From NCBI GenBank assembly GCA_002224055.1, contig AZLU01000053.1:1-63091 (forward strand): DNA of 63,091 bases, in the 5' to 3' direction. Every line of letters begins with the position of its first letter. Position 1 is the first letter of the stretch. Positions 1 through 63,091 of this stretch are shown in pieces. Both the position numbers and the translations under genes were made by a program. The notes under the pieces are model-generated. The model did no database searches and was not told where the DNA came from. It worked only from the letters and a program-made list of their open reading frames with translations. The DNA is from Pezizomycotina sp. ARF18 (Eukaryota > Ascomycota).

Positions 1-851
1 AAAAGACCTTAAAAGATCCCTGGGTAGGTTTCTTGGTAGCCGGATGTTCAAAATTAAACTCTTTGAAGTTGGCTATTGCTTTTGTTTTGGGGTTGACAGT
101 TAGTTTCTTCATGATACAGTTAAATTTGTGATCCTACGGCTCTAATGTTACGGCGATACTCTACCAAGTTTATCTACGATACTGTGTAACGCCAGAGTTT
201 ATCAGAATCGATCGAGCCTATGAAATGCTGTGGACAAAGGATTTGAGATCAACACTTCACATTGACGACACTGTTCGCAGTCTATGCACGCAGCCGAATG
301 GTACGATGAAGCAGGGATGGATACTCCTGGGCGAAATTCCGCTGTTCAATGTGTTGATGAAGGCGATACTTGTACGTTACCCGCCGAAATATTGCCCTGC
401 TTGCCGTTTATATCATTACTCTGCTCCGCGGTTCTCTTATGCACATCTTACATACGATCGCTTCCCGGGCGTCACAACTGCATCTACTAATTTTCTGTAT
501 CAAAATAGCCAGGAATGATTGTCGATTGATCGCCGATATTTCAAGATCGAGACGGGCTCGTCGCTCTACCCTGTCCGCAATTTGCAAAGAGCGATCTTCC
601 AGGCTTGCAGAAGATGCTAACAAGGAGGTACTTAATCTCTGGCCGCGTTGCTTGAGAACACGCATTACCGTCCCGGGCCTATCAATCCTTTCCTCGAGGT
701 TGACTGTTGCAAGATGCGGACTCCGCCATTGACGGTTCGAGATTCAAAAACGTACTGGCTTCAAAATCAACGTTCCAAAATGACGAAGAGATCATACTCG
801 AGAACATTGAAACCTAACAAGAAGATGAAATGTGCCACCGTGATGCAATAA
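1..851 (+). CDS. NAD-dependent epimerase/dehydratase family protein (5' partial)
   Basis: The C-terminal half of an extended short-chain dehydrogenase/epimerase; the Rossmann nucleotide-binding half lies left of the window. Exon pieces read KTLKDPW, an intron (about 24-119), VKFVILRLSNV, then AYEMLWTKDLR, LHIDDTVR, AAEWYDEAG and VFNVVDEGDTC-like sequence. A second intron lies roughly 386-511, with a CTAAT branch point and a CAAAATAG acceptor. The last exon holds IADI, SAICK, LAEDANKEVLN, PINPFLEVD and DSAIDGSRFK, ending at a TAA at 849-851. The LHIDD-VR / AAEWY / DEGDTC series is typical of fungal sugar-nucleotide-epimerase-like proteins; the substrate cannot be told. At least four frame changes are needed, consistent with the indels seen in the whole window. 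Family assignment is fairly sure, exact exon ends are not. Confidence 0.7.
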
Positions 852-1848
852 ATAAGAGGAAATGGGGAGAAATAGAATGCTCGACCAAAGAAAAAAAGCT
901 TAAAAATATACTACGAATCAAAAGAAATATTTAATACCATATTGATCCATATTCTTCAACCTTCAGAGGATTTAATTTCTTCAATTTTCTAATTTCGCGA
1001 TATACCTATACACCCCATCTATATCTATAATATCTATATATCTATATCTCATAATATTATATAATTTTTGAGGACTCGAAAGAAAAGAAGCAAAAATAAT
1101 TTTGATATCTGAAATACGGATTGAAATACCTCTCTACTGACAGCTATTTTAGTAGTATTCAAGCGAAAAGTGACCCTTTATTCTATTTATAATAATAAAG
1201 CTCCGATTAAGATGTACTAATCCAAGCAACGCAATTCTTTTTTTACAGACGACAAGAGAATCCCCGCTGGAATACAGATATCATCCGAGATTGCTGTTTA
1301 CTTAAGCTGGATAGTACGTTATAATGTACAGCAGCTGACCTATCGACATATTTGCCGTACTCACAGACAGACTTATGAGCATATCCCTTTAAAAGAGACC
1401 TAAATGCAAGACATTTTTTGAGCAACCTCAGATGTAGAGTTAATGATGTTATATTTAGTATGCGTATATAAAGACATTTTTGTTTTTCCCTTCCTTTTTT
1501 TATAACAATCCTTAAGGAATTACAAGCAGAGCGGCTAATGGCTAAGAGTAATATAAAAGCTTTCGATTAAAGATGGTGACCGGGAGGAGATATGAGCGTG
1601 ACCATTAATAAAAAATGAGTTACCATAGCCATGTAGAATGGGAGAAAAAGAAAATATGGACGGAAAATGACGATTGCCACATTAACGTAAACAAGGGGGA
1701 AAAATGGTCAAACAGAAAAAAAGAACTCCGTAAAAAAAAAATTATATATAGATGTGAGAAAAAAGGAATATAAATCTAATAAAACACCGATTCAAGCTTC
1801 CTGTTTCCTTCCACCGGCGCACGACATCATTCTGTGCTGACCGTCTAC
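852..1848. other. Gene-free, AT-rich convergent intergenic region
   Basis: This lies between the 3' ends of the epimerase (+) and RPS26 (-). It is AT-rich, with TATATCTA repeats at about 1016-1050 and short A/T runs. The only ORF of note (minus, 1243-1425) has no recognisable protein features. An AATAAA overlaps the epimerase stop codon and may serve as its poly(A) signal. I see no RNA gene. Confidence 0.6.
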
Positions 1849-2556
1849 CTAAATGGCCGGTCTTGTGCCAGCCTGGTTTGGTGTCGCTTCTTCCGTCCTT
1901 GTTGTACCGGACACGCGGCGGCGCGCACGGTTGCGGCGACCCCTCGAGAACGGACACTATAATCCAAGAATGTCAGTTGATTTGAAAACCAGAAAACGAT
2001 ATTAGCCTCTCCACGGGCTTTTCCTTCCAAAGGGTGCCCATACCCGAACGATCTTGCCGTGATGGCGCACGAGACCAGTACTGAGCTTCAGGTACATCTT
2101 GGGATGGCTATTCGCGGAGTCGCGGGAGGTAGCATCGGTGAAGACCGAGCCTCGTATATCACCTGTAACAAAGTCGGTCCTATGTAAGTAAAGTGGAAAA
2201 GAATTGTCGGTTCCTGAATGAAAAGTTTGAAAAAAAAACGTACGAAATAGCGGCGATCTACCATGTTCCTGATGGTGAATCTCTTGATGCCTTGTCTTGG
2301 GGTGCAAGGGAGCAGTTGGAGCAGCGGATCGGCTTGACGTGGCCGCGACCATTCTTGTGCGTCCACTATAAAAGGTTGTCTATTAGCCTCTGTAATGACC
2401 ATCTCAAAATTCCCTGCTTCAACTAATCCCAACAGCATAAAATATCCCATCTCTTCAAGTCGACCCTACAGCCAGATTTCGCAAGTACCCATAGCCATTG
2501 TCGATATGAATGGGAAAAAAACGGTTGTCCTTACTTGGCAGCTCTCTTCTGACCAT
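1849..2556 (-). CDS. RPS26: 40S ribosomal protein eS26 (RPS26)
   Basis: A small-subunit ribosomal protein with a zinc ribbon, located at the mRNA exit channel. The gene is split into small exons. Exon 1 (2535-2556) encodes MV-KRAAN and ends at a GTAAGG donor. Exon 2 starts at 2365 after TTTATAG and reads NGR-KNGRGHVKPIRCSNCS, then DKAIKRFTIRNMVE. A further exon carries DIRGSVF, PKMYLKL and QYCVSCAIHGKIVRV. The last exon reads VRSREGRRNRAPPPRVRYNKDG and ends near 1849 with TAG. The CSNC and CVSC zinc-binding cysteine pairs are visible once single-base losses are allowed for; without that correction the gene shows only as three short out-of-phase ORFs. Length is about 115 residues, normal for the family. 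It is divergent from the CBS/PB1 gene. Confidence 0.88.
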
Positions 2557-3316
2557 TTGAATGTATGTGAACCTGCGATCTCGGAATTAGAACCTTCGAA
2601 TCAATAGTGGATAATATGCTTTCGAGTAAAAGAGACTCTGGGTTCGTAAGGGGATTATTGATTTCGATTATCGTATCTTACTTAGTGTTTCGTAAAGAAG
2701 GATGCGAGTTTGGTGTCTATTTTTGTTGTTGTTCAAAATTGTCGATTCGCGAGGGTTGCTAGACTCAACATTCGATATTATTTTTGGCACTGTACTTACA
2801 GCAGGGGGTTTCCCTTTTTTTTTTTTTTTTTCTTGACTTTTAATTTGTGGAGGAGTTGCCCTAATTAGTCACAGATTATAATCAGCAACTTTTTACTTTA
2901 TTTTTATTTTTTTTTATTTTTATTTCTTTTAATTTTAATTTTAATTTTTTTTTTGGCGCTGCAGCTCGCTCGCTGTCAAGCGACAAGACAAACCGATTCG
3001 GGAGCTTTTTAATTTATTATTATAGATCTCTCCTTATAGTAATTTGTATTATCACTATTTACGGAGAAGCCCGACGAATCAGAAAGGCTTCCTATAATAT
3101 ATTTTTTCCCCTTCCCTTTTTACTTTTCTTGCTTTTTTTCCTTTTTTTCTTCTCCTTCTTTTAGAATCTGTCCGTCCTTTTTTTATATTGGACGACAACC
3201 ACTATCAGTCCTCCTTTTTCTTTACTTGGTAGTCTCCTTCAACGTTTTTCTTCATCTTCGCTACTCCCGTATCGACTAGCCTAAGCTATTTAACGTGTGC
3301 ATATTTCCTTCTTTTT
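2557..3316. promoter_or_regulatory. Divergent intergenic region RPS26 / CBS-PB1
   Basis: About 760 bases between two genes transcribed away from each other, so it should hold both promoters. It is strongly T-rich on the plus strand, with a run of about 20 T at 2813-2832 and repeated TTTTTATTTT/TTTTAATTTT blocks at 2895-2955. Poly(dA:dT) of this kind is known to keep fungal promoters nucleosome-poor; applying that here is inference. No specific factor site was identified. Confidence 0.45.
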
Positions 3317-3690
3317 ATGCTCCGCAGATACTTCTATATCTATTCCCGTGCGATAACGAGCTCTTGTTGTGGTGAAAAAGAGGTACTTTGGAACAATAAA
3401 AAAAAGTCGCTTCGGGATGGAATTATCGCAAATCGTAACTCGCCACGCAAGACGCATAAATCTCAGGACAGCACACCCGTAAAAAAGAAACTCTGTGAGA
3501 CAACCCCACATGTCGAGACAAGCGAAGTTAGAGGGGACCCGTGAGGCGTTCGAAGCACGTCGCAGCTGTAACGCAACCTACTGGAGCTCCAGAATCTGAT
3601 ATTGGTTCGAATTTACGGATAGTCGAAACGACAGTCTAAACGACGAGGTAAGTCCTTGTTATTATCGTTATTACCGCCAATTCAGACTCT

Positions 3691-3726
<36 letters not shown>

Positions 3727-5650
3727 GTTGGAAGGAATTTGCGGAGATGTACATTACGTGTTTTGATTTTCACCGTTTGCTCGGTTCACTGTGTACTAAT
3801 CTTTTCGCGTTTGAATTATCGTCTACCAATTTATACAGGCCATCAGGCGGAAACTCGAGACAGACTTGAGCAAGAAGAAAAGTAGCCGGAGGTGCACGAT
3901 CCCGACGTTTGGTAAGGCTCCAGGAACAGTCATGGCGCTCCGTCCAGGTCAAGCGCTTCAAATAAAGCCCAAACGACGTAGCGGAGCTGCCCAGTTGATG
4001 GCGGCCAAACGCGAAGCTGCTCTTGTCACTGACGAAATGATCGCATATCTGCATTCACGCCAAGATCTTGCGTTCCGGTCGTCGCCAGGAATCGATGCGA
4101 GAGATGTCACCATTGCCAATCATGACGAAAATCCGCTCTGCGCGAGAACGGATACTTCGGCTACCGATGCTCTGGATCTGATGGTCAGGAAAGGCTTCAG
4201 GCATCTGCCTGTTATGGACGAGAACCAGGACGTAACGGCGTTCTGGATATCACAAAGTGTTTTACGAGGCGATGGAGAAGTGGAGCGCTCGTACTCGATG
4301 TCTCGGAAGCTGCACGATGCCTTGGAAGGTGTCCAGCACGAGCTAGGCACCCAGCAGCCTGCGCAAATAATTCAATACGTAGAGGCTATGCGGCAGAAGA
4401 TGTCCGCCCGACGCTGGAAAGTGTCCTGAACGGTGTGCCGCGACTACGGTAAATGTAGGACCAGCGTCAAAGAAGCCGCCGCCTTGATGAAGGAGAACAG
4501 GACAACGGGGTTCTGGTGCAGGATCAGGGAACGATTACGGTATCTTTACAGCAAAGATTGGTTCTGAGTGATAGCTCCTGCCTCGATCGGCTACTTGTAG
4601 CGTAGTAAGGGTTAATGACACCGCACCCGATTTCGCTTCAATGATCTTAGATCCAAGCAGCCTTACGTAAAATGCATGGTAAGTCTTTTCTTTCTCGCTA
4701 AATATATATATTTCAAAAATAAGCACGAGTGAAACAAAGCCAATTCATTGACACCTTTTGATAGACGGCCATTATCTCAATCTTCCGGTAATGAACGATA
4801 CCGCGAAATCGTCGGGAGTGGATGTCCTAAGACTTACGTACGCTACGCTCGAACAAATCAACACCCTTCAAACAAGTGACGCGAGGGCCCGGCTTGGAAC
4901 AAGTTTGGCTGTCTTTGACACGATACGGAATCGGTAATGTCTGGTGAAGGCTCTCACGTCCCCATGCAAGGTCTATGGTGGCTCGAGTCTCCTGTGGGCA
5001 TGAGGCACTCATACGGAGGAGCAGCAGACACGACAATTTCGCAACCAGTCTCCCAACGACTCTCATCGCATGTCGCAGCCATTCCCGCCTCCGTCCGGAC
5101 TGATGGTTCACCCCACCGCAACCTGGGCTTCTTTCCGATGATGTGCCATTCACTTTCAAGTTCAAAGCACCTTCTGGCCGCGTAATCGCCTCGCCGTCCA
5201 CCCTCTGCCGGGCTTGGTGCTTTGGTCGCTGGTGAGTGCGAAGCTCGTTCGAAGTAAAAGCGGTCGGCGGTGAGACCGTAATTGGAGAGATGGCAATATT
5301 GAAGTTGCAGGATTCGCAGTTGCTATGTCGACGACGACGGCGACCTGATATCTATAACTCCGACAGGGACCTGGTTGATTCTGCAAATATTGCTCGCCGA
5401 CAAGCGAAAGACAAGGTCGACCTTTACGTCTTCGACCCCGATATCCCCCAATGTCGAAGCCCCCAAACCCCCCGAGAAATCACCTGAACAGGAAGCGCGG
5501 AGGAAAGGCTAGAATTATAGGATCAAGGCTAGCATTTCGGAACAGCAACACATCCCAGGTGTTCCCACGATCTCTTATTACAGGTGCTATCGCTACTCTC
5601 GCTGTCGCAGTTATTGTTGTTTACGGCCTGTCCAGGATTGGGCGAATTAA
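3317..5650 (+). CDS. CBS- and PB1-domain protein with C-terminal membrane anchor
   Basis: A fungal protein with two pairs of CBS domains (likely nucleotide sensing), a PB1 interaction domain and a C-terminal hydrophobic helix. Exon 1 is low-complexity, ending SRNDSLNDE at a GTAAGT donor (3648); the intron 3648-3838 contains a T31 run. Exon 2 resumes AIRRKLETDLSKKKSSRRC and TIPTFGKAPGTVMALRPGQA. CBS1/CBS2 follow (AAQLMAAKRE, DARDVTI, ALDLMVRKGFRHLPVMDE), then QPAQIIQYVEAMRQKM, CBS3 (SVKEAAALMKENRTT), an intron at about 4680-4763 and CBS4 (NLPVMND, DVLRLTYATLEQINTL). PB1 is at about 5150-5440 (FKFKAPSGRV, DRDLVDSANIARR, DKVDLYVFDPD). The anchor GAIATLAVAVIVVYGLSRIG follows. More than ten frame changes are needed. 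The start is uncertain: 3317 is merely the first ATG of the open frame. The end is taken at a TAA right after the anchor. Confidence 0.85.
3692..3722 (+). repeat. T31 homopolymer in intron
   Basis: An uninterrupted run of 31 T inside the first intron of the CBS/PB1 gene, about 115 bases before the acceptor. Its true length is unreliable given the homopolymer errors elsewhere. Confidence 0.9.
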
Positions 5651-7242
5651 TGGATTTCTATTGAGCTACACCCGGCGGCATATACTTGCCCGAGATTCCC
5701 TTCCTCTTCCCTTTCTTTTGTCTTTTCCCGCTATCGAGGATTCGATAACTATATTTTGTATACCAAACGCAAGATATCAAATAGCGTCCGCGTACTGTTA
5801 TAGCATCAGCTTTCCTTTACTTTTAGATAACCACTCTTTTTGTATCTCTTCCTGTGCGACTTCATGCCAACAAAATCACAGAGAAAGGAATGGTTCCAAA
5901 GGAAAGTTGTAAAATGAAAGCGTGTTGTAAAAGGAAACAACCATAAAAAGCTTTTTTATAAATTATACAGTTTGCCATGAGCGATCAAGCGGGCACTTTT
6001 TTCTTTCCTTTTCTACTTTTTTTCTCTTCTTTTTCTTTGTTTCTTGTATATACTTGTTTTACCTATCCTTACACGCCTGTTTAATTAATATATTCTAATT
6101 AGCCATTGAGCAATTCGCCAACATGTGTGTTTATATAACGACGATAAACGGCTTAATAGTGAGGTAAACCAAAAAGAATTAGGTGACATGATAGACATTA
6201 CTGACCAACCCCAAAAATAAGAATGAATATATTAGTCTAGAATCTCTCCAACCTACGCTAAATACATATATATATATATATATATTTATAATAATTTCAA
6301 AGGGGCGGCAATGCTCACGACTCTGGGTGGATTTTTCTTTTTTTCTTTTTTTTCTTTTGCCTATTTTCGCCTGTATACCAATTTCTTACTGTAATATAGG
6401 GATTGCTATGGATCATAGTAGGTTTATTACTTTTATTTATTTAAATAATTAGCTTCTATATTTTTTTTTAGCGTTTTGAAACGTTTCTCGATAGTAGTTT
6501 AGCATATACAAACGCTATTTCCTTCTCTGATATACAATAATAACAATATAAAAAATATACTTTTTCATTGCGAGTTTGGGGCTGTTGTCCGTCTCCGTTT
6601 CCCTTTTGGATTTGTTTTCATTTTTTCCTCTTTCTTTTTTTTTTTTTTTTTCTGCCCACCTAAATTTTTCTTCTCCCTTTTCCTTATAACTAACTAACTG
6701 CCCACCCAAGTCGCCCACATCGAAGCCAGCTTCTAAGCTACCACTACCAACGACAGCAACAACAAATAACAATAGGAGTAGGAGGGAGAGCGACAGGCAA
6801 GCAAGTAGGAACAGTAGAAGAATAATAAGGCGAATATTTTTATTTCATTTATTTATTTATTTTTTCTTTTCCTTTTTTTATTTTTTCTTTAGGTGGTTGT
6901 TTCATACCTTAAATATTTTTTTTTTTTTCCTTCTACCGCTCCCCATAATCCTTCACTCTTTTTTATTCTTCTTCTTCCATCTCCAAGGCCCTTTTCTATT
7001 TCTTTAACTTTTTTTTTTTTTTTTTTTTTTTTTTCTCTTTCTTTATTCTCCTTGTACACCAACTCGTCCCACCACAGCAAAGAGCAACTCGAGGCGTGAC
7101 AGCTATATACTTGCAATCTTCAGGGAAAAGAAAGCAACGTAGCGCTTTTTTCGCAACCGCTTTCAGCTCCACCCATTCTAGCTCTGAAAACGTCTAGCGA
7201 AACTGGCCGAAGCTCCTCTGGAGACTAAAGTTGACCCGAACG
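5651..7242. other. Gene-free region between CBS-PB1 and PSE1, T-rich
   Basis: A tandem (+/+) intergenic region: 3' flank of the CBS/PB1 gene and promoter/leader of PSE1. It holds an (AT)n microsatellite at 6266-6284, many T-rich blocks and a T26 run at 7009-7034 about 210 bases before the PSE1 start codon. ORFs here are low-complexity K/F-rich artefacts of the A/T runs. Confidence 0.6.
7009..7034 (+). repeat. T26 homopolymer upstream of PSE1
   Basis: A 26-base T run in the 5' region of PSE1, inside a longer pyrimidine-rich stretch (6840-7060). Probably a poly(dA:dT) promoter tract by analogy with other fungi. Confidence 0.8.
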
Positions 7243-10200
7243 ATGTCTTCTCTTCCAGCCGACGCTGCGGCGCACCTCCTGCAGCTCATCCAGCTCTTAC
7301 GTCCTCGGACAACAACATTCGACAGCAGGCTGAAGAGAATCTTAACAAGGACTGGGTCGATCAGCGGCCTGACATGCTCATGATTGGGCTCGTGGAGAAC
7401 ATCCGGGGCGGTGAAGAACCAAACGTATGTTGTGCAACTTTACGTCCAGTATTGTTAACTTTCCCCCGCTCCTTCCTTATCGATTTCTACTTCTGTTGCA
7501 CACAATTCGAAACCAAAAGTTTTGAAAAAGCGGCGAAACGTGAAAAACGTCCCATCGCCAATCTACGTGTTCCTTTCTTCTTTGTATTCCCAACTTTGCT
7601 CTGAGTTGAGATTTCAATGACGCAGCCTTCCTCTTTTTATTTTCTTTTATTTTCTATCTTATTTTCTATCTTATTTTATTTATCGACTTGCTCCTCTATA
7701 GAGCCTGGACCTTGCAAAGAAGTGCTTTACAAATATCCGCTCATATTTTTGCCCGGCGCGTTAAAAATATCTTTACCTGTGGTGTTTCTCGCTTGCGGAG
7801 ATTTTTCCCTTTCTTTATCTAGTGGAGGGACTTTGACCAAGTTTCGCGGGCTATACACGGATATATTTACTCTCCAGTTGAGATCATTCTCCGCCGTCTT
7901 GTTCAGAAGACTTGCCTCGAAGACAGTCAAAAAGCCGGAACCCAAGGACCTATTTATATCGCTCAGTCCTGAACAAAAAACATATATTAGGGAGCTTCTA
8001 ATACAATGCTTCGCTGAGGAAACCGTCGACTCTATAAGGCACAAGATAGGAGATGCTGTTGCCGATCTGGCTCGACAGTTTTACGAATATGGTACGCGTC
8101 TTTCCATATTATCTTTTTCGAAAAAAAATACTTTTCTCCTCATGCTCCCATTCCCTTCGAAGAAATCTGGCTAGAATATAGCTATAAATTCCGCTTCAGA
8201 TTCTCATTTCTAATCTATCTTAAATAGACGAACCATGGCCGGAGCTGCTGTCGGAGCTTTTCCAGGCCAGCAGTCCCCACATCCATCTTTCAGAGAAGGC
8301 GCGTTCCGAATCTTTGCAACTACCCCAATATTATCGAGAAGCAACATACGGAGGCGGTAAAACAAGCCTTCCAGGCTGGTTTTCAGGATCCCAGTACTTC
8401 AGTCCGGATATCTGCAATGGAAGCATTCGCAGCTTTCTTCCGTTCGATGAAGAAGAGCCAGCAGAACAACTTTATCTCCTTGCTACCGGAGCTCCTTAAC
8501 GTCTTGGTTCCATTGCAGAACGCCGACCACTCCGATGAGCTTTCTAGAGCCCTGATGGCCCTGATCGACCTCGCGGAGGTCTCACCAAAGTTGTTTCGCC
8601 CGGCCTTCATAGCGTTGTCAAGTTCGGTATTCAGTGCATCCAGGACAAAGAGCTGGGCGATCAAACGCGGCAGAACGCCTCGAATTACTCGCTACATTCG
8701 CCGATTACGCGCCAGGAATGTGCAAGAAAGATCCTAACTACACTGCTGATATGGTCACGCAGTGCCTTAGCTTGATGACCGACATTGGCGCCGATGATGA
8801 AGACGCCGCGGAATGGATCCAATCTGACGATCTGGACGTGGATGAGAGCGATTTGAACCATGTCGCTGGGGAACAATGCATGATAGACTGGCTAACAAGC
8901 TCGGTGGCTCTGCGATCCTGCCGCCAACATTCAACTGGTTACCGCGCATGATGACTTCCTCGTCTTGGCGGGATCGCCACGCCGCTCTCATGGCGATATC
9001 GGCAATTTCTGAAGGGTGTCGCGATCTTATGATCGGTGAACTCGACAAAGTGCTAGAGCTTGTAGTTCCGTCTTTGAAAGACGAACACCCAAGAGTCAGG
9101 TGGGCGGGGTGCAACGCTTTGGGGCAGATGAGCACCGATTTCGCCACTGTCATGCAGGAGAAATACCACGCCGTCGTTCTTCCCAGTATAATTCCTGTCC
9201 TTTCGTCAGCTGAGCCAAGGTGCGTAACCTCATGGAAATCTCTCCTATCTTCAAAACTTGGTTTCCGTTGTTCCCGCTATCCATTCGTGCTGGAATACAC
9301 TAACGTCAAAGTACACTTTTAGAGTTCAATCACATGCTGCCGCCGCGCTCGTCAACTTCTGCGAGGAGGCCGAGAAAGAGATTTTTGGAACCTATCTCGA
9401 CCAGTTGCTTAATTCGCTCCTTCTCCTATTGAAAAACGAAAAGCGATACGTACAAGAACAGGCGCTATCAACCATCGCTACCATTGCAGATTCCGCGGAA
9501 GCCGCGTTTGCAAAATACTACGACCACCTTATCCCTTACTTTTCAACGCTTTGAGGCAGGAGCAGACAAAAGAAACAAGGTTGCTACGTGCCAAGGCCAT
9601 GGAGTGTGCGACATTGATCAGTACGTCAAATCTTTCTCCATAAAATTCCTTCCTTTCTTATCTACATAGCCTAGAGCTTTATGCTAACAAGTTATCTCGC
9701 TTTTCAGCACTCGCCGTTGGCAAGAAAAGGTCGGAAAGGATGCTGTAGAGCTTGTCCAGATCCTCGGAGGAATCCAACGTAAGCTCCTCACCGAATATGA
9801 AGGTTTTTATAGGGCTTGAAAACTAACTGGAACAACGAATAGAATCCGTGACGGATCCGGACGACCCTCAGGGACAATATTTGCTTCACTGCTGGGGTAG
9901 AATGTGTAGGGTTATGGGACAGATTTCTTGCCATACTTGCCCGCAGTCATGCCCCCACTCCTCGAACTTGCAAGCGCCAAGGCCGATGTACAGCTCATGG
10001 ATGGTATGTTTTTTAGGTCATATCTCTTTAGTTACAGAGGAATTAAGGTCTAACTCTTTCCTTTTCCGCACGCTTCTAGACGACGAAGCAGTTGCACAGA
10101 TGAACAGGAAGATGGATGGGAGCTGGTTCCTGTACGTGGCAAGTACATTGGTATCAAGACTTCGGTCCTCGACGACAAGCACATGGCAATCGAGCTCTTA

Positions 10201-11535
10201 GTTGTTTATGCGCACAACTCGAAGCTGCGTTCGAACCTTACGTTGAGTCAGTGCTGCAGGGTATCGTGCTTCCCGGCCTAAGTTTCTTTTCCACGACCCC
10301 TCCGCACTGCTTCCGCACGTTGCGTACCGCAGCTTCTCAACGCTGTCAAGAAGGCTCACGGCCCCAACTCTCAAAAGTTGGCGCAAGTCTGGCAACCTAC
10401 TGTCAACAAGATCTTGGAGGTTCTTAAGACGGAGCCTGCAATTGATACTTTGGCCGAGCTTCACCAGTGTTTCTACGAATCGATCGAAGTTGTGGGACCC
10501 AATTGCCTATCCGATGAACACCTGGGCATGTTCATTGACTCAACGAAGACGACTCTTGAGGAATATCTGAAACGAGTAGAGCAGCGAAATGAGGAGCAAG
10601 CACAGTTGGAAGAAGGCGAAGAGATCTCAGAAGATACTCTATACGCTATCGAAGATGACCAAACGCTCCTAGCAGACATGAACAAGGCGTTTCACAATGT
10701 TTTCAAGAGTGTCTCCGTGCGTTCCTACCATTCTTCCAGCACTTGCTTCCCCTTTATACGAGATTCGTTACCAGCCGGGATGCAGGGGAAAGGCAGTGGG
10801 CACTCTGCGTGATCGATGACTGCATTGAGTTTTGTGGTCCCGATAGTTACGTATATCAGGAACACTTCTTGAAACGCTAATGGAATCCCTCCGCATGATA
10901 ACGCCGCTATCCGACAGGCTCAGCCTACGGCATTGGGATCGCAGCTAAGTGCGGTGGACCAATTACAGCGACTTTGTAGCCGCTTGCCTCCAGCCATTAT
11001 TCCAAGTTACCCAACATCAAAAGCCAGAGTGAGGACCACGTACGCCCAGAGAATGCTTGCGCAGCTATTGCAAAGATCTGCATTTCAACGCTAGCAAAAT
11101 TGGGGATATTCAGCCTATTATCCAAGCATGGATTGATACATTGCCCGTCACCAACGACGACGAGGCAGCGCCATACGCTTACAGCTTTTTGGTGCAACTG
11201 ATTGAACAGTAAGTTTACGGCTTTGCCTCTTTTTTCTGTTTTTAGCTTTCCCCACATATACGCAATCTTTGTATATCATCTTTTTTATGATACGGTCGGA
11301 ACTGTGCTGATTTTTCTTTTTACATAGAACAACCCTGCTGTCAACGCACAAGCGGCTAAAATATTCGATTTTGTCGTTCAGGCCCTGGATGCTGAGGCAC
11401 TGCAGGGCAGACTGCCGAGAGGGTTGTGCAAGGAACCAGGGCTCTATGCAAAGAAGTGGCGTTTCCCCTGCGCAAGCTGTCAGTTCGATGCCAGCAGAGA
11501 GCAACACACTGCTCAGCGATGTTCTCTCTCTTTGA
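7243..11535 (+). CDS. PSE1: Importin beta-3 / karyopherin Pse1 (Kap121, IPO5 family)
   Basis: A nuclear import receptor of about 1,090 residues built of HEAT repeats; it carries ribosomal proteins and other cargo through nuclear pores with Ran. It starts [17 protein letters not shown] at 7243, then [20 protein letters not shown]. Introns: 7425-7877 (453 bases, long for a fungus), about 8093-8227, 9220-9322, 9621-9707, 9779-9842, about 9998-10079 and 11209-11328. Landmarks are [131 protein letters not shown]-type [18 protein letters not shown] and ALDAEALQG. The stop follows LLSDVLSL (TGA 11533-11535). Many frame changes interrupt an otherwise full-length protein; since the family is essential, they are best read as assembly errors. 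Confidence 0.93.
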
Positions 11536-11559
11536 AAAAAAAAAAAAAAAAAAAAAAAA
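11535..11559 (+). repeat. A25 run at the PSE1 stop codon
   Basis: The last base of the PSE1 TGA begins a run of 25 A, followed by an A-rich and then T-rich stretch to about 11640. Ordinary A-rich 3' flank; not evidence of a retrocopy, because the gene upstream contains introns. Confidence 0.7.
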
Positions 11560-13916
11560 GAAAAAAAGTATTGGGTCATGTATCTACAATTTCGGTTCAT
11601 CTGATTCTTTCCTTTTTTTTTTTTTTCTCTTTTTCCTGTCCCCGTCCTTTTTTTCACGTCCACATATATCTCCCGGCTACCCCTGTACGAATTTTTTAAA
11701 CAGCTTGTCTTTTTTTTTCTCCCTCGTCCCACTAACTTCCATTAATCCGGTTGTGTAGAGACAATGAGCTGAGTTAGATATCTTTATAAAGCTTAATACA
11801 ACAAAAAAAAGAAAGAAAGAAAGAAAAGAAAAGAAGAAAGGGATCCAAAAAACAAACATTATTTGCTTTTTCAATATGATTACCCGTTGGGAAACTACAT
11901 CCGTAGGACTAACATGTGGTGAGCTTTGTACAACCGGCTGCCAAACATGCCTAATTGCCTTCGTTCTCTCGCCAACCGCTCCACTCTTTCCTCGCTACGC
12001 TATGGTGGATTTTTTCCAACGTAACCCCCGCAGCGTTATCTCCGCATATGTAATCAGTTCGTTCCCGCGTGGCGGAGATCACCGGCGTGCCAATATGCTA
12101 TTAACCATTTAGAGAGCTTGTGCCGGCAGCTGCGGCGGGTCCCGGCTTCGCCGGCTCTTATTCAAGGGAAATAATCAAATGTGACATGTCGAGGGAACCT
12201 CGATGCATCCATGGACCTGTGGTCAGCTGAAAGCTCACACAATAAGGTTACCCAAAGAATGTGTCTCAGGTACATGTTGCAGCTAGCTACCTTTGGTAGA
12301 GTATCTAGAGTTCAATAGAGGAGAGAGAAAGCTAAAGACTAAAAAGACGATAGAGAAACAGGAGGCTAAAAATGAAAATGGAAAAATGAAAGAAACACTA
12401 AACTACGCTAGACCACTAGAAAAGGGGCATAGAGATTTTTTTCCTTCTCTTTCTCGTCCCGAATATATTAATAGGACCCTTACAAGCTTGTACCATGTTT
12501 CTTTTTCCTCCCGATATATGCATGTCCGTTTTTTTCCGCGATACATGGGATGCCGAACATTCGACGGCCGCCGCCCAGTCCCGCGCTATGCGATGTCCGT
12601 CAAATATTACCAGACGCGAGAAAACAATTATTTTTATTCTTTTGCTTTTGTTCTCCACATATGTGCATGCATATTGTTACGCGGGTTTGCGTGGGGGAAA
12701 CCATCAGAAGCTGTTCCCGCTATAACCAGCAGATAGCTGTAGTCTTAATACCCGAAACTAATGAATCCACTCTGTCTCGCGTTTGATCTTCATAACTTAA
12801 CATATACGTACATTATACCACTTTATCATCTTCCTCTGGATCAATAGAAATATATTGATGCTAAGGCCTTTGCAAAAGTCAATATACCCTTATAATAACT
12901 TTGCAGGATATCACCGAACAGCACCTTCCAGGGATCAGCTGGGAAGACAGGGGGAATAAAGTAGTAAAAAATAATAGATAAATAAATTTTTAGAAACCCT
13001 TCAAAATACTTTAGGATAAGTGTAGACATGATTGACATTGCAACACGACCTGGAGTTACACGTGTTGAAAGTCTGGTTACAAGACAGCCCGCACTAGCAC
13101 AAGAACATTGCATGTTTACTCTTCACGAATGCTCATGATACGTTAAAGGTAACTTTAAGCTCGTAAATGATACATCGATTAGAATCGCTAGCTACCTAGC
13201 TCAGGAGATGTCAAGAACTTTTAAACTTCGGCATTTCCCCTTCACTACCGACGTTCCATGTCGTGAGCAAGATTGTGCTAGCTTGGAGCTGACTTTGGAG
13301 CTACCCCAAGCTTGCTCATTGTAGCTCCTTTTTTGTATTTTTTTTTTTGAGCTGTTTGACGGATCGCGGAGATCACCTGCTTCAAATTATTAATTAACCG
13401 CGAATATGTTGATCATAATATATACTAATCAATGCAAGTAAAGAATTCCCCAGCTCCTACGTTTACTGTGGTTATTTTTAGGCCCTTGCAACTTTTCAAA
13501 TGAAGGACATATCTACTTCCAAGGAATACGATTACTAAACGATGGTTTGAAGTGAAATTTAATCGTTCTGCTTGAGATGAACATGGTCAAAGTAGAACCT
13601 AGACGGTAATTTTATCGGTAAGGAAGCCGTTAACTCGTTGTTGCTTGTCATGACCCTCGATATCAATACTGAATCCATGATGTCTGAAATATGGAAAATT
13701 AGCTAATTAGTATCATCATGGAAAATTAACAAGCTGAGAGAGATAACATATATTTATTGCATTGTCTACTATTTGTATATCCTCTTACTGAAATGTTCCG
13801 CCTCTTTAGCACTAAGGCAATAAGAGCTCTTTTAAGAATGTCGTTGTGATTGATATAAAGTGCTAAAATGAGAAGTATATACTCACTTAAGACTGTCCAA
13901 GACATTATCGGTACAA

Positions 13917-13973
13917 GGAAGCTAGCTTTAGGGGAGGCTCCACTTTGTGATCTTCCCCCTCCGACTAGCTTCC
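13917..13973. repeat. Inverted repeat / hairpin
   Basis: GGAAGCTAG at 13917-13925 is matched by CTAGCTTCC at 13965-13973. Inside, a G-rich block (AGGGGAGG) faces a C-rich block (CCCCCTCC), so an imperfect stem of about 20 pairs with a loop of about 15 bases can form. No terminator or element role is known. Confidence 0.7.
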
Positions 13974-14800
13974 TGTCCCAGGTTCCTGGGACTTCAAACA
14001 CCTCGTGAGACAACAACAAACGGAAACGAGCAGTGAGGCTTTCTTTCTTTTTTTTTTTTTATATATTTTTACGGCTTTACCCCGCCCCACTATTCCTTAC
14101 CTTATCTCGACCGATTGGTGTCTGAAGAAATTATTTACAAGGAAGAAGAAAAAAAAGGAAATTGGGAAAGAAATTGGTAGTAAATAACCATAAAATAAAT
14201 ATTAGATATAGTTACTTAAGTTATTATACGACATGGGATAGGCCTCTTTCTCTTATTAATGTTATCCTTCGCCCTTTCGCTCACATCACGGCGTAGGATG
14301 GGATGAACCCTACTTCCTTCTCATGTCTTCCTTCTTTCTTCTTTCCCTTCATACCGCCATTTGGTATTACATTATCGTGGGAGATTCTTACGTGTTATTT
14401 TGATCAGGGGACCATGGCATCAGCCCGCTTAATATAAATCCGAAACATTCCTCGAGGAGCTAGCTGCTTCTTCCGGGACCGTGATCGCTACGGGTTTTCC
14501 TTTGAGCCTAAGCCTAGGCACCTCGGGATTGACGAAAAGGCAATGTTCTTTTTATTTTATTTCATTGTATTTTATTTTATCGTTATGAGGGAAAGAGTAA
14601 TAGAAAGAGAAAGAAATCCTCACGTTTAGGCAAAACGTCAGCATGTTGCAGCTAGCAGTGCACTGACCAAACGAATTTATAAGGGATAGGACAGAAGGAC
14701 TGTGGAGAAAGAGCCCCACTTCGAAGGTGTTCCTGGCAGAGTTCGAATGCGCGGTCAACATGAAGCTTGATAGGAGTACTATTGAAGCTGTTGATGGAAA

Positions 14801-14812
14801 CCCCCCCCCCCC

Positions 14813-14843
<31 letters not shown>
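14801..14843 (+). repeat. C13A30 compound homopolymer
   Basis: 13 C followed directly by 30 A. It is the near reverse complement of the T24G11 run at 15040-15074, making an inverted pair about 200 bases apart. Confidence 0.9.
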
Positions 14844-14844
<1 letters not shown>

Positions 14845-15039
14845 AGAAATGAATGAATATTTGTAGCCTTTGTAGTTATCAAGTCCACCTTCAGGGTCCT
14901 CTATCTTTATCGCTAAAACCGAAGTGACGGCGATGTGCCTTGATTTGCGACGACGATGACGACGACGACAAGAGTATCAATCATCCATCCAAAAGTTATA
15001 TCTTCCTGTCGCCTTTCTTTTTTACTCTCTCTCTCTCTC

Positions 15040-15074
15040 TTTTTTTTTTTTTTTTTTTTTTTTGGGGGGGGGGG
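15040..15074 (+). repeat. T24G11 compound homopolymer
   Basis: 24 T followed directly by 11 G, preceded by a (CT)n tract (15025-15039) and followed by TATATATA. Inverted partner of the C13A30 run at 14801-14843. Confidence 0.9.
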
Positions 15075-15512
15075 TATATATATTATAAACCATGGGAGAG
15101 GATAAAATGGAAGAATGGGAAAAATTGAATATTTCGAAATATAGAGATAAAAAGCAAGTAAGAAATGTAAGAAGAGCTCGCAATCGTAAATTATCATTGA
15201 ATCGATAATACTGCTTCCATCTTGGTGATATTAGGAAGTTGGTTGATAACGATGGATGTTGGATATATACAACGACGGAGCTTGGGCCATTACAGAGTAC
15301 CGGTCATCCTCCCCGACAAGCTAGCCCCTCTTTCTGTTGATACTGGTCATTTCTCCCACTTGCTCCTCCATTTTCAATTTTATTTATTTATTTATTTTTA
15401 AGTTTAATATAATATCGCTAAACCTTTCCTTCCGTTGAAGTCTCGTCATTTTTCGTTCGGTTCTTGGGTGGTATATAATACTTGATGATATATACTATTG
15501 TCATTACTATCA

Positions 15513-15540
15513 CTATTATTATTATTATTATTATTATTAT
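15513..15540 (+). repeat. (ATT)n microsatellite
   Basis: About nine ATT units in non-coding DNA. Confidence 0.85.
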
Positions 15541-16808
15541 CTGAAATTGGGGGCCAATCTCCAAGGGAAAAAAAAAAAAAAAAAATTACCACGAAAATCA
15601 AAGAAAATTAAAATTAAATTAAAACAACGACAGAAAATTTTCTCGCTCCGTGAGGATCTTCATCATTCCTCTCTTCTCTCCTCTCCGCAGTTACTTAGGC
15701 TGACAATATGTCTGTATCGATACCGATATCGCTGCCTGACCTTTACTATCGCGATGTTGTGCTAGTTTTTTTTTTTTTTTTTTTTCGTCCCAACCCTCGA
15801 ATTGCTTAAATAGACCCGCTCATGGCCGCAGGAGGTAATTTTTGTTTCCCTTCGGTCTTTACCATGAGATAGCTCCTGCAGAGCTTATCAAGTCCACTGC
15901 TCGCTTACCAGCTGTAGCTCTTACCCCAGACAACAAGCGGCACGAGCTAGCTTCGCCCGAAACTTTCCCCAAAGCAACTTGAGGAGCTTGGACAAAATCC
16001 CGTTTCCTTCGAGCTATCTTGTTCCCAGCTCTCTTTCGCTCATTCTAATCTTAGATCTAGGAGCGTTCTAAAAAAAAAAAAAAAAAAAAACTTAACTTCT
16101 AAGCTGAATCTGCAGATAACCTCCCTTTGGGTTTTGTATTGGGACATTAGTATCGGAGGCTTAACTGCAAAGACAGCTTTGTCTCCTTGGTATATATATA
16201 AGGTAAGGACGCTTATCCCTCCATGAGGCTGTCCCTGAAGATAAAAAAAAAAGTTCGGATGAAAAACTAAAAGAGAACCAACCCCACATATACCAACCCC
16301 CACACTCTGTACCTTGGTGTTAAGGAAAAAAAATTATCCGATGGCTCTCTTTCCCTCTCCTTTCCTCTTTTAATTTCACTACCTGCAAAATGCAACTTCG
16401 AGGCAAAGATCCATAAATCCTGCACTGCACCCAAGCGACCCACTCACGCATGCTTAACATACCTGCCCTTCACATGCTCTATCCCTACGCATTCTCCACC
16501 ACCCATCCTACTAAATTTCGGCGGATAAAGAGAGAGACCTTACGTACTTATCTGCATTAACTAGCGCAGGGAAGCTTACCGGGTTATAGGGACAATTTTC
16601 AATAGCTTGCTCACCAGAAGGGAACCGCCCCCGAAATTTGCGAAAAAGGCATGTTTTTGCGCAAACCTAGCATAGGCGCGGCAGTTTTTTGATCTTAAAT
16701 TTGTCTCTGAAATCAAAAGTGCAGCAAATAGCTTTCAAACAGCACCAAAGCGCGATAACGGACGTATTTGATATTCGCAAATTTTCGAGAAGAATAAATA
16801 CCACCTAA

Positions 16809-19122
<2,314 letters not shown>

Positions 19123-20011
19123 ATTTTGAGCAGGAAAACGAAAAGAATTTTGGTCATTGCGTGACCTTTCTTCCTCATTTCTTTTCCGTATTCTTCTCCG
19201 GTGTTTTTCTAGTTCTTTTGTCTTCTGCTGCTCGGTTCTGCCTGTTTTCGCCAGTGCTTTTGTCGCATTTCCATTTACTGCGGAGTTTTTCCCCTTCTTT
19301 CCCGAGATGCAATGTGCGTTGTGCGTTCAGGTCACCCACTACTCACTGCCATCGTTGTGACTATTGTATGCCCTTTACTTTTCTTTGCCTTATAGTTGTT
19401 TTCATTGCTTGAGCATACACGTATACTCCAATCTAACACACAGTACACAAATAAAAAATTCAAGCAAACAAAATATTGTCTCTACCGTGGTGTGAATACT
19501 TTGTGAAATGTTCGAGCTTATATATACTAGGATAAGGAGTATGCATGCTCCACAAAATCGGAATCTCACTGAAGTCCCAGTTTTTATTATTGTGCCTTAG
19601 ATACATGTGTTTCGTAAGATAAATACCAGTAAATATTTTACAGGTGACCTAAAAAAAAGAAATAGAAATAAAAACCGGCGGAGCTGCACTTCCGGCTCGG
19701 CTGGAACCTCCAGTGACATATCTACGTGGAAGAAGACAGTACAAACCGCGGCGATAACGCAGGCGGATAGACGCCAGGCATGGTGCGAAAAAAAAATATG
19801 AATAATTCCGAGCAGATCATTTACAATCTAAAAAAAAAAAAAAAATAACAAAAGAAACGCAGTACATGGACAGATAAATCCTGGTAAGAGGATAAGAGGG
19901 AAGGATATGAAAAAAATTGTTTACAAAGAAGATATTTGTCCATCATTGTTTGACAATATAACGCCGTAAGGTTTCTCCAAAAAAAAATAAAAAAAAAATC
20001 ATGTATTATTT
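19123..20011. other. Convergent intergenic region ECD / GH47
   Basis: 3' flanks of two convergent genes. T-rich just after the ECD stop, A-rich (A runs at 19830-19845 and 19979-19999) near the GH47 stop. The ORFs at 19157-19412 are pyrimidine-rich and show no protein features. Confidence 0.6.
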
Positions 20012-23000
20012 TCATTTCTTCTGGTGAGCCACTGCTTTGGGCCGTAGAAAAGGATGCGCCTCGGTGTTCAAACCCAGTCGTCAAGTGATATTACCTCCGG
20101 CTCCGCAAAGAGGAGTAGAAATACTTGAGCGTTTCCGCCAGCCAGAAGGACTCCATCTCATCCAGCTGTGTAGGCGACTTGGAGGTCACATCGTTAATCG
20201 CTGAATGCGCGGTGTGCGTCTTCGTGTACTTTTCGACCGCTTCCCACATCCGCCAACCTTTCTCTTGCCATTCTTTGTCGCCAGTTATCCGATACTGCAA
20301 AAGCAGGCTACTGTTAGAAAAAACATTCCGGATAGATTCAAAGATAAGGGAATATAACAACGTAAATTTGAACATATATAGATGAAGCGTGACAAGAACG
20401 CAAAACCTACCATGTAAAATACAGACTCAATAGCCTCGGGTCTTAAAATATATCTGGTATCCTTGATGCTTGTATAACCTGGAGGCAACCTCATGTTTCC
20501 CACCATCTCCTTGGCCAAAATGAACCATTTATCGTACGCATCATTCGCCTTTTGTTGCCTCTCTCCGATATTTTCCTCGTTCCCATTCCATCCTTCATCT
20601 TCCGAAGAGCGGTGTGAACTCTTCTTCCGACGGTGGCGCCGCGGTTCATCGTAATCCTCGCTGTCCTCAGCGAACGAGTGGCGTTCCCTGGCCGGCCGCT
20701 CGGCATACTGCTCCTCGTCCTCAGCGACAGGCGATGCTTCTTCTTACGGCGGACATTGTGCGGATGACCTCTTCTTCTTCCCAGTTGTCCCGACGCTGCA
20801 GTTCTGGTTCAACGTGACGCTTCTCGATTTCAGATAGTTCCCTCTTTGAATGCCACGGGTTTTTTAGCGGAATCCCTCTGGCTTTCGCCGCTTCGATGGC
20901 CGCATCCGGAGGGGGCGAAACTCTAGATAACCACTCGTTCTCGTCCCATCTGCAAGGCTCCTTTCCTTTACAGTGGTGCATTTCGAAGACCTCAGGCATG
21001 ATACCCGTCGCCGTCGAGAAATAATTCCAAACACACCCCTCGGTTATCCTCTTGGCGTCATCAAGTTGCTCAGGGTGCTTGAACAACTTTGCTCCTAAAC
21101 CAACCATTCCACCGACGAAGCAGGTCTGAAGTTGCATTAACATCAAATCGCAATAGATGACGTAAAAGGTGTAAAGAAGAAGAGGTGGCTTACAAGATGA
21201 CTGCCCTCTGGAGTAAACCGTTCCGTTGGAGGTACGGCAACGGTGTTGAGTGTCACCGATCCGGAAACAAGCATGTCTGGGTTTTTCGGTGCCAGAGGTT
21301 TGAAGAAAAGGTGTTCTTTGAAAGCTTTGTAAGAATTTTCGTACATCGTACGGTACTGGTCCTTCAGGCCGCCCAGCAGGAGGTACTCCTAATTGATTCA
21401 TGTTAGCTCGAATGTACTTGCTGGAACAGTGAGGGAGAAGATTTCCCTCTTTATAATTGAACAATTCGAAATTGGCTACAAACTTTGGGAGATATTCATA
21501 AGTAGAATCCGCCTGCCCACCGAGAGTATACCTATCTATCCCCCATGCTGGCGCGACCAGCCCCTGGTCCTTGCATACTCGTTTTGTCGTTATGATGAAA
21601 CTCTGAGCAGCTGGCGCCGCTACAGGAGCCACTGCCGCCGCGGCCGCTGGGGGAGCAGGTGCAGCAGGAGAAGCTTGCTTGCTTGCTTCTTTGAGAGCTT
21701 TCCCGGCTTCATCGTGAGGTTCGCTGTCTGCTAGCGAACCCTCCTGCCTCTTAACATGTCCAGAAGTACTTGAATCTGGGTTAAGAACGCGCTCCTCGCT
21801 GCTAACCGTTCCTCCGCCAAGAGGTTCCGTTCCGGTTGTTCTACCGCGGCGGCAGGAGGCGGTGGTAGTTGCTGAACAACCTTTTCGTCGGAAGCGGCAC
21901 CTTTTTGCTCACTCGCGGCCGCGGGACCTGGAAGAGGATTGGGAATCTTAACTTCTTCATCAACCTCTTTGCATCCGGAAGCGTCAAGATTTAAGGGCCA
22001 GAGTCCGGGCAGAGACATCTTCATCTGCGCCTCTTCGAAGGCATCTGTGATCCTCTGGATAGCATCGAAGTACTTATTGTCACCAGTGAGCTGTGCCAAT
22101 CTTGTGAATTCTACAGACAGAGAGCCAAGCTCAGACATAACGACCCTGGTTCCGGCTCGCGATTTTCCTGCCATAGCAGATCTATCGTGGATAACAGATT
22201 CATCAGCTCAGAAAAAAAAAGTTGCTAGTATCAGTTTCCGCAGAAATTGTCGAGGTAAACTTACGGCTGCCACTGAAAGTACAGCTTGGGCATGCGATTT
22301 GGCGTGTCGAATGCGCTATAGAGCACGTCTCCGAGCTCGACTGCTTTCTCCAAAAGGATGGATGCTTATGACCCGTAACGTCGTACGCACCAAGGAAGCC
22401 GCCAAGATAACGTATCGTGGTCTCGAACATGGGAATCTCAGGCCTCGTCGTTGTAGTAAAGTCGATTTTTCCACATGGCCAAGGCTTCTGTGAATTCCCT
22501 ATGAAGGCCCATGATCGCCATGGAGTCAAGCGCGTCGACCAGCGTTGCCGCCCAACCGGCGAAGGGATCGCGGTACGATTTGGAAACCGGCGAAACCTCG
22601 TCGTGTCCCAAGCATACTTGCGGTATCCGTCCCAAGCGTGGCGAAAGCTATCCTTGATGGCCCCTTGTCGCCTATGCTCTCTTGCGGTCTTTCTCCGTTT
22701 CAGGCTCAAAGTTGAACTGGATCTTGGGCAAGTCTAAGGGTTTGCCTTTGGGTAGAGGAATCATCGATTCTTTGGGAACGGGATAGTGCTCCGGAGTCTT
22801 CTTCCAGTGAATTACTTTGGAATTGGTACCCGCTTCCACTTCGTTCCTCCCTTGTCCTCTACCATCTGTGAGAGCGGTATAGTCGTGATGTGTATGAGAA
22901 ATGTCCTTCTCGGGAATTGTTGGTGTCGCGTCATCGGCTTTCGGGGATGGTTTTGCCTTCTTTGAATCGGGAGGCGAATCGATATCGTCGGCATCGATGT

Positions 23001-23364
23001 CAGTGTTATGTTTTGGGTTCTTCACCATTTCTGTCTGGGTCATCTTCTGGAGGAGGAGGGCGCTGTACCGGTTTGTTTCCAAGATCCTCTTCATTGACAT
23101 CGAAGCGGATGCCACTCCCATCCTCATCCCGGCCCGGCGGTTTGAATATCTCGAGCTCTTCGTCATCTGCTGGCTTGGTGGGTGGTGTACCGGCTTGACC
23201 GGGGATTTCGCGTCGCTTTCCTTCGCCTTCCTCCAACTCTCTGCCGGCGAGACGAAGTTTCTCGTTTTCGATATCGAAGAGGAATTGTAGAACAGGAATA
23301 TGGCGACGAGGAGGAATATGGCCAGCACCCTGTACCGCCGCAGGCGGAATGCGCTGGAGATCAT
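20012..23364 (-). CDS. Class I alpha-1,2-mannosidase, glycoside hydrolase family 47
   Basis: Trims alpha-1,2-linked mannose from N-glycans in the ER/Golgi; calcium-dependent inverting enzyme. The N-terminus is a type II signal anchor ([20 protein letters not shown] then AIFLFY), followed by a long low-complexity stem with [20 protein letters not shown] and [19 protein letters not shown]. The catalytic domain starts near [19 protein letters not shown] and has [121 protein letters not shown] and [33 protein letters not shown] and NTEAHPF, whose threonine is the calcium ligand of the family. Introns lie near 22206-22263, 21133-21197 and 20296-20410. A charged insert sits before RLPPGYTS (see findings). 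An in-frame upstream ATG at 23550 is an alternative start. ER versus Golgi class is undecided. Confidence 0.92.
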
Positions 23365-24937
23365 GCCGCCTTCTTCGCGATAACCGCTGGAGAAAAGTAC
23401 CGAGTCCTTTGTGCCGTCCGATGCCTTCCACGGTAAGAGCAGGGGCACGGACGAACGCTTCTCGGAAGTGGACAAATAGCGGCTGCCCAGACACCTTGCT
23501 TTTTTAAAACTCTCCACTCGTTCTACTCCCTTCCGCTTCTTGTTCTGCACCCCAGAATGCTACACGACTGAAGGCTTCAGGGAATTAAATAGTATTGTTA
23601 GCTAACTCTTGTAATTTATAATAATAATAATGAACGCGGTGTCCGTTGTCCTAGCTTCCGGCGTGTCCTAAATCGAGGGTACTCTGGGGGTTGTCGAACC
23701 AAGGGGGGGGAAATGAGAGTAACTAACGTCAATTACCGTCCCGCGCGCCACGCTTCACCCCAATAATAATAAAAAAAAAAAAAAAAAAAAAAAAAAACCC
23801 GCAGAGACCGTCGATACTTCGTTCGATTGAGGAAATGATCAAATTGGACTTAGGACGTGTTTTTCCACTAGATAAAATAATCGAAGAGAGAACGAATTGA
23901 AAAAGGGAGCCTCTCGTTTTACTCAAGAGAGAAACTCGGAAGGGATCTCTGTTAATTCGGTCGTGCTGCCCCTTTGTCCTTTTAAAAATATATATAATAA
24001 AGAATGCACCTGCTCAACTTCCTCCTGAAGGGTCCAAGTTACTTTTAGTTGTTCCGTGTCAGACGACCGTTTTCTGATAGGACAGTCCAAAAAGAATAGA
24101 CAGTTTATTATCGGAGGCGAATCTGCAGCAGTGGGGGAGACTTTCTCCTAACGCCAAGCGAACGTTTGCAAGAACGGAATGGGGAAAGTTTCCTTGTCTT
24201 TACTTTTACAGTACCATTCAATGGGGTTCTCGAACGTCGTTTTTACATCAAAAATGAAACGTTTATTAATATACTTACAGAGCTAGATACTTGTACCCAA
24301 ATTTATTGTTGATACTATGGCTAATTGAAGGAGAGAAAAAACGTGGGGACAAAATCTCATGGCGTGAATTTGTACAGATTGCTAGGATTTAGTCGATGAA
24401 TCAAAAGCGGCCTCCACCTATAGCTTTGTAAGACCTGCTGTCGGGTAGAATTTTCAATACCCACGTTTTGATTCTACGTCACCAATTGCGATTGTGTATT
24501 CTTCTTTGACGTTACACGAATCGTTTTCTACGTTTGCTTCCTTAAATCAAAGATATCGATGATTACCGTATATTTTGAATTTGGCCAAAAGGTTTCGTGG
24601 ATCCTTTACCGCCTGCGATGTTCTAGAACAACGCGGGCCCCACGACGGTATTCGAGGGCCTAGGTTCATACTTACATCTGAACAGAGACACAGATGATAG
24701 AAAACTTTTTTCAAAACACTCCCACCCTTTGAAATATCCAAATTTTAATTCCTTGAGCTTTGTCCTTTTAAGAATAATTACTTAAGAAGAATATAAAGAG
24801 AGTAAATTAGAATAAGTAGCAGAATTATGAATCTATCATACTCTATTGCTTTTGGCTTCGTCTCCTTTTTTGAGCTCTATACATAAGATAAAAAAGAGAA
24901 CCAGGGATGTAATAGTATGGAATAAGGTAAGTGATGT
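23365..24937. other. Region between GH47 (-) and the end of CCT6 (-)
   Basis: Promoter side of GH47 and 3' flank of CCT6. It holds an A27 run at 23771-23797 (T27 on the GH47 sense strand, about 410 bases upstream of its start). The minus ORF at 24547-24741 has no recognisable similarity. No RNA gene seen. Confidence 0.55.
23771..23797 (+). repeat. A27 homopolymer upstream of GH47
   Basis: 27 A in the 5' flank of the minus-strand mannosidase gene, so poly(T) on its sense strand, as upstream of PSE1. Confidence 0.8.
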
Positions 24938-27332
24938 TCACTCCTCCGCGCCACCAGGTCCTCCCCGGCCTCCCTGTTCATGCGTCAGTCTAATTCCGGA
25001 GGAAGAAAAAAGTGAAAGCAGGCTTTATTTACTTACCATCTGTCTTGCTTTCAAAAGTTCGTCGCAAAGCAAAAGATTCGAGCTATGCTGGAGCTTGATG
25101 CGATCGCGTTCCTCAAAACACGGTAGGAATCGTAAACACCGGCGCCAATGGGGTCCATAGGTTCTCCGGAGGTCAAATCCAGCCCAACAACATGACCTCG
25201 GATTGCTCGTCTTGCAGAGCAGCAACTAAATATAAAGTAGCTTGATGTTAGCTAAAGGAAACAGATATCTTACACGGAACGAGAAATAGTAAAAATTTAT
25301 GTAAATAAATTCGCGAATGAAAACGTACGGGAATCTTGAATATCGAGGCCGGCATTTTGGCCAGCGTTTTAGGTATTACTAGAAAGCATCGGCGAAAGCC
25401 TGCACGCCGGATTTGGCCTTTCCTTTGATTTCCTTCCTGACGGCTTCACTGGAAAGGTGAGCTGCGCAGGCTATCTGGAACGCCCCGGCACGGGTACCAC
25501 GCTCTCATCGGTGATCATGTTGTATACGCTACGCAGACCGTCTCTGACGGCATCGCTGACCTGGTGATCGTGTGTTGATTGGGCCCTTGATGAGGAGCGT
25601 CACCGACTTTGGATCCTTCACATCCTCAACGAAGTGTACTTCTCCTCCCCGAGCGTATGCTCATAGACTTTACCGGCCCAGCCTAAGATTTCCGGCGACA
25701 AATCATCGACGCTGTTCTGAGCAACACCTCCGCAGACAAACTGCAACCTTTCCATGTTTCTTCTCTTTGCCCTCCGCAGAGCAAAAATGCCATTCTTAGC
25801 CAGAACATCCAACGAGAGTGGGTCGATACCCTTCTGGTTGATAATCACGAAGCCTTTCTTGGGATCATCACCGCAAACCTGCTTCTTCAGGTCGACAATC
25901 TTTCGAAGCTTCTCGTCTACGAACTTGCGCTCACTCTCGACGAGCTTGTCACGCTGCTCCGCGCTGCTGTAGAAGAAACCAGAGTTGACCTCACTCTTTT
26001 CGTACTCCAGAGACACGTTTAGGGTGAGAATGTACGCATTGTCTACCTGCTTCGGCATGTCGGGATGTCTAGCGCCGTGATCTAGAGCAAGCCTCGTATC
26101 AGTTGGTATCAGAGGCCGTCCGGTGTTGCATTTTCATGATCTCAATCATGTGCAGATCGATTTTCTCGGGAGGACGGTGAATAGCCAGGACAGCATCGAC
26201 AACACTGGGAGTCAGCGTTTCGGCAAGCGAGTGGGACAGTTTTGTCGTGAGCGACGTCCGAGCTACGGAAAGAAGCAGTTCCCTGTCGACTTTAGCTTCG
26301 ATTTTGAATGTATCGAGGAACTATATATCTCATTAGACGATTTTTCACCCCAAATAGCAAAAGAAACCTTTTAAGCAAAAGCGCTCGACAAAGCACACCT
26401 TTAGTGACTCGTTCTTGGCAATCTCGAATCCGTCGACGATAACCCTGGGATGTAAGCCCTCGGATATGTACCGATCCGCCTGTCGCAGAAGCTCTCCTAC
26501 TAGAAGGACAACGGAAGTTGTTCCGTCACCCGCTATATCATCTTGCGCCGTTGCCTGGGAGTGGAGCGTTAGAATGTAGACACTTCGTAGGAGCTAGATA
26601 AGGGCAACGTACAGCACCTATGTAGAGTGTTAGTAAACTCGATTTGTGACTGGAGGTATGTGGATGTGAGGGGTGTTTAAGAAGAAGCTTACGAGCTATC
26701 AGAACAGCGGTCGGGTTTTGTATTTGCATCTCGCTGAGTAGAACCTGATTATGAACCGTTAACATTTCGAGCCTGAGCTGTATATATCATGCAGACGTAC
26801 TTTGCCATCCTTGGTAAGTTTGATCTATCAGGGCATATATATTAGCTGATGTATATGAAACAGAACCGGCGCAGCAGCCGTTCAATTGGTATCGTTAAGT
26901 CGAAAAAAAAAAAAAAAAAAAAAAAAAACTTACGCCTCCAGCTCCATCAACAAGCCTTTTCGAAATCGTTGTTAGTTGGTTTTAAATTATCTTCCTTCAA
27001 GTAGTTGCTCTAGATAGCGACTCACATTTTATTGTTCTGTCGTGAAAAATTTGCTCACACGGTCAGCGCTCTGCATTCGAACGGGAGCCTCAAGAGGAGC
27101 AAAAACAAAAGATAAATACCCTAGCGGCCCTAGATTAGAGCGTAGAACTCTTGCAGACCAATACCAGCATTGATGTTGACGCGCAGTGCTTCCCCCCGCC
27201 TCTATTTTTAAAGTTCGTATTGAATTAGCAAGCTTACAAGCTTCGAAGCAATATTTTAGCACCTTAACAAGAAACAAAAAGCTAACCCACCCTGCTCTCC
27301 GCCTTTGGATTCAGCAACTGAGTCGCCGACAT
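24938..27332 (-). CDS. CCT6: T-complex chaperonin subunit zeta (CCT6/TCP-1 zeta)
   Basis: A subunit of the cytosolic CCT/TRiC ring that folds actin, tubulin and WD proteins with ATP. It starts [14 protein letters not shown] (27291-27332), then [17 protein letters not shown] and RSNLGPLG (27120-27201), after which come tiny exons encoding T(I)[34 protein letters not shown] and RA, and then [20 protein letters not shown] (from 26554). The large exon from 26320 carries [92 protein letters not shown] and [10 protein letters not shown], all diagnostic of the zeta subunit. The 3' exons give [34 protein letters not shown] and a glycine-rich tail [11 protein letters not shown] with TGA at 24938-24940. 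At least ten exons. Divergent from NOP56. Confidence 0.94.
26613..26617 (-). other. CCT6: Putative 5-nt micro-exon of CCT6
   Basis: On the sense strand GTGCT is preceded by TACTAACACTCTACATAG (branch point plus acceptor) and followed by GTACGTTGCC (donor). Inserted between the exon ending GCTC (26693) and the exon starting GCAACGG (26554) it gives codons GCT-CGT-GCT-GCA-ACG, restoring the conserved ARAATAQDD. Confidence 0.7.
26903..26928 (+). repeat. A26 run in a CCT6 intron (T26 on sense strand)
   Basis: It begins just after the donor GTAAG of the intron (26825-26933), so the intron opens with a long poly(T). Confidence 0.85.
27026..27036 (-). other. CCT6: Putative 11-nt micro-exon of CCT6
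   Basis: The sense sequence between CACGACAG and GTGAGTCG. It supplies the residues T-I-K-M between SNLGPLG and LVDGAGG. The true length is probably 12, since one A seems lost from an A run to keep frame. Confidence 0.65.
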
Positions 27333-27878
27333 TATTTAACAGCTGCTGCTATAGGTGAACGTAAACAAACGTGCTGTCGCGTGTCCGAAGGGTGTTAAGT
27401 TATGAGGAAGCTGTTTCTGGTTTCTGTTTCGAAAGAAAAAGTGGTAGGAGAGTGGTGGCAGATTAGAAGCTCTAGCTCTACCAGATTTTCCCTCCAGTTT
27501 TTTTTTTTTTTTTTTCCAAGCCCGTCGAGCAAACACCAAAAAAGGTCCGCCTCTAAAGTGCTTGGCATTTTACTCCCTTCCTTAACCCAGAAATACAACA
27601 AGGCAACTGCCTGAAGATTATTGCATGTATTAAGTAAGCACTTAAAGATCATAATTATACATTCGAGTATATAACCAAATAATACCTAGATCTATCGAAA
27701 TAACCCTTAATTTACTTCCTTAAGCTACGATAAAGCTCAGATGCGCCGCTATATCACGCAAGACTGTGGTATACCGTGCGTGCAGCTTGAAAATAGCACG
27801 TTTTAACCGCTTAATAAGCATTCCTAAGAGCCTCAAAGTTAAAGTTTAAACCGGCGGTAAAAAAAGCAACAACAACAA

Positions 27879-27915
<37 letters not shown>

Positions 27916-28093
27916 AAAAGGTAAAAAAAAGACTAATTTTTTTCTCCCGTATCTCGAAAAAAAAAACCCCCCCAATCAGTTAATCGAGCAATCCTGCAAT
28001 CGAACCGTCCAGCACCATCAGAATTATCATCAATTGGGTGAAAGCACGGTAAAATACAGTATTTAAAGCGTTTACTCGAGTCAAGGGATCAAG
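27333..28093. promoter_or_regulatory. Divergent intergenic region CCT6 / NOP56
   Basis: About 760 bases between two start codons facing away from each other. It contains a T17 run (27499-27515), CAA repeats followed by an A33 run (27880-27912) and short A/C runs (27957-27973). This is the likely shared promoter region of two growth-related genes; no specific element was identified. Confidence 0.5.
27880..27912 (+). repeat. A33 homopolymer between CCT6 and NOP56
   Basis: The longest pure A run in the window, preceded by four CAA units. Confidence 0.9.
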
Positions 28094-30073
28094 ATGGCGG
28101 CGGTAGACTACGTTCTGCTGGAGCAGGCGGTGGGTTACTCCATCTTCGAGGTCGTTCACAACCAGAAACAATCGGCAATCGGTTGAAGGAAGTTCAGGAT
28201 GCGGTCAAGGACCTGTCAAAGTTTGGCAAGATGGTGAAGCTGGTTTCGTTTGCGCCTTTCACGTAAGGGGTTTCCTTCGTCGCGGAGAATGAATTGGGGG
28301 AGAACGATGGGAGTTTTCTGCCCTCTGTACTGATCGTGTGTTTTTTTTTTGCCTGGTTTTTGTTCAGCGGTGCCGCACAAGCATTGGAGAATGCCAACGA
28401 CATATCCGAAGGTACCACCTTACTACTTCTTCTTTATGTCCTCCTTACGCTTGTAGCGCTTAATGCTAATGCGTGATGTAGGAATCATGTCGGACCACCT
28501 AAAGGCCCTCTTGGAAGTCAACTTGCCGAAAGGTGGTAAGAAGGTGGTTCTGGGAATCGCAGATAAAAACCTGGCTGGTTCGATCAAAAGCGGCTTTCGT
28601 AGCGTATCTTGCGAAACTAGTGAGGTCGTCCAGGATCTTATCAGAGGCTTGCGATTGCATGCTCCGAAGTTACTCAAACAGTTGCAGAGTGGCGACGTTG
28701 AACGAGCGAGCTTGGGTTTGGGTCACGCATTTTCGAGAGCCAAAGTCAAGTTTTCTGTCCAGAAGAACGAGTAAGTATTCTTTCTAGGGTCTTTTGTTTT
28801 CCCGCCTTGGGTCATTCAGGCGGCTAAGTTTTCTTTCCTTGTGCTCCTCAGCAACCACATCATCCAAACAATCGCTCTTTTAGATCTTTTGGACAAGGAC
28901 GTCAACACATTCGCCATGCGCGTACGAGAGTGGTACTCGTGGCACTTCCCGAACTTGTCAAAATCGTCAGCGACAATTACCAGTATGCCAAGCTGGCTTT
29001 ATTCATCAAGGACAAAGCGACGCTCATGCAAGAATCCCTGCACGATCTTGCGGCAATCGTTAACGACGACGCTGATGTCGCCCAGAGCATCATAGATGCC
29101 GCTAAGATGTCGATGGGGCAGGACGTTTCCGAATCAGACATGATCAACGTCACTTCTTTTGCGCAGCGTGTTGTCAGCCTTACCGAGTTCCGGAGAAGCT
29201 GCATACCTACCTGGTCAACAAATGAACATCGTAGCGCCGAACCTTGCGGCCCTGATAGGAGAAACAATCGGTGCTCGCTTAATATCGCACGCCGGTAGTC
29301 TGACAAATCTCAGCAAATACCCGGCATCGACCGTCCAGATCCTCGGAGCCGAAAAGGCGCTCTTCAGAGCTCTCAAAACCAAGGGAAACACTCCGAAGTA
29401 CGGGTTGATATATCACTCAGGCTTTATCAGCCGCGCCGGGCAAAAGAATAAAGGTAGAATATCGAGGTTCCTTGCCAACAAGTGTTCCATTGCCTCGAGG
29501 ATCGATAACTTTGCCGATGTTCCGACAACCAAGTTTGGAGAAGCTCTCCACGCACAAGTCGAAGAGAGGCTTAGATTCTATGCGAGGGCACAGCTCCTAC
29601 GAAGAATGAGGCAGCCATGGTAAGTCAAATCTTTATTTCGCTGGTTTAATAAAAGTTTTTGCATCGCCTGTACTAATATTTGATTTTTTCCAATTTTCTA
29701 GAAAAATGCAATGGATGCTGTTTTGGCGGATATGAAGGTGAACGGCGTTGGCATGGACGTTGACATGGATGATGACGATGAATCGTCCGATGAGGAAGCA
29801 GAGGCGCCAAAGACGAATGGTCTTAAGGAGAAGAGGGCCGAAAAGGCCAAGGAAGAAAGAAGGAGGAGAAGATTAAGAAGGACAAGAAAGACAAGAGACA
29901 AGAAGGATAAGAAAGACAAGAAAGAGAAGAAGAAGGAGAAGAAAGAGAAAAAAGAAGAGAAGAAGAAAGAGAAGGAGAGCAAGAAGAGATCAAGAGAAGA
30001 AGACGAGGAAGTCGATGAACCTAAACGGAAAAAGGAAAAGAAGGACAAGAAGGAAAAGAAGAGCAAGAACTGA
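28094..30073 (+). CDS. NOP56: Nucleolar protein NOP56 (box C/D snoRNP)
   Basis: A core protein of box C/D small nucleolar ribonucleoproteins, which guide 2'-O-methylation of rRNA. The order is the Nop5/Nop56 N-terminal domain ([37 protein letters not shown]), [34 protein letters not shown], the coiled-coil NOSIC region ([34 protein letters not shown]) and the Nop RNA-binding domain ([80 protein letters not shown]). The C-terminus is an acidic patch then a long KKD/KKE tail ending KKSKN. The ALENAN-SEG and SRAKVKF wording fits NOP56 better than NOP58. Introns lie at about 28264-28367, 28411-28481, 28770-28850 and 29620-29700. A missing C near 28155 breaks [12 protein letters not shown]. Confidence 0.95.
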
Positions 30074-31704
30074 TTGAGCTTGCGAGCTTGGCCATCACCT
30101 CACATCTCTCAAAATGTTCCGATTGATTTAACTTCATTCTATTCACTCCGTGTCGCGTGTTTCTTGGTATTCACTAGTTCCTTGTACCATTAGTATCCGT
30201 CATCTTTTGTATTCCTAAGTGGCGCTCTATCTGCTGTTTTGATCGATATATATATTATCTTCCGCTGCTTTTCTTTCCATTTCCGTGCCCAATAGTTGGA
30301 CTGCCTTCATAACATATTGTAGTTCTAAGGATCTGTATTTTACATCACCAAGTAACAAAATGTGCTTTCTAGTTGATTCTTTCCTACTTTTTGCTTTTCA
30401 TTATTTTCCATGTTGTCAAAGTTTTTGTATCTCTCCTTATGGTAAGAGCAGCAGCACTAGAAGCCGTAGCAGCTGTCAAGTATAGAGTCGAAAAAAAAGC
30501 CAGCTCTTGTTTTATCGCTCTGAAATATTATTTCGTCTTGCCGAAAAATTACTTAGTATTGTGCTGAAGCGTGAGCTATAGCCCAGCATAAAAAAGCACC
30601 CTTCGAATAAGTATGAGCTTGCTAGATGGGCGAGAGAACGGCGAACGCGAACCCCCTCCCCCCCTTTGTCCTATTTTTACCAGCAGACAATTAAATAATA
30701 TATTATCACCTGTCCCCTACCTAGGTACATTGATATTATTGTTATTGAAAATTCCTTTTTTTTTTTTTTTTTTTTTCCTTGCCCGCGTTTTGGATACCCA
30801 TGACGGAGATCGAAAGGGTGAAGTTCGTTGGACCTATCAGAACGCATTTCATTTTGCTTTTTGTTTTGTCTTCAAAGAGAAAAAAGAAAAGAAAGAAAAA
30901 GCATGTAAGGAATGTGGGTATTTGGGGGGAATATCGAGCCTGTTAAGGGCCACTCGTTCCGCCTTTGATCGCGAATGAGCTCTTTGTTTAACGCGCCATG
31001 CAGCTCTTTTCAAATGTGTTGCATAGTAATAATGTACTCACTTGCTAAGTTATCTGCCCATTGACGAGCTAGCTAGCTTTCCAAGGTACATGTACCACCG
31101 CTAAACTACGTTACTGAAGAAAAAAAAAGACAAGCAAAATTTTTTCCCACGCTACTTGTAAAAGAAAGAAATATTCGAAAAGAAGTACTAAGTATGTAGA
31201 GAGAAAAAAAAAAAAACCGCGTTTTTTTTTTTTTTTTTTTTTTTTTTCGCGACTCCAGCGTTGACCTTTTTTTTTCTCCAATAAATTGAAACAAACAACA
31301 CCACACTACCTCTTTTTTTTTTTTTTTTTTTTTTTTTCTTTCTCCCCTTCTACTTTTTACACTACTTACGACGAGAATAAATTAAACTAAATACTACTGG
31401 GTGGGTCTTCTCCCTCTCCTTCTTTTTCTTCTTCGTTCTTTCTCTTTCGCGCTTTCTCTTTCTCTCCTTCGGCCAGTTTTTCCATAGTATATAAGTACTT
31501 ACTGTAGTCGTATTTTGCCCTCTCTGTCCCCCCAACTATATCGTATTTTTCGCTCCTATCAGTGTTCGTCAAGAATCACCCTACTTACTTCTACATACTC
31601 TACAGAATAAAGTGAAATCCAAAAGAAAGGAAAGATAGACGTTTTATTTAAAAAGGAGACAACAAGCCCATATTTAATTCATTTTCACAATAAATCAAGA
31701 CATC
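30074..31704. other. Gene-free region between NOP56 and ASF1
   Basis: 3' flank of NOP56 and promoter/leader of ASF1. It contains T runs at about 30757-30777, 31222-31247 (T26) and 31313-31337 (T25), a GAGCTAGCTAGC palindrome at about 31065 and TC-rich leader sequence. ORFs here are low-complexity. Confidence 0.55.
31222..31337 (+). repeat. Two long T runs upstream of ASF1
   Basis: T26 at 31222-31247 and T25 at 31313-31337, with further T/A runs between, about 370-480 bases before the ASF1 start codon. Confidence 0.85.
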
Positions 31705-33047
31705 ATGTCGGTCGTTTCGCTGCTCAGCGTCAACATCTTGAACAACCCCGGCAAATTCAGTGACAAGTTCCAGTTCGAGATTACCTTCGAATGCCTTGAA
31801 GCTCTGACCAAAGGTACCTGTATATTCCCCTAAGGATGCCAAATTTAGTAGCTTTGTTTGCCCATCTGTCACTCGTAATCTTCAAGCTCGGGGAGCTTGA
31901 AAAGCTCATCGCCTAGAAGTTTTGAAAAATTTGTAACTATCGCTTGCAAGCGGCTAACTTTGAGGTTGTCGTGTGAAACCTAGATCTCGAGTGGAAGCTC
32001 ACTTATGTCGGATCTGCTACTTCGTAAGTCAACCTTTAATTTATTCTGAGCTTTGGCTCGCTCCTTCGTTTGCCTCATTTTTGTTTCTTCTGCAAGCAAA
32101 AAAGTTTTCGGGCATATGCTATGGTCGCGTTACAAGAAGACCTCGGAAGCTACAGGAGCTAATTGGACACGCCCTCTTGACAAAACAGCTCCGAACATGA
32201 CCAGGTTCTTGATTCCATGCTGGTCGGCCCCGTACCAGTCGGAGTCAACAAGTTTGTCTTCGAAGCGGACCCGCCTAACTTGGCTCGCATCCCTTCCTCT
32301 GAGATCCTCGGCGTCACTGTCATCCTCCTCACTTGCGCGTATGAGGACAGGGAGTTCATCCGCGTCGGCTACTATGTTAACAACGAATACGATAGCGAGG
32401 AATTGAATAACGACCGCCCAAATCGGTTCAGGTCGATCGCCTTGTCAGGAATGTCCTCGCCGAAAAGCCTAGGGTTACCAGGTTTGCCATCAAGTGGTAA
32501 GTCGCGTCGAAATATTCGATCTCTTTTTCTCTCTCTTTTCTTTTTTTCTGTTATGAGAACAAGAAACACATAACCATGTACATAGTACTTGAAGGCCTAT
32601 ATTATCGGAAATAGTGCTGACAAATTTATTTTCGAATAGGGATTCTGAGGAATCTGCTCCCGCTGAGTTCCCGCCCGATCAGCCCGAGGCCGATCAGCAG
32701 GAAGCTGACGGTGATCAGTATGGCGTTGAAGAAGGCGAGCCGGACGAGAGTGAGCTCGAAGGTGAGGGTGAAGCCGAGGCCGGGCCGGCCGACCCTGACG
32801 CCATGGAAGAGGATACCGAAATGGGTGGAACTGAGCACCCTGCTGCCGAACCAGCCGGCGATGAGTCCGAGGATCTCGAAGAGAGCTCGAGGAGGAGTAC
32901 GAAGAAGACGAGGAAGCCGAGGAGGCCGAGGGCGACGAGGAAATGGGTGAGGGCGCGAAGCAAGGTGAGGAGGGCATGGCCGTCGAGACTGCTCCCGGTG
33001 GTCCAGGTCAGCAGCCACCTGCTCAGGAGGTCATGGCTCAGCACTGA
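31705..33047 (+). CDS. ASF1: Histone chaperone ASF1
   Basis: Binds histone H3-H4 and hands it over during replication-coupled and replication-independent nucleosome assembly. It starts [20 protein letters not shown], then [15 protein letters not shown]. Exon 1 31705-31813; exon 2 (31982-32022) is only about 41 bases and gives [14 protein letters not shown]; exon 3 from 32191 gives [45 protein letters not shown] and [19 protein letters not shown]; exon 4 from about 32640 starts [18 protein letters not shown]. The immunoglobulin-like core is highly conserved. The C-terminal tail is long and very acidic ([19 protein letters not shown]), as usual in fungi, ending QEVMAQH with TGA at 33045-33047. 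Frame changes near 32210, 32430 and 32890. Confidence 0.95.
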
Positions 33048-34065
33048 GCAATGCACCAAACTTCAACAAACTCAAAAAAAATTTTCTACCTCGGCGTTCT
33101 ACTTTGTGGGGGGCCTATATATAAATTCTTTCTCTTTCTCTTCTTTTTTTTTTTTCTTTTTCTTTTTAACTTTGGGAATTGGCATATTTTCGTTTTTTTT
33201 TTTCTTTTTCTTATACGATCATGTAATGACGGCGAGGTGGAGCAAGTGAGTTTTCCATATTATTGTCACGATTTGTCGATGAACTGCTCACCTCTCTTCA
33301 TTCTCCATCACACGCAAGTCAAGGGGAATCTCCGAGTATGACACCCTTTTTTTCTAGCCTTAATGAACACTTGGAGAATTCAAAAAAAATTTTTTTTACT
33401 CGAGAAGAACATGGACACATTGCCTCGATTTCCGTTCCATTTTTTTTCTTCAGTCCTTTTTCATAAGTCACGATAGAATTTTATCGGAGTAAAGCAGGAC
33501 GGGGACAACGTTTTTTTTTAATCGGAGTAAAGCTTCTTAGACTCAGGTAGAGTAAAGTAAAGATACCATATAAATCAACTTGCTTTGGATATCCCGAGGA
33601 TCCTGCTGCTTGGATTTCTGATGCTCCTTGGACGGTATGATACACATATATTACTATTTGTCGATGACACAATATATATATCCCTGAGTATCCAAATATC
33701 TAGGTATTATGAAATAGGGAGTTTGGCCAGAATATGCGGAGCAAATGGACAATATTTGGTATCAAGTTGACGAGAAACTTATCGATCCCATTTCTTCCTT
33801 ACGTTCAAGATCTAAAATTGACACGCGTTCGTCCCGCACGATAATTTTATAGAAGCTCTCTGAGCGAAAATTACATTGAATCCCATTGACCTAACTAACG
33901 CCCAAATGACAGAATAATTCCCCGTTCACTAAGAAGGGGTGTTTTTACCACTTGCTTAAACAATATGCTATTTTGCCCTTCATAGTTTTCTTTTTCGAAT
34001 TCTTCCCAGTTGATCTTTTAATTTGGTTTTTCTTAAATAATGATGTATAATACGAAATGCTAAAA
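33048..34065. other. Convergent intergenic region ASF1 / eIF3k
   Basis: 3' flanks of ASF1 (+) and eIF3k (-). T-rich after ASF1 (33130-33215, 33388-33400). A direct repeat ATCGGAGTAAAGC occurs at 33484-33496 and 33521-33533. No coding sequence recognised. Confidence 0.55.
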
Positions 34066-35228
34066 TCAAGCAGGTTGCTCGTACGCCCTCTTTATCATTC
34101 TCGAGAATTCTAAGCCGGAGAATCGTAGTGTCAGTCGCAAAAGTAATATACAGTGTATAAGATGGCACACCGCTGGTACTTCGGGCCATGAGAAAAGAAG
34201 TGAAACTTACGATCGAACTTGACGCTCTCCCTCATGATGACCGGCTTCGCCTCGTTATCCTTATTCGCCGGTATCATAACGACGTCGTTCTCGATCGACC
34301 AGCCGAGCGTATCCTTGACGAAAGCATCAAACTGGTCGCCGAAGAGGTTGAGCCAACCCTCGAACAGCGCCCTTTTGATCTCCCTCGTGCTCTGCGCTGT
34401 GATGGACGCGATGCGCTCGCGTATGAGCTCCTCGAACCCGCTGACGTCCGCCACGAGGTCCGCGTACAGGTCGTCCCGTCGAGGATCGACCAGAACTCCT
34501 TGTACTGCGCGGACTCGAGGAGCGCGTTGAGAGCGAAGAGCTTCTGGACCGCCTCGGAGAGGGAATCGCCCGTCGTCGTGGGGTGGTTGGTGATGAGGAT
34601 GTAAGGGGGCAGGAGGTGGAGGCAGAGGGAGAAGTCGGGGATGGGAAGACGGTCAAGGCTTTGACCAGGATATTGGTGATCGTTTCGTCCTTTGTCAGGT
34701 GCGGGTTGAACTGGTACCTACATAAACCGTATTTGGTTTCATTTTAACCCCAATTTTACGATCCTTCTGTCAGTACACATATTGAATTTCGATACGAAAA
34801 CGAAAAACAAAGAAGTATATACTATTTGGATAGTTAAGGGATTCATGTTTATGCGAAGGGTGTGTCATATCAGATAGAGCTAATATAGGTTATACATCAA
34901 TTTCCGGGAAAAGAGAATCGATTCATGAGACCCTCCCCTTCAGGTAATAGGAAACGTGTAAAAGATTTGATCATCATGATGGGAAACTAAACGGAAAGAC
35001 CGAGCAAAGGGTATACTGGAAAATTTTTCTAAAAAGAGAGAGAAAGAGGGCAAGAACGAGGTTCAAAACTGACAGCTTCAGTAATGCTAGGTTGGCATAG
35101 CAGTCGTACGTCCTCCCTTCGCACTGCTGAGCAACATAATCCTGAAATATTGTTGTCGTTTCAGGATTATATCTGTCCAGGCCGTCGAGTATAGCAGTGA
35201 TATGTTCTGGCCGATTTTCGGCGTCCAT
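34066..35228 (-). CDS. EIF3K: Translation initiation factor eIF3 subunit K
   Basis: A small non-core subunit of eIF3, which binds the 40S ribosome and scaffolds initiation; it has HEAT-like and winged-helix (PCI-type) parts. Exon 1 encodes [40 protein letters not shown] and [12 protein letters not shown], ending at a GTCAGT donor. The second exon resumes after a TATGTAG acceptor near 34723 with [13 protein letters not shown] and continues to [40 protein letters not shown] and [36 protein letters not shown] last short exon gives [14 protein letters not shown] with TGA at 34066-34068. Length is about 230 residues, as expected. The middle section (34330-34700) has frame changes. Convergent with ASF1. 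Confidence 0.92.
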
Positions 35229-35971
35229 TATGTCTACTTGAAGGTGGTTGAGGATTAAGTTTAGAGTAGATGCAGATTTGGAGGTCGAGCTATGAGCACT
35301 TCCAGTATGCTATGGCCTGTAGGTGAAAAAAGTCTTTTTAAAAGCTTGTAGGTTTTTTTTTTTCGGTGATCAATGCTGCCGCATTCAAAGGGTACTAAGT
35401 ACTGATTTTTTTTATTTGTAGGGAGGATTTAATGGACGGTCGGAAGTGATATGTAGAGGTGATGTTGAATGAAAACGAGAGAGGCAAAGAGATGTGGAGG
35501 AAGAGAATTTTCTTTTTGTTCGTTTTTTTTTTTTTTTTTTTTTTTCGAACCTTTCATCCTTCTTCTAATTTTTGTATTTGCTTTTTCCACCCCACCACAT
35601 TTTAATTTAGATAGGGCTTAGAATCAGGGCTTATTTCGTGAAAGGGCGAATCTGTAACTATAACATTAAAGCAATAGCAAGCCCTTCCTTCAACAAACCC
35701 ATTTTCCTTTGTCATATATCTTCATTTTTAGGTAAGTATTAGCACTGTTATCTTTCTGAGGAATACAGTCAATTCTTTGTTCTTATTATATTTATATACA
35801 GTCTTGTGCATGTCCTAAAATCCTATTATACTTTCAAAATCGTTTTTTTGTTGATATATACTTCTCTCCTGGTGCTTCCGTCCGTTCTTTTTGGCTTAAG
35901 CAAGGTAGCAAGATATCAATTGATAACAATGGGTATAAGAATAAATCAATAATAACTTCAAAAAGGAATCG
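35229..35971. other. Region between eIF3k (-) and COG3 (-)
   Basis: Promoter side of eIF3k and 3' flank of COG3. It holds a T23 run at 35523-35545 (A on the sense strand of both genes). No coding sequence recognised. Confidence 0.55.
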
Positions 35972-38900
35972 CTAGTCGCTGAGTCTCGAATCTAACGGGC
36001 TCTGGCTACGGCTTCGGTCTGATAAATCGCCTGCTTCATCACTCGTACCAAATATTCCGTTTGTCCATTCAACGAACGTGTTGATATCCAATATATCGTC
36101 CTCGACAAAGACTGTATCTCCGGCGCGTTCGTAGAAGCTCTCGTAGGATCGAATTACCATTTCCTACGTCGTTATTAGACTCTAGAATTTTCTTTGTTGT
36201 TATATAAATACTTTTTATCTTATTCTATATTATTTTTTCCCCCCCTTCTGTTATGAATCGGCTCATGGTCCAACATACCTGAACTTCTCCAACAAGGGAT
36301 TCTTTCGTCCTCCTGTCGTCGAAATAGCTTGATAATGTTCCCTTAGTAAAGGAACCTCTTTCTCAGCAGTGGATTTGAGTAACACTACTGCTTTCGCTGC
36401 ATCTGGTCCGCGACCGGAAGATTCCACTATCGACCGTGAAATTTTGGATGCCCAAGAGGTCGTGAACTCGTTAAGGACAGTTCTCAGTCGTCCATCTAAT
36501 TCCTGGGGCAAAATTAGCTGCGTGAAAAGGGCGCAAAGAACAGCGTTGTAGGTTCTTCTGGGCTGGCGAATACTTACTACTTTCGCATCTAGCATGTTCT
36601 CGACCACCTTCGGCAGACCTTTCTGCATCAATCGCAGTAAGCCATTTGGGTTAAACAGGCTACCTTTTTCTCTGATTTCCCAAAAGGTCCCAGTGACCGA
36701 ACTAAAGTCGATGTCCACCTCCGGCCGAACGTATTCTATGTCAAATGCCACGATTTGCTCCTTCAGTATTAGAAGATGCTTGATTAAAAACAGCTGAGAG
36801 TCCACAGTGGATTTTGGACTTTATGAGGTCACTGGCTTTGAGTAAGGAGCCAATACATATATGTACCACTTGGTGGGCAATGTCGTCAAACACTGTGGAC
36901 TAACAATTATCAATTAATGAGACTCACTTTTGAAAGAAGATATTACGGGGCTTCAACATCGTAAAGGGGATTGCGAAGAGTTTAAAAGGGGGAAATGAAT
37001 ACAAGAAGCAAGGAGGGTAATGGGAATGAAAGTTATACATTTACAAGCCGATATATCTTCGAGAGCAACCATATAGACTTGCGCAATGTCGGATACCAGC
37101 CTTGAAAAACTGCGTCGGTATCAAAAAGCCTGGAGTCGCCTTCGGCGAGCGAAGAGTCGGCGCTTCGTTTCGTAACCGCTTGGTTCTTGCGTGGGTAATC
37201 CAAGTCGTCGTCCTTTGGAGTAAAGTATTCATCTCATTCCGAATAACAGCCTGTGAGCGAAAGATCACGCGCGTCTGTGCATCTTGTAATGGCGATTGGA
37301 TGAGTTGTCCGAAGTCGAGTTGCGACTTGGAATTTTCGTAAGAATCCGCTTCAGCTAGGCGCATTAGTACTCTCCCAGAAGCTAGCCTTATACTAATCGA
37401 CAGCAATCAAAAGGAACTCACCGTCATCCGGATCCCTCATGTATCGGGTTTGGAAGAGCGAACATAGCTCGCAGAGTTTTACTAGCTGAGTTTCGTGGAT
37501 GATCCGCGGCCGTAAATGGTCGTACAAAGGTTCGCATAGCGTTTCCAGAAAGTCACTTGCGAAGCAGTCAGAACAAATCAATGCGTGACTTTGGAAAGTA
37601 TTTGAGGATTTCGTACTAAACCTGGCTCTCTCCCGTAGAGAAATACAAGTAAAAAAGATCGAATTCATCAAGGCAGACGCTTTTGACGTATGATATTGCA
37701 GACCGGGCAAATGCTGTGAGGTCTGTATTGGCAGACATGTCGTTCATTTTCTTCGATACCAGTGGATAAAGAAGTCTCTGTCTGATTCCGGCATACTGAC
37801 TGTAGCATTCATTCATCAAAGAAAGATATCTATTCATTTAATGTTAGCTAAAATTTCACGTCATATAAGTAGTGGTTTAAAAAAGAAAAAGAAGGGATGC
37901 AAGGTTCGAAAATAATGTGTATCATTCTGCCACTTACTCTTCATGCGCACATCTTTTGTCGATTTCATCGGTTAAGTCTCGTAATAAAGGTGCCCCCGAT
38001 CTAAACTTCGCATACAATAACGCTGATTGTGTAGTTTCGTTGATATTCTTTGCGCTTAATCGCTTCGTTACGTCGGCAGATAACTCGCGGAGTTCGTTGC
38101 TAACATAGACCTTAATGAGTGTGAGAGCTCGGGTCATGCATTGGCGGTATCTAGATAAGTAGAACTCCGCATCTTTAAAATTTGGCTACAAAAGATAAAT
38201 GTTAGACCACGCTGGTAAAGTCCGATTGCGACGATAAAATTGAGCTTACATGATCTTTCATGTATGCAATGCAGGTATCCAGTTGAGACAGCATGGTTTT
38301 GAAATCCTCCCTAACAACGATATCCGATCCTGGGGCGTGTAATCTCCTGGCGATCCCTTCCAGAGCGTTGAAATGCTCCAGATTCGCACCAATGTCCTCA
38401 GAAAGCGACTCTAAGCGCTTCTGCTCCGCAAGCAGGTCCTCGCAAGCGGCCTGGAATGCGGAAGTCTGGTCCCTGACGGCATCAAAGCCGTCAGACAAGT
38501 CTCCCAACAGCTGAACGGTTTCCTTCGTTTCCAAGAGCATCACGTCGCAGGAGTAAAGATAAGATGATAAGACGTCGCACAGTTCTCTAGTGGCGACAAA
38601 TTAGCACAGTGGCTGTTGAGATCCGAAAATTTTCAGAGACGGAAAGGAATCTAATCAAATAGAAATCAGAAGGCCAGTGGGTTGTTACCGATGCTGTGAA
38701 TCGTTCGCATTTTGCAGGTCGTCTTCAAATTGCTCGTACCAGCTTGCAAACTGTCTCTCATTAGCTATTCCTTTTATCTCCTCTAGATCGAGACCGCTGG
38801 TGAACCCCCGTCCTTTCAGAAGGTCTGCGGATTTGAGATCGCCGAAAGAATGACATCTTGTGGGTACGTTCGCTTTAGGAGGTTCGTTGGCTCTAGATTG

Positions 38901-39199
38901 GGGCGGTTGAGCGGTGAGCTTGGTATTGGCAAGAGTCGCGGCATACTTTCGTGAATTTTATCGGACTCCTTAGATTCTGATCAAATTAAACCAAAAAGCA
39001 AAATCGTTTCGAATAGATAAGAGGCGGGGCTTGAAATAAATCAATTGGCTAGTTTCCATTCTGCTTTGAAAGAGCTTACTGGTTTTGAAGCCGCGGTCTC
39101 TTTTCGGGCTGCTTCCGGGCTCAATGTCCTAGGTCGCTGTTTTCGCTCCGGCGATTTGTTCTCAACGACTGAGGAATTATACCAATGGTCCTCATACAT
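35972..39199 (-). CDS. COG3: Conserved oligomeric Golgi complex subunit 3 (COG3/Sec34)
   Basis: A lobe A subunit of the COG tether, which catches retrograde vesicles at the Golgi. It starts MYEDHWYNSSVVENKSPERK. The N-terminal region has the low-complexity PPKANVPTRCHSFG and then the Sec34-like domain: GFTSGLDLEEIKGIANERQF, WYEQFEDDL, TKETVQLLGDLSDGFDAVRD, QTSAFQAACEDLLAEQKRLE and NLEHFNALEGIARRLHAPGS. Downstream are FKDAEFYLSRYRQCMTRALT, IKVYVSNELRELSADV, LSLMNECYSQYAGIRQRLLY, the C-terminal FLIKHLLILKEQIVAFDIEY, VDIDFSSVTGTFWEIR and VIRSYESFYERA, ending SRLSD. About 850 residues in several exons. Frame changes are present, and the exact intron set between 36800 and 38600 was not resolved fully. 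Confidence 0.88.
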
Positions 39200-39889
39200 T
39201 TTTTCCCCTTTCCCTTTCCTTTGTGAGGAGTCTAAGGCATTAAAGGGAAGAACGCTGGGCTGTTGGCTCTTATTCTGCTGCGTATTTAAGTTAAATAAGC
39301 CGATGTGAACTATCAAGTAGCTGACTAGCTGAGCGTTTGTCGCGAATTTCTCTATTATGCTGGGGTTTTGCTAGTATACTAATTGCTCTTGCTTTGGGTG
39401 TCCTCATCTCAGTTACCTTTTCCGCTTCGTTAAAAGTTGATCCGGTTCGCTGCTAAAAAAGAGTCTAAGGCAAAGAAGAATTAAGGCTCAAGGGCAAAAA
39501 ATTAAGCTCAGTTAACGTGGAGATCCTGCGACGGAACATCCCGGCCCCGCGACCACTTCTCACCAAAATTTCTTTTTTAAAAGTCACTGGCGTTGGTATT
39601 ATAACAATAATATAAATTCAAAAGTATAGCTAGTTAAAATACTAGTACCGAATAATATTATCATTATCGCAAGGCGTTCGATTGTCTATCTAGGTCTATC
39701 GATGTATTTCTAGCATAAGTTCTATTTCGATTGCCATCGGAGCATCTCGACATTAATATTGGTTCCGATCCCAGACGTGCAAAAAAAAAGAGCGCCAAAA
39801 TTTCCAAATTTTATCCCGCAGTCGCTATATGACCGCTGATGGGCGTGTGCAAAGGCGGCCCTCTAGGCGTTCTGCTAGAGAGGTTTTAT
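39200..39889. other. Region between COG3 (-) and the desaturase (-)
   Basis: Promoter side of COG3 and 3' flank of the desaturase. AT-rich at 39590-39720. No coding sequence or RNA gene recognised. Confidence 0.55.
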
Positions 39890-41956
39890 TCAAAGGCGGT
39901 GGTCCTCCGAAGCAGCCTTCTCACAGTAGCTCTGACACTCTCTGAAAATTCTGGCTTGCCTTCCTATCTCACCCAAGTGGCTGATTACTTCCTTGTTCCC
40001 ATCATAGAATCCATAGATAGCATATGGGATCTGAACGTCTTACAGAATTCTTTGACATATGGTTGTGCCTTGCGGAGGTTGTGTCTCGGGAGCCGGGGAA
40101 ACCTTTGAAGAAAGAAGAGGGTTAGCTTGAAACTAAAAAAAAAAAAAAGAAAAAAGAAAGAAAAAGCAATACATACAGGTGGTGAATAGCTTGGAATTGG
40201 AGACCGCCATGAAAGAAATCCAGCCACGTTGGGCAGACGACATCCATAGTTGTCCTCATCATCCTCTGCGGAAAGCTCTCATTCGGGCCCACATCGGACG
40301 TACTCATTGCAAAGTGGCTGAGTGTAATTTGGACATGAAGCGGCATCGTAACGCCGTGACTGATAGCCACGTAATAAAACCTTTCCCAACCGGTCGGGAT
40401 GCTCTTATACAGCACACCGTAGCCGAACCAGGCCCAGAAAAACAGCCATACCAACAAGTTCGACCCACGTATGCCACCAAGCGATCCTTTCCTTGGACCT
40501 TTCCTGTTCAGGAGAAGATCCATGATTGGGCGTAGAGATTGAATCGCCCGAAACCGAGGATTGGATAGTAAAGATATTCTGATACTTGACGAAAAACGCA
40601 CCGAAAGCGTCAAAGTGCATGATGTGTTCGTGAAATGTAGAAGTAGACACTAGAAAACAAGCGGTTATCCACGGCGAAAAAGGGTAGATGTTGGATATCC
40701 GGGTCATGCTCAGGCTCATTTGTTACGATGTGATGCACCTTAAAAAAGCCATTAGCCCTGGAGAGCTTGGAAACAAGGATCGAATCACGATAAAAAGAGG
40801 AGAGGGAAAAAGAAAGAAAAAAAGAGAGTGTGTGAGTGTGAGTGTGAGGGAGAGAAACTTACATTATGGGATAGTTTCCACCAACCCAATGGAAAGCCCA
40901 CCACAGAAATCTGCGATGAATATTCCTATCAACGTGTCAATGGTGAAGTTATGGTGATACCATGTGTCCGGCATCATGGCAGTGAAGGCTATCTGATGCC
41001 AAAAAATCAAGAAGAAGGCTGGACATGGCATACCAGCCAATGTGTAGAAGGTACATCGAAGATCCAAACAGAATTGAGTACCGCATTACCTCCCATGCAT
41101 ATGCCGTAGTACAGTCGTAGAGGTTATTGCTCGAAGTCTACTTCCAGCTGCCGGTACTTTTGCACAACCTTGCCTGTGTAGCTTGATCCAAAAGGATATT
41201 TGCAAGGTCAATTTCTAGTCGCTTCTTCTCCTCGGCCTTCATTTTCCCAAACCTATCACCGTCTTCTTCAGATGCGAGGATACAGACGTCGTAACAGATG
41301 ATGCATCATCAGCAGCACGAGTAGCCTTGTATCTTTGACGCAACCGTGGGTCAATCAAGTATTGCGCTCGCTGCTTTCTGAAGGGCAGTATCCGAGCCGG
41401 AGTCGGACCGCTCGCTAACACTAGCAGCCGAAGTAGCTTCCTCTGACTCAGAAAAGCTCTCCGGGTACCCGTCATCTCCATCACGAGATGAAGCTTCAGT
41501 AAGCTTCCGAAGCTGCACTTGGATTGGAGGTGTGAAATTGACCCAGGCGCCTTCGATTAATCCAATCTTGAAGTTCTTCATTCGCCTTCTTGCTTCCGCA
41601 GAGTGGCCTTTAGTCGTTGTAGCGGGCGATATCAAGGATTGTCAGCTAGGTGTCTACCTGCTGGATATAATGACAACAAATGATTGGGTCGGAGGGGTTA
41701 TCAAAAGGGGGAAAGCAACAGCTCATTATAGCTAGATAGTATAGCTACAAACAGAAATTCGGAAGAAAGATGAAAAAGGACTTACCATTTACTTTCGTCC
41801 GTCGCGTCTCTACCAACCATGTGAAGGATAGCTTTCGGACCCCCTGGGTGGTAGGCCATCCAAGTACCAATTTCAGGACCATGTTGTCCACTATCACTAT
41901 GGTATCTCCATCGGCAATTTTCCCTCGATTTGTCTCCTCGAGAGTACCTTCGACAT
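39890..41956 (-). CDS. Sphingolipid delta-8 desaturase with N-terminal cytochrome b5 domain
   Basis: A membrane front-end desaturase that puts a double bond at position 8 of the sphingoid base of fungal glucosylceramides. It starts MSKVLSRRQIEGKIADGDTI, followed by the cytochrome b5 haem motif YHPGG (TWMAYHPGGPKAILHMVGRD). Three histidine boxes can be read: HDAGH (near 40970, needing frame repair), HN-VHH (split by the intron 40739-40862) and QFQAIHH (near 40180). Other landmarks are FTIDTLIGIFIADFCGGLSI, TNEPEHDPDIQHLPFFAV, FFVKYQNIF and FPQRMMRTTMDVVCPTWLDF. The C-terminus reads PRLPRHNLRKAQPYVKEFCK, SHLGEIGRQARIFRE and ends EDHRL with TGA at 39890-39892. Fused b5, QxxHH and close wording to fungal delta-8 enzymes support the call; a delta-5/6 fatty acid desaturase is a less likely alternative. 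Confidence 0.9.
40739..40862 (-). other. Intron splitting the second histidine box of the desaturase
   Basis: The donor GTAAGT follows SHN and the acceptor TTTTTTAAG precedes VHHIVTNEP, so the HNVHH metal-binding motif is encoded by two exons. The intron carries (GTGTGA)-like repeats on the plus strand at 40828-40848. Confidence 0.8.
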
Positions 41957-44136
41957 GGTTTTGCGTCTACTATTTGAATGTTTTGGTGGTAAGGCTCTCC
42001 GTGAATGAATTGAAAGCTGATTCCCCGCAGAGTTCCAGCGCTGGCGACGGATGCACGGTTTCCTTGCTCAATCATCAATCGCCGGTTGGCGATGTCAGAA
42101 TGAGGGCACCACGCGCCACTTTCAACTTTTAGGGTTTATTTCTTTTTTAGATTCTGCCTCCCCCTTTTTTCTTGTTAGAGCACGTTCGAAGACTCTTTTT
42201 ACTGTTCGATACGTAAAGGTAAAAGGGAAATCAATAAACAATAGATAATAATTTATCAATAATAGAGTGATAATTATATTGGATCAACGATATTAAAAAA
42301 AAATACTTGTCAAAATGTATTATTAATTGAATGCTTCATGACGTAGATGGTACGACAAAAACTACAGTAGTTTTACTTGGTATCTTCACCTTTTCTGTTA
42401 TCACACCATTATGCGGGAAGAGATAGTGGTTGCTGTTATTCCCGGCGGTGCTCTTTCCCTTTTACTTTTATTTTATTTTATTTTTTATTTTCCACAAACA
42501 AAATCCGTTGCCTGCTCTTTCTCTTTTTTTTCTTTTTTTTTTTTTTTTTTCTCTTTCGCTTGGCTCGATGCATGCTACTTGGAATTTATAGAGCTGCTCT
42601 CTCTTCTCTTCTCTTATTGTATTCTCCTACTTATCTTGAACGGTTTAATCGAGTACTGCACAGCAGCAAAACAATGCACAAGCTGCACCTGTTTGAGCTA
42701 TCGATGTGCAGTGCTGCGATTATTTTTTTTTTGGTATACTTGTTTCTCGGTCAAGGCTTCCCCGGAGCAGCTTTTAAAAGGGCGCTAGCCGCTAGGAGAC
42801 TCGGAGATTTTGCGGGCAGAGTAAAAGCAGTGGGTTTAACAGGAAATTTTTAACGGAAAGGGTAACTAACGGCGCTCTGTTTTCTCCTTGCAGAAACTTC
42901 AGCTCAAGTTGGACCCCCAGGAAGCAGCACACACCAACATATCAGGGCCCCCCTTGTTCAGATAGCGTCTAATATCTCTCAGAGACGACTGAGCTGTGAG
43001 GAAACACCCCCAAATATTTTCTCTCCTCCTGTGCTTAAGCTAGCGCAGGTTGCACGTACGTGGCGATATTTGCTACTTGTCATTACCGGGCTATACGTGA
43101 TATCCAAACCAAAGAACGAGGACGCGATAGAAATCTGCCTCGAAGTCAAGTGACTCTTTCTTCCTGATTCTCGTACTGTGGGTTCTTTGAAAACATGGCG
43201 GAGCTTACCAAATTTTGCCACACGCTGAGTCGGATTCTAGCCCAAGACCCCATCAAGAACCCATTGACTCTCGCTTTGCTGAGATGATGAGGCAGAATTT
43301 TGAACGCTTTATCATATATCCTCTTTTCAAATAATATCCACACAAGATCAAGACTTCAGCAGCTGCCTTACCCTAGGAATAGAGCAGCTATGATAGGCCA
43401 GTCACAAGATGTGAAGGAAAGGTTTTATAAATACCTAGGACCTCTGTGTTTCCATTTGTTTATTTGTGGAAATAGCTAACCCCACGCTGTCAGATTTCAG
43501 CAGGGCTTTAGAATTGAGCTTATTTCCACGAGATATCATCGGAAAGATGTCATCTAACGTAAACATCTTAATTTAAAAAACATTGACCGGGGTGGTTTCA
43601 TAAAGTGATTGAAGAAATAAAACAAAAATCAAGGAGAGGAGGACAATCTCGGAAATCTGATCTTAAATGTTCCTGCATATCATCTGGTCAGTGCTTCCTC
43701 TTTACTTTATCGTTTATTTTCTTTTTCTTGTTCTCCAATCTTTTCAGTGCAGGTCTAAGATGAGTAGTGTGCTGATGGATAGGTATAGGCATTGAGTTGA
43801 CGATATAATGGGCCCATCAGCTCCAAACGGACGTGGAGCAGTCCAAAAAACGTGTTCTCGTTTGGCGGAAATCGGGAAAATCTACTATTTTTGCGGCTGT
43901 GTGATCGTTATCGCCGTTTTTCAAAAGAAAATTTTTCGGCTGATCATGCACGTTTTCGATGGAAAGCTGAGCCAAGACGCTGAACCAGACTTACTGGGTT
44001 ACAAGCTATTGCAAGGTGCAACTAGTGACTTTCGTACAAGGACTCAGAGTATTTCGCCGGCCAGGCCCCAGCGGGTACATTTTTAGTGGCTTTCGTCGAT
44101 CTTATTTGTTCATCTAGTGAGGCTGACGCACGCGGT

Positions 44137-44195
44137 TCCCCACTGGGGACTAATGCAATACTTTGGTCCCCGCTGGAACTAATGCAATGCTTTGG
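44137..44195 (+). repeat. Tandem duplication of a 30-base unit
   Basis: The unit TCCCC(A/G)CTGG..ACTAATGCAAT(A/G)CTTTGG occurs twice head to tail (44137-44166 and 44167-44195) with few differences. The first copy includes the palindrome TCCCCACTGGGGA. Confidence 0.8.
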
Positions 44196-44819
44196 TACGG
44201 CAGAGGGAACAAAAATGACGAACGAGAGCCTGCTCCTAGATTGCAGATGTAGGTAGAACGGGTTCGTTCCGAGTATACCAGATTCTATGTCAAGCCTGAC
44301 TTTGGCGAGAAAGGTAAGTATTCAAGGATTGGGGTTGCTTTTGCAAAAAAGAAAGAAACGCTTCAATCAGGAATTCTAGAGGCCGCGAATGTCAAAAGCA
44401 GCACTGACTGGTCTTCGAGTGGAGAATGAAAATCAATCGATCAATAATAAGCGGATGCTATAGGTGATACACTGCTGACAATCGCTGGTACAACACAAGG
44501 CATCTTCGATCTCTCTTAGATCTCGCTCGCCTTCCCTTTCTCTCTTTTCTTTTTCTTTTTCTTTTTCTTTTTCTTTTCTTTCTTTCTTTTGTTTTTGGCA
44601 TTTTAAGCAAAATTGAAAAGAGTCCTTTCAATATAAGAATCAGTCTCGTCCCCCAATTCTCAAATTTACACTTTTGCAAGAAATTAATATAAAGAAGAAA
44701 AGGGCAATCTATCAGCTCTCAAGTCTTCAGAATATATTGAATTCAGAGCAAGCAACTGTGGGACACTAACAATATCTCTCACGGGCTCGGCAAAGAACAA
44801 AAAGTTGAGACTTCCAATT

Positions 44820-45480
44820 CACTTAACGAAACATCTCCACACTCCCTTACGCCGCCAGATCTTTCCTTCACTCACTCCTCCGCTACCTTTCAGCATTCTT
44901 TAATTATCTCTCCTCTCTTCCTCCTCACCTTTCACCACCTCCTCCATCCTTCTCCCCAACAACCTAGTTCCCTATCCTACGCTTCTTCAAAGTATATATT
45001 AGAGGATAATTCGATCTTTAATTTATTCATATATATCTTGAAATATTGTCTTAAAAAGCCAAAAAAGAAAAGGGACAGGGCTGTGGAGTGAAACGATTCG
45101 AATACATAATCTGATTAGAACAACACCATTGAACCCGATAGATCCTTTCGGTGCCATTTAATAATCCCTTCCCCCAGGAGTTGTGTGGAATAAAAAAAAA
45201 AAAATAGGAATTTTATATATAAAAAAAAAAAAAAAATAAAAATAAAAATAAATCAGCTAAAAAGGGAACCTGAGCCACCACCATTTACTGCGCCGAAGTA
45301 CCACCAAAAAAGAAATCCGACTACAACTTTCTACCGCCCCCAACATCACACACCACAATTCCATTCCGTTTGTCATCGCCACCACACATTCCCTCCTACA
45401 CACGCTCTCTCTCTTTCCTCTTCACCTCTTCCTAGCCTACCTCTCGATCCTCCCACCCTCGCCCAGCAAGAAAACAAACA
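44820..45480 (+). promoter_or_regulatory. C/T-rich promoter and leader of the metacaspase gene
   Basis: Two pyrimidine-rich stretches (44820-44990 and 45340-45480) with almost no G flank an A-rich block. CT-rich tracts around transcription starts are a known feature of strongly expressed filamentous fungal genes; the exact start site is not visible. Confidence 0.5.
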
Positions 45481-45523
45481 CAATAAAAATATAATAGTAT
45501 AAGAGGAAAGAAGTCTCACCGCC

Positions 45524-47865
45524 ATGTCGTACTATCCAGGTCAAGGCCACCACGGCCATCAGCAATACCGCCATACGACCAGCAGCAGCAGCAGCAGCAG
45601 CAGTATCCTCCACCTCAGCAACCGTACTACCCGTAAGTTTATATCTTGGTTTTATTTATTTACTTATTAGTTTACTTTCTTTAAAGACAAAGTATCAATT
45701 TAATTCTGTTTTTCTCTTGTCCATTTAAAGATTTACTTAGCGCAAATATTGTTTCACTGAGCAGTTTAGTAACTAACTGTTGGTTGCAAAATACAGACCT
45801 CCGCAGCAGGGTGGATATTACCCGCCGCCGCAGAACCAACCTCCGCCGAATCAGCCGTCTATCCGTATGTTTATCAATCTGAATCTGAACCTTCACCAGA
45901 CCCATATGATCCCTCCTATAACCCGTCACCGTCATCATCCTCCTCCTCCAGACCCCTTTCCTGCGGACTTCACAGTCCCGCATTTTGTCAGAAAGTGTGC
46001 TTTAAGCCTAACGCTTCAAGAAGACCACCGCAAGGATACGGATCTCCGCAACCACCGCCTCAACATGGAGGCCAGTACCGGTCAGTAAAGGCTTCGTTAT
46101 GACAGCTATATTATTTATTCACTATTTTAATTATTTCGTTATTGTTTTTTATTTCTTAAAATATAACCCCGTTTTACCTTCTTCATACCTGGCTTGGTCG
46201 TGAAGGCTGACTTTTTTTTTCGCCTTTTAATAACAGCCGCCATCATATCCTCCGCAAGGCTACCCGCCCAGGTGGAAGTTATCCGAATTCACCTGCGCCT
46301 TATGGGCACACGGAAGGCTCTAGAATTGGTATTTCCCCATCAATAAAACTACATATCAAGATCTCGAATTCGCAGACAGCGGAGAATAATAAAAACTATC
46401 CTCTCTGTATTCAACTTGTTCTAACTCTCCGTGCTCATACTAGCTATGCCTACAATGACCAACAACGCGTATAATAGTGGCAATCACAATGCTCCCCACC
46501 GCCGCCAACTGGACCTCAGAATTTTGGACAAGGTGCCCCTAATTACCAGTGGACCCCAAGCAATGCACAGGCAAGCGAAAAGCACTTCTTATAGGCATAA
46601 ACTACTTTGGCCAGCAGGGACAGTTGAGGGGCTGCATCAACGGACGTCAAAAACATGTCCACATTCTTGCACGAAAGGTTTGGCTACGCGAGGGAAGACA
46701 TGGTGATCTTGACAGACGATCAGCAAAACCCGCGAAGTCAACCTACGAAACAGAATATAATACAGGCAATGTACTGGCTTGTGAAGGATGCCCAGCCTGA
46801 TGACTCTCTGTTCTTCCATTACTCCGGTATGTCAAACACGGTCTACATTTTCTTCGTTCTTAAATAAATAAATAAATAAGCATGCTAAATGGTTTAATTA
46901 GGTCACGGAGGCCAGACGAAGGATCTGGATGGTGATGAGAACGATGGTAAGTCTTTCCCCCTATTAGTTGGTATGCTGCCCTAATTTACTGATTGTAATA
47001 ATTCCTTAGGCTACGATGAAACAATAATACCCTGTTGACTTTCGCGTTGCTGGTCACATTGTTGATGATGAAATGCACCGTATCTGTTAGTGGAAACACC
47101 TTTCCCCTCCCTTTAACGGAAGACTTAGATATGGTGCTAACTCTTATTCTAGGTTCAACCTCTTAAACCAGGTGTCGCCTTACAGCTATATTGATTCCTG
47201 TCATTCTGGTCGGCATTGGATCTTCCGTACTTGTATTCAACCCAGTAAGTCTAAACTCTTGATATCTAACCATCTCTTTTGCTCATTATATGATAACCTA
47301 CCATTATAGGGTTGCTCAAAGAGCCGAATCTTGCAAAGGAGGCCGGTACCGGTCTCCTGCAGGCTATTTCAGCATACGGCAAGGGAGATCTTGGTGGCGT
47401 TGCTTCATCTGCTATGGGCTTCTTTAAGAAAGCGACAACGGGCCAGAAAGCAGAGGAAAAGGCTCGCCGAACGAAGACGTCGCCGGCGGACGTTATTCAG
47501 TGGTCTGGATCCAAAGATGTTCAAACCTCGTACGTCTAAAACCGCCTCCACTTCACCCTGATTAAACACGAATCTAATTACAAATGCGATAAATCCTCAG
47601 AGCCGATGCATTCGAAGCCGGAGAGGCCACTGGTGCTATGAGTTGGGCGTTCATAACTGCTCTTAAAAAGAACCCTCAACAGAGCTACCAGTCGCTTTTG
47701 AACAGCATCCGAGGGGAGCTACAAGGCAAATATCAACAAAAGCCGCAGCTTAGCTGCAGCCATCCTTTAGGTACAGAAGAAAAACTCCTTTTATTTTTGA
47801 CTAAGGTCTCATGGTTATCTTATTTTCCCTTTATCCCATCGAATACACAATTTCATCTACCATAA
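45524..47865 (+). CDS. MCA1: Metacaspase, type I
   Basis: A calcium-dependent arginine/lysine-specific cysteine protease with roles in protein quality control and cell death in fungi. It starts [11 protein letters not shown]; the prodomain is rich in Q, P and Y with a CAG-repeat-coded glutamine run at about 45581-45603 and [20 protein letters not shown]. The p20 domain opens [26 protein letters not shown], then [40 protein letters not shown]. The catalytic histidine lies in HYSG/HGGQ, split by an intron (46827-46902); the catalytic cysteine is in DSCHSG (47193-47209). Then [33 protein letters not shown] and [40 protein letters not shown]. Both catalytic residues are present. The end is unclear: homology stops at SCSHPL near 47770, where a GTACAG donor may start a last intron; the open frame runs to 47865. 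Confidence 0.9.
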
Positions 47866-50800
47866 CATCCCATTGTATTTTACGTCGTACTATCCCTTTT
47901 CCTATGGTTCTGACTGCTTTCATTTCCCTGCTCGCATTTCCCACAAAAATATTCTTATACATATTTTAATTGCACCCATTTATTTATTTCCCCTTTCATA
48001 ATCTTTCTGCTGGAAAAAAGCCCACTAGAAGCTGTATTTGACTATATTCAGAAGTTCTTCCTTCCCTTTGTTACCCAACTACCTCTTGTCATTGCCGAGC
48101 TATTTCCTTTAATGATGTACCTCATCTTCATTTCGCTGTAAATTTTACTTAGGCATTTGATTTCCAATATGCCATTCCCTGAATCCTGACCCCACCAATC
48201 CCCTCCATCATCCCGACATATGCCGCTCTGTATTCCCTTTTTAACACGTTCTGGCTCTGGCTCGGAGCATTTGCAATAATGCGCTACCTCCTTTTAGCCA
48301 TCCAGCCACTCACACACCGTTTCCTTGCATATTGATTCCCCATGCCACATCAAACTTCACGTTAGCACAAACTATCGTCAAGCACCTAATACCATGAGAC
48401 CAGTCTTTCTTTTTTCGCTGGCTTCTCGAAAGCTTTACGAAATGATATCCTCCCTTGTCCTTCGTGTTTCTTTACCCTTAAACTTTTGGCTTTGGCATCC
48501 AATTAATGCCGCATGAGGATGGGATTCTAAACATTTGTGAACCAATTAATCTAGATACTCGAATGCTCTACGTTATGTGAACGCTCTCCTCTCGCCACGT
48601 CACTGAGTGTGGAGGGCAAGCTAGGCAAGTCTGGAGCGATCCTTTGTGTGTTTTGTGGAGCTCAAGAGTGTCACTAGGTGCAGATGGTGAGGGGGTTATG
48701 CATTCAATTTCCATCTCGGAGGGAGGATGCCGACCACTTTCTTGCGTGATTATTGGCTTTATTAATCATGTGCAAAGAAAGGGGTTGGGAAGAAAACTGG
48801 CTTTGCAAGGACATGCGAGTGGGTGAGTGCTTCTCTTTTGAAAACCGTTTATCAACTGAGTATATGAAATGATCAAAATATATGAAAAGTAAAACCGCCT
48901 GAAGGAAAAAAAGAAAAAACCAGTGGAAGAAGCAAGGCAAACAAAATGCTAAAACGAGACGAAAATGAACAAAATTTATAAATATAGCAGCATGAATTGT
49001 CTGTCTATCTTGTTTGCATCTTTTGCATTTGGTTGGTTGAAATTATTTTTTTACTTTGCTTCCGTCTATCTGCTACATGGTCTGTCTCTTCTTTTCTTTT
49101 TCTTTCCCGGGACTTTCGTTTCTTTCCTTTTTATTTCTTCCTTGCTTTCTTTTTTTCCTTACGAAAATATTCACATCTGTATATCGGTATATACTTTATA
49201 CATCTATACGTTTAATAACATCTTCTCTTCTTCTTTTCTTTCTTTTTTTAAAAAAAACTATCTTCGTTATTTTAAACCAGGAAGAAAGTGGGGAATCTAA
49301 ACATGGTTGGAACAAGGACGGAGAAGAAAACGAAAAAAAGGGAGCTAAGAAGTAAAGCGTATTGCAATACAAGAAGCGAATGCGGTCTCAAGAGGGAGGT
49401 GAGAAGGTATATGGAAAGCAGCGGCATACGGAGTTCTTATATATGGGCTCGCTAGCTATCAAGTGTTTGATCTTCCCCTACCTTCTCTGGAGCTACTGTG
49501 ATGTAGCCAGAATTAAAAAGACAATCACCGCTATTCAAGATCCACGAACGCGGAAAGGAGCCGAGCTACGCTCTATAGTGCAGTTTTCAAAATTTCAGCG
49601 ACCAAGTAAGTAATAGTTGAATACGACTCGAATGGGAATTCGGGTCTTAAGGGGGAAAAAAGACAGTATAATCCCCAAAAAGAAAAAAAAGCAAAGAATC
49701 ATGGGAAGAGTCAGGAAAATGAGAAAGGAAAGAACCTCCTAGGACTATAGTATATTTCTTGATACTCTCTTGTAGCTGTCGAAAGACGTAACTATGATAA
49801 CTCCCCCACGATGATGCTCATTGATATCCATGAAACAAAGGACGCCCCTAGAAACAATGAGGCGCGTCGCCTTGTAAGAATAGGGGGCACAAAATGCGCT
49901 TTTCTCCAGTCAGTCCTGACGTAGAAGCCGCGAGTTTTTTGCTATAAGACGTGTGTCGTGTGTTTCGCGGGGGGTGTGAAATGGGTCGTGAAATCTTTTT
50001 CAGCTGAGCTTTGCGCACTAAATTGCGATCAGCAAATAAAACAACCAGGAAACGCCCCGTCCCTGGCATCTCGACAGCTGGGAAAAACAAAATAAAATAG
50101 CTCCCCTCACTTTGCCCTATAGCCATTGACATCCCAGCTGCATTTGCGTTTAAATATTATTATTGTTTTAAAGGGGAATACGAACCTCTGGTTTATTTTT
50201 GACTGCTTTTTGACTCCCCAAGGCGCACAAATGTAAAGATGATCGTCGATAAATAGTTTGAGTAACAGTAAAATCACGGTATTACACGACGAGTTTTTTC
50301 CTCGCCTTTTTTTCTGGATATATACTTTGGCCGTTTAGGGTCATCCCCTTTTATTATTGTAAGGATGGAGAGAATGGCAATCATACTACCTGTAATTATA
50401 AACTATAGACAAAATTTTATACCTCTAGTTCGGCCTTCCTTACAGCCTAATACTGCCTATAAATGAGTTCGAGTTATCGAAAGATCATCTGTATAGCTCA
50501 TATCCAGGTGTTTACGCTAGCTACATATGCCGTTATTTTTACCAAAAGATCACAAAATATGAGCTGAAAGTGCCTTTCAAGGTGTTTTGATCAATCAATA
50601 AGCTGTATACATATATGCCATCAAAACATTTCACTCCTGCCGGCCCTATATAGACTTTGCATATATTTCAAGGCGTAACCGGAGGTATCAACCGGCCTAG
50701 GCTCTTTTCTCTGTTTTGTCACTTCTCGCAACATGTATATGCAAAATTAGGGATCAGCTAACTATAGACTAGCTAGAATGAATAGTAATTAATATTATTA

Positions 50801-51658
50801 TAAGAAGGCTTGCGTATACAAAAGCTACCGCCGTCTCGCCCTGAAGAGTTTGTACTTCAGAACCACTACTCTCTTAGAAATGTTGTGACGGTGTTTGATG
50901 TGAAGTGCCCCAAAATAAACCAAAGTTCACGTATCGAAGAGCTAAACGATTAACGCTAGCTGGTCTTGTCTGTCTTTTTATTATTATTTCCCTCCATTCT
51001 TTACTTTTCATATTCTCTAGATACTAGAAAATACTTAGTATTCCAAATATACCATTCCCGGCCCATCGCGATCAGATTGATGCGTTGATGTTCAATCACT
51101 GACATCTTCTCCCCTCCCCTCTACTGTCCTTCAGGATAATGATTTTTATCCATACATGCACTAACCATCTCCTCTTGAACAACTTTGTAGCCTAATAAAT
51201 CGTGGAATAGATCAATTGACCTGTTTCGCGGACCCTGTAGATTCGAATCCTGGTGTCATTGGCCTGTTCTTATTTGACTATTTTTTTTTTTTTTTTCGAT
51301 TGTTGACTATCTTCCTCGGCAAACCCAAGTTTTTGCTGGTGGATAAATATTTTTCTTTCCTTTCCTTTTTCTTTTTTTTAATAACCATCACCACCCTTCC
51401 TTCCCCTCCTTTCTTCCGCCCACAGACAGGCCTGCTTATCTATACGTCAACATTTTCTTCAATGATCAGTTCAGAAGACTGAGACGCATTTCCTCCTGCA
51501 ATCTTTCCCTATTTGACTTTTGTTCTTTAAAACACTATTACAAACTGGAACGTGATTATATTTCGCGAAGGCCTTTTAACCTTTGCATATTTCTCTTAAA
51601 AATCCCAGGTCTGGATAACCAGCGCTGCTAATTCACCCTTGAAGATGTTCGAAGGTGA
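47866..51658. other. Long convergent gene-free region metacaspase / DERA
   Basis: About 3.8 kb with no conserved coding sequence. It is AT-rich with pyrimidine-rich patches (49080-49260), purine-rich patches (49660-49740) and several GCTAGC palindromes (about 49449, 50512 and 50954). Short ORFs at 48965-49355 and 49362-49613 are low-complexity or featureless. GTAGATTCGAATCCTGG at 51237-51253 resembles a tRNA T-arm but does not fold as one. Confidence 0.5.
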
Positions 51659-52744
51659 TCAATAGTTACCTCCTCCAAGTACGTAGGATGATACGTCTAC
51701 CTCCACGTCATCTTCTCCGATACCTCTCCTCATCGCTTCCTCTAGGATATCCTTAGTTGCTGTTGCCCTATTCGGCTTACGCCGATTGCCATACACCGTA
51801 AGAGGTCGTCTAGGGTTCTTACTCCTCCCGCTGCCTTAATTTGGACCTCGGAGCCGCCAGGCATTCCCTCATAACGAGAAGATCTTTCTCCGTCGCGCCC
51901 TTGTAGTAGTACTTCCCGCTGGAATCTTTACGGAATCCATAACCGGTTGACGTCTTCGCGAATGCCACTTTGGCGTCTTTGCAGATCTCACACAGTTTCC
52001 GAATGTGCTTTTCTTCCAGAAAGTCATTCTCGAAGATGACTTTGACCATGGCATCTCCGTGAGAAGCGACTTGCTGGATGGACGAGACCTCGTTCTTGAC
52101 ATTCCCAGTCCTCCGATAGGACCTTGCCGATGTTCACGACGAGGTCAATTTCCTCGCGCCTTGTTTGGCAGCTTCAAAGGTCTCAAGCTCCTTGACCTTA
52201 AGAGACGAGCTACCGTGGGGAAAGCCGACCACTGTGCTTAGTTTCCAGATTTTTCCGATACTGGCGTTTTTCTGAGATATTTTCACAGCTAATAGAAGCA
52301 TTAGCCATCATATACATTAGTCTTCTTTTACTTGAGGTAAGGTGATTTGTGATACCTTGTCTATTCATTTGTTTCAGCTCAATGTTTTTTTTTTTTTTTT
52401 TCTTAAGTCCTATTAATTTCACTAACAATCCTCCTTAATACATTATATAAATAGAAATAGCGGCTGGTGAGGCGACAGAAAATGTGTATGGTAAAAACTT
52501 ACCATCTGATACTGCGTAGGGCTTTATACAAACTGCAGCCCCGTACTTCATGGCCAAGAGAAGCCCATCTTGTAACTCTTGGTCTGACATGGTTGGATGG
52601 AGCAATCTGTCGTTGAGTATAAGCCTTTTTGAAACTAAAAGAGAGAAGACCCGGAAGAGGACGGAGATGGTTACTTACGAGTGGTCAATTGTGCGGGCCA
52701 AGGTGGTAAGATTCACTTTATCGTAGAAGGATTGTATCTGACAT
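51659..52744 (-). CDS. Deoxyribose-phosphate aldolase (DERA, DeoC family)
   Basis: Splits 2-deoxyribose 5-phosphate to glyceraldehyde 3-phosphate and acetaldehyde in deoxynucleoside breakdown. It starts at the ATG at 52744 (MSD), followed by QSFYDKVNLTTLARTIDHS, an intron with a GTAAGTAACC donor, then LLHPTMSDQELQDGLLLAMK and YGAAVCIKPYAVSD, a second intron holding an A-rich run, and after it VVGFPHGSSSLKVKELETFE, AAKQGAREIDLVVNIGKVLS. The catalytic part reads VKVIFENDFLEEKHIRKLCE, VAFAKTSTGYGF (lysine forms the Schiff base) and YYYKGATEKDLLVMREC. The C-terminus is KAAGGVRTLDDLLRCMAIGV, SRIG, ILEEAMRRG and ends LGGGNY with TGA at 51659-51661. Length about 260 residues, a typical TIM barrel. 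Frame changes near 51760, 51840, 52110 and 52720. Confidence 0.92.
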
Positions 52745-54232
52745 TTTGAATAATAGCTCTTATAGACAAATTTAATATATATATATATATGTACATATAC
52801 CAAGAGGCAGCCTAGAAAAGAAGTAAGGAAAAAAAAGGGGGGCTATAACAGCTCAAGGAGTTTGACTTTGACAACGAAGCAAGTTATCCTATCCGGTAGG
52901 CGCGAGGGAACGAATCGACCGAGGAAAGTCAAACGCGGGAAGTGCCTGAGATTATTCTATCGCACCAAGTTATGCCGCTTATAATCGTGCATGCGCACCG
53001 TTGCCACACACGATCTGGAAAATGTGGTGGAAGTTCGGGTAAGGTTGCGGGAAAGAACAGAGAGTTGGAAGATGCTCCACTCTCGAGTTTGATAAATGCG
53101 TGCAGTACTGGTACACCTGCAAGGCTCGCAATTTTCGATAGATGCTTATTCGTCAGTTTATTTTTCAAGGTTTAGTCAAGGAAAACAAGGAAAAAAGGGT
53201 CCTTGAGCTCGAAGGAGTCCTTGTGTCTTTATAGACGGAAGATTCTGCCTTTCATCTCCATCTCTTTCTTACTTGCCCGGAGGAGGAGATTATGGATAGA
53301 AACGAGCAGACTTTGAAAACGTCTTTCATCCGAAAACAGCTATCTTATCCGTATCTCTGCTCAGGCACATGGCTCCACATAGGTCCTTAAGCGAAAATAA
53401 TGGCCGCACCGTTTGATATATAACAGATCAATAAAAAAAAAAAAAAGCAGATACGGATGAAGCTCACCATACGGTAGTCCTCGCAAGATTTTGCACCAAC
53501 AAGATTAGGTGAGTGTTTTACCCGATGGACAGCAGAGACTGCTATGCATCATGATCCTAGTAAAAAAAATTTTTTTTGCTTCTTTTTTTTCAAACATCGA
53601 GAGGTTCTCCTTGGAGAGCTCCAAAAGATGCTAACTTTTATTATATATAATTTCTTACAGATAGACTCCAAAATCATGATACTGGATGTCCCGAAAATAT
53701 GAAATCTTACTTTGTAGAGAAAAAAAAAAACGCATACGTTAATTTAGCAAATGAGATCTTCCTATCTACCCGTCTATCTCTCACAAGATATATCCTTTTT
53801 ACCATGCATGGAGCGATGAGCTTCCGCATTTATATGTTAAAAGAAGCCCACTCTCCCTCCAGGCAACCCAAAAAAGAGAAAAAGAAAAGAAAGAGGAAGA
53901 AATAAACCAATTGTATAGAGATTAGCTCAAGAGTATTTCTCTTTAGATGGAAACATGGTTATCACTATAGTTTTAGCCTCACGAAACAACCAATATATTC
54001 GGAGACATGAATAGGTAGCTACGGCCCAGTACGCAAGGGGATCAATGAAAATTTATACCTAGATAGTATAAGAGGGAAAAGCAGCAATATATTACCAGAA
54101 AGGCGAATAGAAAAGGAATAATACTTATTCTCTTCTCTGATCTCCTTTTGGCGCGACACAACATAAAAAAAAAAGCATCTGAAAAAGAAAAGGGGGAAAA
54201 AAAGTTACATCTATCTCAAGACTATCGTCGCA
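52745..54232. other. Region between DERA (-) and the end of eIF2A (-)
   Basis: Promoter side of DERA and 3' flank of eIF2A. It has an (AT)n tract at 52776-52791 and A/T runs at 53432-53446 and 53562-53574. The minus ORF 52929-53168 (79 codons) lies about 190 bases upstream of DERA and has no recognisable features; it could be leader sequence. Confidence 0.5.
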
Positions 54233-57117
54233 TCACCCTTGCCATCCAAGGCCCTCGAGTTCCTTTCTCACAGCTTCTTCCGAAGCTATCTTTTTCATTT
54301 GAGTATCCTCGAGCTTTTCCCCGTTTGCGTGACGCATCTTGAGATCGTCTATGGCACGCAACTTCTTCAGAAGACTCCTTTGCTTTTTCTCCTCCGGTCC
54401 TCCGCCACCAGGCGTGACGGGAGTTTGCGCCGTCCCGTCATTAGGGGCGAGCGTTGTATTTGTTTGAATACTCTGGGGTGCAGGGCGACCCTGCTGCTGC
54501 TGTTGTTGTTGCGGCTGCTGTCCTGTACTTGCTGTAGTGCTGTCCCTGTCCCTGACCTTGACCTTGGCCTTGACCTTGACCTTGACCTTGACCTTGATTA
54601 TTTTGTCCGTCCTCCTTTGACGCTGCGAACGCTGGCGCTGAGGCCCGCCCTGCCCAGGGTGAGGGGAATGATTACGCTGCTGGTGGTTCCACGAACCGTC
54701 ACGATGATGGTGATGCCGATCGCCATTCTTAGGGGCACCCTGACTACGATCACGGTGACGGCTATTATCGCGGCGATGCCCACCGCGCGGTCCTGTGTCC
54801 TCAGATTTTGCACGCGGCCGCCGCCCTCGGCATTTCCGCCATCCGGGGCGGCAGCGCCGGCGTTGCCTTCTTGCGCTTGCGCTTCTCTCGCCTTCTTAGC
54901 AGCTTCGCGTTTCTTTTGTTCTTGAGCGCCGTCTTGGACAGCGCCTGCTCCCCATCCGCATTTACTCCAGCGAGGCTAACGCCTCCACCTGGTGCTGCTC
55001 CGGGGACAGTCTTATCATCCGCAGGCGTTGCTCCAGGGACTTCCCTCCTGCGACCTTTCCAAATAAACCACCGCCAGATCCATTCGCGCCATCGGAAGTT
55101 CCATTCCGAAGAGCCCGCTACTTCCGGCGACGTGAGCGGCTCCACCTTCATCCTCTCGTTTGAAGTGCAACGGTGTTGCGAACCGCGAGCATGGGTGGTC
55201 GTAAGCTCCAGCTGGCTTGGATGTGTCGCAGCCGCATGACTGACGCAGACGAATGAGGCTTTGGGGTCTCAGGGTTGCCGCTTGGTGCGGGATGAACGGA
55301 AACAGGTTGAGGACGCCAAACAACCTAAATTTTAAAAGCGAAAGTAGGTAAATTGATCAATAAACCTCCGCCCCACATGTGACTTCATCTATATTAACTT
55401 ACCTGGTATATTCCGTCATATCCTCCGTATACATCAACTGACCCGCAAGGGCATACCAATTTTCACACCATTATCGACCCTTAACCTCGGACTAGTCGTA
55501 GCCGTCATGATGTAGCGACCGTCCGGACTCCATTCGCAGGTGCTAGCATTGCTAGCTTCGATTGTGGCCAATTTTGCCATCCCTTTCTCGCGATCGTAGA
55601 TGTCCATTTGTCCGGTCAAGTTTCCAAATCCGGCAACGAGAATGAACTTGCCATGCGGGAAAAGAGCAAGTGTTGCGGGGACCGAGCGGAAGGCTGTGCA
55701 CTGCGTTGGCCTGAGTGTCGAAAATAGTTGTCTTCGCGGGCATGTATCCATATACGACACCAAACTCCTTAGAGTTCGGAGACCACGTAACGTCATGGAT
55801 CGGCCCTCCTTGTCTTTTAAGGCGAAGGCAAAACTGGTTAGAACGTTCAAGTGCAAATTATAACGATAATGAACAAATCAAGAGGAGGGTAAATTATTAG
55901 CGTTAACACTTAAACGCATACCTAAAGTAACTCTGCTATCCGACCCAGTCTTGATATTCATCAAATAGAGGGTCGTCTCGCCATAATAGCTCTTTCCAGA
56001 CTTATCAACCTCAGTTTGGGTCAAGATAACAGGGCAGTCCCTGCAGCGTTCCACTTGAACTGAATCTTGTCGGCCTTAAAGAAACTCTTCTGAGATATAG
56101 GAGCTCAAATTTCGAACCGCATAAACTTGTACTTTAGCGGGCATCCCTTCTTCTCCGGTATAAAGACCGCATATGGTTGTTCTCTCCCGGGGAAGCTGGA
56201 ATCCGAAACACCTTCTACCTAAGATTCTGCCAAACTTCGTTCATATTTGACGAGTCGAAGAACTGGACCACGTTCGTGACGACACGCGCACAGTATTTTT
56301 CGTCGTAGGTATACTGGAGATTCCTTTATTTTCAGGTGAAAAGTTTTCCGCATTAGTCCAGAACGTTAATGAACGCGATCTTTGGAAGAACGGTTGCTCA
56401 GACTTACCATCCGGTCTGGCTCTTCTGACGAACGATACGACCTTTCTGCTGTACGAGTGTTCCACACTTCAAATTCTTGGCAGCAGTGCCATCCTTAATT
56501 TAGCTAGATTTCATTCCGTATTAGCTCTCAAACCCTGATTTTAGTGCCTTCTCATTCCAATTACTTCCTCCAAGGAGACCGTAATGAGGCAAGCAACTCA
56601 CAAGGACGTTCCCAAGATATGAAGAAGCTTCCTTTGGGAGAAAAGCCACCTCGTGGACATTTGGACATCCAAAGTCGTCACGACAGCTCCGGTGTCGGGG
56701 TCATAATCGTTACACTAGACGATAAAATAAAAATGTAAGCGCGGATTCGTAAAGCTGATGTTCACGGGAAGATCTGGATTACTTTTCAGGCGAAGCGTAT
56801 GCAAAGAATTGTCCATCTGGCGAATATGCAAAGCATCGAAGGTTTCCGGTGGGTCTGAATTTGTTAGAAGATATCAATATCAGTATACTCGATAGACTCA
56901 AATTGGGCGCGGAAGACTGGAGGCGTGTCGAAGCGCCGGACCTAGTGAATCCAGAGAGGGCATCGTATTCGGGATAACACTCAGTAATCCGATCGTCTTC
57001 AAAGTTCGATCTATATTATAGAGTGACGACTTGTCAGTAAATTTCGCAGACCTCGAGAATACAGGCTAGTAGCTAATAATCCTGGGATATGGGATCTCGA
57101 ACTGGTGGATCGAGCAT
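54233..57117 (-). CDS. EIF2A: Eukaryotic translation initiation factor 2A (eIF2A)
   Basis: A WD-repeat/beta-propeller protein implicated in non-canonical initiator tRNA delivery; not part of the eIF2 trimer. Near the N-terminus TLKTIGLLSV, FDTPPVFRAQFESIE and TGNLRCFAYSPDGQFFAYAS can be read. The propeller core reads GPIHDVTWSPNSKEFGVVYG, YMPAKTTIFDTQANAVHS, LGPRNT, HGKFILVAGFGNLTGQMDIY and DREKGMAKLATIEASNASTC, EWSPDGRYIMTATTSPRLRV, DNGVKI. After WRPQPVSVHPAP comes the C-terminal region with GEQALSKTALKNKR, a repeat of GGTCAA units, a polyglutamine patch and LLKKLRAIDDLKMRHANGEK, LEDTQMKKIASEEAVRKELE, stop TGA at 54233-54235. The start is tentative: ATG at 57117 reads MLDPPVRDPISQ. Many frame changes, several introns not fully resolved. 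Confidence 0.87.
54544..54597 (-). repeat. Hexanucleotide repeat (GGTCAA)9 in eIF2A
   Basis: Nine 6-base units with slight variation at the downstream end, in the linker between the propeller and the C-terminal helix. It encodes alternating Q-G (or K-V in another frame; local indels leave the frame undecided). A CAG/CAA-coded glutamine run lies just downstream on the sense strand (54490-54520). Confidence 0.85.
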
Positions 57118-58971
57118 CTTACAAGCAATTTGCGTAACAGCATGTTTATTAAGTCGTTATCGTTATTTTGATACGAAGTTAATTTGTTTCAATCGTATTT
57201 GTGGTGGCAACCGGAAGAAATCCAAGTACTGGTATCTGTTGAATAGCTCTATCCTAATGTACTGTCCTGTCGTCACGGAGTTCCTCGTTGATTCCAGTGG
57301 GATTTTGCAGAAAGTATCGGGATGTTTAAGGACCTCGTGATAGTTGTAGGCAGGTGAATTGACAAGAATAGCGACGTTCCTCCTGAACTAACAGGAAGAA
57401 ATCAAGAAACAAACAGTTGGTTGCGGTCGTTGCTCCTGAGTTTGAGAAGAGAAGAATTAGCCAGAGACAACCGCCCGCTTTTCCTTCTCGAGCTTTAGCT
57501 ACCCGGAGGTATTTGACTTTACTTTGCTGTATTTGCCTCCTGGTCTGTGATTCGCTGCAAATCGAAAAAAAGAAGCACCTCCTAAAATTACTTGTATAGC
57601 GTTAGCACCCGCGAGAGGCTCTCTTGAGTTGTGAAAACTTGTTGCGAGCTGAGGAAGGTTGCAGTATCGGCCGGTATCGACAGGGAAGAACAGGCCAGGT
57701 ATGTTTGATCTTGCCTTGCCTTTATAACGAAAAGGAGACTTGCAAATATTATCGAGCTAAAGGGATCTTCACGGAAGAAAAACGAATTGAATCCTTCCTT
57801 TCAGTAAGGATATGTAAAGCTAATAGCTTATGCGAACAAGCGAGAACCGGTATCGTTTGCTGTTTTGCTGCCGCTTCACACTGACGATACCAAGCAAACA
57901 AGGGAAAAGGAATTGAAACATACGGATGCGATGGCGTGATCTAGAATCACAATACCTAATTGTCGATGCAGATAAACTCGAAAGCAGAAGCGCCCTGTTT
58001 TTAAGCGGATTACGCCAGACCGGGACGTAGCGGGGCCGAGGAAGAATGAGCGAGAGAGTGAGAGAGTGAGAGAGTAGGAGAGAGAAAGGGAGAGAGGAGG
58101 ACGGAAGACGAAGGCGGTGTTTTTTGTTTTAGAAAAAAGAGCAGGCGTGGTGTGCGGTGGGAAAAAAAAAAAATTTATTGGAAAAAAAAAAAAAAGAAAA
58201 AAAAAAAGAAAAAAGAAAAGAAAAGAAAAAACTTTGTTCCGCTCTCTCGCTGCTAAATTTGGTGGAAGGCCCTCGTAACGTGTACATACAACAATATTTT
58301 TCGCCTTTTTTTTTTAGCAGCCTCACTAGCCAAGATTGACTTGCAACTACTACTCTATACTCCTGAATATAACCAATATAAGAGTGTAAACCTGGTTCAT
58401 TTCTCAAAGCCAATTGACTTTTTTAGACCGTGATATATACTTAGCACCTAAGGATTCAATTATTCTGATTTATTTTTGATTCAATTAAGTAGTTGTCTTA
58501 TAGTTCTTTTAAAATGAAAGGGAAGAAGAGGGTATCATGTTTCTCTAGTTTTCTTTGAGTATTAGAGCGAAATGCAAGACATATAAAGAAAAAAGATCAG
58601 ATCAAATGAAGTAAATGAATATACAATTAGTCAAAACTTTGAACCCCTGCTCAATGACTCCGCAGTTCCAATAATACAAAAGTTGACAGTATAAATATTC
58701 CAAAATAAATAAATAAACAGGTTTGGTGAGGAATCAGTATCTTCTCTCTCCGAAGCGGAGGTAATGCAACAGGATGTCTCAAGAACAGAACATCGTTATA
58801 ACGAAGCGCTAAAGGGAAAAAAAAAATTTAAATATGATATTTACTACTTATTCGCTATCGCCATAGCGTTCCATCAGTATCAGACGAGGTTTGAAGCGAA
58901 AAATAAATAAATCCAGATTATGTCAGGTCACGACAACAACATTGCCACACTCTCTTGGTATGTTTTTTCTT
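57118..58971. other. Region between eIF2A (-) and the end of AMSH (-)
   Basis: Promoter side of eIF2A and 3' flank of AMSH. It contains GAGAGAGTGA repeats at 58044-58080 within a purine-rich stretch to 58112, and A-rich runs at 58162-58230. The ORF 57624-57884 has no recognisable domain. Confidence 0.5.
58044..58112 (+). repeat. GA-rich minisatellite
   Basis: Three to four copies of GAGAGAGT followed by purine-only sequence; CT-rich on the eIF2A sense strand, about 930 bases upstream of its start. Confidence 0.8.
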
Positions 58972-61166
58972 TTAAGAGCGAAGCTTCTTCTTGCGCAGAT
59001 CAACTGTGCGGAAGCCATTTCCTTAACCTCGCAGACGTGCCCTGGCCGAGCGCATCTGTGTAAACGTCATCGACGTCATGCGGATGGAATAGCCCGGGTT
59101 TCTGCAAACCGTTATCGCTTTCAATCCTGGTGGGTCGGTTAAGCGATAGACACCCATCTATATCAATAGTGTTAATGCCGATTTGATTTGGGAAAAATAG
59201 CAACAGAATAAAATAAAAATAAAAATAAAAGGAAGAAAAAAGGACAGAATACTTACGAGGGCTCGTGCCGTGGTGCACAGACAATAGCGATGCTCTCGGC
59301 CAACTGCAATTGATACCACATTGCGTGTGCAGATCGACCGAGCTCATAAAGCATGTTGAGTCGGGTGTGTATGTATCCAACCCAGGACCAAGAGCTCTTC
59401 CGTGTCAACATACTCCAAGAGAGCAGCCTCATCTGTGGTCTGGCAAGTATCGCTAGTAGCTTCCTGTTCGGGGATAACCAGTCGGTTCACAAATAGAGCG
59501 TTCTGCTTCAGAAACCCGCAGAGGATCCCACACGTCTCCAGATTCGCCCTAGTGTTCGGCAAGGCCACCCTCAAAACTCGCTACGTAGGGTTTCGGGATA
59601 AATATCGTTCGCAAAGGAGATCCGGCCTCGGTATACGCAACGGGCTTAAACTCGTAAGAATCAAAGGCGGAAGCGGGCGGTTGGGGAGATGGGCTGGGTG
59701 CTGGCGCGGGCACTGGTGCAGGAGATCGTGGAGGTTTGCAGGCCGGGTGTGGCCTCGACGGGTCCAGATAACGCGAGGTTTGCTCTATAGAGCTATCCCG
59801 AACTTTCGGAGGAAGGTTGGTAACCTCTCCAAGCTTGTGGCACGTATTCTTCGGCGTCAGGCTGTTTGGGCACAGGAGGGGACCCTGCCAAGAGGATCGT
59901 TTGGGATAGAGGGATAATTCCCACTCCAGTGGCCGTTGCGAACGGAATACGATACGGGGCTCTTTGACTCCACCTTCTCCTGTAGATCCCTCTGTAGTGA
60001 CGCAGGAAGTGGGATTTGGTTTGGATCTGTAAATTCTGTAGCGTTTTTTGGATATCGAACAGTTCTTCCTCGGCGCTTCTGCTAGAGCGAGGTCTATGCG
60101 AGTGACTACTCGATGAAGTGGGGACGCAGGCTCATAAGACCACCCGTGCTCCTCGAAATGCTGCTGGGAGGAGCGAGCGGAGGCAGACGCCGAGGTCGAG
60201 GCAGACGATCCAGAACTAGCGAAGGCGGAATGCTCTGGCGCTTCGAAGACCTTTCTGAGCGATGCTGCCATAGCCATAGCGCGATCCTTCTGCTAGCGGC
60301 TCCACGGGTGCTCTAGGGTCCGTGATATCTGATGAAGCGCCGGATGAAGCGCGACTCCTGAGGATTGTGATAGGTGTTCGGCGTTGTTTCTGCTGCTGCT
60401 GGAGAAAGCCTGCTCTTGTTGCTGCTGATACTCGTAATCTTTCTGCCTCTGCGCTGCTTTCTTTCCTTCGCCGCTGCCTGGTAGGCTTCGTATCGCTGTT
60501 CGATTCGAGTTTCAGACCTTCTAGGCTTTGCATCACCTTGGGCAACCGCTGTTGGCGCAAAGAAGATCATTCATCGTTATTTAGTTATCACGACAGTGTG
60601 GCAAGAAACCAATGTACTTCAATGGTTCGGGTGGGATGGTCTGTTATATGACTTACATCTCGCATGGCAGCCAACGAAGCCTTATGTTCGGGCAGTTGGC
60701 TTGAGGATGTTTATATAAATATTCTACGACAAGGCTAGAAATAAGGATAGAGGATTGTTACTATGATTCGCTATAAAATTTGGAAGGAAAAGAAAGGGCT
60801 GACGAAAAAAGAAAAGTGAAAAGGGTTAATCGTACTTTGCGTGTCTGAAGAGTAAAAAATATGCCATTTGGTCATTTCCCTCGCGGGCGTATATATTTGC
60901 CTGGAATGTAAAAACAGAAAACCAATTGTCCGGTATCGTTAGCCCCTGCCTAACAGTATTATCTATAAATACTACCGGTAATCTTCCCAAGGGAAAAAAA
61001 ACAAAAAAAAAAAAAAAAAAAACAGAATATGTCTACCTCGGAGCAGTTCTCCGCTGTTCGGATCCAGTACTTCAGAGGTACTGCAATATCGTATCCAAAA
61101 TCCGACCCATATCAGACAGCTCTTCGCGGAGTGCGGGTGCTCCCTCGACGGATAGAATCCACTCAT
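58972..61166 (-). CDS. AMSH-like JAMM deubiquitinase (STAMBP family)
   Basis: A zinc metalloprotease that cuts K63-linked ubiquitin chains from cargo at endosomes (related to human AMSH and S. pombe Sst2). The N-terminus starts MSGFYPS and continues, after frame repair, EGAPALREELSDMGRDFGYD and IAVPLKYWIRTAENC, then VEYLYKHPQANCPNIRL: the USP8-dimer/MIT-like domain. The middle is low-complexity with basic and Q-rich parts (60150-60560). The catalytic MPN domain has RVALPNTRANLETCGILCGF (glutamate of the JAMM site), LFVNRLVIPEQEATSDTCQT, LLVLGWIHTHPTQ and CFMSSVDLHTQCGYQ, giving the full E / HTHP / S / D zinc motif, then LTDPPGLKAI and FHPHDVDDVYTDALGQGHVC. It ends VDLRKKKLRS with TAA at 58972-58974. 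Divergent from the Mtf1-like gene. Confidence 0.9.
61003..61022 (+). repeat. A20 run in an AMSH intron
   Basis: 20 A (poly(T) on the sense strand) immediately downstream of the first AMSH exon, in the first intron. Confidence 0.75.
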
Positions 61167-61835
61167 CGTTGCTGAGAGTATTTAAATGAGAATGCAGAAA
61201 GGAATGCTGGGACCGAAAGGGCGGTTGGGGCAAGGAGATAAAGCTAGAAAAGCGTTGGCGGAAATGGCCCTTTTTGTTTGATTTCTTGGTGTTGATAGCG
61301 AGACGCAACGAGAGCGATAGAATCGAAGTGTGATCGGTTTGCGTGCAGCCTTTTTGGGGTATAGAGGACGAGGTATTATAAATAACCTTGCAGACAAGAA
61401 TATTAAAACGAAGAAAGATCAATTGAAGCCATGATAATATACTTTTATGTACTTAATATACTAGCAGTATACCCTTATATAGCTGTTGGAATTCGAATAG
61501 CCTTTTAGGGTTGAGTCCTTTCTACAAGAAGCAAAGCTCCTCCTTTATTTAGGAGATTTAGGAGTATATTTAGTATTTTATTTTTTCGGGGTGTACGTAA
61601 GTAGGCCTTGGATTCTGCCTTCCCGGATATGGATATAAACGGACAAGCTCGATCCTCCCGGAGAACGATAATCCGGTTTTTTTTTTCCGCCTAAAATTTT
61701 GTGCAACAATACTACTTCTACGCTAATCATCACTCCAGCATCAGGTCTACTCCTCTCATCGCTTGCTCGACTCGAACCTTGATCTTTTAGCGGATTATCA
61801 ATTCCTCTTTTGACTGCTGGTGCTTCCCTAAGACG
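61167..61835. promoter_or_regulatory. Divergent intergenic region AMSH / MTF1-like
   Basis: About 670 bases between two divergent start codons. AT-rich at 61430-61590, with TTTTTTTT at 61679-61686. It presumably holds both promoters; no specific site was identified. Confidence 0.45.
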
Positions 61836-63091
61836 ATGAGGATTACATCTATCCTGCGCAGCAAGACGGCGCAGAACCTAGCTAAAATCCACGAGCGTCT
61901 AGCTACAACGGCGTCCACGACAGGAAAGTCCCGCCGGCTCATTAGCTTCGGAGATAACCGGAGTAATGTCGTCTCGGACGAATTATGTAGTATTGTTGAT
62001 CCCTTTCTGAATTTAATATTCAAATTGATATATATATTATACGTACAATTGCTTGTTCCAATTGGTATATTTAGCTTTTTCTCAATGGCTGACATTTTGC
62101 TTTTACGAAAGAGTCAATATTCTCGAAGCATGACTTCAGCTCGTACAAGGGCGGCCAGGTCATCGATATGAACCCGGAACGTGCTTTTCTCCAGCTACCT
62201 GAAAAACGCCGTCAAGCCGTCGAAGCACCTGCTCCTCGAGCCCAACGAGCTGTACGACCCGTTTATTAAGGATGCCATGGAAGAAAGTACGAATGCGAAA
62301 AGTATAGACGCACCTGAGGCTGCTACCCGGACACTGGGATATCCTGTTCGAAGATAAGTCCAAACCGCGTACCGTACACCAGGCTCAACCCTCTGCTGCT
62401 TTTCACGGCAAACTGCCAAAGGTCTTATAGGCGAGCGGTTACTGAACCAGTGGCTGAATACGGTGGCGGAGAAGGATCATGGGAAGGCAGGGTACGATGC
62501 TGCTGTGGATCGACTCGCTGAGAAAGAAACTGGCGCCTAGGCTCTTCCCCAACCGGTTCAAGTGGCGGCGCTGGCCGAGACTGTCGTGGACTCGAGGAGA
62601 TTGTTGCAACCGATGTACAGATTCGCCACCTTAGCAACCTGAAAAGTTCAAAACGCGCTGCGCGCATCGAAGCGAAGAAAGAAGCGGCAAATAAATCCAA
62701 GAAATCATCATCAGAAACCGTTGAAGCGGTCAAAATGAAATCAAAAAGGGTCGGCCGTCGAAAAACGCAGAAAAAGCAGTAGTCGAAGCCGACCTTCCCG
62801 AGAACATCTTGGCTGGTACCAGCAGGAAACAAGACACATCGAACCGTCCCGCGAAGACTTCGTCGTCCCAGACGAGCCTTAGCGCTGCTCTCGCTCACCC
62901 GCGGGACGTGCCCGAACTTCATCTCCCACGGAGACGCGACCGCGCAGTGGAGGATGTACGACTACACGCTGCGGAAGCTTTTCGCCTCAAAACCCAGCCC
63001 GTGAGAAGGCGATCAAGTCGATGGGCCCGGGCCGAAACCATACTCGACACAATGAGGAGCTACTGTCAATGCCTCACGTAAAGGACAAAAA
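61836..63091 (+). CDS. MTF1: Mtf1-like mitochondrial transcription factor (TFB/rRNA dimethylase family), probably 3' partial
   Basis: The family derives from KsgA-type rRNA adenine dimethylases and melts mitochondrial promoters with the phage-like RNA polymerase. Exon 1 starts MRITSILRSKTAQNLAKIHE and reads KSRRLISFGDNRSNVVSDEL, CSIVDPFLN, like the RVNIVSEELC entry region of the family. After an intron (about 62000-62138, acceptor GACTTCAG) comes the S-adenosylmethionine-fold motif YKGGQVIDMNPG, then FSSYLKNAVKPSKHLLLEPN, ELYDPFIKDAMEE. Later parts read YTRLNP, LLFTAN, MLLWIDSLRKKLAPRLFPNR, FKSSKRAARIEAKKEAANKS and AQWRMYDYTLRKLFASKPSP, the last 100 bases giving NEELLSMPHVKDK. The N-terminal order fits Mtf1; the lysine-rich middle is unusual and the assignment is moderate. 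No stop in a convincing frame before the window ends. Many frame changes. Confidence 0.65.

Follow-up and report, generated by a model that had tools for sequence, protein, structure and literature searches.

Can an exon of five nucleotides be a constant part of a conserved fungal gene? The question arises on the minus strand of the DNA analysed here (the window, 63,091 nucleotides), with which contig C53 of a 46.36-Mb, 408-contig genome begins. There, at 27332-24938, lies a gene for CCT6 (TCP-1 zeta) whose beginning can be read only through a row of tiny exons, the smallest of them GTGCT. A sequence-only reading had described this row.

Identity and exon structure of the locus

The gene was mapped with a purpose-written spliced aligner that tolerated frame breaks, set no limit on exon length, was uninformed of the claimed exons, and used donor, branch and acceptor weights set by hand. 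With yeast CCT6 (4v81_F) and bovine CCT6 (4b2t_Z) as references, both alignments gave exons of 82, 11, 22, 24, 52, 5 and 156 nt after exon 1 (Table 1). The exons were joined into a conceptual protein, in which nine X and three typed residues bridge the breaks; it matched 11 zeta sequences, all at E <= 1e-100, and its best match, over the full length, was itself a zeta subunit (4v81_F, residues 4-528). Pfam PF00118 matched at the locus. Searched at the DNA level, the genome yielded no further copy of CCT6. Codon for codon, the genome's beta-tubulin (410/421 identical) and actin (361/364 identical) agreed closely with filamentous-ascomycete sequences. The locus is the CCT6 gene of a filamentous fungus, most likely in working order.

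Table 1. Exons of CCT6, and the two introns on either side of its smallest exon, in window coordinates
Feature	Coordinates	Strand	Description	Basis
Exon 1	27291..27332	-	coding part, 42 nt	spliced alignment
Exon 2	27120..27201	-	82 nt, one internal frame break	spliced alignment
Exon 3	27026..27036	-	11 nt in the assembly, one base too few for the frame	spliced alignment
Exon 4	26934..26955	-	22 nt, LVDGAGG	spliced alignment
Exon 5	26801..26824	-	24 nt, IKLTKDGK	spliced alignment
Exon 6	26693..26744	-	52 nt, 17 residues + C	spliced alignment
Intron 6	26618..26692	-	75 nt, GTAAGC...TACTAAC...TAG	alignment and interval print
Exon 7	26613..26617	-	5-nt micro-exon GTGCT, completes R and gives A	spliced alignment
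Intron 7	26555..26612	-	58 nt, GTACGT...TTCTAAC...CAG	alignment and interval print
Exon 8	26399..26554	-	156 nt, ends ESLK	spliced alignment
Exon 9	25329..26320	-	992 nt in alignment, eight one-base frame breaks	spliced alignment
Exon 10	25037..25225	-	TTTAG acceptor before 25225, donor after 25037	by eye
Last exon	24938..24973	-	to TGA stop, after the tenth intron	by eye

The five tiny exons that had been claimed (exons 3 to 7) were all recovered, with the same positions and lengths, and printing their flanks showed each to lie between AG and GT. Exon 3 is probably 12 nt long in truth, because the frame break, one base short, falls inside the 11-nt exon. The introns between exons 1 and 8 measure 89, 83, 70, 109, 56, 75 and 58 nt; intron 2 has a weak donor, GTATTT (score -0.2). 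Of the nine introns that the aligner placed, eight fall within the first quarter of the gene, and a tenth, near the 3' end, was placed by eye, as was the acceptor of exon 10, which replaces the aligner's exon start at 25240. The chain of tiny exons had been said to make up the 5' half of CCT6. The chain is there, but its extent had been overstated: out of ~540 codons it takes in only the first ~80, and from SNLGPLG to ATAQDD there are only about 40 codons.

Several other features were seen in the window. A scan of 20000-32000 showed unbroken stretches of A or of T, 26-33 bases long, at 26903-26928, 27880-27912, 23771-23797 and 31222-31247; one of these is within intron 4 of CCT6 and another upstream of the gene. 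On the minus strand beside CCT6 (20721-22709) two open frames match glycosyl hydrolase family 47, and at 29159-29623 and 29825-30069 there is an open frame whose translation contains a snoRNA-binding Nop domain, with AAG-rich tandem repeats after it on the same stretch. The window had no match in Rfam (gathering thresholds) or in a tRNA scan.

The 5-nt exon and the reading frame

Exons 6 and 8 are separated by 138 nt containing, in order, GTAAGC, TACTAAC, TAG, GTGCT, GTACGT, TTCTAAC and CAG. The interval thus holds a very short internal exon bounded by AG and GT, with a branch site on each side of it: the predicted TACTAAC ahead of GTGCT is present, and so is the CTAAC of the 58-nt downstream intron, as part of TTCTAAC. 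GTGCT encodes the RA of IARAATAQDD, with the joined codons GCT C/GT GCT/GCA ACG giving A R A A T, so that it does restore the frame of ARAATAQDD as proposed. ARAATAQDD aligned to CCT6 free of gaps in the 4 alignments shown among the 11 zeta sequences found; the yeast counterpart at the micro-exon site is VLIARAAAAQDEITGDG. Barring the 5-nt exon from the alignment cost 18.8 (yeast) or 12.8 (bovine) score units and forced a codon with two bases missing. The frame and the conserved motif both require the exon: when GTGCT is skipped a TGA follows within five codons, and when downstream intron 7 is retained a TGA is likewise read.

How often would such an arrangement occur by chance? The 138-nt interval was put through 200,000 dinucleotide shuffles, and AG/GNGCN/GT with room for two introns appeared in 77; 24 shuffles had a summed splice score >=0, and none reached the observed score. 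The composite motif CTAAC-N5-25-AG-GNGCN-GTRNGT occurs 4 times in the genome (both strands, 46.4 Mb), versus 3 times for a reversed control pattern. By our own arithmetic, with 54 possible positions, that density amounts to a chance rate of about 2 per million such intervals, a figure that flatters the case somewhat, both the motif and the shuffle test having been designed after the site was known. The other three occurrences were rejected as micro-exons: at the one in C215 an ordinary exon begins, in a frame that we take to be xanthine-dehydrogenase-like, the one in C16 lies inside an open frame, and the one in C257 is in AT-rich sequence with no convincing frame. Introns 6 and 7 themselves fall within the range of the control introns described below (n=52, median 98.5, minimum 57), with 58 nt near the lower edge; their acceptors both score 4.0, a value reached by 38% of control introns. 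From its sequence, signals and protein fit, the 5-nt exon is very probably real.

A gene structure with no micro-exon can also be drawn. Intron 6 has a length divisible by three and no in-frame stop, so its retention alone would yield an in-frame insertion of 25 residues; the 75 nt might then be coding or always retained, making a 132-nt exon with the insertion after IAR, and only the 58-nt intron would be removed. By our own estimate, chance alone gives such a stretch in about 1 case in 10, which is not rare. Against this structure, the 75 nt carry a GTAAGC, a TACTAAC and a TAG, and the insertion would adjoin the conserved GDGTT, where none of the 4 CCT6 alignments shown has one. Further, three of seven CCT-family pieces of this genome (C99, C54, and C53 at 218 kb) continue through the site with no insertion; a C24 stretch is divided over two pieces, and the three others are neutral on the matter. 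We regard a coding or always retained intron 6 as improbable.

Donors, branch sites and acceptors are each present twice in the 138-nt interval, as in a stwintron, a kind of nested intron known in Pezizomycotina (PMC6616335). In that case an inner intron would leave first, an outer splice site would be regenerated, and nothing of the interval would stay in the mRNA. The frame, however, does not survive complete removal: with all 138 nt out, a TGA is met within five codons. Nor is there a strong regenerated donor, the only recursive one being AG/GTGCTG, which scores -1.8 with the hand-set weights, against 3.8 for the GTACGT that sits five bases on. Removal of the interval in this nested or recursive manner is very improbable. 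The sequence-only reading had held that splicing must proceed either by intron definition or by recursive or ordered removal. Intron definition is likely, but recursive removal fares badly on its weak donor and out-of-frame product, and "must" was too strong a word.

Frame breaks and sequence error

The CCT6 alignment breaks frame 12 times, each time by one missing base (12/12). These breaks had been overlooked in the sequence-only reading; one lies where the 11-nt and 22-nt exons join, which is one base short, one in the 82-nt exon, and ten further 3'. Are they the marks of a decaying gene or of faulty sequence? The same aligned-codon count was made for other conserved genes of the genome. 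Ten control genes had 77 breaks in 2,685 aligned codons, of which 57 lacked a single base, 15 lacked two and 5 had extra bases, at rates that differed by gene from 0.7 to 7 per 100 codons, and seven added models had 46 in 1,594. Altogether breaks were found in 17/17 control models, 123 in 4,279 aligned codons, with actin, tubulins and histones included. The counts retain Arf (poor alignment, 12 breaks, 10 gaps), Cdc2 (18 gapped positions) and a Rho-like control (102/172 codons identical) that is probably a different Rho from the reference. Base loss was seen at 24938-27332 and at loci L049-L051 and L055-L068, and is apparently genome-wide.

Among the one-base-short codons of the ten controls and CCT6, 58 of 69 are explicable by one inserted base, and in 46 of these 58 the inserted base equals a neighbour (79%, vs 61% for random deletions). 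The effect is modest; the pattern fits an error of sequencing or of the consensus in which short runs lose bases. Since all 17 control models break too, the CCT6 breaks are likelier to be sequence error than signs of a dying gene, and we take them to be assembly errors. Bases are lost in this assembly, sometimes two at once, which makes exact exon lengths uncertain.

That CCT6 is a decaying pseudogene, so that its exon structure would be meaningless, has the 12 breaks in its favour. CCT6 is essential in yeast, and for this reason the failure of a DNA search of the genome to find another copy counts against decay, as do the breaks in all of the controls, actin, tubulin and histones among them. 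We consider decay highly unlikely.

A related possibility is that bases were lost at an exon edge where R-A is encoded, and that a single 138-nt intron separates exons 6 and 8. An assembly with 123 breaks in the 4,279 codons of 17 control models is certainly rich in lost bases. GTGCT, however, is not explained by error of this kind: five bases would have to be gone, and the breaks are mostly single (57/77 in the ten controls, all 12 in CCT6). It would moreover be a coincidence that GTGCT, lying between two complete introns, supplies the identical two residues. Such a loss seems to us slightly less probable even than a coding or always retained intron 6.

Tiny exons elsewhere in the genome

The sequence-only reading had called CCT6 an unusually intron-dense locus. 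That holds only in part, since the 5' ends of beta-tubulin and actin are crowded with tiny exons as well. The actin gene has internal exons of 22, 12 and 4 nt, the last being CTGG (L050:472-475, C382:14471-14474) between introns of 133 and 131 nt. With a CTAAC upstream and a GTATGT downstream, GAATGTGCAAAG/CTGG/TTTCGCC reads GMCK-AG-FAGDD; CTGG is needed for the KAGFAGDD of actin, and without it the frame is lost. In 50,000 shuffles any AG/CNGG/GT was found 102 times, and one as good as that observed was never found. Beta-tubulin has internal exons of 24, 26, 14 and 15 nt, and others were found in calmodulin (16 nt), EF1a (23 nt) and GAPDH (14 nt). When every aligner exon is counted, those of the poorly aligned Arf and Rho-like controls included, 10/53 control internal exons are <=30 nt and 1/53 is <=5 nt; for CCT6 the figures are 4/8 and 1/8. 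Tiny exons are not special to CCT6.

In EF1a the first coding exon is ATGGG, 5 nt (L051:200-204, minus-strand orientation), followed by a 102-nt intron. A 4-nt EF1a "exon", GTCA, proved to be an artefact of the aligner's 350-nt intron limit and was gone at 600 nt.

Small 5' exons have long been known in fungal beta-tubulin genes. The introns of the ten control genes (n=52) number 29 in the first third of the gene, 8 in the second and 15 in the last, and the likely origin of the tiny exons is such 5' crowding of introns in fungal genes, through 3' intron loss or through gain. Exons <=5 nt are present in two of 18 gene models (actin, 4 nt; CCT6, 5 nt), a hint that such exons are common, from too few models to say. 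It is doubtful that constitutive exons <=5 nt are an ordinary feature of conserved genes in this fungal lineage: CCT6 was not a random choice, the last seven models added none, and the composite motif was no more than 4 vs 3. The CCT paralogues were rejected as a survey, only exon pieces having been recovered, mostly lacking the N-termini where tiny exons lie.

A model for splicing of the CCT6 transcript

Taken together, the data are best explained by a CCT6 gene with a 5-nt exon, the intron-defined introns being removed in turn and the exon being obligatorily included; we give this joint reading a probability of roughly 0.88. Seven short spliceosomal introns would cut the first ~80 codons of CCT6 and leave micro-exons, the smallest of 5 nt. 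Each intron would be recognised as a unit, with a donor, a branch site and an acceptor of its own inside 56-109 nt. Five bases presumably leave no room for U1 at the downstream donor beside the complex on the upstream acceptor, and for this reason introns 6 and 7 would be removed one after another, in either order. Inclusion of the 5-nt exon would be obligatory because skipping gives an immediate stop. The signals, the frame, the protein fit and the other tiny exons are read directly from the genome; the splicing itself, its order, the steric exclusion and constant use of the exon are what we infer from them.

In fungi the splice sites of short introns are generally held to pair across the intron in any case, and tiny exons should need no special machinery; CCT6 would represent ordinary fungal splicing at the extreme of exon size. 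Efficiency under intron definition is reported to follow intron length and not exon length, and Prp40 is reportedly required for exons too small for enhancers (PMC8624252).

The required 5-nt exon of CCT6 and the 4-nt exon of actin extend a short list of fungal ultra-small exons, and exons this small can break the gene models of genes that are used as standards. Among the matches listed from the open-licence literature, no title or abstract mentioned a micro-exon in fungal CCT6 or actin. If two in 18 held genome-wide, there would be hundreds of exons <=5 nt, above any fungal report among the matches listed, and with them a natural system in which to measure the minimum spacing of splice sites under intron definition. 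Two complete short introns five bases apart offer a clean test of enforced sequential removal.

Comparison with known systems

In Schizosaccharomyces pombe, a cgs2 micro-exon is said to have been traced to intron definition by mutation (Romfo, 2000), with steric crowding proposed and some intron retention reportedly suggested as its price; cgs2 is another gene in another lineage. In the basidiomycete Phanerochaete chrysosporium, P450 genes resemble CCT6 in having exons down to 6 nt and frequent introns of 45-55 nt, in models that are largely predicted, with some cDNAs (PMC1184071). Closer in lineage, the 20-nt micro-exon of Trichoderma Xlr2 is also internal, in a filamentous ascomycete, and was absent from the published model; it is glucose-regulated (PMC11121469), whereas the CCT6 exon should be included constantly, since the protein would be destroyed by its skipping. 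The 15-nt exon II of Aspergillus niger rtnA is likewise a very short internal exon of the Pezizomycotina, but unlike that of CCT6 it has a length divisible by three, follows a stwintron and is skippable (PMC6616335). Plant micro-exons of 1-15 nt are often missed in annotation, and in rice a 5-nt exon next to a 12-nt one was verified by RT-PCR; the plant exons are backed by RNA-seq and RT-PCR, whereas that of CCT6 is fungal and comes from sequence (PMC8831610).

Ultra-small exons as a kind are therefore already known, and an even shorter one has been reported in a fungus (PMC12940212). This is the one-nucleotide exon of Fusarium CYP621A, which is supported by RNA reads, is conserved in 20 orthologues, and is wrong in nearly all gene models (PMC12940212). 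It differs from the CCT6 exon in length, 1 nt versus 5 nt, and in that the latter is read from genome sequence; and CYP621A is a rarely expressed P450 and not a chaperonin (PMC12940212). In both filamentous fungi, an ultra-small internal exon lies in an interval of double length, 139 nt there and 138 nt in CCT6, and in both the exon is needed for phase and for a conserved motif (PMC12940212).
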